This document shows, piece by piece, positions 1 to 64,000 of a stretch of 64,000 nt of DNA. Position 1 is the first letter of the stretch. Each line of letters begins with the position of its first letter. The DNA lies in the NCBI GenBank assembly GCA_011634665.1, contig WAEK01000002.1, forward strand, positions 3,304,501 through 3,368,500, written 5' to 3'. The stretch is from Mortierella sp. BCC40632 (lineage: Eukaryota > Mortierellomycota > Mortierellomycetes > Mortierellales > Mortierellaceae). Under the pieces are notes generated by a model. That model was not told where the DNA came from and ran no database searches. It saw nothing but the letters and a program-made list of their open reading frames with translations. The position numbers and the translations under genes were made by a program.

Positions 1-2448
1 ATAGCTATAGAGGCATTCATATCGTATTTGTTAGTTACCATGACTGGTGATCCTTTGGTGCAAATACCATTTATGGAACAAGCGGTCATGTCCCTGGTGA
101 GAGTAAAGAGATTCCCTTACCGCTCTAGTCTGAATGATGACAAGCTCATCCCTGGATGATCAACGCCTCCGGAACAGGCAACGAGTACAGCCAACAGCCA
201 GTCCCTCAATAGGTAGTGGTACGGGATAGAGCTCACAAGGCCAATGCATCGGGGCATCCAGACCTCATCAATCTCAACAAAAAGTCCACGCCAGGGCTTC
301 ATCTGAAGATCGTAAAGCCCCAATTTCTCCTCAGACTCGCTGATCACCTTTTTGAGCTGTGCTATTCTTAAGCCCCTTCCCAACGTCTTTTCCTCACGGA
401 GTTGCGCTTGTGTCTCCCGAATGATCTTTTTCTCAACAGCAATTTTCTTCTTTAAAACCTTTGCATACTCGATCTCACTCTCTGTCTATTGTGTTTAACG
501 GTTCGGAGAAAAGCAGTATCAATCAAGAGTAAAAGAGACAAAATAGAATTTTGGTCAGCAATGACTAGGAACGAGCTAAAAAAAAAAAAAAAAAAAAAAA
601 AGTAGTCGCTAACATGTCATCAAAACGTTAATGAATTATATTACCATGTGGCTCTGAGTCCACTGTTGGCAGATGGTGTCGAATTCTCGATGCATTTTGT
701 GCGGCAGCCGCTCGTACATGGTCACACACATCACATAGGTTCGGATACCAGATTCTTGAGTCATGACGAACGAATGATAGGTTGTTGCTGGTTTCTCATC
801 CGAAAATTTGAACAAAATGTCTGCGGGGAAACAGAACTACAGAGTGTAAAAAAAAAAAAAGATAAGTCATCGAAATTGGTTAGCAGTCAAGGTCTCCTGT
901 TGAGCACTAGGAGGACAAAGGGGGGGGAGGCTGTGTCCATCAAAGCAGAGCCTTACAATGGGCAGTAAAGGAGGGAAGGGTTCAGAGTCATTCCAGTCTG
1001 CCTCTGGGTACCGACAAGTGACAGTCGGCTTAAAGGTCCTTTCTCCCGGATGGATGTCCTTGAAAGTCTGCACTTCTTGTCTTTCTACCTTGGCTGGTCC
1101 CATCAAGCGAGCCTTTGTTGACTCTGTATCAGCCCCTCTCATGTTGACTCTTGTCCTGGTTTTGCCTCCTTTGATGGCTGTAATTCCATCTAGCTCGTGC
1201 GACGACAATGAAAAACTCCTTTCATGTTGGAAGGCACTTGCTGTGGTGCCAGACCTAAGGCGTCGATAGGCTGTAAATGAAAGAGTTGCCGGAGACCGAC
1301 AACCAGAGTTAGTAATACAGATGCATGCATCATTTTGGGCCCTAAGAGAGCCTCCAGAAAATTTTTATCCGATGTTCCTTGCTGCAAATTAGACGTGCGA
1401 GATTACTGTTCGTACCAGGAGGTCCTGTCTGATGTTTTGGGGCAGGTTCGTCCTGTACTATTGGTGCCTTGTAATCCATCTCTGGGGGCTCCTGCATTGT
1501 TGTGAAGATCGATCCTGTGGCAACGTGCCGGTAGGCTGGCTTGTGCTGAAGGAGTGGTGGGCTGGGAGCGACATTGTTGCTGGTTAACAAAGTAGTTGTC
1601 CGCCTTGGCGGTCCCATCAAAGAAGCGGTACTCAGTCGCCGGGATGAACGACTTGGGCGAAACTGGGGTCCAGCTGTAAACAGAGGCGGTGGTAGAACAG
1701 AGAGAAAAAGAGAGAAGGGGCGAGTCAATCTAGAGCTCGGCGCTCACATGGTAGAGCGCGAGCCACACTATTCACGGCCCGCGCGCGGGGAAGAGAAGAA
1801 TGGGGGAGAGAGAGAGAAAAGGAAAGGAGAGGTGACGCGCGAGCGGACAGGGAGACGGGAGAGAAATGGGGCTCAGACTGTACCGTGCATTGTTGTCTCC
1901 TCGGTGACGATCTTCTCGATGCTCAGTGTCACCAGTGCGCGTGGATGTGCTGGATGAACCATTGTCTTGGATCGTGTTCGATTCTGCGTCTTGGGATTGC
2001 TATTACCGTTGGCCAGCTCGGGTTTTGTTCGGCAGACGTCTGCGTAAGTTGGCGGACTAGACTTTGGGGCTGTCTTTGAGAAGTTGTCTACTGTCATTGC
2101 AGAGCCATTTGCCTGTATTGTTGTGGAGCCCCTTGGAGCTGTTACTACTGTAGTAGAAGTTGTTGCTGTGGTGGTGGTGGAAGTAGTAGGTGTAGTGCCG
2201 ACAGCGGCCCTAGCCAGGTCTGATGCGAATGTGTCCTTGAGTGGCCTCGGAGGATGGGGATGGTGAAGAGTATACTCTGGGGCATGTCCGTTTAGATGAA
2301 TGTCACTGGCCAAGTCAGCAGCAGGGAAAGTTTTCATGATCTCAAAGTCCACGCCTTCATCCTCATGGTCGGCGGCGAGCAGGCTGGTCTCATCCTGCAG
2401 GCCGACCATGAAGAAATATTCGGCGATCCGCTTTGGCGTCGAAGTCAT
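1..2448 (-). CDS. DENN-domain protein, 5' part (runs off left edge)
   Basis: The gene reads leftward from ATG 2446-2448 and leaves the window. The start exon opens with the uDENN-type motif RIAEYFFMVGL. Following exons give VTCRYPEADW, FKFSDEKPATTYHSFVMTQ and TYVMCVTMYERLPHKMHREF, then a helical linker and PRCIGLVSSIPYHYLLRDWL (about 180-250), which are core uDENN/DENN elements. DENN proteins act as guanine-nucleotide exchange factors for Rab GTPases in membrane traffic. I see at least five exons: 2448 to about 1887, about 1673-1418, about 1270-928, about 829-648 and about 487-119. Each is bounded by GT/AG; one branch-point-like TACTAAC lies in the intron near 1310. Between the two N-terminal motifs is a long Ser/Thr/Pro-rich insert. 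The intron at 489-647 carries an A22 run. The exact DENN subfamily cannot be told because the C-terminal half is missing. The family call is solid; exon edges are approximate. Confidence 0.85.
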
Positions 2449-5400
2449 GGCCGCGTCTGTATCCGGGTCGGGCCGTCAATTCTGAGTGAAACTGGGCGAA
2501 TAGACCGAGAGGGGTAAGGACAGCAAGGGCAGAGTCGGGTCGTCGCAAGTGTTAGTCAATGATCCCGTCCAGGCACGCGTAGTCCGTGAGAGGAGGCAGT
2601 AGGTCCGAAGGCACGCCGTTAAGTGGGAGGAGGAAAAAGAAGGAGGAAGAGGACAGAGAAAGTGGTGCGTGCAGTAGGTTGCGTTGCTGACGACGAAAGG
2701 GAAGAAGTGAGTGGGCAAAAGCGAGCGAATCGGCGATTGAGAAGTTGGAGAAGACGGGAGACAAGGAGTGGAGGGCGAGAAAGTGTCTCTATCAATGGCT
2801 GTGTGAAAGGGAATGAGCTTTAGGCCTGTAGCACTGAAAGCACAGCGTGAGGAGCCGAGGAAGAGTAAGCGACTGATGCCAGTGTCGGTAGGAGAATGGA
2901 GGAATGGGCGAATGTCAGATGAATGAAACAAGAGGCAGGCAGGAGCGTGGCCAGGCAGACGGAGCAAAGCGACGAGCGGGCGTGAGCAAAGAAGTGAAGG
3001 AACAGCGTGTGTGTGTGAGCGGGCGGGTGAGGATGTGAGAGTGCTGAGCAAAAGGAGTTCAAAGGGGTGTAAAAAGGGGAGTAAAAAAAAAAAAGGGGAG
3101 GGCATGGGTCAGCGTGTCTAGCGTCGCTCTTTCCTTTTGCTCGTACTTCCTTCTTGTCTTCTTGGATGCCGTCGCTCTTTCTTGGCCGTGCTGTCACACG
3201 CTGGGAAAGAGTCCCGTCTGGGAGATGTCTTGTGTCTGTGTCCTTGTCCGCTCAGTGTTGGCGTGGCCATGGGGGTGAAGGACCGCATCGATCTGTGTTC
3301 GTTGCCCATCTCGCCCAACGCGGCCTGCGCCGGATGGTTGTGTTAGAGAGCAGTCTGCGGTCTGGCCGTGGATTCTGTCCGCACCTCCGTCCCGATGCCT
3401 GTACCTGGGCCAACCCGTACGTGTTGCACCAGCGACAAGGCATGCGTAAGGGCATGGGGACCGATGGCCATGGGGACATGGCCCATGCGAAGGGATGGGG
3501 AAGGGAAGGGGGAAAGAGGATTAGGATGGGACAGGGAGAGGGGCAGGGACGGGGATAGGGATCTGAAAAGAGATTCATCAGGCAGAACGGGCGAGTGCTT
3601 CTCAGCACAGGGCACGCACTGCAATGTTGGGCGAGCATGGCGATTATTCATATGGGGTGAGCAGCTGTCTTCGAGGCGCCATGCAAGTGAAGGTCATACA
3701 CGCTGTCCCAAATCCCATGGTCATGGCCAATGAGTCCATGAGGCCACAAACGTCCGACAGCCATAGGCGGGAAGGCCGAAGGCCACGTCCTGCCCACTGG
3801 GCGTCGTCTCCCGCCTTCCCATCGAATCCATAGCAACATCCCCCTCTTCTTTCTTTCCCTATCTTCCTCAAGTCTTTGCCTCTCCCTTCTCCCAAAATCC
3901 CTCGTCTTGTCCTTGGTCCTCAACCCACACGCCTTCCAAAGAAAATCCCGTCAGTGTTCCCCCAACACCCCTGTGACGACAATAGCCCATGGTGGCCAGG
4001 GCCAACTCAATCCTGATCGTAGCGTCGCGGGGCACGGGACTCAGGGCCAGGGGGAGAGCGAGAGCGCAGTGACTCGAGGATAACGAACAGCACAGGGCGG
4101 GCACGCGGCTACGTTCCCGCCGTGCACAGTGCCGGCGCAGTCCATCCGCTGGACCAGTACCAGGTGGAAGGGTCTCTCCCCTGCGAGGCGACGGCTGGCC
4201 GCAGCATTGCTGCACATGGTGCGTGTCCAACATCCTTCTCCTTCCTCCCCGTCCCCTGCGTCGTCTTTTTTTAACCCATCCAGAGCCAGCGGGGGGTGGG
4301 GGCAGGGGAAGAAGAAAGAAAAAGCTATTGTCGGTTCGACCACACCTTGCCTCTTCCCGAGTACTGTTCCTGCTGGTCTGCACTGGCCCTTTGTATTCTT
4401 TTACACAGACGAGCCCGTATCAACAGTGGGCGGAGACTCCTTTTTTTTTTTTTTTCTCTTGCTTCGCGGGAAAAAAGCCGTCGGTACTGAAAGATGCTTG
4501 GAATACACACCTGCACGTCCCATCTTCGGGACATGACTCTGTCCTCCCTTCCGCGCACTCCCGCTCACATTTGGTCTTGTCCCTCACATGCCTCCTTGCA
4601 AGTTTCTCTTATATAAGCAATATCTTCAATCTGTTGCTCTGCAGCCTAGTCAAGGTAGAGTCCTCATGTGTGGATTGTGCGCGCACGCGTGAGATAAACA
4701 GCAGGTGGCCGTTGCCTCGCGTTACAGGGTTTCCGAGCTGCTGGGAAAGGGTTGTTGTCTACGCCGTGTTCACTACGGGAACACAACTTTGGGAGCTGGG
4801 TTCCTTTGCTCTTTCCCACACTGCCTAACGCACAGCCTCTCCTATCCCTTGTATGGAGAGAGCACGAAAAGAGTGTTCGCAGCCAGCAGACTTATTGTCT
4901 GGTCATTCTCCTCTATCCAATCAGGCGAACTACGCTATCGGCTGATACCCTGTTGCTGACTGGAGTGATGCTTGTATTCCGTGAAGCTTTCTCTATGCCG
5001 CAACACTATTTGTTGCCTCTTGTTTATAGCCTGGGGTATCGGCACGCCGGCTAGAAGTTCCCTTTCTCTTCTTTTGTCTCCTGAAAGCGACTCCCTGATC
5101 CCGACCTTTGGCATGAGGTAGATCTTGCACTGGTCAGACCCTTGCCTCGGCTCCTTGGGCTGTGCAGAGTATTTCTCAAAGGGTGGGAGAAAAAGGGTCC
5201 ACGGATAGTAGTACAACACAATGCACGGAAACAATACAACATGTTGTCGGTGAGAAGAGAAGGCGCATTCTCTATTCCAGCCTCTGTTTCGTTTATTTAG
5301 CATGTGTCGATCTCCCTCTAACAAGACGGGTTTGGTTATCTTCCCCGACTTTGTCAGCAATCGATTGCTTGTTGCTTCTACTGTGCTGATGCTCTCCACC

Positions 5401-8400
5401 GCCTGACTGTCCCAAATCTTTCTTTACCCCGCCCCCTGTGAACAGCCGCTCCTGACACATGGACTCGAGACCCTCCTCTTCCTCGGCCCCTCGGGCCCCG
5501 GCCCGACCTTTCTTGAAAGACTGATCCACGGCCCCGAACGTCGGCACCTTATGTAAGAATTCATCCAGTGAAGAGGGTTAGTTGGAAGAGAGATGCACGA
5601 GAAGAGAGACACGAGTACTCTAGTCTAGAAGTGGCCAGAAGAATCTACGAAACCACCCCCGGCCGAGCAGGAATCACGGGCAACTGCAACCACAAATGCG
5701 CTGGATTCCTCAGGGCTCGCAGAACTGGTGGGCCAAACTGAATCAGTCGCTGGCTGAGATGCTTCCTCCTCCTATAGACGGCGACAGAACTGGGACCGGT
5801 AGGTCTTTGAGGCTCGGTCTACTGACACCGACACTAGATGAATGACACCACTCCTGACACTGACCATGTCGGAGGCACAAACAAAGAACAGTCCGATGGG
5901 AGCGGCGGTACCCCCTTTGCGGTACCCCATTCCTAGACCATCTTTAACTTTTTACTCAAATATGCCCGCATTCTCTTTCTCTTTTCTCACTTACTCCCTC
6001 TTTTCTCTCTTCATTTCCTATTGACTTGATTCTCTTGCCTATCGTCTCTACTCGATTAGCTGGGCCCACCAACAATTGTCTATTCGTCTTCCAGCTTTCT
6101 CTTCCTCAGGAACATGGGGCATAACCGTCGCAAGGGCAACCCTTCGATTGGACGCGAGCTTTCTACAGCGAAACTCGTGGAGGCTCTCCGCTCTAATAGA
6201 GAAACTGGGACAACACTGGGTCCCGATCCTGTCCCTATCCCTACTTCTAGTGGTGCGTTCTCCTGTTATCTTCCCCAATGATCAACTAACCATCGCAGAC
6301 CACCTTGTGTCATTTCATCTGTACTTTGTTGTTTGTTGGTGACAGTTGCGAGCACTATTGTTTGTTATCGAGGGCAAGGGCGGGAGAAACACTCAAAGTC
6401 GGGTCAATTCATGACAGGAACAGTAAGAGAATGAGGTATAGAGTAGACAGCAGTAATTCGCACTAGACCGACATCTAAGCCGATCGAATCGAATATGGCA
6501 CACAATATTGGCTCTTAAAGCGACGGCCACGGGGATAAGGGGTGTTGGTCTTGGGGCTGTATTGAGTTAAGAGAGAACAAAAAGCGTGTTGAGATGTCCA
6601 GGAGCATGGGGCGAGGCTAGAGGATTATTTTTGAGACCAAGAGAGAGTAGAAATGACAAGCTTTCATGAAGAGTGGATTCTTTCTCTTGGTGACGAGCAG
6701 CTCTCTGGCCTCAGCCCGAGACAGAGGCCGTAAAAAAGAGGTCCCGACGGAGTTCTGCCCACTGGAGAAAAAGGCCTTTGCAACTCGGCAGGAAATGCAG
6801 TACAGTGCATACACGCATGTCTTCTTTGCGACTGTGCTGTTGCTTTGCCTATCAGTGCGGCTGCACAGCTGAAAGGACTACGTGGAGAGGGAGTACAGGT
6901 ACCAGGGAGAGCGGGGCGCCGACATAAATGCATGCGAGGGCGAGAACAAGAACTATGCCTGGCACGCAGTTGTACATTGGCCGCGGTATTGTGTGTGCAG
7001 TGCTGCTGTTATGACAGATAGACCCTTCTTTTTGGAAGCAGATGGGTTTCTATATCTCCCGAGCTTCCTCTTGCCCAGCCATTGTATCGCTATGTCTTTA
7101 TTCGCCTTCGCTCTGTGTGTCCGCAGGTTCGCTCCTTTCGTTCTTTCTGTTTTTTTTTTCCCTTGCTTCCTTGCTCCTCCTCTGCACTCGCCATCCTTTA
7201 TTCTTGCGTTCACTCTACTTCACTTTTTCTTACCCTCTTCATCTCCGATCTTGTCTTTAGTGGCCATCTGCCACGAAGATACCGAGCTTCACATTCCAAC
7301 CTCGGCAACACTCTCCCAACCCTGACCTAAACTGGTATCGTCTTTCCGTCAACAACATATCATCTCCCCCTACTGGGCGCCATATTTTTTGTTCTCATCC
7401 GCTCTTTCATCCATAGTTCCATTTGCTGATTATCAATTTGCAACCTTTATCCTGGATTGACTGCCGGTTCCTTCCATCACTTTTACATCCTCCACACATC
7501 CTGACCCGATTCCTCGGGACCACCCAGTTCTCGCAACTCTTCGACTGTATCTTTTTCTTGCTTCCTCCCACGCCCAAAGCTTGGCCTCGCTTTACTTTAC
7601 CCTCCCCCTCCCCTCCCTTTGATCCTCCAGTGTCCCGGCATCACAGCTCCGCATCTCTCTCTCCGCCTCTGCTTCTCCCGCTCTTCGGTTTATCTTCTGG
7701 TAACGATTTCAGGGCTTTTATTGTCCTTTCACACTCCCCCTTCTTTTCTTCAAGTCAACATACACCGCCCACCCCCCGCCCCCGCCCCCTTCCTACTCTG
7801 CCTATCGTCATACACTTGCAAATTTGACTGTAAGGACTCGACCTCGCCGCCTTTCTCTCCCTCTTTCGAGCTCATTTCGGTCGTGTGTCCTTTCATGCTT
7901 CTTTCTTTCTCTCTCTCTCATCCAAATTCTTGTGAGGTGGCTCTATTCTTTTTACTTTAAGTTGCCAAAGGCTGCAGTTACTGCCCTGCGTGCAGCTTTG
8001 ATTACCCACCGCCTACACGTTGACTTTCTGCCACATTTATGAAGCTACATCAAGCTTTCTTTTTGCTTGACTCCTTCCTCTTCTGCATTGCATTGCAGCT
8101 GCATTGGGACTTGTGTCCAACACAGACAATGGCTTCCTTGACTCAGCTCCATTTCCACGTTGGGGTCCATCTCGGGACACTCCTCTCTTTCCTTCCTCTC
8201 CTCCCCCTTCGGGTTGTTCACAGGAAAAAAGTATCCCAGTCCATTTCTGTGTTCTCAATTCCCACCCTCCTTTCCCCCTTCATCGTCGCCTTTACAGTTT
8301 CTACCTCCTTCTTATTTTAGTTTTTATACTTCTTCAACATACGTCCCTTATCTTCACGGTCCTTCTTTCCCCATCTTCATCTGTCTCGCTTTTGCCGCTG

Positions 8401-8672
8401 TGAGCCGACCGCCATTCAATTCCCCGTGGACTCTTGTTGTCTAAACATCGGCGAGGAACCCATTGTTTTTATGTTCCGCGAATCCGGTCTATATGGGTTT
8501 TGTAATATACTTTGGCCCTTGTCTATGGGATTGGATAGAAGCGAACCTGCTCCCCTCCCTCCTCTCTTCTCTCAGTTGACTAACGGCTAATCCTCAGCCA
8601 ATACAGTTCTATTGCAGAGCTTTTATAGCTCTCCTACAGCTTCTTGTTGTTAACCATATATCCATATATCCA

Positions 8673-8732
<60 letters not shown>

Positions 8733-10058
8733 CCTCGTCTCCGGCTCTCAGAGTTGTTTCTTCGTCATCAATTATCCTGTAAAGCTTTTGTGAACAGCTT
8801 CTTCGAGCCGAACCTTTATTGCTTAAGATATTGTAAGTTGGGCACGCACTTGCGAGTTGGTCTGGCATGGGTACTCCTTTTGTTCTCTGCTCTGGAAATA
8901 AGAAGCGTATCAGTTCGTTTCATGTTTTTTTTTTTTTTTTTTATTTGTCCATATTGGACAGCACGGGCGTTGTTTTCTCAAGGGCTGAAGAAAAGAGTTT
9001 GTACTATCCCGCCCTGGTAGAGGGGTTCACTAATGTCCATATTTCATCCCAAAACTAAAGGGCCAGGGGGAGTAAGAAAGAAAGAAAGAAAGAAAAAAAA
9101 AAGGCAGAGCGAAAGCACGTTAATCCCTGTTTGTTGTTGTTGTTATTGTTGTTGTTGTAAAGTTCTTTTTCGGATTCCTTTCTCTTTCTCCCTCTTCTTA
9201 TTCGTTCACTTCCCTCCTCGCTTTTTGTAGTCAAACACAATATGCGCACTTGTGAGCGTGAAGAGGAGAGGAAAAGCTCGGTTCTTGTTTGTACGCGGTC
9301 TCCCCCGCTTTTGAAAGAAAGGGAGGGTAGCCTCATGTTACCATTCTCAGCACAAGATCTAGTGCTCATTTCTTAATTACCATCGCTGGCATTCCCTTCC
9401 ACACAGTCTGTTGATTTGATCCGCGTCAGCTTTTGCAGCCGTTTGTCCTCCGGTCGTGTATATTTCCGATTGGGCAAACAAATTGTGCGCGAGGATCCCC
9501 TTCTGCTCTGTCATCTCTTGTTCTTGAAGAGTTAGTGCGGAGAGGAAAAAAATTAAGTTGACACTTGCGCTGGCTTGTCCTCCGGTTTGTGAATAAGAGT
9601 AGGACGAGGCGGTTTTATTTTATTTTTTTTATCCGCTCAATCATCTCTACTCATCTTTCATAATCAGCGTTGACAGACTGGTATTTGAATGCTTCCCAAG
9701 TGAGATGCAGACGCTACCTTGAGCGACAGCAATAACTCTTGAAAATATTTGCCCTATCATTCCATTACCCCCCAGTCTTTCTTTCATTCTTTATTTTTTA
9801 TTTTTATTGTTTGTATCCTTTCTGAGGATTGGTTGCAGTTAAAGTGGAGCTTTTCTCGGACGGACCAGTCCTAAAATGTTTGCTCTGTCACCTGCACACA
9901 CATGAGAGATATATTCTGCTCATTCAATCTGTTTTATCTTGCTCTATTTGTCTCTTGCGCTAAAGACTGACTTGTTGGGGGGGACTGGGTTCTACATCTC
10001 GCTGACACTTTTTCCATAGTTAGAGGGCCCTCTCTAGTTTACCCCAGAGGATCCAGAT
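2449..10058. other. 7.6 kb intergenic region between divergent genes
   Basis: It separates the divergent DENN and forkhead genes. Open frames here are short, overlap on both strands and follow purine or pyrimidine skew (GA-rich 2600-3100, CT-rich about 7100-8430), so I call none of them genes. It probably holds promoters and 5' leaders; long CT-rich DNA upstream of a regulatory gene fits a transcription-factor promoter. Other contents are a T58 run (8675-8732), T runs near 4441 and 8925, an AAAG run near 9077 and a TTG repeat near 9131-9158. I recognised no tRNA or small RNA, but unspliced non-coding transcripts cannot be excluded. Confidence 0.6.
8675..8732. repeat. T58 homopolymer
   Basis: An uninterrupted run of 58 T, the longest homopolymer in the window, in the upstream region of the forkhead gene. 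True length is uncertain because such runs are error-prone in sequencing. Confidence 0.9.
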
Positions 10059-12467
10059 ATGATGGAAAGCCGTAGCCGTATTCAGAGATTTGCTCCGTCA
10101 GGAGCAGGTGACTGCTCCAGTCTCGGCGATACAAGCACATTACCCCGACGGAACCTGGAGATCTCTCGTTACGGTCAGAGTCATAGTCACGGCCATCACA
10201 GCCATGTGGCCGATCTGCCTCTGATTCGCCGTGACTACGATCCTGACCTTGACCCCGACCGTGAGCACCAGCAGATCCAATCCAGTAGCGCCTCAGAAAT
10301 GGCTGCAAGGGCGCCAATGGCCATCCGCGCAGCCCGATCTAGTCAGTCCCTAGATCGCGGCGTCCCGGTGACACGATTCAGTATAGGTAACTGTAAACGA
10401 ATAGCATTTACTTCTATTCATTCATTTTCATTTTATCACAATCGGCGCCATTCGACCTGGATGGGGACCACTGTTATAGTTTCTACGGGGAGGAAGGAGA
10501 GGAAGGAACGAAGAAAAAGAAAGCCCACTTCCAGCAATCGCTTTCTATTATTACTTGCAGCTTCTCCCTCTTTTCGTCTCCGTCAAAACCTTCTGGTAGA
10601 GACAGTGCCTTCTAGGGCTATTCCTCCGGTCCTGTCGGGTCCACAACACAACCACACAATGAGGGAACCAGCCCATAACAAGGCGCCCGGCTGCCTGCAC
10701 TTCCAGATCCTTTACTAAACGGCGATAGCGAGGAAGGGGAGGAGGCGACAGAAGAAGGTTCATTCCCAGTTCTTTCCATGCTCTTCGCAGAAACCTTAAT
10801 TGCGAGAAGCGGCAGTTCCCTTCACTCCTTTCGTTCTGTCGAACGAATGTAGAGTGAACAACCACACTCACGGCACTGCCAGCTGAACCAGCCGAGTGGT
10901 GGAGGATCTCCCTCTCTCCTTTCTCCCTCTCTCTCCCCTCCCCCCTTATTCCCTCCATCTCTCTTTCTCTCTCTCCTCTTTTCCCCCTTTCACTTTTTCC
11001 CTTGACTTGGCCGTGCTCGTTCACCGTCGCCATCGGCATCCCTCTCCTCCTTGCATCATTGCTCCTACTTAGCCTTGGGTCTTGTGGCTGGAATATCCGC
11101 CGCGTAGACGGGCGAGGTCCAGAAATGGATACCATGGCGCCAAGAAAACTCCAGAGGAAACGCGTGCCGATCCTTGCAGAGAGACTAAGAGGGCTACATC
11201 CTTTGGTAATGCGTGTCGTCTGCATCTCTTCCTGAGGACAAGTAAAGTGGGAAAGTTAATGGTGTTCAAGGCGCACGGGAGGACCAAGGGGCAATTCAGT
11301 GCTGTGACAGATAATGATGCGCCTTGCAGCAATACCGTCCCATGACAATACCGCTTTCAAAGTTGCTTTCCACAGCATCCACCCGCTTTCGGGGAGGCAT
11401 GGGAGAGAACGGGCTAGAGCGTGAGCAAAAAAGCTGTCGATCATGGCTGGCCGCTGACACCCAGGGTGGAGACACATCGACAGGGGGCGGAGTAAAACAA
11501 AGCAATTACAATGCACAATCGTCTCCCAACCCTCCCGCAGCACTGCCTTCTCATATTCTGCTACGCTCATTGCCTTGACCCTGGGTGGCTCAAAGTGCCG
11601 ACCATTGGCCAGGCATCGTCCATGCTTGATCCCGTACTCGGGCATTACTCCTCTTGCTTTCACACACAAACACAAACACAACATCAGGCATAACAGGTCC
11701 ACACATACAAATTCAACTGTATGCAGAACAGACAAACACTTGACGGCACCATCCAATGTTCTCCGTCCTGTCTACCTTTGGTTGTGCTTGCATTCGCTTT
11801 CCCCCCTTCGGTTCTTGTTCTCATGTCCGCATTCACCTTTTCCATTTTTATGCCCCGCCACTCCTACTACCCTTGTTCTGTCTTTATTTCTCCCTTTTTG
11901 TTATAACTTCTCGTTCCCTCTCTTTATCACACACTCCACACAAACACACAGCACTTTGCTGTCCACCCCCCCCCCCTGTCCACATTCTCTCACACGCCCC
12001 TTGGCAAGCCTCCGTCCTTTATCCTCTGGTAAGGGCGGCATCGGTCCACTGAGAATGACCATCAACAACTGGTGGCCTGTTCTTCACTTTTTACTTCTTT
12101 ACTTTTCACCTCCTACATTCATTCACTCCTCAAAGTACCTTCACTTCCTTTCTAATGACCAACGACATTCACACACTCTTGTACTGTTGAAGAACCCTAT
12201 TTCGTCCAAGAACCCTGATATCCATACCCATCGCACTCATTCGTTTGACCTGCATGTCGCTGTTCACTCGCTAGACGACACTCCACTCAAACCCGCACCA
12301 AAGTACCGCTGTCATCATCGTCTTGTCGACGACCGCTCTCCTTTTTTCCTTGTTGCCGGGTGTCATTCGCCCTGCATACAGCCATTCCAGCAAAAGCTGT
12401 CGTTCCTGAGACCCGAGTTTACTGGTACTTGCAGCAGCACTCTTGTTCTCCTCTCCCTCTCTCTCTC

Positions 12468-12498
<31 letters not shown>

Positions 12499-12524
12499 TC
12501 TTTCTTTCTCTTTTCTTTTTCTTT

Positions 12525-12564
<40 letters not shown>

Positions 12565-12581
12565 TTTTTTCTTTCTTATCT

Positions 12582-12635
<54 letters not shown>

Positions 12636-12636
12636 A

Positions 12637-12686
<50 letters not shown>

Positions 12687-13605
12687 TTCTCTCTTCTCTC
12701 TTTTCTCTCTCTCTCTCGTTTGTTGAGCCAAATGGACAAGATCTCGTTTGCTCGGCCTTGTCTCCGACCGTTTTTCCTTATCTTGCCCGGTTGCCGTTTT
12801 CCTGTTGCTCTTCTCCCGCCGGATTGTTTTGTTCTTTAGCTGGAAGTGTCCTTTCCTCCCCCTTTTCAACAACACTGTTCAAAAAATAGAGTCTTTGAAA
12901 GGCTCGCCCTTGCCTTCAGTTTTCATAGTCTCCGTTCCCTTTCTCTCTCCTCTCTTTCTTTCTCTTTCTCTCTCTTTCTCACTTCCACTCACTTTACCTT
13001 TCCATATCCCGAACTCACTTTGCTTCTGTCCAGTATCTGTCATTTATTCATTTCCCTCTCTCCTCTCGGCCCGGTACACGTCCTTTGAGCACATACGCAG
13101 GTGCCCGTTATTTCTCTTCGTTCTCGGCCTTAAACGGGCCACACACAGTCAAAAAACAAGCTCCCATTCGTTTTGCCCACCCCACACACACACACACACA
13201 CTCACACACAGGCACACACACACACACACTCACACACACATACACATACATTCACGCACACGCACACGCACTCCCACATACACACTTGTTCTCTCTGTCT
13301 GGCTGTCTGTTTGTCTGTTTATCTTTTTACTCTTGTTGACATTTGCTTCCCCCCCTCTCCTCTCCTTCTCCTCACTCTTCTTTGCTTGGTCGTTTTCCAT
13401 GATTTCCTTGTTGTAACCCGAACTAAGGTCCGCAACCAAGGAATCCAGTTTCCTGGTTTTAGTCGCGCACCATCCCCGTTATCCCCATCATTCCCTCCGT
13501 ATCCTGTGATCCTTTCCATCGCACAGCAATTGCTCAAGTTTATGTTCCGCCCACCCGGCATACATATGCCTCCGTTCGTGCGCCTTGGAGAGAGGAGACA
13601 GAGAC

Positions 13606-13639
<34 letters not shown>

Positions 13640-16600
13640 GAAGAACGGCGATGGTGTTGTTGAGCGAAAGAGGCGACGAACAATGGACACGCACCTTCTT
13701 TGCTCTTTTTTGAGCCCTTCAGTCGCAATTTTGTTTGTTTGTATCCCGCTCATTGCCTGTCGGGTCCCTTTCCTGGCCCCCTCTCGATGGCATATCCGGT
13801 CAATGATCAGCCTAAGGATCCCCCTTCATTCATCATGCTCTCTCGCTCTCTTTCTTCTTTCTTCCTTTCTTCCTTTCCTTCCTTCCTTCCTTCCTTCCTT
13901 CCTTCCTTCCTTTTTTTTTTTTTCGCGCCTTACCTTGTATTCTTTCTTTTCGCCTCGCCTTTTGCTCTGCTTCTGCAGATGCATCTCTACGAGAGAAACA
14001 AAGGAAGCGAGCAGGAAGAGCTTTGATTTAGTACCTCGTGGCACGTTGTACTAATAAACACCTTCGTTCTGCATTGGCTCCCCCACCCACTCTTCTCCTT
14101 CCATCACCCCCCCTTCGTCTTCCGCACATCATCGTCATCATCACCACCGCCTCCGGCTCTTTTTCTGCTCTCTTCCGCTCCTTCTCCATTTTCACTCTCT
14201 TTCTCTTTTCCATTATCTACATCTGATCGCCCTTTCCTTCCATTCCTCACGACTCTCTGCTCATCCCTTTCTCTCTTCTTTCTTCCTTTCTCCCTTTCCT
14301 TCCATAGGGGCTGCTGTAGCCTCAAGTCCTCCGAGCCCCAGGAGAAGTCCTGCCAGTAGTGCCTCGGCCACGACCCTACGGGGGCACAGGTCGCCGCAGT
14401 TGCAGCCGCAGTTGCAGGAACGCTTCACGCCTTATAGCACCGGTAGCATTGTCTCACCGCGATTCCTGCCGCACTCACCCAACTCACCTTATCTGCCCCC
14501 TTCTCCAAGGAGGTCTTCTTCGGCGTCAACATCTTCTTTGCCTTTTACAGGGCAAAGCAAAGAATACGGTCACGGATCCGGTCAGGCATCAAACCAGGCG
14601 ACAGGACAGAGACAAGGACAGACGCAGGGTCAAGGCCGGGGACTAGAACAAGGACACGGGTCGGGACAAGGACATCTTGTACAGTCACCTCCACTGTCTC
14701 CAAACCCGAAGTGTCAATTTTTGTCCGCGCCTGGTATCGTGAACCATTCGGGGTTTACCACAACAGCCTTGTCCTCGTTGTCACTGCCGGGAACCACATC
14801 TGTCTCTTCGCCCTATTTTGTTTCAGAGCCGCTCTTTGCAGAGACAGAAGGTTCAGTGCCAAAATCTTTACTCATTTCCTCCACGACCTCTTCCCACCAT
14901 CCTTATCACGGACTTGGTCCGGAAAGCGGTGCGACAGCAAGTTCGACCTCGCCAGTGACCATGGCCTCGGGGTATCGGCATTCGCAACAGTACAGTGACA
15001 GTCATGGGAACAGTCGAGATTCGAATATCAGTGGAAGCAGAGGCAGCATCTCAGCAGGACCAAGGCGTGGTTCAGACTGCAGCGATCGATCGTACGCAGG
15101 TGTGCCAACAACGTCGGCAACGTTGACCAGTCATACCTCCATGTCGTCTTCGACACCCGCCCCCATACCCTTGTCGTCTTATTATCCGCCGTATCACGCT
15201 TCAGATCACCACCACCATAGTCATCATACACGACCACACCCTCCTCAAACGCATCCTGCAGTTTCAGTGTCAGGTTCAAGATACAACTCGCATATGGATC
15301 CGCTCTATAGAATGAGCAGTGGCCGATCAATATCCCCTCCTTTGCAAATTTCACCACCAACTTCCAGGCCGACTTCACATCGAGAGCACGCCCATACGCC
15401 TCAGAGCGAGGATGCATTCTACTCGGGTTACGAGTCCCGACCGATAACATCGCAACATTCTCATCCTCATCATCCTATATACGCACACCACCCACCACCA
15501 CCCCCTCCCCTTCAGCCATATGTTCACCATCGACCGCAAGAACGACCATACCCTCAACCGCCTCATCAGCCGCATCCCTTGCAGAGACATTATTACGAGT
15601 CTCCTCAAGTGGGCTCCGCAGGGGTGGGTAGTCACTTTGGAGCGCCTCCGTCCTCAACGCCGATACATATGGAGTCGTACACAGAGTGTGGACATATTCC
15701 AGTGGTTACAACTGTCGCAGCCCCTCCCACAGGGCCATCTTTGCTAGTGTCGCCTATCTCTGCTCGGGCAGCAGGAACTGTTACGAATCCAGGGGCCGGG
15801 ATGAATACCGGCGCCGGCGCCGGCATCGGCACAGGACCAGGCGTCAACACGAGTGCGCCTGTCAGTAGCAGCAGTAGTAGCAACATTCACACGAGCGAAG
15901 TCAAGCCTCCAAGACGACGACGACGGCCCACAGAATCTTATTCAAACATTATTGTGGCCGCTATCCGGAATTCGCCCCACCAACGTTTGAAACTTCAAGA
16001 AATTTACGACTATGTCCATCGGGAGATTCCTCAAATGAATGGCGATGACAAGGGATGGCAGGTAAAAAGGTAAAACAAAAAAAAAAAAAAAAACAAACAA
16101 ACCATAATTCGGTATCATGCCATTCTTGGAATGTGATATCTAATAATACTTCTCCACACTTTCCCTTCTCCTTTTTTGCTCTCATTCATCAACAAAGAAT
16201 ACGGTGCGACATAACCTTAGCCATAACAAGTGCTTCAAACGCGTTGCTGCCGATGACAGCTTTCAAACTGACACCCTAGTTGAAGAAGAAGAGGATCACA
16301 ACAGTGCTGGAGCAGCGACAACTATAGGGACAAAGACTGTAGCCAAAGCCGCCAAGAAGAGCAAAGGTGGTTATTGGGTATTGGTGCCCGAGGAATTGGG
16401 TGAGCTTTTGACAAGGAGTAGACGGAATCAGACGGGCGCCAAAAATCAACAACAAAAACAACAGAGCACTTCTGGTGAGACAGTTCCATTCACACAGGGA
16501 GCATCTACTCGGGGCAAACTTCGTCCACCACTACAGCGACATTCAAGTACTCGGTCTCCTACAGAAATGATCGACGCTGTCGTTACACAGGTGACAACAC

Positions 16601-17121
16601 ACCCCACGGCCAACGAAGGTAGTATAGTGACTCAAATGGAGAGCCCTACAACAGTTGACGCAGCCGTTAAATCTGGGCCTTCGCCAAACCACGAACCTCT
16701 ATCTCAGTACCCAAACCAGGGTCTAAGACGAGTCTCTGCCGAGTCTCAGGAAATGGATGTTGAGCGGGATGTAGAGATGACGGCAATCACTGAGGACGAA
16801 GGCCATGATGAGAATCGGAGAGGTAGTTTGCAGAGCGAAAGCCCAGATGACAGTGACGGATGGGTAGAACAGGAACATGGCCTGTCAGACCGAAGTAGTG
16901 ATGGAAGCGATGGTGAAGCGGAGGTCTATGATGAATATATGGAGGAACGTTCGGAGGACGAAGTTGTGGAGGCAGTTAACAGGGAGGCCCTCACTGCGGG
17001 CCATCCACCGCTGCGGGCTCGGCCTTTCATACCATTACAAGAGAATAGTGATAGACCCCTGCCATCATCTGCCCATCCTCGTATGTCCATGTCGATTCAG
17101 ACCATGTTGAACCACGACTAA
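10059..17121 (+). CDS. Forkhead-box transcription factor
   Basis: Three exons: 10059-10386, 14308-16061 and 16198-17121, about 1001 codons with all phases consistent (the first junction rebuilds a Gly codon). Residues 1-640 are low complexity, rich in Ser, Pro, His and Gln, typical of transcription-factor activation or scaffold regions. The forkhead winged-helix domain starts near residue 655 with SYSNIIVAAIRNSPHQRLKL, then EIYDYVHREIP and, across the exon 2/3 junction, the recognition helix NTVRHNLSHNKCFKRV, then a wing strand GGYWVLVPEEL. Between the recognition helix and that strand lie about 40 acidic and Lys-rich residues, longer than the usual wing region. The tail is acidic (clusters of E and D) and ends NHD. 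It should bind DNA in the nucleus; the paralogue (Fkh1/2, Hcm1 or another) cannot be named. The start is the first ATG of the 5' exon; use of that exon depends on the 3.9 kb intron. Confidence 0.85.
12440..12718 (+). repeat. Compound polypyrimidine microsatellite (CT)n/(TTTC)n
   Basis: About 280 bases almost purely C and T on the plus strand, with CT dinucleotide blocks on either side of a TTTC block (about 12520-12565). It lies in the long forkhead intron. The long open frames across it on both strands are by-products of the repeat. Confidence 0.95.
13181..13282 (+). repeat. (CA)n microsatellite, interrupted
   Basis: CA/CACACA units broken by TCA, GGCA, TACA and CGCA variants, within the forkhead intron. 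Confidence 0.9.
13590..13640 (+). repeat. (GA)n microsatellite
   Basis: GAGA units over about 50 bases, within the forkhead intron. Confidence 0.9.
13855..13923 (+). repeat. (CCTT)n microsatellite with T run
   Basis: TTCC/CCTT units for about 50 bases followed by about 14 T, close to the 3' end of the long forkhead intron. Confidence 0.9.
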
Positions 17122-17939
17122 GGGTATGAAGGCAGGTTTAGAGCATGCTGAGGATGACCACCATGAAAGAAGGAAGAAAAAAAAAGATACCCCTCTCCAC
17201 TCATACTAATACACTCGGCCCCCAGGTCCGGCCCTTCACTCTGTAGCAGGGATTTGTATATTTTTATCCAGCAGACATGCAGCTCGTCCATCGACAGTTC
17301 GATTGGAGAGGAGCCCCCTCTCCCAACCACTTGTGTTTGTATGTGTGTGACTTGGAACTTTCATGACAGCATGTGTGCTGGGAAAATGAAGAATGGAGAG
17401 AGAGAGAATGTGTGTGTTCGGGTGAGTGAGAGAGTGAGTAAAGAGACGGAGGGAATAGGGTACATGAACAGAGTCCACATGGCGTGAATCGTGCTGGCTT
17501 GTGCAACTAGCGCAAGGCCTCACTCCGTGGGCGCACTAGCGAGAGCCCGGTGGTCGGCTATCAGATCAAAACTCGATTGCCGGGGACTGTGCCAAAGATA
17601 TGGAGAGAAAGAGGAATGAGGCTCTCTCACGTCCCGACTACTGACAATGGGCGGGAGTCACTTGTCGGGCTCAGTCAGAGAGAGAGAGCCTGGCTTTTGC
17701 CACTGTGAGCTGGACAGACTCTCGACTGCCCGGTCCATCTCTGGTCCGTCACGCTTTCCGTCCTTTGGTTCCTTCAAATAACTCTGACGCACCCGACGCC
17801 CACAAGACGCGTCTTACTCTTCTTTCTTCCCTTCCATCGCCGCCCTGTCCTTTCCCGCTTGCGCCCACTGACCGACCTCACCCGCTCCATCCAACAGCCC
17901 TGTATTCTTTGTGAGAATCAAAAAAGAGAGAGAAAAAAA
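17122..17939. other. Intergenic region, forkhead 3' end to VHS-GAT gene
   Basis: Tandem-oriented genes with about 0.8 kb between them. It should hold the 3' UTR of the forkhead gene and the promoter of the next gene. A GAGA/GTGT-rich patch lies at 17390-17450. No gene seen. Confidence 0.6.
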
Positions 17940-20327
17940 ATGGGTCTCTTCTCTATCGAGACATGCATCACGGACCGCATAGGTAACGACGAGCCACATC
18001 TCTAATGAAAATGAATGCAGGTAGGGGGCAGCGATGAACATCAGCTTACCAATGATCTCATGCCCTGAATTGGTTTCATAATCGATCTGTTATTTAGATG
18101 CCCTCCTTGCTGTCGAAAGGATCACAGCCGATCATTCGAGTGCCATTCAGGACCTCTGTACACTGATCATGCTTGTTGATGACGGGTAAGGATTCTGAAA
18201 GTGACAGAGTGAGGGAAAACGAGAGTGAAAGTGAGAAAGAGGAAAGAGGAAAGAGAAGAAAAAGAGGGTGACCGGGCCATTCACAAAAAAAAAAAAAAAA
18301 AAAAAAGGAGAGAGGACCAGTTTTAGCGCATTTCGATTCCTCACATGCCATTTGCGACTCAACGATAGCGACAAGGAGGCTGCAAAAACCGTGCGAAAGC
18401 GATTGCAGAATGGAGACGCTCCCACGCAGATCAATGCTATTGTGGTAAGAATGCACCTCCCTTTTTTTTTTACACCGTTCCGTGACCCAAAGACTGTCTG
18501 CCAATCCACAAGGCGTACATTAACCAGAAGTTTTCTCATGGATCTTGCTTTCGATTAACTAGTTAACCCATGCTATGTTGGACTCGTGCGGCTGCAAGTT
18601 CAGTGGTGAGAAATAGAGACAGTGAAGTGAGAACATGTCAGTGCAGCCGATATGGATAAGAAGTAGCTTTTGCTAAACACTCTTCACTTATTCTTTCCCT
18701 CGCCTTACTTATTTTGCAGTTTTAGTCGCAGGATCCGGTTTCGTCAGCACCATCGATAATATTGTCAGGGACAAGGTAATGCGGAGCAGGGACTAAGGCG
18801 GGTGTTGTCGTCAGATCTCGCTTTGGACACAGACTGCCAAAACACAAACATGCAATGGTGTATCCAATCCAATGGACTTTTCCTCCCTTTAACCATTCTG
18901 TCCTTTTATGACCATGGTCATTGTCTTTCTAGTATACGCATCCCATGGTTCGGTCGAGGGTGATGAGCTACCTCTATGTTTGGAGCTCTAAATTCTCATC
19001 AGACCCTGGTCTTGCTACTATCCCTCAGTTATATTCTAAACTGGCACCCATGTATGCCCCTGCCCCTGAGGTATCTTTTTTTTTTTTTTTTTTTTTGTGT
19101 TCCAATCACGCCACCATGTCATCACAACGTGTACTACGTATCTGGAGGAGCGTTTGGAGCGGGCTCTTATGGAAAATGAAAATCTTCCTGGTCGATCTAG
19201 GACGCAGCCGTACCGATCGCTCTTGCGCTATCGACAACTTCGTTGACCTACGAAAAGGTATAGTGAGCGAGTTTCTTCCAAACAGGACTAATGGAGTCTT
19301 GCTATTACGAGGCTTCTCCCTTCCTCCCTTCATTTTTGGGCTGCACTCGTTGTACTAGAGAGAAATGATGTTAATACAGAATGAACCTCTGGTCCCCCCC
19401 GCCATGTTTGTCCTGATATGAAAATTCTTGTATTCACCTTAATTAGAAGGACAAGCAGGTAGTGCAGGATATTGAGGTCGCCACTGGCAACGCACAGTTG
19501 CTTTTGGAAGCCGTCTCATTCGTGGATCCAGAGAAAGAAGCTGTAGAGGACAACGAGCTGATCAAGGTGAGCACCGAACTTAGTCCAGCATAGCCTCTAA
19601 AAGAAAAAGGGGGACTTACTGCTCTTCAACGAAAAGCTTGTGCAACAGGGCTAACTGTGAGATACGACCCCTCGTTTTTCTCCCCTTCTCCCCTTCCCTG
19701 CAGGAATTCCGCACAAATACCATGGAGTCACAACGAAAGATTGCTCTTCATCTTTCTCAGTTTACTGAATTGGCTGAGCCAGATACTGCTTGTCTAGGTA
19801 GGCGGATATAATGTTCTCCTATTGTAGTTACCTCTCTATCTATCTATCTCTTTCTCTCCTTTTCCCTCTATACTAACAAGAAGGTTTATTTGACTAGCCT
19901 CACTACTGAACTGCAACCAGGAACTTGTGCAAGCCATTAAAGCCCATTCGACTATGATGGAAAATCGGCAACAGTACCTTGCATCCATCGACAGTCGGAA
20001 CCCATTTACAGATGAGAAATACTTTATGGATGAGCCCGAGAACACTCAAGCTGCTATCAGGAATGGGTAATTAAACATCTAGAACCTCTACTATGCCAAC
20101 AAAAGACCCTGAAAAAAAAAGAGAGTGTGTGTAAAATTAGAACTAAACCCTTCAAATGTTTGTTATCTCTATGACCGGATAGAAAAAAACCAGAGCGATC
20201 TTTTGAATCAATGGATGCTGCAGAGCTAATGCGCCAACAAGAGGAGCTCAATAGATGGACACAATCACATAGAGAGTCGTCTAGAACAGGCGAAGCCTCT
20301 GCTTCGTCTAATCTGATCTCTATCTAA
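17940..20327 (+). CDS. VHS-GAT endocytic adaptor, Lsb5-like
   Basis: Start ATG 17940 gives MGLFSIETCITDRI, then exons join in phase: DALLAVERITADHSSAIQDL (18095-18183), the SDKEAAKTVRKRL block, LTHAMLDSCGCKF (about 18562-18604), GFVSTIDNIVRDK and YTHPMVRSRVMSYLYVW, the helices of a VHS domain. After a short linker come KDKQVVQDIEVATGNAQLLL and ESQRKIALHLSQFTELAEPD, then LLNCNQELVQAIKAHSTMM, which fit a GAT domain. The protein ends LISI with TAA at 20325-20327. Lsb5 is a fungal VHS-GAT protein that links Las17/WASP-driven actin, ubiquitin and endocytic cargo; GGA and TOM1 proteins share the fold, but no appended adaptin-ear region is visible, so Lsb5 fits best. At least eight exons. One join (around 19258 to 19447) did not give a clean phase by eye; the exon between VHS and GAT needs transcript data. 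Intron 3 has an A22 run soon after its donor. Confidence 0.8.
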
Positions 20328-20838
20328 TCTTGATAACGGCTATTTGGAACTCCTCCCTGCCTTTTTTCTCCTCCTGGATCTCGTGGCGAAAAAGCCAGGT
20401 CAAAATGTGTGAGCTTACTAGTTAGTGCTCTATAGTAGTAGATATCCACGGATCTTTGAAAAAAGAAAATGAGAAAAAGAAAAAAGAAAAAAGAAAAAAG
20501 AAAAAAGAAAAAAGAAGAAAAAGGAAAAGAAAAAGAACGAAATTATCAATAATATACAAGAGCGCCTTCTCTCTCTCTTATTTTCGACACCAATATCAGG
20601 AGAAAGATTCTCGAATTAATGTCAGTAACTGCAAAAGACGATGGTATGCATGGCTCAGTCCATCGGATATTGGGTTCTGAATCTGAGTTTCTCCACATCT
20701 ACTAAAATCCATAAATTGAAATGGGGCGACTAACTTAAAGTCCCTAAGCGACCACGGATTGATAATGTCAAATATTTCTCTTCTTTCTTCTTCCAAGAGG
20801 GGGACACTATCTCTTTGTTTTTGTTTTTTTAAATTCTT
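20328..20838. other. Convergent intergenic region
   Basis: It lies between the 3' ends of the Lsb5-like gene and MRE11. It contains a purine repeat of AAAAG/AAAAAG units at about 20456-20536 and a T-rich patch near 20815-20830. No gene seen. Confidence 0.7.
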
Positions 20839-22552
20839 CTAAAACAGCTTCTTTTTCCTGCTGCCGATAGAAGATACCAAGCGCGATACGCCCTGGCTGC
20901 TGGAGCTCTGGCTGGCAGCTCCTGGACGAGTTGACCGACCTCTTGTAGAACTGGTACCTCCTCTGCTAGGGCCAGCCTGGTTTCCAGCGCTGCTGTCTGT
21001 TGCTGAGGCGGCAGCTGTGCTCGATGAAGCTGCAGCAGCACTAGCAGTTGTCTTGGAAGCACCAGTCTTGGATCGACCTGTTGTCTTTGCCTTTGGTGGG
21101 CTGTCAAGTCAAACACAGCAGGAACGTCAGTAGCCACGACTAACTAGGACATTAACAGAGGGTTGGACCTTATAATAGCTTACCTGACTGCCCGCCCTTT
21201 ACCCTTTGCTTTTCCACGTCTAGGGATTAAAAAGTCCTCGTCCTCATCCTCCTCATTCTCTCCTACATCAATAGCTACAAAGGCTTCGTCTTTGTCTTTT
21301 TCGGGTTGGTCAGCTCCAGGGACAGAAAAGCTAGTCCTGTCGGGTAGGTTGTCTTCCTCATCTGTATCTGGAATCATATAGGCGGCAATATTGCTCTTCT
21401 TCCCTGCTGTGGAGCGTTCAATGACAGAAGAACTATACTCTGCTTCGCTCGCACCATCATCACCTTCTTCCTCTTCCTCTTGCGAATCTTCTGCATAAAG
21501 CTGTGCTTTAGATTTAGACACCGATGCCGATGCTGCATTCCGCCTTCTTCCAACAGGCAAACCTTCACGCGTCGTCGATGCAGCTGAGTTCTTTGCATTC
21601 CTTGGTCCTGCTGTCTTTCCTCCTCGTCCCTTTGGGAGAGCTCTATTTGCTACTTCTTCGTCATCATCTGCATCACTCTGGCTATTATCGGCAACTCTCT
21701 CTCCTTTTCCTTTACCCTTTTGTGCTGTAGCACGACTATTCCGTTTAGGCTGCTCGTGTAGATCTTGATCCATTTCCATATCAAGATCGCCAGCAAGTTT
21801 CTTGCGTAATTTAGTAATGGTTTGAATCCCAAAAAAAAAAAAAAAGGAGTGAGAGACCCGAAACGAGCTGATTAGTTTACAGATTTTTGATCGATATAGA
21901 ACGTGGACGGGCAAAAGTTTGAGTCAGAAAGGTCCAATTGTGTCAATCCCTGCCCATCATACTAACCTGGGCTGATGCAAGAGCATCTCTTGATATCCCT
22001 CCAGTAAAGGCGCTAGCCTGATTGTCTTTCTCTTTGTTAATCTAAATGTTTTGATAGACAAGAGGCAGTTAATGATTAATGCTCCTGAGCTCGCTCAAAC
22101 TTCCAGTCACTTCTGTCAACATTGACTACACTCCTTTCAAGCAGGGCTACATATACTGGATGTAGTGTGTATCTCACCTCTTTGAGCAATGCCTCTTCAA
22201 ACTCGATATTCTGTTTCGTTTTCATCACTTTTTGCATGCGGCCAAGTGAATTGGATACAAAACTACAAACAATTCAGCATATTAGTAGACATGGAATGAC
22301 AAGTACGACCCAATAAAATGACAGAAATAAAGACTTACTCCTTGAGGGCATCCTTCTCGTCCTTCTCGACATAGACCCGGACCGCATCCGCCAGCTGGAC
22401 CTCAGGAAGGATTCGGAGGTTTTGAGCAGAAAGATACTTTTGAACTAGGTTTTCAACCCTCATGGTATCCAGTTTTTCCGGTTTGTCAATTTTTGTAGTA
22501 GAAGAATCCGTCTTTGATCCTTGTGAATTGGCGAGAGTAGTAGTAGTAGTAG

Positions 22553-22585
<33 letters not shown>

Positions 22586-24962
22586 TAATAAATAAAACAA
22601 TACAAAACAATCTCAATTAGGTACAAAATCTCCTTAGAATCCACAAGTCAGCTTTTCCTCCTGTTCACAAAGCTTACCATGTTTTGATGATGTTGTAGTT
22701 TTCTTTCTGTAAAACTGCACAACATCTCTTGGATTTGCTACTACATCAATGAACTCATGGCCGAAGCGCTGTGGGTTAAAGATCTCAAACCCACCACTAT
22801 ACTCGACCTGTCACGGGGCGAGAAATCGAGCAAGCCATGATGACGAGTCGTTAGTGTCCATCGATAGTGCGAATCCAAGATTAATAACACATAATAGTTG
22901 CCCTTTTTAGCAGTATCGGTCGGCTTATAATAGTTACCTTTAGGCGAACAAGCGGTTTTGGGACCTGGGGCTCCTTTCCGCTGCCTTCCTTTTCATCAGC
23001 TTCCTGGCCTTCACTTGGCTCGTCCTCGTCACTGTCGAACCCGCCCTGGTACATACGTCTTTTGCGACCTGTGCGACTGTTCTTGGCAACCCATTCATCT
23101 TTAGCTCTCTGAATTAGTTCCTTGACCTAGAAAAAAATGATAAAAGGAAAACAAGACAAGAAATCTCTACTTAGGACACACGAAATTACATCCGCATACA
23201 AAGCTGTTGTTGTAGTTTTTTTTTTTTTTTTTTTTTTTTTTGACCGATTCTCTGTTTGTAAAACCTACCTTCTTCGAAATGAAGCTGGCCACCTTTTGTT
23301 GATTATTCGGATCCAAGTTTTCATCAGCAAGGACAATGTCTCCCATGATAAACGGTCGCACTGATTGAAGTCGAGATTTTTGTAGACTGAACTTTTGATT
23401 GCAAATCTTGAGGATAGCGACATGCTTTTCCTTAGATTCACCCTCGCTCAAGGATGTTGCCACCGATGATCCTGGCTGCGTCACATGGAACCCTTGCTGA
23501 GGATTGTACATTGGATCAATCAAACATTCGTGCTCATGACCCCACAGCACAAGATCAATAAAGTCGTCAAGGAAAGCTTCGGGGATATAACTCTTTGGTC
23601 CATGCATGACTCTACAGTGTCCTCCACAGTCAAAAACAAAAATGAGCAATCGATTCTCTATCATGCTCGTTGCTGGACAAAAATTCAAGCAGAATTTTTC
23701 TCTCTTACCGATTTTGATGCAAAACCAACAGGTTATACCAGGGAGACTGTTTGTCCTCTTCCGGTCCCGCTCCTCTGTGCCCATCTTCACCTTCTCGTTC
23801 TTCATCCTCTTGCTCATCCTCATCCATAGGTCTGAGTAACTTGACATTCCGTCTCGAGAATGTATGGTATAGTCTCTCGTCACGGATATTTCCAATTCCA
23901 TAGAGTGCAAGTCGTGTGGTTCCTTTCCGGAGCAAAATTGGCTTCACGACAACATTGTCGATTTCATAAGAGCGCCCAAAGTAGTTAACAAGTCCATTCA
24001 TAGCCAGAAGGTCAAGCGCGCACAAGTTGCCATCGCCGGAGGGATCATCATGGTTGCCATGGATTGAGAACACAGGGATGGCAACATTGAGGTTCGGGTC
24101 CATGTAGTTTACATTTTCAACCCTAGAAGAGAGAACCATTCAACAGTGAGCAAAGGTCACTATCCGTTCCAATTCGCCCCAATAGTACTCTACTCATGAC
24201 CATGACTTCCTGCGGATGCGGATGAAATGTCTTAACAACAAATGGTGACAGTAGTAGAACGGTCCTCGTTTCCCAGGCGATATTTGTGATGGTCAGTTCC
24301 GCGCTTATTTTTTTGTTGTTGTTTATCGGACACCTACCCCTCTGGAAAGTTATCGCTCGGTCTGCTTAGGTATTCAATACTGACAGGTTTATCGCCCATA
24401 CAGTACTTTCGAAGGAGCTTCGATGTGATATGCATTGTTTTGCGCGAAGGTTTGTTCTCATGGAAAAGATCACCTCCGAGCAGAATCATATCAACCTGTA
24501 CAAGGACCAAGAGCAACGGTGCTCAAATAGGAGTTAGAACTTTTAGAGCCTCTGACTCGAGGTCTCAAAGAGCGATCCTAATGTGAAGGAGACTTGCCTC
24601 GGACTCGGCGGCAAGCGCGAGAATCTCTTCAAAGGCAGCAAAAGAATCATTTCCTCGGACGGGGTCCTTTTCGAGATATCCCAGGTGATTGTCTGTTGCG
24701 ATCAGGATCGAAAATGTGTCGAGGTCATTGCCTTCGCCAACCAAAAGTTGTGATGATTCTAGCTGAGCATGGACGCCACTGTCCTGCCTGAGCTCGGAAA
24801 TGCAAATGAAAGACGAGACGAGAGGGGTAATGAGTAAGAATCTACTATACGCGAACGGGAGGAAATGCAATGTTCTCCTGCAATCGTCGCATGTTGCTAC
24901 GGTAACAAAAATGGCAATGAATTCCAAGATTGAGATGCATACGAGTCCCCTGGGCCATCCAT
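20839..24962 (-). CDS. MRE11: MRE11 double-strand-break repair nuclease
   Basis: Minus-strand, multi-exon. The start ATG at 24960-24962 ([14 protein letters not shown]) joins in phase 2 to an exon carrying [15 protein letters not shown], phosphoesterase motif I (D, H). Following exons give [20 protein letters not shown] (motif II), [19 protein letters not shown] (motif III, GNHD), [12 protein letters not shown], then [15 protein letters not shown] and [14 protein letters not shown] (motif with the metal-binding His pair). The DNA-binding cap shows [14 protein letters not shown] and [16 protein letters not shown]. The C-terminus is disordered, with acidic stretches and an RG/SR-rich tail ending SRKKKLF, TAG at 20839-20841. 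MRE11 is the endo/exonuclease of the MRN/X complex with Rad50 and Nbs1/Xrs2, acting in nuclear break repair and telomere upkeep. All catalytic motifs look intact. Introns contain a T26 run (23216-23241) and a T18-A15 junction (22553-22585). Confidence 0.95.
22553..22585. repeat. T18-A15 inverted homopolymer in MRE11 intron
   Basis: A run of 18 T passes directly into 15 A inside an MRE11 intron. It can pair with itself as a hairpin with no unpaired loop. Similar T/A junctions occur at 38803-38837 and 40563-40599. Confidence 0.85.
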
Positions 24963-25449
24963 GTAGTTGCAGTGGCCGTGCGTATTATTTCAGAAGAGAT
25001 CTGGTTGAACGCGAATGAGGAAAGAGAGATGAGGAGGGCAACGAGAATGAAATAAAATAAAAAAAAAATGGTGGCAAATATTCCTGTCAAAAGTTGCACC
25101 TGACCGCCCGCCACCAGATATCTGAACTTGAGTTTTCCTTGGATCGACTGGAACCTTTATGAGATGCCTATTTAACGAACTCTAAAAAGAATCTTGTCAA
25201 GATTTGGAATCCATGGCCTTCGTCGCTGTTTTGTCTGCAATAGTGTCAGTGCATTTGGAGTATAACTAATAAAGCCCCTTTCAAAGTAGCACAGCCAACT
25301 AAAGTCAAAAAGCATGCTTGCGAGTTCAACTATCTAGCATTATCCACACGGATTTAGTCCGCCATGCACGGACTTAGTAGAAGCATCTCTGTGTTGGGAC
25401 TGAGGGCAATTAAATGAATCTTGGAATTTATTTAACATACTGGCTATGA
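24963..25449. other. Intergenic region between MRE11 and the TRP-channel gene
   Basis: It holds the promoter and 5' leader of MRE11 and the 3' UTR of the channel gene, which is also on the minus strand. No other gene seen. Confidence 0.6.
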
Positions 25450-28237
25450 CTACTCATCAGACCGCTCTTCCTCATCTTCTCCGATCTGCTCCTCTTGCTC
25501 GGTCGATTCGGCCAAGATTTGGTCCTCCTCAGCATCACCGCTAGGCTGAGGTTCCTCCGTTCCTTGCTCAGCGCCAACCGATTGAGAGTAGGCAATCGCC
25601 TGGTTCTCCTTATCCTTTGCAACATATGCCTGCAACAACTTTTCCATCTCTGACTGTCTGGCCTCCATTCGGGCAAGGCTACTCAACAGTCCCTGAACCA
25701 AAGCGTCTGTCAGAGCTGCTGAAGACTGGCCTTGGACGATAGAGCTAGAACCGCCTTCGATGATGACAGCGGTTGTTGGCCGGCTCACTGCTGCAGCCTG
25801 AATAGCCTCCTCAAAAGCGGCCTTGTTAATGGCCTCCCTGTTGACTACACCGTTGGTCTGCGCTCCAGAAGACTTGGACAACTTCTCCTTGGCACGACGC
25901 TCTTTAAACTCATCAAACGTCTCCAGAGGAGACACTCCCATCTTGAGGGCACTTCTTGAACCCATGTTGCCAAGATGTCTGCTTCCCTGATGGGCGCCGG
26001 CCTCACCTTCTTCGGCAGCATTGATGAGATCTTGGGATTCAACTGTCGCAGGCGTCTCAGCACCGCCAAGAGGTGATCCCTGTTGTTGCTCATCCACAAA
26101 CTCCTGAGTAGCCAAGAGGAACAGATCGTCCATGTTTGCATCAGCATCTTCTCTGGTAAGGTATCGGTAAACACGACGACCACCCTGGATGCGATGCTCA
26201 TCGACTGTATCTCTCAGCTTCAAGTATCGCTTTCGCTCAGATCTGGCAATAATCAGGATTGGGATACAGAAAATAGTGCCCATGATTTTGCGGTTGAGCG
26301 ATCGATAAGTATCTCTGGAGATGATAAAGCTCCACGGGATCACAAAGAATACTTCAATCAGGTTGAATGGGGCCGCATAGGGGTACTCATCGGGCGACTT
26401 GAGGTACGAGAACACCTTAAAGGTGAACAATGCCAGATACTCCTTCTCAGCCGAGTCCGTGATGTTGGTGTAGGACGAGTTGAAGAGCGCAATCAACAAG
26501 TTGAGCAAAATAATCGAAGTCAAGAAGAGGTACATGGCAAAAATCCAGTTGCCATAAACTGGATCAATTTCTCCAGCAAGTTCCCAGTCAGGATCTTGAA
26601 GGAATCCGCGTACGAGCAACATTGCCGAGGAAATAAAGTCCTTTTCCCTATCCTTTCGAAGGGCATAAAAACTTTGAAGGAATCCGATAAAGAACCAAGC
26701 CAATAGCCAAAAGAACATAATACCGTCCTTCAACATCTTTTGAAGCACCATGACCATGGTTCCTGATGACGAGTATTGTTGAGTATCGTTAATACATGCT
26801 CAGATCATCTCCAGAATGGACACTGCGGTTCCTCCACTATTTTTTCTTATCAAAGCTCAAGAATAAAGTGTTCACCTACCAAAGTACTGGAGTCCGTCCA
26901 AGAGAGACAGGGTCTTCACCCACAAGAATACAGCGAGGATAGCCAAAATATCGTATGCATAATCATTGTATACTTCCTTGACATCGTCGTCTGAGACCAG
27001 AACCAAGGCGGTAAATCGGAAAGCAAAAGCGGTCATGAACATTGAGTACGAGATAATGTTAACCCAATGCCACAAACTTCCCAAGAAGAAAGCCGTGCCA
27101 CCCTCGAAAATCTAAAGGCAAGATTTATTAACGGGGGTAAGTGGTGAGTAGACATTCCAATGCAAAGAGGAGGGGTTTTGTAAAGGCGATTGGGCAGAGA
27201 ACCCTTTAATGGCACTCACCAGTCTGAATTCCTCGAAAATGTAACCAGTAACAAAGGTGTAGAGAACCCATTCAAAGATCGAAGGCTCGTTCAATCGATC
27301 GTTAACAACGATGGAATACAAAATCATAAATACGATAAACATGGCCACCTTGAGATTGTTCTGGTACCTATCCAAAGCATCATGAATTATGAAGAGACAA
27401 CTGTTCAGCACCCAAAGTTCTTCACAGTCTTAAGGGGGACAGTCTCCCCCTTTGCCCCGAGTCACACCTTCCAGTAGAACCATCTAATCGTGCAACTTAC
27501 TTGGGGACATTGAGTCGGCCGACATCAACCCACTCCCAGAGGTTGTGCCTAGACCGTCTGACACCTGAATACTCCACAAAGCGGACGTGACATTCTTCAT
27601 CCTCAATCTGAAGGATGAGGCCGTTCCACAAGGCCTGGACACACCTCTGCACTTCAACATCAGCCAAGAAGTCAGTTGCATGGACTCTAATGGCAATTTC
27701 GATAGCGTTCTCGGCCGTGTTTCGTTCCTCTCCAGCAACATAGTAGGGGCGGGTCAGAACCTGGCAATAGGTTGCCATCATATCTCGACCAACAAAGGCT
27801 TTGACAACCTGAATAGCGGCAACCTGGGAGATTTCGGCGCGTTTGTCCATAAGCCTCTTTCGTCCCACATCCTTATTACCCTCATCCATAAAGGTCTCGA
27901 TACAGCGCAAGAGACAGTAGACAACTTCGCGCCCGAATCCAGAGAGATATTCGACGACCTCATCTGTGATGATGTCGTCCTCAACGCTAGCGGTATCCAC
28001 AAGGCTGTTGATAAGTGCAAAGAGTCGCGGGAGCAGGGCATGGATCTTGCGCGGGGATGAGGGTGGAGTAACATGATGATGGCCATTTGGAATCTGGTTC
28101 TCAAAGACATCGCGGATGTTGTCGACGAACTCCGAGATAGGGTTGTCGTGGTGGTTTTCGAGGTCGCGTGTCTGCTCCTCCTGTGAGAGCAGAGGGGTCT
28201 CCTCATTGTCATGGTCTTGGTCGTGAGTGTCCGCCAT
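25450..28237 (-). CDS. YVC1: Yvc1-type vacuolar TRP cation channel
   Basis: The ATG at 28235-28237 begins an acidic cytosolic N-terminus (about 245 residues in the first exon) with helical repeats such as LPRLFALINSLVD and VVYCLLRCIETFMDE. Membrane segments follow: NNLKVAMFIVFMILYSIVVN, FEWVLYTFVTGYIFEEFRL, LWHWVNIISYSMFMTAFAF, YAYDILAILAVFLWV, then IMFFWLLAWFFIGFLQSFYA, a pore-like stretch RGFLQDPDWELAGEIDPVYG and IFAMYLFLTSIILLNLLIAL. That last segment matches the TRP S6 signature, followed by FNSSYTNI. The cytosolic C-terminus ends in an acidic tail EEQIGEDEEERSDE, resembling the acidic Ca2+-sensing cluster of yeast Yvc1. TAG at 25450-25452. Yvc1 releases vacuolar Ca2+ on osmotic or mechanical stress. 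Four to five exons. The 5' end lies only about 70 bp from the left repeat copy, so its promoter may have been changed by that rearrangement. Confidence 0.9.
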
Positions 28238-28307
28238 GATCTCTCTATGGGCTCCAACTGTGAATGGACTGTGCGTTTAGAGGAGAAGAGAATGGATGAA
28301 GAAGAAG

Positions 28308-29152
28308 AAAAAAAAAAAAAAGGGGGGAGAGGGAGAAAGAGAATCGGCCAGAAAGACGGATGAGATGTTTTCTACTTTTCCCACACAATGTGCACGCGAC
28401 CGCCGCCATCCCTTCCTCACCTTCCCGCGTCTCTTTTTTCTCGCTTTGGACCCAGCCTTGGAGCCACCTCGTTTACCGTCGCGGTGCTCCCCGGGAGAAT
28501 ACTTTTTTTTCTTTCTCTTTCTCGTCCGCCTCGGCCTCGCCAAAATGTATTCTTTTTTACGTAAGCCCGAAGCTCCACCAGTTCACGCTCAGAGTTTTTG
28601 GATCTTTTTGAAATGATTGACCAGCACAACCACCATTCCGATGGGTCAGTGTCATCTACGGCCCAACATTCATGGACAAACACAGGAAAATTTACACCAG
28701 CACTGATGTATGCCCTACAGGAGCGGTGGGTAGCAAAGGCATGCCGCACATGGAGGGTCCAAGTGGTAGTAGTCCCTGCCCGTACATACTCTCCGCTCGG
28801 GAGAATTAAAACCTTCGTTCTCGGTAGAAGGTAGAGAATCTCATCAGCTGGCTGTTGTCTAACGCCAACACCACCTAGCTCAGCCAATGCTTATTTCGAG
28901 GACTAGAACAGACCAGTCGAGCACAGGCTTCCACTCGATGGATTTCATGCAAAATAATACTGTCCTTTTGTGTCTTGCCTGAGTTGGTCTCCATCTCGAG
29001 ATCTGCTGTACTCCTTGTCATGCAGGAACACTCCCCAACCACCTTTCTTTGACACCGGTAGCAGCTCGTCGCAACCACTCCACATTGGCCGTCACCTGTT
29101 GAGCTGCAGCAGCAAGATCATTGACATCCATGAAAAAGGGAAAACTACTGGA

Positions 29153-29196
<44 letters not shown>

Positions 29197-30023
29197 TTGT
29201 TGTTCAATAATGGAGATTAAATCAATGTGGCCAGTACCTGAGGTCCTCCACCAAGTTTCCCAAGTCGATCCTGCCATCCCTGGACTGCCTCTTCCTCCAA
29301 CGGCCTCGTCTCCCCTTGTGCGCTTACTCTCAGGAATCTCTCCGTCTTTGCTCCGACCGTAGGCGACGATGTCGCTGTGGTCCCCGGTGAGGTATGTAAC
29401 CTTGCGAATAAAGTTTGCTGATTCTTGGAGTGCATGACGAGCACTGATCAAAAATTCGAACATGGGGAAAACGTGTGGCATGTCGTCGTAGACTAACAAC
29501 TGCACTTCGGTCTGCCCTTTCTCTTGCTTCTTTGCTTCCGCTCCTCGAATCGCAAACACAATAGCCTCATCCCTCAGCAGCTCACCGTCTCCCGCAATCT
29601 TAGTATACAAAGCAGACATTGATGTTGGACGTTCAAGAAAATAGTGGACTTCATGTTAGGAACTCTGGAAGAAGTAGGCAGATTGTGACCAAACAATGAG
29701 AATGCAGTGTGACTCGTACCACTCCCTTTCTTTTCTTTCCTCCACAAGCAGCTTTCATTCGTTTTCTTGACGCCCATGACTTACCACAAGCATTGAACAT
29801 GTTCCTTTAAGACTGTTGACCACAACAGGGCTCACGTATGGGCAGTCGAGGACCGCGTTTGCAGCATAATGTTGAATCTCTGGAAGGTCGGGATGGTGCA
29901 ACACATTATCTTCTGGATTCATGGACGCGGCCAACCTTGCCACTCTTGTCAGTGAGCCCTGTCCTCCTTGCGTAAATCCCTCCGCAGGTAGATAGTCCGA
30001 CGACGCGTTTGTTAACACGGACG
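28308..30023. repeat. Direct repeat, left copy (about 1.72 kb)
   Basis: Near-identical to 38817-40536 in the same orientation. It starts in an A run followed by GGGGGG and ends abruptly within hydrolase coding sequence at ...AACACGGACG. By eye the copies differ mainly by small indels and a few replaced bases: near 28503, 28545, 28555, 28607, 29133, the sequence before the T run at 29150-29157, 29394 and 29738. Intron DNA and 3' flank are included, so this is a DNA-level duplication, not a processed retrocopy. Confidence 0.95.
29018..30023 (-). pseudogene. Truncated copy of alpha/beta hydrolase 3' end
   Basis: It carries the C-terminal exons of the hydrolase found intact at 39528-41730: the segment from [15 protein letters not shown] onward, the acid-residue region [17 protein letters not shown] and the His region [11 protein letters not shown]. 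It lacks the HGGGY and GDSAGG exons, so it has no catalytic serine. Relative to the right copy, an extra T near 29394 shifts the frame after FIRKV, and an altered, one-base-longer acceptor region near 29133-29157 would shift the last exon. No start codon precedes it; at its right end it runs into an unrelated zinc-finger gene. It is almost certainly non-functional as an enzyme, though it could still be transcribed as a 3' extension of that gene. Confidence 0.85.
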
Positions 30024-30702
30024 ACAGTCCCAGAGGATTTGATAGCGTCAACCCATGAAGTCTTGTATGATCGTGTCAGGCATTGCTCGCAGAATCGTAG
30101 GAGACATGGCTTGGACTCAGTCTTTGGTCTCTTCCTACTGTCAGGGTTCCAAGCCCTTGGCAAAGTGTTACCACACTTTAGCAGAACTGCTGCTGGCCTA
30201 GATTTTCGCGATTGGTTGCACATATGGCAAGTCGACTTTCCCTCCAAATGACCAAGTTGCTTTTGCCGAAGGAATGCGAGGGATGCAATTGAATATGCTT
30301 TGTTTCTTGACACATTGACGCTGTAAGAAAATGAGGGAAGAAAGGAGGTTATTGCTCCGAAAAAGGTTATGAGGCATAACACGCATAATATGTTACTTAC
30401 CCCTCTTGCCAAGTATTCATCAAGTCCTGATGGATACTGCACTCTTGGAGAACACTGGAGTTATTGAAGGCCATTGCAGCTCTTGAGACCAGCTTTCGCA
30501 GAGAATCCATTGAATAGAACCCGATGAAGCTGATTGAAGTTATCCTGTGAATGCAGCCTCTTCCTCGAGCAAAGCACTCTTTGAGGACCACCATGTCCTG
30601 TACGATGTCGTCAAGGCTGATGTCGTTGTAATGCTTGATGCGTGGAGCAGGTTGAAATGGGTAACCCAAGCTGATGACATCGCTGTAGGTTGGTGAATCC
30701 AT
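30024..30702 (-). pseudogene. CXXC-type zinc-finger gene, 3'-truncated at repeat edge
   Basis: Two exons join in phase 2: 30702 to about 30402 (starts MDSPTYSDVISLGYPF) and from about 30319 leftward. The second exon has THE Cys pairs CHMCNQ and, after about 40 residues, CLLRFCEQCL, a spacing like the zinc-finger domain named for monoamine-oxidase-A repressor R1 (zf-4CXXC_R1). That family often continues with more CXXC pairs. Here the family-like sequence ends at 30024, where the duplicated hydrolase segment begins; translation would continue into its antisense-frame-unrelated codons ([11 protein letters not shown]). So the gene lost its 3' half or became a fusion. Function unknown; related proteins are nuclear DNA or chromatin binders. 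The start and first exon look sound. It is the first gene inside the accessory island. Confidence 0.6.
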
Positions 30703-30765
30703 TAGAAGAGATGAAGAGATCGATCAACATTTCTACTCATCCAACAATACCTTGGACTTTTTCCT

Positions 30766-30832
30766 GCAGTATGCCCAGCATGACTTTTTTTCCTGCCCAG
30801 CATGACTTTTTTCCCGCAGTACACCCAGCATG
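30766..30832. repeat. Three tandem copies of a CCCAGCATGAC unit
   Basis: The unit CCCAGCATGAC followed by a T/C-rich stretch occurs three times, at about 30773, 30797 and 30826, between the zinc-finger gene start and the Crinkler-type gene end. No function assigned. Confidence 0.8.
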
Positions 30833-30992
30833 ACAATTTCTTCACCACTACGCGTCCTCTCTGTCGCCGCTCTCCTTCCTGCCTGTTGCTCCTTCTGCTC
30901 TCTACACACCACGAACAAACAAACTGGATGAGGACAACTCAGTAACACGTCATCACAAAGCAGAAAGCGCATTTTATTGCTGCAGTGAAAGA

Positions 30993-32425
30993 TTAGCTTC
31001 GCTGCTTTTTGAAGCTGTCGTCATCGTTGCTGTCATAGTCGTCAACAGAGCGCTTTCGAGCATTCTTGAGTCGATCAATAAAGTCTACATGCTCTTGGGG
31101 GAAAATGTTGCCAAAATTATTATCGCCTATGTTGATCACGACCTGCTGAACACCACTTGTGTCCTTTGGGAAATCTGAAGGTGCCAGCAGCTTGTCACTC
31201 CACTTGGTAGGGTATGCAACAATCATGCTGATGTAGACACTGTCAGGGCAGAACTTGCGGAAAGATCTCATGTGCGCCTCAATTTTGGGTGCTGAGACCG
31301 TGCTGAGTGCCTCATTCCAGTCCCTCTCCGAAAAGTTGGACGACCCTTGATGCAACTTCATCTGTACAAAAACAGGCACTAATCGAGCACCATTGATCCG
31401 AATAAAAAAAACCAAGTCTGGTCCCGACGGTTTGGACTTGGGGAAGAAAAATGGGGCGACAGGCATGTTGTTTCGAGTTGACTGATGGTTGACATGGACG
31501 TCCATGAAATCCTCCATTGACATAGTCGCGTGAATCGTACCTTGCTCGAGTCCAGGCTCTCTCCACACAACAATCTCCACCTTGCCGACAAGAGATGGAC
31601 ACATGTCAGCGATGGGGGGTTCGTGTGGCCAATCCGAGAGAGGTTGTTTGTTGAATGTCTCACTAAAAACATTCATCATGAACCTCTCAAACACACATCC
31701 TTGATCAGCGGCTGTCGCTTTCACCATCTTTCCGGACCTCCCTCCTCCACAGCCTTGGAAACGAAGGGTTCATCCAAAACGGTAGTAGCTTTACCCGAGA
31801 TGATTTTGATCCGACCAAACGCATGTTCCACCAACTGAAGGTCTACCTCCTTGAGGACAAGGTCATGACTCCCAAACATGCATCTCTGATACATTAGGAG
31901 ACCGAGCATGCTCTCGATGGGTTCCGCAAGTCGATGTTTGTATTGGTTGTGTTTGTCGTGAAGACGCCTGATCTCGTAGCAAATGTTGCCTTTGATATGT
32001 CGATTTGCCCAAGACACCAGCCTATCCTCAGCATCTTCGATGGTCCTCTTCCATGCACTAAGGTCATTGCATTCAATAATCCTCTCTATGGACAGAAAGA
32101 CAATAAAGTTGCAGGTGTTGAGCATACTGGACATGAGATCATTTCATTGCCCCTTCTCTTTAAGGTCATCTCAGGTTCACATACCAATTGCTGCTATAGC
32201 CGGACGATAGCGGCCCGCAAACTTTTCGTACATGTCGGCTGCCTCCTGTGGAAGTTGCTCGTCCAGAGACAGCTTGCACTGGTCGTTTTCTAGACACGTC
32301 TGCACTCGAGAAATGTAGGCCTTGATCGAGTCTTTTCCAGACCAACCTGGAAACTCTATATGAGTGAGGAGGGTGACATTGCAAAGAGACGCGTCAAAAG
32401 AAAGTGCATAGATGGCATGGGGTGA
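30993..32425 (-). pseudogene. Crinkler-type NTPase/nuclease gene, 5'-truncated and frameshifted
   Basis: Three blocks in order. (1) 32425-32193: LTHIEFPGWSGKDSIKAYIS to KFAGRYRPAIAAIG, resembling the distal part of the Crinkler P-loop NTPase domain. (2) 32100 to about 31725: IERIIECN to GRIKIISGKATTVLDEPFVS, a winged-helix-like linker. (3) 31727-30993: a domain with GPDLVFF and VPVFVQMKL, matching the PD...(D/E/Q)xK arrangement of restriction-endonuclease-like folds, ending SFKKQRS. The secretion/header region and Walker A expected upstream are absent: a stop lies just before block 1 and only repeats lie beyond. Blocks 2 and 3 are in different frames around 31722-31735 with no evident intron. 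Crinkler-type proteins are known effectors or selfish nucleases in oomycetes and fungi. This copy looks decayed, although the nuclease-like domain alone has its own ATG (31725-31727) and is open for 244 codons. Confidence 0.65.
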
Positions 32426-32564
32426 TCAGAGGGAGGTAAGGTTGATGGGAGATGTGTGGAGGGTGCAGCAACTGCGGCAGAGTAGAAATTCGGAGACGTA
32501 ACAGAGTGGCTTGCAAGCGTCGTCTTTCCCTCTTAACTTCATCGCCTCTCTGTCTCGCTATTTC

Positions 32565-32599
<35 letters not shown>

Positions 32600-32656
32600 G
32601 AAGGTATTATTATAGATTTATCACGCCCTTCCAGCTCAGATTTCAATGGACATGTC

Positions 32657-32990
32657 AACGCTCCGTGCCACCGTGATGTTCTATCATGGAGACATCTTGC
32701 GATAACCACTCCGGCCTTTTGGCGCGTTTCTCCCTTGGCCTCCTCATTTAGTTTACTTGAGGTTGTTGTCCGAAGTTGAAATCTCTCCATCTCGGCTCTT
32801 GTGTGCTTGTTGTCATGTTTGATGAACAACGCTCCGTGTCACCGTGATGTTTTATCATGGAGACATCTTGCGATAACCACTCCGGCCTTTTTGATGCGTT
32901 TCTCCCTTGGCCTCCTCATTTGGTTTATTTGAGGTTGTTTCCCAAAGTTGAAATCGATCTCTTTTGGCTCTTGTGCGCTTGTTGTCATCT
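32657..32990. repeat. Two tandem copies of a 171 bp unit
   Basis: The unit starts AACGCTCCGTG at 32657 and again at 32828, with scattered substitutions and small indels between copies. It contains a palindrome-like TATCATGGAGACATCTTGCGATA. It lies immediately upstream of the gene at 33078 and downstream (in plus direction) of the broken 5' end of the Crinkler-type gene. It may be a duplicated promoter segment or an element remnant. Confidence 0.9.
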
Positions 32991-33077
32991 CCATCAATGA
33001 TATTTGTGTGAAATAGTGTTTCAGAGCAAAATATTGCTAATATCTCTATTCCTTTTGCCTTCTCGGTATTTTAGATA

Positions 33078-33590
33078 ATGTCACTAAAAAAAGAGATCAC
33101 ATTTACAGACGAAGAACTAGACTGGATTCGCAGTAATGACAGTGTATCGCCAGGACTATACTTCGAAAAGTTTAGGTCTGATAGTCAGAACCAATACAAA
33201 GAGCACCAGCGTTACTCCCGCTTATTAGACAATGGAAATTTCGAACCAGATTGTTTGAGCTCACTTCGGAGGAGCTTTGATTCCTGGAAGATCAACAAAG
33301 CACGACAATTCTGGTTAGACCGACGTACAAGAGCTGTAACTATGCGAACAGCAGGAAAGTTAGTTGAGGGGTCTGAGCCTGTTGTTTTCCAATCTATTGA
33401 CCGAACTACCTCTAAGATATTCGAGCAAAATCAAGGTACGAGTTCTACTACTGAACGCTGAATGCACTTCTTTGATATTGGTGAACCATTTGTCCTTACA
33501 ATCAACCTAAAAAAAACACTAGATGTCAAAGGAACAAATGGAGTGAATCTTACTTCTGGGTCGTTACAGCGAGGTACTATCTATTGTTGA

Positions 33591-33632
<42 letters not shown>

Positions 33633-35589
33633 GACTGTACGAATCAGCAGCGGGGACCATGACCGGTTCTTCAAATTCAACATCGCAGCCATCCACCAAG
33701 AGCAGGATCCCAGCCCCCGTAGAATCTGTTGCGACCACCAGGAAGCCTACGAAGCGCAAATATTCTGCGATCGCAGAGCCATGGCGGTCGATTGTCCAGC
33801 AACTCCTGGAGAAGGTACGCTCATTTGTTGGAAATGTCATTATGCTCAGCGGCTAGCACCGCGAGCCAAGTCTGCGGAGTTTGGAGTTATTAATTTTTAA
33901 GTTTACTTTTTTTTTATGTGCTAGATAAATGGTAGGGAGGTTGCCTTGGCTGAAGAATGGCCAAAAAACGAGCTGACTGGGCTTCACAAGAATCTTCGCG
34001 AGTTTATTGAAGGACACGTTCAGGACATTGCGCCCATGCCGGTACTGGTTGAGAAGGATGTGTTGTAAGTAAACGATGCCAACTTTTTCTCTAGAATATT
34101 TTTGCTGTTGCTGTTAGGAGATTTTACTGACGTATTATCTCTCTCTTTTAGTGTTGCGATGTCTGGTATTGTAAATGCAAGAATGCACGGCGCACGAGAT
34201 GTCTTTGGTGAGGGCACACTGGAAATGATCAAGACCCTGTGCCTACAACCCAACATCAGCACGCCCAACGATGAAATCATTGAGGTATTGGCACCGCTTC
34301 AAGAGGCGTTCGAGGCAGGCGGAGTCGGAAGACTTACCGACATTGTGGAAGTTGAGCTGGGGAACATGGCCTCAGCTCGTTTAAAGGGGGAGTTTTCAAC
34401 TCCATTGAAATGCAGGATACTGGACGCCGTACGACACATGTTAGTACACTATGTGGATTTTCAATATGAACATTCGTAACCTATGCCGTAATACTAATAC
34501 TCACGTCATTCTCAGTTGTCTCAAAAAGCCATCAAAAGCAATGAGTGAGGGCGAACTAGTGGAAGTGTGGTCATATGTTCTTAGTGCACTTTCTGGTCAC
34601 AAGCTGACCCTTCGCTCGTAAGTTTTCATATTATTCATTTCGGATGACATGAGCTTCCAACTTCCTATACTTACTAACACGTGCGTGGTCGCAACACCTT
34701 ACTTTTCAGAGGAGAGCTGACGTCAAAGGCAATACAGTGGCAGCGGTTGCTCATAAAGCAGGAATACAATGTGGACCCAAGCTCAGCGACATACGGAAGG
34801 AAACTGGATTTACAGTGTAGGTCTGAAGAGCTTGAGCTCAACAATTCGGAGTTCAAAGTAGACAGTGCATCAGAGCAGCAGATTCAGATCCAATACCGCA
34901 AGAATCTGCGGATAAACCAAGCTATGATGCTTTATTTGCGGGAGAAGATTGGCATGCCACTCGAGGATTTAGACGTCCTTGCGTTAGATGTCCATGGTAA
35001 ATGATATGACAATTGACAATGTGTAGAATTATTCCATATCTCTATGATAATTGTTGAGTGCTTGACCTCACACAAATATCTTTATGTCTTTGAAATAGGC
35101 CTGTCGGCGGTATTGTTTGCGCTCAAATACCATGGCGATGTATTTGTATCGGACCTCGCCACTAAGCACATGTTGCGTCTCCCAGACTCGCCAACTACAT
35201 GGAAAATGTTCTTTAATGGAAAAACCTTGAGTGTACTCTTGGCCTATGTGGTAAGGAACTCTTATTGTCTTTCTAACCATTTGAATTGCCAATTATCGAC
35301 TGTTGATTGTAAGACTAATGCTTAGGGCGAGTAGAAACATTTGCTTGACCTGACAGAACGAATAGAGGAGCAGGAGTTGATACACGAGGAGGAGTCAAGG
35401 ACCGCTGATGTATTCACACCAGAGCGAGAACCGCGACATCTGGGCGGATTCACCTTTTTAAGCCCAACCAAGAAAAGATGTACTGCAAACTCATACCATG
35501 CTCCAAGGAACGAAGCTGAGGACCACGAGGCAGAGGAAGGCATACTGCACGAGGATGAGATTAGCAACCGTTATGGTGATTATGACTAA
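33078..35589 (+). CDS. Lineage-specific protein with PD-(D/E)XK-like motif
   Basis: About nine exons, all open with consensus splice sites; starts MSLKKEITFTDEELDW, ends ISNRYGDYD, TAA 35587-35589. I cannot name the family. The N-terminus is charged; a basic linker follows (KPTKRKYSAIAEPW). A helical middle has MSGIVNARMHGARDVFGEG. Then comes YGRKLDLQCRSEELELNNSE followed by FK: an Asp, an acidic strand and a terminal E-x-K, the pattern of PD-(D/E)XK nucleases. Next is the helix-strand stretch DLDVLALDVH / GLSAVLFALKYHGDVFVSDL and a C-terminal tail rich in Glu. Similar architecture is familiar from expanded, uncharacterised families in Mucoromycota (from memory, not searched). The acid-EXK placement between predicted strands supports nuclease ancestry, but activity is inference. 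A small exon at about 33522-33572 and an (ATT)n tract in the following intron (33590-33628) are notable. It is the only island gene that looks fully intact. Confidence 0.7.
33590..33628 (+). repeat. (ATT)n microsatellite in intron
   Basis: About 13 ATT units inside an intron of the gene at 33078-35589. Confidence 0.95.
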
Positions 35590-36657
35590 TTTACAGAATA
35601 GGTTCCATAATATACTTCAATGAGATTTTCAACTTTTTGCATATTCCGCTCCTTTACCAGGAGGCTTATGAGTGAAAGGATTATGAATTCTATTTCCATC
35701 TCGTTCGCTGTAATTTTGAATTGGCCAAGTAATGTTTCAATTTCTCTCTTTTACCACTTGGAGGTTCTCTCTTTGCCACTTGGAGGATTCATTTTTCAAC
35801 CGAAAGTTGAAATCATGAAGAAGCATAAATTTACAATTCTTTTCTTTCATTACTCTTTTCTGCTGTTGATAATAGTATATTTAGCGTGAGTGCTGTATAA
35901 TAAAGTGTACAGTTGACTTGATAAAGGCTAGAGATGAATATTGACTCTCTATTTTTGTTGTCGAGTGGATGTTTGATCATGTCTGAAGGCAGCTTCCGCG
36001 CCTCAAAATTATGCTATTTGCTATCGGATACGTTACATAGACCATATCTACGATTAAATTAAGGATTCTACTAGGAGAAGGCGGATGCGTGGTAGTGGGG
36101 ATGGAAGAGGAGGAGGTGGTGGATGCGTGATGGTGATGGAGGAGGTGGTGAGGGTGAATGCGTGGCGGTGATGAAGGAAGAGGAGGAGAAGGTGAATGTG
36201 TGGTGGCGGTGGAGGAAAAAAGCAAGAAAGGAAGAGGAAGGGAGTGAAGAAGGAATGCGGAGACTCAATAAAAAAATACAGCACAGAGTTCCCACGTGGT
36301 CCCCCACCATAACGGCCGTAGCTCAGAATCATGGCTATTCCCACTGGTCATATACCCACTGGCCACACACCTTCACTCATTTCCCCAAGCAGGAGCGGTA
36401 CACGAGGAAGGGAAGGGAAAAAAAGAGGGGGGAGGGGGAGACAGGGACAGGAACATTGGGAGGGGGGGAGGAAAAAAAAAGAGGGGAAAAAGCGAGAGGA
36501 CAATGGTCACATGCCTCTCTGATCTGGCCCAGATCTTCACAGAAACCAACACACAGCACACAATCAACTCAAGCTCTTCTAAAGCTTCCAGCTGCAGCAA
36601 ATACCATTCATTCTAAGGCGAAACGCAACGCGACAAAAAAATAGTACAGTGGTGGCA
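35590..36657. other. Intergenic region in the island
   Basis: It holds the 3' flank of the gene ending at 35589 and the 5' flank of the recombinase gene. A purine-rich minisatellite lies at 36080-36220, and a G/A-rich tract at 36415-36500 creates spurious open frames on both strands. No gene called. Confidence 0.6.
36080..36220 (+). repeat. GGA/GGTG-rich imperfect minisatellite
   Basis: Repeats of GGAGGAGGTGGTG and GCGTGGTGGTGATGG-type blocks, about four imperfect units of 33-40 bases. Confidence 0.75.
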
Positions 36658-38792
36658 ATGAAATCAAACTCTCTCTGTCGGATGAATCTTCAAACTCCAA
36701 CTTCATCTCCAAGGACTCGTCGGCAAAAGCGAGCTCATGAGGCCCAACTTGCGGCGATTCATGACTTGGGCGAAGGGAGTCATGACCTAAGCGAAGAGAT
36801 TCAGCTTGACCCTCAACAACAGATTCAGTCAAGCTTGCAAGAAAAGAGTCAGCCAGACCTGGGAGAAAAAAAGTCAGGCAAATCTGGAGGAAGAGCCTCT
36901 CGTTCGGAGTCCCAGGCGCAGGGGACTGTTGCCACAGCAACCTTGTCCTACAGCGGCCCAACCAAAAAACCATGTCAACCAAGGACAGCACCAGCGACTT
37001 CCGCAGGAGCAAGTGCAGGGCCAGCACCTCAAGAGGCACAGCTGCACCAGCAAGCATCGGGACAGGGCAAGAAGGTCAGACCACCCGGAAATGTATTATC
37101 GCGGGAGTAACTTCTGGCCTGCCTTCAGGGATTGTCGCAGGAACAATCAGGTTCCCAAGATCAACCTATGCTCGATGAACTGCCTACATTTCATGAGCAA
37201 CTACCAACTCAGGAACCAATACAGGTCCATGAGGAACATGATCTCCAAGGTCAACCTCTACCCGACGAACTGTCTGCACTCCATGAGCCACTATCAAGTC
37301 AGGAGGAGGAGCAAACACAGATCCATGAAAAGCAAGATACTCTAGTGCGACGCAAACGTGGTCGACCTCGAAAGCGACCACTTACTGACACTGAAGGTAA
37401 ATGTTGTTGGATTGCTGCCCACGAGTATCCACTTGGTGTACAATGCGTAACGATACAGAGGTTTGCTTATTCCCAGTACTATTGTATTGCTACTGATATT
37501 TAGGTGGCACAGTCATTGCCAGTGAGGGTGCGAGCTTTCCACAGCCTCGAGTACCACCTCGGAAAAAAGCAGCCCGCACTACTGAGAGAGCTCAGGTACC
37601 ACAGTGGACTGAATCTTTAAAGGATACTATTCTACGGGAGCGACTGAAGCTTGAGAACGATACGAAGGCAATATCACTGGGGAAATCAAGGAGCACGATT
37701 ATCCAGTACGTGCGCGTCATTGAGCTCTGGAGAGTAAGCACTTCATCAGAGGATGAACGTGTTGCTGAATGACCTGGCGAGCATTATGTATGGCATCAAG
37801 AGTGAGAAAAGTCCATGCTCTAATCCCGTTAACTCACTCCCTTTTCATCTGTTTGTTCTGTGGGTTACCAAATAGATCTTTTGCGAAGCAAACGTTGATA
37901 AGTTCTCTATAGGTGATGGATCTTTGCTCTTTGCCGTGTATCCGATGGAGAAAGTTCTCGAATTTTTTAAGGAGCATGTCTTCAAGAGGACTGCAAACAA
38001 AATACGTCCCTATTGGAACCGGATACAAGACCCAGGTTCACGTCTACGACCCTCATAATCCTGAGCAAGAGAATGCTGGCCTCTTGGAGTGTATGTGCCA
38101 TTGGTGTTGTCCCTGGATTTCCCAAGTCTACTCTTAGCCCCTACTCACCATTGGTTTTACTTGTCTTTTAATCTCACTAGCGATCAAGCAAGCCAGATTC
38201 AGCAAAGACGGGAAGAAAAAAAGTAATTGAGGTGCCGATATCAGAAGAAACCGTTAGTCAGGACAAAAAAGGTCTCGTTGAACTTCATCGTGTCCAAAAA
38301 GAGCGTAACTTGTTTGGAGGCCCACTTCCAAGCAAGTGGACAGAACTGAAGGAGGCCATCAGGGGCTATAATATGAATCTTGTGTATGAAGGTTCTCATA
38401 TCAGTGGGCAGCGAGTTACGGGATGTATCCTCAGAGATTCTTTCAAGCTACCGCAGCTGATATCTATGGCGCAAACGCTGTGGAGCACACCGACCAGAAC
38501 ATCCAGAGAGAGTATTCTACTTCATCGAAACAGGTTTTGCCTACTAGCACGCCATCAAATGCTCCTGAGAGACGAAGACATTCGCCACCTCAACTACTCT
38601 GAGTGTTTCTTTGACGTCCTCGCCAGAGACCTACATCATGGCTCTCAACAAGCCATGGCACTTGTTTTTCGTTTAAACAAAGGAAAAACGAATAAGAGTG
38701 GCCAAAATCTCTATGCTGCTGCTGCACGCCACAAGGATATCCGAAGGTGCCTTTTAGGAGCATCTGCATTTTACTTGCTTGCCCAATTCCTG
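36658..38792 (+). pseudogene. Crypton-type tyrosine recombinase with AT-hook, 3'-truncated
   Basis: The ATG at 36658 opens a basic, Gln-rich N-terminus; a 54 bp intron (37075-37128, phase 0) removes what would be an in-frame stop. Exon 2 has two degenerate copies of a DELP..HE.L motif and the AT-hook-like VRRKRGRPRKRP. Then come a helical DNA-binding-like segment (SLKDTILRERLKL, STIIQYVRVIELWR, GSLLFAVYPMEKVLEFFKEH) and the catalytic-domain start LLRDEDIRHLNYSECFFDVL (candidate first Arg). Next is RLNKGKTNKSGQ followed by AARHKDIRRCLLGASAFYLL, a signature of Crypton/Ndc10-like proteins. Cryptons move as circles cut and joined by this enzyme; the H-x-x-R and Tyr boxes should follow. Here the gene stops after QFL at a donor-like GTAAGA, then T14-A21, then the right direct repeat. 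A probable one-base frame shift lies near 37988, where VFKR passes to GLQTKYVPIGTG. I judge it defective. Confidence 0.7.
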
Positions 38793-38802
38793 GTAAGAAC
38801 AA

Positions 38803-38836
<34 letters not shown>

Positions 38837-38837
38837 A
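38803..38837. repeat. T14-A21 homopolymer junction at island edge
   Basis: T14 passes straight into A21 and then GGGGGG of the right direct repeat. It marks the exact boundary between the truncated recombinase gene and the hydrolase-derived segment. Confidence 0.9.
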
Positions 38838-39670
38838 GGGGGGAGAGGGAGAAAGAGAATCGGCCAGAAAGACGGATGAGATGTTTTCTACTTTTCCCAC
38901 ACAATGTGCACGCGACCGCCGCCATCCCTTCCTCACCTTCCCGCGTCTCTTTTTTCTCGCTTTGGACCCAGCCTTGGAGCCACCTCGTTTACCGTCGCGG
39001 TGCTCCCCGGGAGAATACTTTTGTTCTCTTTCTCGTCCGCCTCGGCCTCGCCAAGCAATGTATTCTTTTACGTAAGCCCGAAGCTCCACCAGTTCACGCT
39101 CAGAGTTTTTGGATCTTTTGAAATGATTGACCAGCACAACCACCATTCCGATGGGTCAGTGTCATCTACGGCCCAACATTCATGGACAAACACAGGAAAA
39201 TTTACACCAGCACTGATGTATGCCCTACAGGAGCGGTGGGTAGCAAAGGCATGCCGCACATGGAGGGTCCAAGTGGTAGTAGTCCCTGCCCGTACATACT
39301 CTCCGCTCGGGAGAATTAAAACCTTCGTTCTCGGTAGAAGGTAGAGAATCTCATCAGCTGGCTGTTGTCTAACGCCAACACCACCTAGCTCAGCCAATGC
39401 TTATTTCGAGGACTAGAACAGACCAGTCGAGCACAGGCTTCCACTCGATGGATTTCATGCAAAATAATACTGTCCTTTTGTGTCTTGCCTGAGTTGGTCT
39501 CCATCTCGAGATCTGCTGTACTCCTTGTCATGCAGGAACACTCCCCAACCACCTTTCTTTGACACCGGTAGCAGCTCGTCGCAACCACTCCACATTGGCC
39601 GTCACCTGTTGAGCTGCAGCAGCAAGATCATTGACATCCATGAAAAGGGAAAACTACTGGTATATTGGCT

Positions 39671-39709
<39 letters not shown>

Positions 39710-40536
39710 TTGTTGTTCAATAATGGAGATTAAATCAATGTGGCCAGTACCTGAGGTCCTCCACCAAGTTTCCCAAGTCGATCCTGCCATCCCTGGACTG
39801 CCTCTTCCTCCAACGGCCTCGTCTCCCCTTGTGCGCTTACTCTCAGGAATCTCTCCGTCTTTGCTCCGACCGTAGGCGACGATGTCGCTGTGGTCCCCGG
39901 TGAGGTAGTAACCTTGCGAATAAAGTTTGCTGATTCTTGGAGTGCATGACGAGCACTGATCAAAAATTCGAACATGGGGAAAACGTGTGGCATGTCGTCG
40001 TAGACTAACAACTGCACTTCGGTCTGCCCTTTCTCTTGCTTCTTTGCTTCCGCTCCTCGAATCGCAAACACAATAGCCTCATCCCTCAGCAGCTCACCGT
40101 CTCCCGCAATCTTAGTATACAAAGCAGACATTGATGTTGGACGTTCAAGAAAATAGTGGACTTCATGTTAGGAACTCTGGAAGAAGTAGGCAGATTGTGA
40201 CCAAACAATGAGAATGCAGTGTGACTCGTACCACTCCCTTTCTTTTTCTTTCCTCCACAAGCAGCTTTCATTCGTTTTCTTGACGCCCATGACTTACCAC
40301 AAGCATTGAACATGTTCCTTTAAGACTGTTGACCACAACAGGGCTCACGTATGGGCAGTCGAGGACCGCGTTTGCAGCATAATGTTGAATCTCTGGAAGG
40401 TCGGGATGGTGCAACACATTATCTTCTGGATTCATGGACGCGGCCAACCTTGCCACTCTTGTCAGTGAGCCCTGTCCTCCTTGCGTAAATCCCTCCGCAG
40501 GTAGATAGTCCGACGACGCGTTTGTTAACACGGACG
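38817..40536. repeat. Direct repeat, right copy (about 1.72 kb)
   Basis: Same orientation as 28308-30023. This copy is continuous with the intact hydrolase gene, covering its last exons, introns and about 0.7 kb of 3' flank. It is therefore the likely native sequence. Confidence 0.95.
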
Positions 40537-40563
40537 GCATCGAGTGCAACAAATCTAGCCTAT

Positions 40564-40601
<38 letters not shown>

Positions 40602-41730
40602 AGGCAATGAGAATCAGAATAGTCGTACTGTCTTTGACATCTTTGTAATAGTCTTAGCCTAAAAATCTCTATAAGTAACTTTGGTCTTACCAAGGACTCC
40701 ACCCAATGATTCCAGCGGGCATAGGTAGACCCGCATCCCTGATTGCGAGCATGGTAGCAAAAGTCAAACCTATGCTCAAAAGGGGCTCGTTAGTTCATGG
40801 GTAATATATGGAGCCGCCCTTCTACCTTATATCCTTGTAGTCCATCACAACCAAACCAAAGAAAGTCAAGCAATTGATTACCTCCTCCAGCCGAATCTCC
40901 CATAATGACAAGATTCTTGGGGTCAACAGCAGCTTGTCCAGACTCTAGTGGAGGATGGAGAAGATAAAGATAGGCTGCGAGTGCATCCTGAAGTGCTGCA
41001 GGGAAGGGCGAGTCTGGTGCCAATCTATAATCAATCGCTGTAATGTGTCCAAAAGGATCATCGAGTGGTTATCACCTGTTGGCTTTGATACTTAATATGA
41101 TACCTCCTAGGTTCAGAAGATGTGGATTCACTGAATAGAGGCATACGATTATACTCATTCTATCAACATACAGAATACCTTGGCATCCCCAAGGCTAGCC
41201 ATTCCCCAAGTCGCCCAGCGGTGGGTGCGGATCGAAGCAAGAAAGTATCCTCCCCCATGTAGGTACAATACAGTTCTCTTTCCGCTTAATTCCTTCTCGT
41301 CCGCTCCTCGAGCCCAGGTCCATTCACCCTCGAGAGGCTCACTCGTTGCCATGGGATCATTCCTCCAATCCCAACCCAGTTTGGTATCATCAATTCCCTG
41401 TCGCTCAAACAACGTCTGGAGATGAACTGAAGCCTTATCCCGGTACTGACCCGGAACCGTGCTCATAAACGAGACCGCCCCAGCATTTATAGGGGCATCT
41501 TCGTCGGTGACTCTTCTCGATAATGCCTGAGAGTCTTTGATGGGAACATGATTAATCTGGGTCAAGAATGACCGGAGGAGGGCAATGGTAAGAGAGAGTT
41601 TATAGGACCAAGACTTCTTGGGCGGGCCGAGCGCATAGTGGACCAGAGTAGTCGAGACGATGAGTGGGACCTTTGGAACGATAATCCGGAGGATCCCAAG
41701 GAGCTTTTGGGGAGCTGATGGAGAGGACAT
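39528..41730 (-). CDS. Alpha/beta hydrolase, hormone-sensitive-lipase-like esterase
   Basis: The ATG at 41728-41730 ([20 protein letters not shown]) begins a hydrophobic N-terminus that could associate with membrane. The oxyanion-hole motif is in [16 protein letters not shown]; next exons give [20 protein letters not shown] and [12 protein letters not shown] (nucleophile Ser), then [20 protein letters not shown], spliced in phase across a T8-A29 intron. Later come the acid region [14 protein letters not shown] and the His in [13 protein letters not shown]. The last exon, after an intron with a 36-nt homopolymer (A on the coding strand, T at 39673-39708), is [20 protein letters not shown], ending GSVPA with TGA 39528-39530. 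HGGG and GDSAG place it with HSL-type carboxylesterases/lipases that hydrolyse short- to medium-chain esters or acylglycerols. The catalytic triad is complete. Its final exons are duplicated at 28308-30023. Confidence 0.88.
40563..40599. repeat. T8-A29 homopolymer junction in hydrolase intron
   Basis: On the coding (minus) strand this is T29 then A8 and TAG, forming the polypyrimidine tract and 3' splice site of the intron before [11 protein letters not shown]. Confidence 0.85.
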
Positions 41731-42379
41731 TGTTGATGGTAGCGATCACTACAAAGACGAGTGGGTGAGTGGTATGAGGTGTGGAGTACAAGGCAGGATC
41801 AAGAAAGAAGACTGAGCAGGACGTTTTTAGAAAGAGAGGGAGTATGTATCGCGTAGGTCAAAGGGGTTGAGAGAGAAGAAGAGGAGAGAAAGAAGTAGAA
41901 GAAAAAGAAGAAAAGAGAGAGAAAGAGAGATGGGTAATGGGAAAGAAGATGAGAATGAATGCCAAGGTGGGTTGGGATGGGCTTACCAATTCAAAATCCC
42001 AGGTCAAAGGCCAGCCAGCCGAAGACCCGAAGGGGTGAGAAAAGAGCACAGGGGCCGCCAACATGCCACGCACTCCGAATGAACAATCTCCTCCTCCTCC
42101 TCTCCCCAAGGCAGGAACAGAACGCTAAACCGGTTTTAAGGTTCGATCATCGAGACCCGAGCAGACCTACTCCCATTGCCCCTGATCGACTCCGGCTTCG
42201 CCTACCGAAGCAAATTTTTATAAAGGACGAGGGGTTTAATGATGATCCGGTTCATCTCTAGCTCAAACTGAGCTGTGCTCGTCCTATCTCCTCCTCCTCC
42301 TCCTCGTCCTCCTCGTCCTCCTCTTCCTCCTTCTCTCCTCCTCGTCATCACTGAATCCTGTCTTAAACCACTTTGAGCT
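41731..42379. other. Intergenic region with TCC repeat
   Basis: It holds the promoter of the hydrolase gene and the 3' UTR of the RING gene. TCC/TCG trinucleotide repeats at about 42285-42345 lie right after the RING stop codon. A GA-rich patch lies at 41870-41935. No gene seen. Confidence 0.65.
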
Positions 42380-43729
42380 CTACTCCATATCGAGATCGAG
42401 TTTACAGAGTGGACAGTGAGTTGATTTCTGCAGCAGCCAGATGTCTTTGAATCGCGTCCCAACCCAACCACAAACCACAAAAAGAAAGAAAGGAAATGTT
42501 CAATGCATCTGTCAGCTTTCCAATGACATATGACTCTTTCCTCAGACAACATAGAACCAACAAAATACAAAGCGCTCATCCCTTACCTATACAGGCGGCA
42601 TGAAACTCATGTGCGCACGGCAACAGCCGAACATGGTCGCCTTTGGCGTAGTCCACTAAACAGATTGAGCAGGATAAGTCCTCCTGCTCCTCAGTACTCT
42701 CGCCGACCGCTGTATCCTCTTTCTCTATAACTGATGGCGTGGGTCTGTCCTTGATCTCAACCGGACACTCTAACGAAGAGATATGTTTTTCTGGCATTTG
42801 AACACTCTCTATATCAGCTTTCCTTTTGCTCCTACTTGATCCAGATTTGGATAGTTGACTCGAGGACTGAGTGTTTTCCTCTGCCTCTGGACTCTGTGAT
42901 GTTGGCGTCAAACCATTCTCCTTTTCTACTGCCGCTTGCTCTATATCAACACTGCTGCCCACTTTCGTCAAACTCTCGTCCATTTCAACTACTCTATCAA
43001 CACTGTAGTTGTCACCATCCGATCCGTGCTTAATACCCAAGCCAACACTATGACAGAACATGAGCTGATTCGAAGGCCAAATCCGGATGGGTAATGTCTG
43101 GTCAATCTCTATCCTTTCCAAAACAGCTCGCTTTTGGTTCACTTTTGCGTTCTCTCTTTCCTCCCAATCTCCTTGGTCCGGGTTGTCATTGGGGTTGTGT
43201 CGATAGTCGAAAGCGTGGAGACCATCCATATCGATTGAATATACCGCCGTTGGTTCTCTACCGCGACTGAATCTCCATAAGGCCATTGCTACACAACCTA
43301 TCGTGTGAGTTGCGAGAAATGGACATGGGACAGTGAAGGTTAACATGGCATCAACAGTTTGCAGATTCCCCTAGTCGAAAATATCAGCATGGTTGAAGTG
43401 ACTTTTGGGGAGGTGGGATCATACAGAGTCCAACTAACAAAACTGTGAGTCCTCCGACGGTCACTACTCTGGTAGACAGGAATACAGATGCCTAGTTGAA
43501 CAAAGAGTGGGTGTGTGTGTGTGTGCCAAAAGGCAGGCAAGTTAAGAAGAAGCCCATTTCAACAAAAGTCATGGAGTAAAAGACTAAAAGAGCAGACCAA
43601 AAACGCCGTTACTTGTGCGCCTGTCGAGGCATCATCTAAATCATGGGCCATAACGAGCTCGGGTGCCGGTGGGATCAAGTTGGTTGTCCAATTCTGGATG
43701 GCCCAGGGTGTGAACTCAAATGGTGCCAT
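42380..43729 (-). CDS. Membrane-anchored RING-H2 E3 ubiquitin ligase
   Basis: The ATG at 43727-43729 gives MAPFEFTPWAIQNW. Short exons then encode the hydrophobic segment TVGGLTVLLVGLC and, after another intron, DAMLTFTVPCPFLATHTIGC, suggesting two membrane spans. A long cytosolic acidic/Ser-rich linker has KADIESVQMPEKHISSLECP. The RING-H2 is DLSCSICLVDYAKGDHVRLL then PCAHEFHAACI, an intron, and FKDIWLLQKSTHCPLCKLDL, ending MEYSSK-free at DLDME with TAG 42380-42382. The eight ligands C-x2-C...C-x-H-x2-3-H...C-x2-C can be assigned except that the spacing in the middle is interrupted by the splice. RING-H2 membrane ligases recruit an E2 to ubiquitinate proteins at the ER, Golgi, endosome or vacuole. 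The exact orthologue is unknown. Confidence 0.75.
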
Positions 43730-44349
43730 TGTATACTTGTGTTCTTGAGAAGGCGGAGGGGAGAGGGAGTATTAGGTATGGATAATTTTGGAGAGTGGTG
43801 AACTAGAAAAAGAAAACGCCAAGAAAAAGAGGTGCAGTGAAGAAAACATGGCAAGGTAAAGGATCAATAAGGAAGCTCTTGGTCCAAATCTACTGACTTT
43901 ATGGCTTCTTCTGTCGAGCTCTTCTGCTGCTTTAACTGAGATGAGAGTAGTAAGGATCGAACAAGCGGCTTTTTTTTTTTTTTTTCTCCTCCTCCCAGAG
44001 GGTTTCTGTTCCTTCGCAAAAACAGATGTTACCGTGCACGCACTCGGGCACGCTCGAGTCTCTCAAACACACTTCCAAGAGACTATAAATGATCCTAAAA
44101 CCTCTTTTTATACAGTCTATCCTCTCCTCCTTCTCCAACACTCAGACACAGTTGAATGTCTTGGGCAGACTTTTTTTTTTTTTGTTTTTTGTTTGTTTTT
44201 TATTTTATTTTTTATTCTTGGCAGTGTTCCACGCGTTTGCAGTTTCAAATGACCCTGCGGCCTGGAAAATGTGTCAAGTTTAGAAAATAGGAAATTGTCC
44301 TCAATTATTGCGTGTGCAAGAAATGGACCTGGTCAATAAGAGACAGCGT
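43730..44349. other. Intergenic region, RING gene 5' side to RPS0 3' side
   Basis: It holds the promoter of the RING gene and the 3' UTR of RPS0. T runs at 43971-43985 and 44171-44182. No gene seen. Confidence 0.65.
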
Positions 44350-45546
44350 TTAAGCGCCCCAGTTGTCGGTAGTGGCGGCATCGGCAGACCAGTCAGGGGT
44401 AGGCTCGGCAGACCAGTCACCAGCACCAGCAGGGACAGCACCTTCGTTCCAGTCAACTGGAGCAGCCTCACCAGGGGCCCAGCTGCCAGCAGGCTCATCA
44501 GCCTTGGACTCGGCGGCGGCAGCGGCGGCATCCTCCTCAGCCTTCTCTTCGGGGTCACGGTAGAAGAACATGTCAACCATGACGCCCCAGGGCTCGGAGC
44601 GGGAGATGGTACCACGGAGGCGGAGGACCTCACGGGCCAACAACCAGTAGGCAAGACCGATGGCGTGCTTGGAGCGGTTGTTGGTGGGGATGGCAACATC
44701 GACGTACTTGAGAGGGGACTCGGTGTCGGCAAAGGCAATGACGGGGATGTTGACGTACGAAGCCTCCTTGATGGCCTGGTGGTCGGTCAAGGGGTCGGTG
44801 ACGATGATCAAACGGGGCTCCTTGAAGGCACGGGTGATGTAGTTGGTGAAGGTACCGGGGGTGAAGCGGCCGGCAATAGCCTGGGCACCAGTGTTCGAAG
44901 CGAACTTCAAGGCAGCACGCTGACCATAGGGGCGGGCAGAAATAACGCAGATATCGGCAGGGTTCTCGATCGCGACAATGATACGAGCAGCAAGGACGAT
45001 CTTCTCCCAGGTCTTGCCAATGTTGATGATGTGGACACCTAATTATTATCAGATTGAGGATCAAAACGCCTTGTTGAGTAAGATTGGTTCAAAATATCCT
45101 TCTGATCTCCAGCATAATGGAAGTAATGGGGCCGTTCTCTCTTCCAAAAGGCTACAAGTGAAATAGAGGTGCCTCGTTAAGGCTCAGCAAGCACTCGGAC
45201 GCGTCAAGCCAAATGAATTGGAACAAAACACTAGTCCTAGCCATATCTAATTTGCTCCGAGTCCTCTACTCCTTGTCTCGCTTATTCGGTTCGCCTCGAT
45301 AACTCCCTGCTAATTTTCCAGTAGCCACCAAGCTGGTTTCCACCTCCATCTCCTTAATCTTATCTCTCAAGAACCAAACGAGTATTCCTATTTTTCTTTT
45401 TCTAAATGCTTACCATCAGCGCGGCGCTTGTAGACATAGGGCTCCATGTGCACATCGCAGTTCTTGGTACCCAGGTGGGACTGGGCAGCAAGGAGGAGCT
45501 TGATATCATCCTCAGTAGCGTTGAGAATAGCGGGCAATCCAGACAT
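44350..45546 (-). CDS. RPS0: 40S ribosomal protein S0 (uS2, RPSA family)
   Basis: Two exons: 45546 to about 45413 ([20 protein letters not shown], 45 residues, ends KRRADG) and about 45039-44350 ([20 protein letters not shown] onward). Diagnostic stretches are [77 protein letters not shown] and [20 protein letters not shown]. The C-terminus is the usual acidic, Trp-containing tail ([15 protein letters not shown]), TAA 44350-44352. Total near 280-290 residues, normal for the family. It is a small-subunit head/platform protein needed for 18S rRNA maturation. Codon use is clearly more biased (C/G-ending) than in neighbours, as expected for a highly expressed ribosomal gene. The about 370 bp intron has no snoRNA that I could recognise. 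Confidence 0.97.
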
Positions 45547-46502
45547 GGCTATCGAAAGTTATGGTGATAGCTAGAAAAAAGAAGGGGGAAAAAAAAAGGT
45601 CAACGGCTGATGAGACAACTGACATTGAACGCAACAAGGTCTATTCTTTCCTCTACTTTTTTTGAGTAATGTGAGGTTCCCGTCGGCTCCTGGATGTCTT
45701 TTGGAATCCAGAGTCCCCTCCCTCCTGATGAATCTCCGCCGCTTCATCTTTTCAAATCAGTCGTTTTCCTTTTGACATGCGAAATCCGGTCAGGTCCAGA
45801 TCTCGTTGTTCAAACAAAATTTTCTCTCCCCTCTCTTCCCCTCCCTCCCTCCCTCCCTCCCACTTCTCCTGCTGTCTATCCGTTATCAAGACACCTATCC
45901 ATCCATCCATCCGACGTCCTGGACTCATTTTTCCCCCTTTCAAGACCACGCTGTCGTCAAGAAGGACTCCTACAACGCCATCAACGCCTTTAGCCTTATC
46001 GTTCCGCAAATGCTCCATGTTGGTTCTCTTATTATTGTGCACTTGGACCTAACATACAGCTAAAAAATCCGTATTTGCGAAAGGACAGAACAAAGGCACA
46101 CAGAGACCTCTCAAATTTATAGGAAATACAAGCTTGATCACGTGTTTATCTTTTTTTTATTTCTTTGGCATTCGGTACTACATAGAGGCCCAGTTGGTCC
46201 AGGAGTATGGCCAATGGGTGGAAACCCTTTTACAAACGTGTGTCGTTATATCTTCAAAAAAATGAAAGAACAAAAAAAAAAAAAAAAAAAAATAGAAAAA
46301 AAAAAAAAAAAAACTGGGATGGGTGGTGGGCAAAGTCCAATAGTAGGAGTTAGAGCATGCGCAGGGGAGAGCGGAGAGGGAAAAAAATGCGAAGGGAAGA
46401 GAGAAGAAAGAGAATAGGGAAGGCAACAGTTCCAGCTGCTGGAAGTTTTTAAAAAATTACAAAGCGTTCCTTGTGTCCCGGTCAGTAAAAGAATGACATC
46501 CA
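45547..46502. other. Intergenic region: RPS0 promoter side and USP10-like 3' side
   Basis: A (CCCT)n block at about 45839-45863, a (CCAT)n block at 45897-45913 and A runs at about 46265-46315 are the visible features. Pyrimidine-rich DNA just upstream of a ribosomal-protein gene is common, but I identified no specific factor site. Confidence 0.6.
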
Positions 46503-49319
46503 CTACTTCCTAGTAGCAGGACTCCATCCTGCAGTTGACTGGTTACTTGACTGAGCCGCTCTGTACTGGCTGTGGCCATTGACCATCTCTGACTTGGCGG
46601 AGTTAGCACCATTAGATTCCGTTGCTGTTGTTGCGTTTGAGGGTGATGGCGACGATGGAGTTGAAAATGCTGCCGTTGTTCCCTTTTGGTCCGCGCGAAT
46701 ATAGAACAGCACATAGGCCACTCCATCGCCCGATTGACTGGCTGGTATTGACGATGCCGAAAGAGCTGCTGCAAAGGCAGCAGACTCTGACATGGTTCCG
46801 TTCACTGCTGTTCCATTCAGAGACGCGGCCATTGATGTCCCTGCTACAGTGGCTGCGGCTGTAGGTGGTTTGGAAGACGAGAGGGTTCCAACCTGCTCGC
46901 GAGTATCCACTGTCACATCAGCCTCACTGATGACGGTGATGTTGGTATCGTCAATGTGCATCCACTCTAGGTTTTGTCGAAGAACGTCGCAGGTATAGTG
47001 GCCTCCAGCTGCTGTTCGGCCATGGTGGTAAACAACTCCAAAAAGTTTGTAAGGAATCGGGCTCGAGGGACGGCGCGATGGGGAAATAAGTTCTAAAAAA
47101 AGAAAAGAAAAGAAAAGAAAAGAGATCAGCAGAGTCCCATTGGGTTATACTGGCTTAAAAAGTCGCAACGTCAGAGCCAGGGTCATCGATAATCAGCGTC
47201 TCTACTTACCGGGCTGGAGATTCAACGTGGTGTTGTATCCGACCTGCTTATGGAGCTTTTGCGTGGTACCATCCTTGTAAATGAAGCGTTTTAAATGGAC
47301 CACAAGTACTGGTGGAACGTGTTCGATAAAGATCTTTTTCGTAGCCTCCACAGCAACGCCACCCTTCTCGGAGCTCGTAAATCCGTCGAGAATCTCTGGA
47401 ATCGTAGAGTTGTGAAGGGCATCCTCAATTGTGTGAACATTGTCTGGTGTCAGATCGAGCTGAAGAGACTGGAATGGCTCTAGTGTCACTGAGTCCTTCT
47501 GCGATGGAATGCGGAGAATAGATCGAAGTTGTCCTGAGAAAATCATCGAAACTGGTGTCTCCGAGAACTGAGTTGACCGTGTGTATGATGCCTTATTCTT
47601 AGGTCCAGTCACTTCCATCCACTCATCCTCACTAACACCACCCTCACTGTCTTCATAGTCCACTGGGTTATGGACACCTGCTCCATTGGGTTTATCCTTC
47701 ATCGCCGCAAGAAATTCCTCGTGTAACCCATCCAATAGATACCCAAGGAACTCTTGGCAGTCTTCCTGGCGACCTCTCATGGAATCAAAGCGCTTCAGGC
47801 CGCGAAGAGCATCATAAACGTATTCAGGAACAAATGGCGACCCATAGTCTGGCTGATTCACTTTAGCGAGTTGGAACTCATTCAGGAACATGACCCTTTG
47901 AAAGACGACAAAACAAAGGAATTGGTTAATGTCAAGACTTTGTTGGTGTCATAGGAAAGCATAGTAAAATAGAATGAGATACATACAGAGAATCGACAAG
48001 AGGCGTGGTGCTCTTGAAGCTATGGACCACATGCTTGCTAATTTGCATCAACAAGTTGTAGAGCGGAGGGCAGTGCAGGAGGGGTTGAAGGATCTATAGT
48101 GGAGTTACCATTGGACACCAAGAGGGTTGTTAGTAAAGTTCATATTTGCCAGGTAGAGCATCAAGACAAAGTGACTCGAAATGCTGACATACCGCATTCA
48201 TGAAGCACATGTTGCCGTTATTGACAAGACCTCGAGGCTGGATAAGAGCAGAAGTGAATGTTGGTTTATAGTTGTGAAGAATGTCGGCAATCCCATCGAA
48301 TTTGACGCCATTCTGGCTCCCAGTCTTGTTCAGCTCTTTTGATTTGGCATTCGAGCTGGGAGTGGGCTGGGAATTCGGGGCAGAAGTTGCGCTATTGTTG
48401 CGAACAAGATCAGCCCAGGATTTCTTTACTGCTGGAGCTGGGGCTGGAGCTGGAGCCAGGGCTGGAGAGTCTGAGGAGTCTGCAGGTTCATTTTCTGTTT
48501 TAGTTTCTGCGCTTGCTTCAGCTACAACAACTTCTGGAGTCAATCTGGTTTCCTGATCAGACTGTGGCTCCTGAGCGGAAGGTTGGGGTGCTGCGAGTGT
48601 ACTTCCTGCTGTCGCCGGTGCTGGTGTTGTCGATGGTTTCAATGACTGGGATTGAAGCGGTGTCTTGGCTGCGCCGTCCCGCCGCTTCTTCTGCTGAGTT
48701 CGGCCTGATTAATCAGGTAACAATCGGGGTTCCATTAGGTACAGTCAAGCAATGTAATCTGGATTCTGTGTTGTGAGGATGAGCTGACAGCGAGATGAAG
48801 AAGGTCAAAAAGTACTTACGCTTTGAGGCATTGCCGAACGACCAGATCACCTAGATGAACATGATGAAGCACAGCAATCGATGTTAGCAATCATATTCTT
48901 AGTTCGGACAACATTGGCGCACAGGGCACCGGGTGTGGATCCTGCATGATTAATAGCACACTCCACATACCACATCGACATCATCCTTCTTGACGACCTT
49001 GCTGATGTCCTCCCTTGACAGTTGTCCAAAAGCCGGCCCTTGCTTGGGGTCGTAAGACTGGCAGAACCCGATGCAAAAAAGAGACACTAGATGTTAACTC
49101 GGAAGAAGGCTTTCCTGTCGAAAGAGATGGGGCAGATGCAGCGGCCATGACAATCTCGCTAACAATAAGAGAGATGCTCAGTGTCACACCACATACCTTG
49201 GCCAGGCTTTGCATAGAAGAGTTGGGGAATCGAAAGATCTTGATCCGGTAGGTTCCTTGCGCAACGACGGCAAATGTAATGTTTCCAGGGCCAAGGCTGC
49301 AATTTAAGTGAGCGTACAC
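46503..49319 (-). CDS. Ubiquitin-specific protease, Ubp3/USP10-like
   Basis: N-terminal exons: YAHLNCSLGPGNITFAVVAQ, SYDPKQGPAFGQLSREDISK, VIWSFGNASKR, then a disordered linker rich in Ala, Pro and Ser with KKSWADLVRNN. The USP fold starts at PRGLVNNGNMCFMNA, where the C of GNMCFMN is the catalytic Cys box. ILQPLLHCPPLYNLL, PEYVYDALRGLKRFDSMRGR and QEDCQEFLGYLLDGLHEEFL follow. The His box is YHHGRTAAGGHYTCDV, and the Asp/Asn region is near MHIDDTN. The domain ends VAYVLFYIRADQKG, then a Ser/Thr/Asn-rich tail, TAG 46503-46505. SWADLV plus this USP core matches USP10/Ubp3, which acts with Bre5/G3BP in ribophagy, COPII and stress-granule control. The true start is uncertain: the exon beginning near 49319 follows an acceptor, and I could not find a convincing ATG exon before the next gene ends at 49624. 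Confidence 0.88.
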
Positions 49320-49623
49320 AAACTGTTGCAGAATAGAGGCAAAATGAGTCAGCCCTTATTGGAAGTCTGGCTGCTGCGACAGCGTGTCCGAGGCAATGAA
49401 GGGGAACAGAGCAAAAGATGCCTCGACGAGGACAGATCCGTCGGATGGATGGCCAGGGCTCGCTGCCAAGCGGATGCAGGAAATCGAATGCCGTTGGATT
49501 CAACGGAGCAGACTAAGGGGAGGAGGGGGTGACAATGAAAAAGGAACTTTCGCTGCGGGCCCAACATTCAACATTCAAAAAAAAGAGAGATAATTGGGTG
49601 TGGCTTTACTCAGTTCAGTGGGC

Positions 49624-52600
49624 CTACTCTTCTAGTGAGAGACTAAGCGTATCGATATGCTTTTTGAGAACCTTGAGTGCGCCCTTACTGATCCTTTGGA
49701 TCACGTAGTCGTCCTTCTCAGCAGCTGATAGGTCCTTCTCAGAGCCTGCCGAAGCTGAAGCCAAGTCTTCTACTACCTGACTGTCATTCTCTATGTCGCT
49801 ATCAATGGCTCTATCAGAGCCTGCTTTCGAACCCTTGTTGGAATGTTTCCCTTCCTCGGTAGCCTCAGATCTAGCGATTAGCTCAAGGCCCTCGATGACT
49901 ATCTGCTCCAGCTTCTGCTGTTCAAAATAAAAGTGGCGGACCTCTTTTTCAAACGGAGTAGGGGGATGATTGAGGATCGTTTGAACCGTCTAAAAGAGAA
50001 TATTAAAAGGTGTGATTAATGACAAAGAGCAAGTGTTATGAATGGAAGTTTCAGCCCGATGCGATCGAGGAGGCAAATGCAAGTACGACTAAAGCTCACC
50101 TTCAATGAGAGTAGATATACTTTCTCATTATACAACTCAGAGTTTCTTGCTGCCTCTTCGGTTCCAACAAACTTCTCAAATCTAAATAGTTGCAAAGATT
50201 ATGGTAAGTTACAGTCATCTAATTCTTCATTTCCTACCATAGATGATTGACAAGAGGTATTACCCTGCTTCGTTGTAGTACGGCTCACGAACAAGGACTA
50301 GACCCTGAAGCGAAATCAACAGCTGCAATAGTCCATAGAAAATGATTTTCAGTCAGTGAGAAAGGTCGTTAATTATTCAGTATACCAATTGAGACGAATC
50401 AAGTACCTGCAAGATGCTGGAACTCGGTGTCCAGGTCTCTGTTTGATCCTTCCCATGCCATGTGTTCAAAAGACTCAGGCAAACATTGCCGTCTATGCAA
50501 TGATCATCGGTAAAGAGGCAAGGTTAGAAACATGATACCGCGCTGTGATGGACAAGAGCATGAAGGCTCTCGACGTTACCTTCATAGAGATTAGGATTGA
50601 TCCGACCGACTCCTCCTGTCCAAGAGTGGAAATAAGCAGTTGGTGGCTATTGATATTATGGAGCGAAGGTGAATTGACGGCTGATCAGTTTCATGCCTAA
50701 AAACTCGCGTCAGTCGCGGTTGCTATTGCCCAGGATTAACACTTACCTGTGCTGGATACTGGCCTGGAAGCTTGAAGTCAAACAAGAAAAGTGCATTTTT
50801 GTAAGGAGTGTGGTCGGGACCTTGAATCACTACTCTCAATAAATCCATTCTGTCCTCAAACGCCCTCACGCGGATGCCTGCTGGCAATGAAGTAGACAGA
50901 ATCGAGTGCTCCTTAGCAACTCGTTTCACCCAGGCCTTGTCACTTGTCTCGGCGGGATCATGGTTTCGGAAGAAGTGGTCCGCTGGAGTCTCCTCTACAA
51001 TAGCAAATCCCTTCCAATTTCCGTGCTCCTCAGATATGGCCTCTGTTGCTTTGGTAACACCTCGTCCATTAAGAGCTGGTGGCTCCGGATCCGGCAATGG
51101 ATCCACCTCAACCGAGTCAATGACTAAGGATTCATCCACAACATTATCTGTCTCACCGGGGATATCTGATACCGAAGTAAGAGACTCTGCAGGCGCCACA
51201 TCGGGGTGGTTACCGTTCTCAGACTTTTTAGCAGTTGCAACGTCGCCGTCGATATCGCTCATTGAATCTTCGTCGACACCTGAGTCTGTCTCCCAACTAT
51301 TTTCCGATGACGCCTCCTCGACCTCATCCTTTTCAAAGTCATACTCTTCATACACCTCATCGTCATCGCCATCGCTGTCGGAATCGTCGTCCTCGTCCTC
51401 GACGACCATAATTCTCCCAACTGGAATCTCTTCGGATGTTCCATCCATAAACTGGACTAGCACAGATGGGCGGTCTTGGTACACCTTCCAGATCTGGCCA
51501 ACCCAATGGAGTCGAGTTCGAATAGTTTCCAGATCTCTTTCGTGCTGAGGAAGTGTAGCTAGAATCTCATCCGAAAGTACAGGTTTGAGTGGGTCTCCTC
51601 GGTCCACCAGATGGTGAATAGTCTTTCTGGCCATTTTGTTTGTTTCCGAAAGATAACGGTCCAGGGCCTCTAGTCCCTCAATACCATAACTTTCTAGAAG
51701 CACACCAGGCTGGCGAAGCAATTCCCATGGCTCCGTTTTGGTCTTTTGAGTAATTTCGTTATAAATCTCGTTTCCGCGTCCTACCAGGGTAAGAACATCA
51801 TCCACGCTGGGCGCTCGAGGGGCAATATCCGAGGTTGGCGATTGCTCACGCCCTCTGCTAATCACGACCAAGTCTCCCATTGTGAACTTGAGATCAGGGT
51901 GAGAGGTGATCTCATAGAGAGATAGCTCTTCAGACTCTTGCTCCAATCCCTGATCACGCTCTTCACTGAACCATTTAACTTGCGTCGTGCGTTCTCTAGC
52001 ATCGACTGATTGAACGATTCCAAGCAAGTCTGACTTCTTCCTGTCAAAGCTGATGCCACCGGGATGGTCTTTCAGCACTTCTCCAGTCTTGAGAAGAACG
52101 TAATCTGCAGGCCACACGTCCTGATCGTCCACATTGAGATATGGCAAGAGGGTTGTTGAGCAAACATTTTCCGTGATTGAGAGGTCCTGCCATTGCACTG
52201 TTACTCGTGTGCTGGTTTTGGTCACTTTCTGTAGAGTTCATGAAATGATGTATAGAGCGTTCAAGTTAATATATCTCCATTGCATAACTAGATACAGATA
52301 GTCCTTCTTCTCGGAAGTAAGGCTCGAAGTTGCCATACCATTTCCTCAGTCACAAACTTGGAAGCATGATTGTGTGCATTGTTTGGGCAAAGCAAGCGTG
52401 TAGGCTTGCTCCTCAAATAAGGACAGTACTCCTGTACTCCCAGCGCTAGAATAGCAGAACAATGTTGGCATATATCGGCATGAGTTAAGGAAGTGTATAA
52501 CGAGGGCTTTTTCATTTAAAAAAAAATAAATAAACCTATCAAGTCCATATGCTTAGCTTACCTTTGAGCATATCTGGATTAGCGAGCTTTACGCGGTCGA

Positions 52601-53911
52601 GAAGTTCATAAGTGCAATGCTGCTCCGAACTTTTGTACACGATGATATTTTCAAAGTCATCCAGCTTGCGAGGAGGAGGGGTAACGCCAGGCGTTTGGTC
52701 CAAGGCAAGAGGGTTGAAAGATAGCCAGTTGACGGTAATTGAGGTAACTTCTACTCGAAGCACATAACCTTGTCGATGACTTGGCTTGTAGCTTCCAGCA
52801 AGATACTTTGCACCCTTGAATACTCGTGATGGAGCATAGACAGCCTAAGCCAGCATACAGATACATTATGAGTTACATGTCGTCTCTTTCATATCATTGC
52901 CAAGAGTGGAAACACCAATTCTGCTGGGGAGGGATACTTACATATCCCGGAGAAAGAGAGTCTGGGAAAAAGCAAGACTGGTCGTGAATCTTGTCGCGCA
53001 GATCAAGAAGATGAGATTCCTTCACAACACACACGCAGTTGTCGTTCAGAATCACGGTCACCTCGTCCGATACCTAGTCAGTTCATCCAATGAAGAATGG
53101 TATTAGGAGTTTGTTCCGCAACTGCAGGCTGTTGAACTTTGCAACCGTTCTTGAGGATTTTCAGCAATCGACCTCTTCACTGCTCGTAATCCCGACTTAC
53201 ATTTTCAATAACTCCGAGCCAACCATCGTAGATGATGTGGTTGTTGACCACGAACTGCTGGACAAAGTCGACGTCCTGTGCATCGATACCGGAGTACCGA
53301 GTATTAGGCGGGCACACCTTTTCGAGATCCAGATCAACTTTGACATCAATTACAGTTCCCGATATGACATCGTTTGGAGAACGCTTGACAACATCACCAT
53401 GACCGAAGGATCTGTCGATAACGACAAGTTCGTCTTCATGAATTGTCTCTGGGGCCGATCCGTCAACCCAATGAACTAGGACATGCTGGAGCTTTAACTG
53501 TCGAATGGAAAAAGATAAAATACAGCTTGAGCGATTAGAGTTACAAATACTCAGGGATCGTTTAAATGTCGAAATCAAGGGGGGAAGGGGGTCTTACAGG
53601 CCCTGACGAGTCCTCGTCCTCGGAGTCACTGTCTCCAGATTCAAAATCGTGCCAAGTCTTGACAACAAGGCCAAGAAGCTCCGGCTTGTCTTTCCTATAA
53701 ACGGTGTCCTCGAGAAAAACCTGTTGAGATCCAAAGATGAAGATGAAGATGGTACACATGAGTCAGTTAGACATGCACAAGGCAATTCAGATGAGGCCAG
53801 AGTTCGCTCGATGGTGTAACGGGCAGGGCCATGGGGCAGCATGGGGTAGCCAAAGACGATCTCGGTCATTCCTCCTGACGTTACCTTGGCGGTAAAAAGA
53901 TTCTTCGCCAT
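49624..53911 (-). CDS. UBE2O-type E2/E3 hybrid ubiquitin-conjugating enzyme
   Basis: The start MAKNLFTAK (ATG 53909-53911) splices to [22 protein letters not shown]3-like conserved regions follow: [80 protein letters not shown] and [20 protein letters not shown], then a coiled, strongly acidic region ([20 protein letters not shown]). The UBC fold comes last: [66 protein letters not shown], then [20 protein letters not shown] with the catalytic Cys. A C-terminal helix region ends SLSLEE, TAG 49624-49626. UBE2O is a large single-chain E2/E3 that, in mammals, ubiquitinates basic patches of orphan ribosomal proteins. The domain order matches the family. About nine exons. Confidence 0.92.
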
Positions 53912-54868
53912 GTGTATAATGCGCTGATGCTCGCTCCTGATGGTTTGGTTGGATGTCGATGATGTTGAAGGCAACGGAATGAATCCAATGGGGTGGAGTG
54001 TGGTCCGTTGCAAAAGAGCAATGCTCCCTGCAGTTCCTAAAAATACGCTACTTTTGACCGAGTGGCCTGGCCTGTTTGATGGGACTGCGCCTTGGGGAGT
54101 ATAAGAGAGCTTGGAGTAGAGATGCCTTTTTCTGCGTCTGCATCGAGAGCTATCAACTTGCGTCGGTCACAGCTTACCACAGGTAGGTTCAAAGGAGCGG
54201 ACTGCACACACTTGTCATCCGTTTGAGAGAAAGGGGGGAGGGGGCTGGATTAGAAAGGGCGAGCAAGAAAGAAACCAAGTGGGCTAACTACTAGTACTAA
54301 GTCTTTGTGTTTCGAAAAGCCGAAGCGGCTCGACTGGGCGAAGCACGTTTTGCGTGTGGCTGATAGGAAGCGCCATTTCTACCTCAACTGCTCCATCTTC
54401 CTCATCCATCCGCATCAGCATAGCGATTGCTCGGTCACAGGCGGGTCTCTTGAACGCAATGAGAACCCTTTTCATCCCACAGCCATTTCACCTTAATACG
54501 ACTTTGATAGAAATTTGAACAATCTGAACAAGTGAGATCGTTCCCACTTTTGGCTGCCATGTGTGTTGGACTCTATCGAACTCTTGTTCATCAGCATTTA
54601 CTTGGACACCGAGTTTATCGATTCGCAATAAGGTCTTTGAGCACTATACTATGAAATGAGTGTCTCAAAGAGCAATTGCATGATAGATGAGAACTCACAA
54701 AGAGTGTGAGCCGAGCAAACCACTCATCAACTCAGGTTCTCAGGTGCATTTGAGCCACGAACGCTTTGTCCAAGATCGATGATCCTCGCTGGATTTGACT
54801 GACAAGTCGTTGTTCATCAGCAACTACCAGAGATACCATCTTGATTTGGTTCGTGAAATCTACTCAAG

Positions 54869-54902
<34 letters not shown>

Positions 54903-55634
54903 AAAGGGCTCTATGTGAGAATATAGACTTTACAGAAGAACTGGGTCCTGCTGCCACTTGATACCATAATCGGGATTTCACCCACGAATGAAGACTATCT
55001 AAATAACTTCCTGGCACTCAATCACTGCCCACATACGCATGGGAGGTCGCATTTCCATATTTCTATGTGATCACATCGTGCTTTCTCGTCTATGAGCGTG
55101 AATCCATCGCCAACATCTTTTTTCCAGCTCCCCAGTCACTCCAGCACATCCAGTTTTATCTTGCCCAGGACATTTATCAACACCATCGCGTTCGCCCTCG
55201 CGTACCCCCTCTTCAAGACCTGGCTTCAATCTTCGTAATCTGTTCAAACCCGAGATATCTCCGAGGCTACGTCAGTATCTGCCAATACCGTTGCGTCTCT
55301 CAGTCTGTTCACCACGGTTTTACCTATAAAAAAAACTACTCAAGAAAGGTAAACCTCGCCCAGTGCGCCAGGTCTACCCACTCGCTATAGCAGAGCAGGG
55401 TTAAGATGATTGCAGAAAATCGTCAATACCAACATGTCATATTTTGGAAGACAAATTCTCGATGCGAGACAGTTTGTTGATACTACTAAAAGCTACGAGA
55501 CTTTGAACTAGGATATGTTAATACTTCAGGCTCATTGTGGGATAGCTACCACCCCCTACAAATAGGTCAGTGCTACAAAGGTCATTGAGCAATGTCCAGA
55601 CAATAGTGGCCTGGTCCGTCACATAATGAATCCC
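53912..55634. other. 1.7 kb intergenic region
   Basis: It lies between the UBE2O-type gene's 5' end and the 3' end of the prenyltransferase gene. It contains a T28 run at 54872-54899. Short open frames (54284-54496 both strands, 55067-55390) lack any recognisable domain. No tRNA seen. Confidence 0.6.
54872..54899. repeat. T28 homopolymer
   Basis: Uninterrupted T run in intergenic DNA. Confidence 0.9.
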
Positions 55635-57184
55635 TTATGGAGTCTCCCTTTTGAATGCGGTATCTTTGACGAGTCGCTCATGACAGCGCTTTGAAATATT
55701 CAACCGTGGGTCCAGGGGCTGAATACCCGGCTCACCCATCAGGGATAACCCGGCAATGCCCATGTAAGAGTGCAATGGATCTAGCAATAGGCAACAGAAG
55801 TGCCAAATCTTGGAGTCAGTAGGCAAGAATATATATGCAAAAGAAAGAGAAAAACGCGCCCATTCGCTTAAAATGAAAAAATGACAAGGATCCTTACCTG
55901 GCGTTGAGTCAACCCATTTGCTGAATCCTCCTATTGTTTTGTTCTGTGCTTCCAACAAGTATCCGCGGTTGCACTCATAGTTCACAAGGTCCATGCTACC
56001 TAGAATTGTCAATGCTCCGCCAATCCAGAAGGAATAACAGGTATCTGTCGGTTTGTTCACACGGCCCTGGAATCCCGTATTCTGTCTATTCAAGCACCAT
56101 CTCCTAGTGCCTTCCTTATCATAGAACCCGGCAGCCATTCTACGCTTGTTGAAGGCTTCATCATCTTCGCCAGCACTTGTGTTTTGAGTCATCACCTTTT
56201 GATCTGCAAGCGCATCTCCACCCATTAGCCCAAGGGATGCTACTGCACAATAGGTCGTTCCTCCATGTGATTCTTGCTGTGGACTCTGTGAAAACCCATG
56301 CTCATAAGTCTGACACTCATGGATGAAGCGGATGGCCGCTTCCTGATCCATTCCAGACCAGTCATCCAAGATATAAGAGATGGCAGCCGCACAGAACAAA
56401 AACCGGAGGTCGGGTTCAAAGTCTGTGATGCAAGGGATAAAACAACCATTGGGCTGCTGAAGTTTCTTGAGTGCGCGTATGATTGGCTCTTTGGCCACTC
56501 TTGACAAATCGTCACCCAGAATAAGCAATGACACTAAGGCCGCGTAGGTCATCGTAATATGTGCTGTATCATAAATAGAGAGTCGAGGCGAACAGCTGTC
56601 TCCTGAGATTTCTGCTTGCTCCTTTGAACTGACGAAAGGAAGACCAGAGAAGGATCCTCCTGCAAATCCTGCAAGGATGTCCTGATCATCTGATTAACAT
56701 GGAAAGGCCCAGACAGAGTTTAACAATACGATATCAGCATGAAGGCTGTGAGTTGTGAGTAGTTACTGGATAGTTAGCAAGAAGAAGACAACTCTTTCAT
56801 ACCAGCGTCGTCGCTGTTCTCAGAAGGAACCCTTTGTTGGGAATAAATCCAATCAATCCAGTCTTTTCGGTCTTTCTCTGACACGACTTCTTCGAGAGCA
56901 CCCAACAGTTCGAGACCGCCAAGAGAGAACATTGCAAGAGTCAATCTGCCCAATAAGAGAAAGAAGTGAGATGAGCTTAATAATCTCGCTTTCAGGTACA
57001 ATCTCGAGTCGCAAGAGCAAGAAGGATGAATGTCCTTTTCATACCGATTCGTATCCATACTGGAGACGGAGCTAGGAAGCATCTGGAGACATCTTTTAAA
57101 GTATTTGATGTGCTTCTCGCGTTCAAACACCAATGGTGCGCGTGGAGTAGGGATTGTGGGTTCAGGAGATGTAGCCATGGCCAT
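55635..57184 (-). CDS. CDC43: Geranylgeranyltransferase type I beta subunit
   Basis: The start is MAMATSPEPTIPTPRAPLVF at 57184 (a second ATG is two codons on), followed by FEREKHIKYFKRCLQMLPSS; exons join in phase to LTLAMFSLGGLELLGALEEV. Alpha-alpha barrel repeats follow: AHITMTYAALVSLLILGDDL, LKKLQQPNGCFIPCITD, RFLFCAAAISYILDDWSGMD, HECQTYEHGFSQSPQQESHG, GTTYCAVASLGLMGG and LNRQNTGFQGRVNKPTDTCY. In the last, D and C of TDTCYSFWIGGAL are zinc ligands; the third, His, is in DPLHSYMGIAGLSLMGEPGI. TAA 55635-55637. The enzyme, with the alpha subunit Ram2/FNTA, attaches geranylgeranyl to CaaL proteins such as Rho1 and Cdc42. GGTase-I is favoured over the farnesyl and Rab enzymes by the GFQGR and NKPTDTCYSFWIG pattern and the MTYAALVSLLILGDDL block. 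Confidence 0.9.
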
Positions 57185-57679
57185 GGATCTTGTCGCGAAG
57201 ATGAGGAGAATGGTGTTCCTCAGAAAAGTGCATGGATTGTCTCTCGAGCACAGTCGTGACGGCCTTTCGCACTGTTCCCTTCTGGACTGGTGAAACTGGC
57301 GCGGAGTGAGCGTGAGCGTGGAGACGAATGGGTATCCAAAGGCTCGGTGCTACCTCCGACCCGTGATTTTGGCCATGCCTTGGGCGGCACTGACTAGTTG
57401 CAGGGCTCCCGGCAATGGGCGCTACCCAATCGCGATCGCAGCCTGTGTGGTGCTGAATTCGTTTCCCGCCCATCACATCTATTTTGTCTGCCCGAGAGCT
57501 TCGCTGTGCGCGAGCGGCTCTTTCCTCCTCTGCTCCCGCCCTCATCCACTTCGGCGTCTTGACACGCTTTGTATTACCACGCCATCCCTGTCTCATCACT
57601 TGCTCCCGCTCCATCTCCCGCCAGAACCACCCATTCACCCACACACCGCATCGCCCGATCCCCGCCCAGCTCGAGTCGA
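57185..57679. promoter_or_regulatory. Divergent promoter region, CDC43 / AFI1-like
   Basis: About 0.5 kb between two divergent start codons; it must hold both promoters and 5' leaders. The half near the plus gene is C-rich (57520-57665). I could not assign individual factor sites. Confidence 0.6.
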
Positions 57680-60273
57680 ATGGCACCCCAACATGTCACA
57701 ACCATCTTGTTAGCAGAGTTCGATATCGACCAGGGATCAGTTCTGACCCATCAGTACCCTACGAACATCACCTCTGACAACCAGTGAGTCCTCCCAACCC
57801 TTGCCCGTCATCTCGTCTGTCATCTCGCCCGTCCTGCCTTCTCCCTTCCCTCTAGACCTTTGCTGGCCAACAGATGTCCTGGCTGCGGCCATCATCTGCT
57901 GGGACAATGAGAACAATGGATGCCATATCGATGGCTTCCGGTACTCTGAGATTGTTAACACATGCATGCTCATTTTCTTTTACAGTGTCCTTGCAGAACT
58001 TATGCTGCCAGATGGAGCTCATCTCCGTTCTGAGGACTGGACCATCTTCTTCCTCAACCAAGCAAAGCCAGCTCCTTGGAATGGTAACAAGGCCTTGACA
58101 GAGAACACTGAGAACCCACTTCTCTATGTACTTAATTTAGTCCGCACAAACCACGATGCTTCCATTCGCAGGTACAGTCTTTCCCCCCAACTGTTCTAGA
58201 CCGTTTGTCTTGAAGGTTTGTTGTCTCGACCTGCTGACCTGAATGTGTGTTTTGTTCTCTCACGAGATAGAGGTGCGACGGTCAAGGCCATGGCGATCTG
58301 CACAACCCACCAGTATCTGCATGTATACAAGGTACAGTGCCCGCTCTTCAGACCGTCATGTTAAAGAGGCACTGTCTATTCGAAGTTGGCCATGTTTTTT
58401 CACTTTCTTACCAATGCTTTCTCCACTCTACAGCCTGTGCTCCTGCTTGCTCTTGAGAACTACTTCAAGAACCCCACAATTGAGGTTCTCAAGACTCTTT
58501 ACGAATCTGTCAATTCAATGGAGCTCAATCCGCCCGACCTGTCGCCCTATGAGCGGACTATCCTTCGATCTGCAGACAATAAGGAACTATTTATTGAGAA
58601 GTTTGAGGCCGCCGCAAATGAGGATGCTCAGACTTCGCCAACCAGAGTTGACATGTCTCAAGGCCTTGGAATTGTTGTTGGACAGACGCCACTAAAGGGC
58701 AAGGATGGAGCACCTGGAGGGAAACCAAAGAACAGGGATTGTCAGTTCTACGAGACAAAGATCGTTTATGACAGTATCAAAATCCCTATTAGAGTGCCCC
58801 TCAGCATCAACCCGGAAGAGGTTGGAGAGGTATGTCGCAGTTTCATTGCATCCCTAGTGACAACTCTCTTCTTTTCTGGTTTATATATGTCCATGACACT
58901 CAAAAGATCTCTCTTCCTCCTCCTCACAATCCCCCTTCATGGACTAGTTCTCGCTTATTCGTCTCATCTCGACATTTAGTGGATCTTCATCGCCATCCAA
59001 CCACCCTTACCATGCACACTTGGATACAAATGGACCAAACACACATCCTATTATGCTTTTGATGAACGCATTGTTAACAGGAAAACGAGTCGTCTTCCTT
59101 GGCAATGGCCATCCTGCTGGTGATGTCGCTAACTATGTGTTGGCAGCATGTGCCCTTGGCAGCGGATGTGGCGGTGTTCTCCGTGGCTTTCCTGAGCGTG
59201 CATACCCTTATACAAATCTCGCAGGGATTGACCACCTCCTGACATGGTAATGGAACCTGAAGCAATGTTTTAGGGGGGGGGGAAGCGAGGGGAGGGTGGA
59301 GAATAGAAATTGGCCATCGTAATCAGAGTGCATTAGGACTGACTGTCTCGTTGGTTATAGCAAGGGCTTTATTGCAGGAGTCACAAATCAGCTCTTTGAG
59401 GACCGCACGGCATGGTGGGATGTTCTCTGTAACATTGACACTGGAAAGATCACAGTTAGCAAAGACATTGCACCGATGCCAGCACCCGGCACTACAGGCT
59501 ACTATGATGACACACGACCATTGCAGCTCTTTGGTGGCAATACTGTAGCCCAAAGCAGCAGCAAATACGACACTGGTGATAACGAGTTTATGACAGAAGT
59601 AAGTATTTCATTCCCCTTTTATCCCCCTAACTTGAAACAACAAGCAAGGGGGGAAAGCATCATGTGCTGTCGTTTGAATTAGACATTAACAGTGTCAACT
59701 TTTACATGTTGGCTTTTTAAGATCTTGAGCGCTATCCAGGCACACTATGGAGAAATGGCGATCCGTGCCAAATTCCAAGAATATGTCGCACGCTTTGTCC
59801 AGCTTGCTTCCCTCTATGAAGAGCAAGTGTACGGTCAGACCACCATTGGACTTAACAAAACGAACACCCCAGAGTCCGTTAAGTATCTTGGAACGGGCCT
59901 TGTTTTCATGGATGAATCAACACGATCTAAAGAGATTTCTGTAAACTCGAGTCGTATCGAGGGTTGGCGGTCGACGACTAGTTATCAGTATCTCCAAGAG
60001 GTAAAGAGAATGTAGCCCCTGAGATCATTCATTGTTCTTGACTATACATCATAATACGAACGACGCACGACTCTAGCTCACTAACGTTTCTCGATGAAAC
60101 TGTATGAAATAGGATCATAAAACTTGGCTGGCGTCAAGGACGATCCGCTGCATGGATGTTAAGAGAGTCATCTCATTACTGAAGCTCGCACGGTCTTTAC
60201 CACAACAAGACGTATCGGTACTGTTCCGGGGATTCCTGCAAAACATTGTAACTGACAAGCAAATCATTGAGGT

Positions 60274-60310
<37 letters not shown>

Positions 60311-60788
60311 TTACCCCAAGTGACTTTGGTGTGGCAACCCGCATTGACCAATACTCAAAACTGTGGGAACTTTTTTTTCGTTTGTCACCCGTACGACATT
60401 TAGTTCTTGTCGTGTCTCCCACTTTCCCAGGGGGGCCTGTTCTGCGTTGCGTATGGTCTCTTCCACCCAGTTGCAAGTGTCAGGAGTGATACTGTCGCTT
60501 TTTTGAATCGCTTGAACCAGCATCCCGTAAGAGAATTTGCACCTGATCAGGAGAATGGACCCTTTCACGTTTTATGCTCGCTAGATGAATGACTAATGAT
60601 TAACCGAACGCTCATAATGGATACTATCACTTTAGACGGGAAGAGTTTACATCAAGTCCTTGAATCGGTTTGAGCGCAATACATATGAACGATTGGCAAG
60701 GGAATTGACACAACAGATGGAGAACTCGATCAAGCACCATCAGCATGTCCGGCAGGCAAGACTCTCAAGCGCAGGACATCTTGGATAG
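57680..60788 (+). CDS. AFI1: Afi1-like DENN/SPA-domain polarity protein
   Basis: The ATG at 57680 gives [20 protein letters not shown] and VLTHQYPTN, the Afi1 Arf3-docking/uDENN-type signature. Exons continue with [93 protein letters not shown], then the SPA (stabilisation of polarity axis) block [40 protein letters not shown] and [14 protein letters not shown]. The C-terminus has [40 protein letters not shown] and [23 protein letters not shown] 60786-60788. In yeast Afi1 links Arf3 to the polarised cortex; the fold is DENN-like. About eleven exons. The intron after KQIIE has A31 three bases past GTAAGT. This is the second DENN-type gene in the window and is not closely similar to the one at the left edge. 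Confidence 0.88.
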
Positions 60789-61738
60789 ATTTGCTCTCTG
60801 GTCGTCAAACTGTGTACATCTGCCCACAATTGCATTAAAGTAGTTCCTGGTAGCAAAATAGCAAAGACATTCATCTGAAGAAAACGAAAGTTAACTTTAC
60901 TCTGCTCTTCGCACGGTCTAATTGTCGAGTCAGTATCGTGACTTGCTGCTTCATTGGTTGATATTCTGCGTCAGAGCCTTCGCTCCCGTCAAGGTTTGCA
61001 TGCCAATGAACATCGACGGGTCATTGCGTGATGGCTGTCGATAGGAAGTCGGTGGTTGAAAGAACGAAAGAAAGAACGAAAGAAAGAACGAAAGAAAGAA
61101 AGAAAGAAAGAAAGAAAAAAAAGGAGATCGATGCTGATGGCGATGTCAAATGTCCCTTTGTGGATATGAGCTATTGTGGTGCAATGGACAGCCTGCCTCT
61201 GTTCTCTCTCCAGCTGGACTCCTGTCATGCATCTCAACATGCCTCTGTTCGACAAAGATAGTCGGGATGACCAGGCGTTGTCCTCAAGTGACCGCATTTT
61301 ATGCGAGCCAGCTCCTGCGCCCATGCGATGCAGCAGACGACTAGCGACGGCAGGACAGAGGGACGTGCAGCGTGGGGAGAGCTCGATCTGGAGAACGAAT
61401 GGGCAAAGAGGGGTGAGTCTGGCCCGGGTGCACTGGACTGGCTGAAACGCCGACAGGGAAAGAAAGAACAGTCTCTCTTTCTTCTTCTTTCCGCCCACTT
61501 TTCTCAGTCTTTTTGTCTCTCTCTCTCTTCTTCTTCTTCTCTCTTCCTCATTCTCTCCTTCTCCTTCTCCGGTGTGCTCTTCATTCAATTGCTACCGGGC
61601 CATTCCATTCATTCCTCCTTCCATCCCTCCTGCTATCCCTCCCCTCTCCCCCTGGGACTCCCTCCCTACTCAAACCCCTACTCTTCACCTCCGCAGGAAC
61701 AACACGGACTTGTCTCCGTGGATAACACGCTCACATCC
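60789..61738. other. Intergenic region with GAAAGAAC repeat
   Basis: It holds the 3' flank of the AFI1-like gene and the promoter/5' leader of the carboxypeptidase gene. A GAAAGAAC/GAAA tandem repeat lies at about 61060-61121. The leader at 61480-61690 is CT-rich, with a CAACACGG-type context before the start. No gene seen. Confidence 0.65.
61060..61121 (+). repeat. (GAAAGAAC)n/(GAAA)n tandem repeat
   Basis: Three GAAAGAAC-like units grading into GAAA units. Confidence 0.9.
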
Positions 61739-64000
61739 ATGCGTCGCCGACTCTGGACATCCGTCTCGCTAGCTTTGAGCGCGCTTACTGCGCTCTCGCT
61801 CGCTTCTCCACAGTTCCAACCAGGCTCCCGGCTAGACCAGTTCGAAAATGGACGCCAGCAACATCCGCTCATGCCCCAGCTGCGGGCCGGTCAATCACAC
61901 CAGTCAGTAGAGACTAGCAATGCCGGTGGATATGCACGTTTCGATGGCGAGCAGGTTCTCCGGGTTCAAGTCTCGACCTATAGTCAGCTCGAGAGGCTCA
62001 CAGCGCTTGTGGAGGTAATACTATCTGCCTGGATCTATTCTTCTGTACAGCAGTCTCCGGAAATTGGGTCGAACTTCCTGGATTGTATTCATAATTAGAG
62101 CAGACTCTTGGGACAGGAATGAGAGATTGAGAGTGAAGGAGTGAGAGTGAAAAGGCGAGAGGGAGAGAGAGAGAGATGGAGAAAACGTGTTTAGGCTCGA
62201 TTGCGTGCAAAGTGTATCGCGTGAGAGTATTTCTCCCTCGGAGCTGCGGGCACAAATATGCAACGGCCCAGCAAAAAATGCGAAAATGAACAGAACAGGG
62301 CTCGGGGTGCGGGGCCAAAGAAGGGTTGAGTCGCACAGGGCGGACTCGCTTCGGCATGCATGCACGACAACCCATTGTGCTCAAAGTTCTTTTTTGCCAA
62401 CCACACACACACACCACCACCACCACCACCACCACATCCCTTCGCGTACCACATACACACAGAGAGATAGAGAAACATGCCTCCCGTCCGACCAATCAGT
62501 TGACAGCCTCCTTTCGCCCCATTTTGTTTAAACGCGAATAGGAGAACAACCTCGACCTGTGGTCGCCGCTCAGGATTGGTGCCGTCGATGTGCGCGTGCC
62601 CGCCTCAATACTCCACAGGTTCGAGCGCCAGACCAGCCTCGACTACTCGGTCATGATACCCAACCTGCAGGACCTTATCCCAGACCAGCCCCCATCGTCA
62701 TCTATGGGACTGCAGCAGAGTCAGGATTGGAACTTTGTCAACAACACTTTCTGGGAAGAGTATCATGATTTTGCGACAATCAATAAGTTTATGGAAACCT
62801 TGGCCTCAAAGCACCCAAAGCTCGTCAAGCGAGTTTCCATTGGAAAGACACACGAAGGTAGGGAAGTCTTTGGACTTTCGATCCATGGTTACAAGAAGAA
62901 AAAGCGACATGGCAAGTCAGGGGTCTGGGACGAAGAGGAGCACGAGGACGAGTACGATGAAGAAGAAGAAGAAGAAGAAGAAGAAGAACTGGAAGATTAT
63001 GTCGAGGAAACGATCGAAGATATGGCAGACGGGTTATTGGCATGGATCAAGTATAACTTTGGGCTCAAGCCTAGGATCCCCAAGAAAGGCAAGAGGCCCT
63101 CGCGCCCCAAGAAGCATCCAAAGGCGATTGTTATCCATGCTGGTCAGCATGCCCGAGGTATGGACGCAAAACTTTTTTTCCGGCTCTTATTTAAGCAAGT
63201 GAACCTCCATCTCAATCCTTGGCTAACAATCGATACCTTTTTTTTTTTTTTTTTTTTTTTTTTGCCTTTCGGTTGTTTTGGGATATGTTTGCTTCGATTT
63301 AGAGTGGATTGGACCTGCTGTGGTGACATATCTCGCCAAGGAACTCACCCGAGGATACAAGCGCAACAAGAAGATCACCCGCCTTGTGAACCGGTTCGAG
63401 TTTGTGCTTGTCCCGCTATTGAATGCTGATGGATATGTCTACTCATGGGAGCAGAACCGCATGTGGCGAAAGAATCGACAGCCAACCTCAGTTGAGAGGT
63501 GTCCTGGCATTGTAAGGGTCCAGGTTTCATTTTGGGGGATGTCTCACTCTCAATAGTTCCAGAATCCTGACAAAAGGAACGACTAACGTTGTCTGATGTT
63601 CTCAACCCACCCATTAGGACCCAAATCGTAACTGGGGCTACAAGTGGGAAGCTGGCGGAGCCTATGACAACCCTTGCAGCGAGGGATACCAAGGGTCGGA
63701 AGCATTTGCTGCGCATGAGGCAAAGATGATGGCTGACTACATCCAGAAGCGCAAGAACGTGGTCTCGTACATCGATTTCCATGCCTACTCACAACTTTGG
63801 CTGACACCTTTTGGAGTTGACTGTGACAAGGTCCCCAAGGATGACGAGGATATCACAGAGGCAGCCATGGGTGCTGCGAAAGCATTGCATGACGTCCATG
63901 GCAAGCGATTCGGCGTTGGCAGTGTATGCAATCTTGTCCTACGAGCTACAGGGGGCTCGATTGATTGGTAACTACATTCGCCGCTTCTTTTTATTGATAG
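61739..64000 (+). CDS. Secreted M14 metallocarboxypeptidase, Ecm14-like (runs off right edge)
   Basis: The ATG at 61739 gives MRRRLWTSVSLALSALTALS, a signal peptide with basic start, hydrophobic core and likely cleavage after LASP. A propeptide follows (YARFDGEQVLRVQVSTYSQL, then across a 0.5 kb intron ENNLDLWSPLRIGAVDVRVP). The catalytic domain shows EYHDFATINKFMETLASKHP, VSIGKTHEGREVFGLSIHG, AIVIHAGQHAR|EWIGPAVVTY (zinc H..E across an in-phase intron), NADGYVYSWEQNRMWRKNR, DPNRNWGYKW and YIDFHAYSQLWLTPFG (third zinc His). Between GYKKKKRHG and the zinc motif lies a 70-residue insert with a run of Glu encoded by GAA/GAG repeats. Fungal Ecm14 proteins resemble this, but several lack the catalytic Glu near the C-terminus, which is beyond the window, so activity cannot be judged. 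The last visible exon ends at 63967. Confidence 0.88.
62956..62989 (+). repeat. (GAA)n coding repeat encoding a Glu run
   Basis: About eleven GAA/GAG codons inside the carboxypeptidase coding exon, making the acidic insert length-variable. Confidence 0.9.

Follow-up and report, generated by a model that had tools for sequence, protein, structure and literature searches.

Genes and repeats at the locus

Within the window, the whole 64,000-nucleotide stretch that was analysed from this soil fungus, an 8.8-kb island separates a Yvc1/TRPY1-like channel gene from an alpha/beta hydrolase gene and is bounded by two direct repeats, R-left and R-right (Table 1). The repeats are 98.6% identical over 1729 columns by blastn. 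Aligned globally, with the A-tract edge left out, they differ by 14 mismatches and 7 gap events in 1694 columns, and their identity extends to both edges of R. Outside homopolymers there are 8 mismatches in 1608 columns, all within a single patch (28544-28554), where small indels seem to have been misaligned, leaving no clear point substitution between the copies. R occurs in two places in the 49.9-Mb genome, both inside the window, and is ordinary local DNA of 1.7 kb rather than a short core. The preliminary description of this DNA had reported two near-identical copies in the same orientation, which the two alignments and the genome search confirm, and had stated that only the right copy joins an intact hydrolase. 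The right copy does complete the gene, and the left copy holds a relict of its 3′ end, whose frame leaves that of the relatives after one extra nucleotide (possibly a sequencing error).

Table 1 Features at the locus, with positions in the window
Feature	Positions	Strand	Remarks
Yvc1/TRPY1-like channel gene	25453..28237	-	left ancestral neighbour; LHD_TRPY1 5e-25
R-left	28302..30023	.	3′ part of hydrolase and intergenic stretch reaching the Yvc1 gene
Relict hydrolase 3′ end inside R-left	29217..30023	-	frame shifted near end
Segment A	30024..30579	-	internal fragment, 556 bp, lacking both ends of a CxxC-motif gene (zinc-finger by eye)
Segment B	30579..32514 (right limit approximate)	-	Crinkler-family C-terminal region
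Segment C	33075..35586	+	exon-like ORFs, PD-(D/E)XK-like motif by eye; low-identity paralogues only
Segment D	36418..38801	+	Crypton-type recombinase gene, 5′ part only, ending within an intron
Junction D/R	38802..38837	.	14 T, then 21 A
R-right	38818..40536	.	near-identical to R-left
Complete alpha/beta hydrolase gene	39730..41730 (about)	-	right ancestral neighbour; completed by R-right

Both flanking genes have clear relatives. The spliced hydrolase model matches Abhydrolase_3 in Pfam (E 6.6e-37), the C-terminus of the right-hand hydrolase resembles that of its relatives, and the closest named homologue is from Lunasporangiospora selenospora (86%). The start codon of the channel gene, which was checked, lies 65 bp from R-left, and this gene has a homologue, BGW38_007342 (78%). 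Fourteen relatives' tag sets show both genes. The two locus tags are consecutive in nine of these, including L. selenospora, and non-consecutive in the other five (different contigs shown). The consecutive tags indicate that the adjacency is ancestral and that the interior plus one copy of R is an insertion between the two genes. This adjacency in relatives was a check proposed in the preliminary description, and its view of an insertion, with a truncated hydrolase copy besides the intact one, is supported.

Interior of the island

The interior is a mosaic. Its left end (30023/30024) cuts a gene, with about 2 bp shared at the junction, and its right end is also gene-internal. Relatives of Segment A lie at C14:168003-168558 and C15:149338-149893 (contig and positions; 95-96%), and the roughly 1.5 kb between A and B in these relatives is missing from the island. 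Segment B belongs to a dispersed family with at least 37 other places in the genome. Several of these paralogues resemble the Crinkler (CRN) family in having a PF20147 header nearby, which supports the Crinkler-type label of the island gene. The header has 111 matches in the genome, but the island copy differs from its paralogues in having no header match on contig C2. A fold prediction of the Crinkler-like exon ORF was of no use (pLDDT 34.6). Thus, of the interior genes named in the preliminary description, the Crinkler-type gene is borne out through its paralogues, whereas the zinc-finger and PD-(D/E)XK labels are motifs recognized by eye that have no Pfam match.

The Crypton-type recombinase named there is also real, but its gene is truncated at the right junction. 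Segment D is 97.4% identical to C5:1263334-1265602, and of the 442 residues in a model built from this relative, the island recombinase has 1-195. The second exon of the C5 relative, in which HxxR and Y were recognized by eye, is absent from the window: Segment D ends in an A-rich intron where the relative runs on into the next exon. When 27400-42300 was scanned against Pfam in six frames (E up to 0.1), NDC10_II was the sole recombinase family, and no DUF3435 (PF11917) captain was found. A PDB sequence search with the Crypton model gave no match at E 1, nor did a plasmid search with Segment D give a match. The island is bounded by an A run in an intron on one side and by a site within a gene on the other, and no element ends with short direct repeats occur there. 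For this copy we therefore rejected the earlier suggestion that a Crypton drove the island: its recombinase is cut and lacks the catalytic part with HxxR and Y, both ends lie inside genes and R is local DNA. The recombinase looks like a broken passenger, not the cause.

First-look genome searches, which give lower bounds, found no second copy of the interior as a whole. First-look searches of the assembly likewise found no near-identical donor for D (best 95-97%) or A (best 95-96%). For the central 4 kb, with 40 of 42 candidates scored, the best match was 73% over about 320 bp.

A 5.35-kb element elsewhere in the genome

Outside the window, a 5.35-kb element with a recombinase gene and a convergent Crinkler gene occurs in six roughly 99% identical copies at five loci. 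At one locus, two elements lie head to tail and share a single core, TAT/ATCTAT, which is the arrangement expected from site-specific integration. The left end is constant in all six copies. The right end is alike in four, and the remaining two have a common right end that is different and longer. The element has no long terminal repeats. In the copy at C5:1525289, one exon ORF matches NDC10_II over the cut-off (E 1.2e-7), the first exon ORF reaches only 0.058, and a GCR1_C match (0.019) is below the cut-off. With its Ndc10/Crypton-type recombinase and the constant ends and short core of a repeated element, it looks like a real cargo-carrying Crypton, and its mobility is predicted. This Mortierellaceae genome very probably has a cargo system in which a Crypton carries effector-type Crinkler genes. 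The wider idea in the preliminary description, a cargo Crypton outside Pezizomycotina, is thus exemplified in this genome by an element at other loci, of which the island is not a copy.

Two related candidates were rejected. The island is not a copy of the 5.35-kb element, given that it has a different Crypton family (43% to the copy at C5:1526432) and that the element's left end is absent from the window. The locus at C5:1265006 is not supported as a compact Crypton-Crinkler unit, since other ORFs lie in between. More generally, closeness of Cryptons and Crinklers judged with the B-family places gave 5 of 38 within 20 kb, where about 1.0-1.3 are expected, and nothing notable was seen at 5 or 10 kb. 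A sharper test, closeness of Cryptons to Crinkler headers, gave eight hits among 39 loci (the window's own locus being one of the 39), six of which are copies of one element. With this element counted once, there are 3 hits in 34 (Poisson P about 4e-4). The expectation here is scaled and uses estimated lengths for eleven contigs; the lengths of C23 and C32 later proved to be 706,780 and 124,648.

Origin of the island and known systems

The locus has an A-B-E-B-C topology, in which B is R and E the interior, with little homology at the junctions. We give about an even chance to one recent repair or template-switch insertion of this B-E-B form, from a donor not found in the assembly. Starting from the ancestral order of Yvc1 gene, R and hydrolase 5′ part, this lineage would recently have gained 8.8 kb of Crinkler- and Crypton-containing accessory pieces during repair or replication restart. 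Synthesis would have left R within the hydrolase exon at 30023/30024, where roughly 2 bp are shared, and then copied the foreign stretch, with 30579 marking at least one more switch. A shared A run, at 28308-28321 in R-left and 1.7 kb behind the point of exit, could have brought it back to the locus, where it would have copied R a second time. The A run of the D/R junction is shared on both sides: the Crypton intron has 23 A in C5, and the R-left edge has 14 A. In the product, R-interior-R, the promoter side of the Yvc1 gene and the 3′ end of the hydrolase would both be kept, and the two flanking genes would thereby remain whole. Recombination between the R copies would release a 10.5-kb circle, restoring the empty site. 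The ancestral adjacency, both junctions, the truncation on either side, the mosaic interior and the near-identity of R are observed, and from them we infer the order of synthesis, the single event and its recency.

Segment D differs from its C5 relative by 49 substitutions in 2174 positions and Segment A from its C14 relative by 25 in 553, while the R copies have no clear one. Fisher tests give P 4.7e-6 (R versus D/C5) and 1.7e-9 (R versus A/C14), even though the 8 mismatches of the patch are included for R. The C5, C14 and C15 relatives were rejected as direct donors, because they are too divergent beside the near-identical R copies, unless R has been converted. Gene conversion could give the R copies a young look. 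Under a copying model the donor should remain, yet no near-identical one was found, so the donor may be lost, unassembled or of another genome, or the piece may have been excised rather than copied.

A less likely, though possible, origin is an extrachromosomal circle carrying R and the interior, integrated by a single crossover through R homology. This would yield exactly the truncated and complete hydrolase copies around the cargo and fits the near-identical R copies, and the island, once in place, could cycle as a circle by R x R exchange. However, both junctions between R and the interior must already have existed in the circle, which pushes the origin one step back, and such a join was found nowhere else in the genome. 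Circle integration and template switching lead to the same product.

We find it rather doubtful that a linear broken fragment was captured in a break with a wide stagger, followed by fill-in of its 1.7-kb ends. Such a capture would account for the missing donor, for interior ends that both lie inside genes and for the left junction with about 2 bp shared. By contrast, a 1.7-kb stagger is long, the A run at the right junction favours use of microhomology, and junction duplications of more than 50 bp are, in the account of PMC10482687, not explained by simple end joining. Slightly more doubtful still is the proposal that, alongside the Crypton cargo system, the island is its debris. In this view, DNA with a Crinkler and a Crypton of a sister family would have been released in circular form and caught at the hydrolase locus, and R x R exchange would since have been its one means of movement.

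An older insertion with R copies kept alike by gene conversion is improbable. Direct repeats 10.5 kb apart can convert, and the hydrolase relict carries one frame-shifting indel, but identity runs up to both R edges with no clear substitution left, and converting repeats should often delete the island too. We consider an assembly artefact very improbable: many homopolymer indels suggest a noisy long-read assembly, but the R copies differ by several independent indels and sit in a 3.6-Mb contig, each joined to its ancestral neighbour. A Starship-like mobile cargo element led by its own Crypton recombinase would be in keeping with the Crypton-type and Crinkler-family genes inside the island and with the Crypton elsewhere that does carry a Crinkler gene, but it is hardly credible and already contradicted for the island copy, in which the recombinase is cut, without its catalytic half, and both ends fall within genes. 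In addition, the window does not contain the 5.35-kb element's left-end sequence, the boundary is 1.7 kb of local DNA and not a short core, and the arrangement is different, with the Crinkler upstream and unrelated DNA separating it from the Crypton.

Under the repair or template-switch reading, the locus is a clear and apparently recent gain of accessory genes between two conserved genes, neither of them broken, by a repair-type insertion that duplicated its own edge. It also shows that the presence of a recombinase gene in an island does not make that gene the mover. The 5.35-kb side result would, if true, be weightier than the island itself: a Crinkler-carrying Crypton would offer a direct route for the spread of a large effector-type family in early-diverging fungi, and would add, beyond the Starships, a small recombinase element with cargo.

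The island resembles cis reciprocal duplication (A-B-E-B-C), which PMC10482687 ascribes to microhomology-mediated replication restart in human tumours: both have a foreign segment between direct copies of locally duplicated DNA, with little junction homology. In the tumour cases described there, E is short (50 bp-1 kb), B is long (1-300 kb) and the donor is retained, whereas the island, in a fungal assembly, has an E of 8.8 kb, a B of 1.7 kb and no donor found.

Starships, as characterized in PMC12134995, occur in Pezizomycotina, have a DUF3435 captain at the 5′ end and span 15-700 kb. The likeness is a tyrosine recombinase with cargo genes in a fungus. However, neither the island nor the 5.35-kb element fits the host group, captain or size. 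The Starship analogy drawn for the island in the preliminary description is not supported, given that DUF3435 was not found and that the recombinase, with residues 1-195 of 442, is at the far right, not the 5′ end.

Ndc10/Cbf2 has a CryptonF-like part (PMC3212892), and an NDC10_II match is present both in Segment D and in its C5 relative, although the island copy is truncated, lacks the catalytic residues and is not at element ends. The 5.35-kb element shares with CryptonF the NDC10_II match, a weak GCR1_C match and the lack of long terminal repeats, and differs in carrying a Crinkler gene, a cargo that is not part of the description of Cryptons in PMC3212892.

Direct repeats in an ancestral neighbourhood

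The preliminary description had noted near-identical repeats in the same orientation around the 8.8-kb island, and these are real. R-left and R-right, each composed of the hydrolase 3′ part and intergenic DNA, lie 10.5 kb apart and are the only two places where this sequence (R) occurs in the 62 contigs (49.9 Mb) searched. The copies differ by 14 mismatches and 7 gap events over 1694 aligned columns. Outside homopolymers there are 8 mismatches in 1608 columns, every one within 28544-28554; to judge from the sequence, these are misaligned small indels.

The hydrolase is complete only when R-right is included, in agreement with the description's statement that only the right copy joins the intact gene. 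In the R-left relict a single extra nucleotide shifts the sequence out of the conserved frame, while the right copy keeps the frame of the relatives. The start codon of the channel gene is 65 bp away from R. Among the proteins listed, the top relatives of hydrolase and channel are BGW38_007341 (86%) and BGW38_007342 (78%), both from Lunasporangiospora selenospora. A comparison of two homologue lists shows both genes for 14 locus-tag prefixes. The suggested check for a Yvc1-like gene directly beside the hydrolase in relatives came out positive in nine (BGW38, EDD11, BGX26, BGZ83, EC968, BGX27, BGX28, EC991 and FBU30), whose tag numbers are consecutive, meaning no annotated gene between; adjacency in the relatives is read from these locus tags. 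In the other five (BGZ94, BGX34, BGZ65, BGX21 and DFQ27), the numbers are not consecutive and the listed contigs differ; the lists consist of 90% clusters and some tags belong to paralogues, so the genes may or may not be neighbours in these five. Given the consecutive tags, the Yvc1-hydrolase neighbourhood is the ancestral state, to which the interior and one copy of R were added.

Positions of features in the window (C2:3304501-3368500) and on other contigs (C with a number) of the genome
Feature	Position	Match or remark
Yvc1/TRPY1-like channel gene	left of R-left	LHD_TRPY1 5e-25
R-left	28302-30023	
Segment A	30024-30579	95-96% to C14 and C15
Tandem pair of ~171-bp units	32656-32988	90% alike
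R-right	38818-40536	
Alpha/beta hydrolase 5′ part	right of R-right	
5.35-kb element	C5:1525289-1530641	99%
5.35-kb element	C32:10847-16192	99%
5.35-kb element	C14:1185838-1191181	99%
5.35-kb element	C23:693435-698790	99%
5.35-kb element, head-to-tail pair	C9, about 1234240-1244930	98.7-99.0% to C5 and C32 (separate comparison)
Crypton nearest to the island's copy	C5:1248501-1278500	
Crinkler-family copy and Crypton-type gene	C6:2090948-2094341	NDC10_II 1.9e-15
Last 48 residues of Crypton model	C9:773404, C18:1051279, C1:1164021, C28:151450, C6:511682	4/5 in long open frames

Composition and sources of the interior

On sequence comparison, the island interior is a mosaic. Segment A, zinc-finger-like by eye, occurs elsewhere only in C14 and C15 (3/3 candidates scored), as an internal piece of a gene, and ~2 bp at the left junction are common to this source. 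There it lies ~1.5 kb from a Crinkler-family copy; in the island it directly adjoins segment B at 30579. C14 and C15 have in common a 7.4-kb segment (96% alike) that contains the whole source of segment A together with a Crinkler-family copy. Segment B consists of C-terminal Crinkler-family DNA that recurs in at least 37 further places of the genome (36 from a search scoring 40/127 candidates, and one in C5). Crinkler headers (PF20147) occur ~1.4 kb away from several other places of this family, and none was found on C2. The tandem ~171-bp units adjoin the Crinkler-family segment. Segment C, PD-(D/E)XK-like by eye, has only low-identity paralogues, the best 73% over ~320 bp, shorter pieces apart (40/42 candidates scored).

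The Crypton-type recombinase reported from the interior is present as segment D but truncated: in a genome protein search it covers residues 1-195 of our 442-residue Crypton model, versus 1-442 in C5. Segment D is 97.4% identical to C5 over 2275 columns and ends inside an intron after ...GGTAAGAACA, within a stretch of 14 T followed by 21 A. The same intron in C5 has 23 A, and the gene then continues to an exon with an HxxR...Y pattern (by eye). R-left begins with 14 A. The C5 gene sits between two inverted 4.3-kb retroelement copies of 99.4% identity; by eye they look DIRS-like and have ORFs resembling reverse transcriptase and recombinase. Because one copy splits the gene further along, we regard it as fuller than the island copy, not as proven intact. 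Five places match the model's last 48 residues (79-90%) and lack the remaining gene, as if these residues were common to another element.

Segment D diverges from C5 at 49/2174 positions and segment A from C14 at 25/553. The R copies are far more alike (Fisher P 4.7e-6 and 1.7e-9, respectively), which rules out these loci as immediate donors unless R was homogenised. First-look genome searches found no better donor for the interior.

Crypton-Crinkler pairs elsewhere in the genome

The Crypton model matches 39 places, the window's own locus among them, and the Crinkler header gives 111 matches in 105 places; 0/14 control genomes have a header match. Eight of the Crypton places have a header on the opposite strand, 2535-2712 bp past the recombinase, versus a mean of 0.16 and a maximum of 2 such pairs in 5000 trials of random placement within contigs, for eleven of which an estimated length was used. 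Six of the eight are roughly 99% copies, at five loci, of one 5.35-kb element distinct from the island. Its C5 copy encodes NDC10_II (1.2e-7) and the Crinkler header (9.8e-22), convergently. All six copies start TATAACAGAC and four finish ...ACATAATCTA(T); those in C23 and C32 have a different right end, common to both for some 20 bp. Between the two C9 copies is a single core common to both, as site-specific integration beside a resident copy would give, or the pair may be a simple tandem duplication. The remaining two pairs (C8 and C25) have the same geometry, with a weak 69% DNA match to part of the cargo in C25. C6 has a Crypton-type gene within ~1 kb of a Crinkler-family copy, arranged differently from these pairs.

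Partial texts on Crinkler and Crypton contained no description of a Crypton carrying a Crinkler gene, which is no proof of absence from print. A review, in the excerpts, associates CRN genes with regions rich in helitrons, and nuclease domains with transposable elements.

Formation of the island

The island may have arisen by replication restart with microhomology, of the cis reciprocal duplication type. The return junction would reflect a switch through the A-run and a further switch would lie at 30579, both of which fit such restart. Two features fit poorly, namely that no donor was found and that E is long, so we regard this reading as evenly balanced between right and wrong. Integration of a circle, a main rival, seems unlikely, and capture of a fragment, another, is more doubtful still. 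Replication restart, like both rivals, predicts precise removal of the island by exchange between the R copies. In the excerpted text of PMC10482687, an A-B-E-B-C topology is termed cis reciprocal duplication and explained by microhomology-mediated replication restart; the island resembles that product in its A-B-E-B-C topology.
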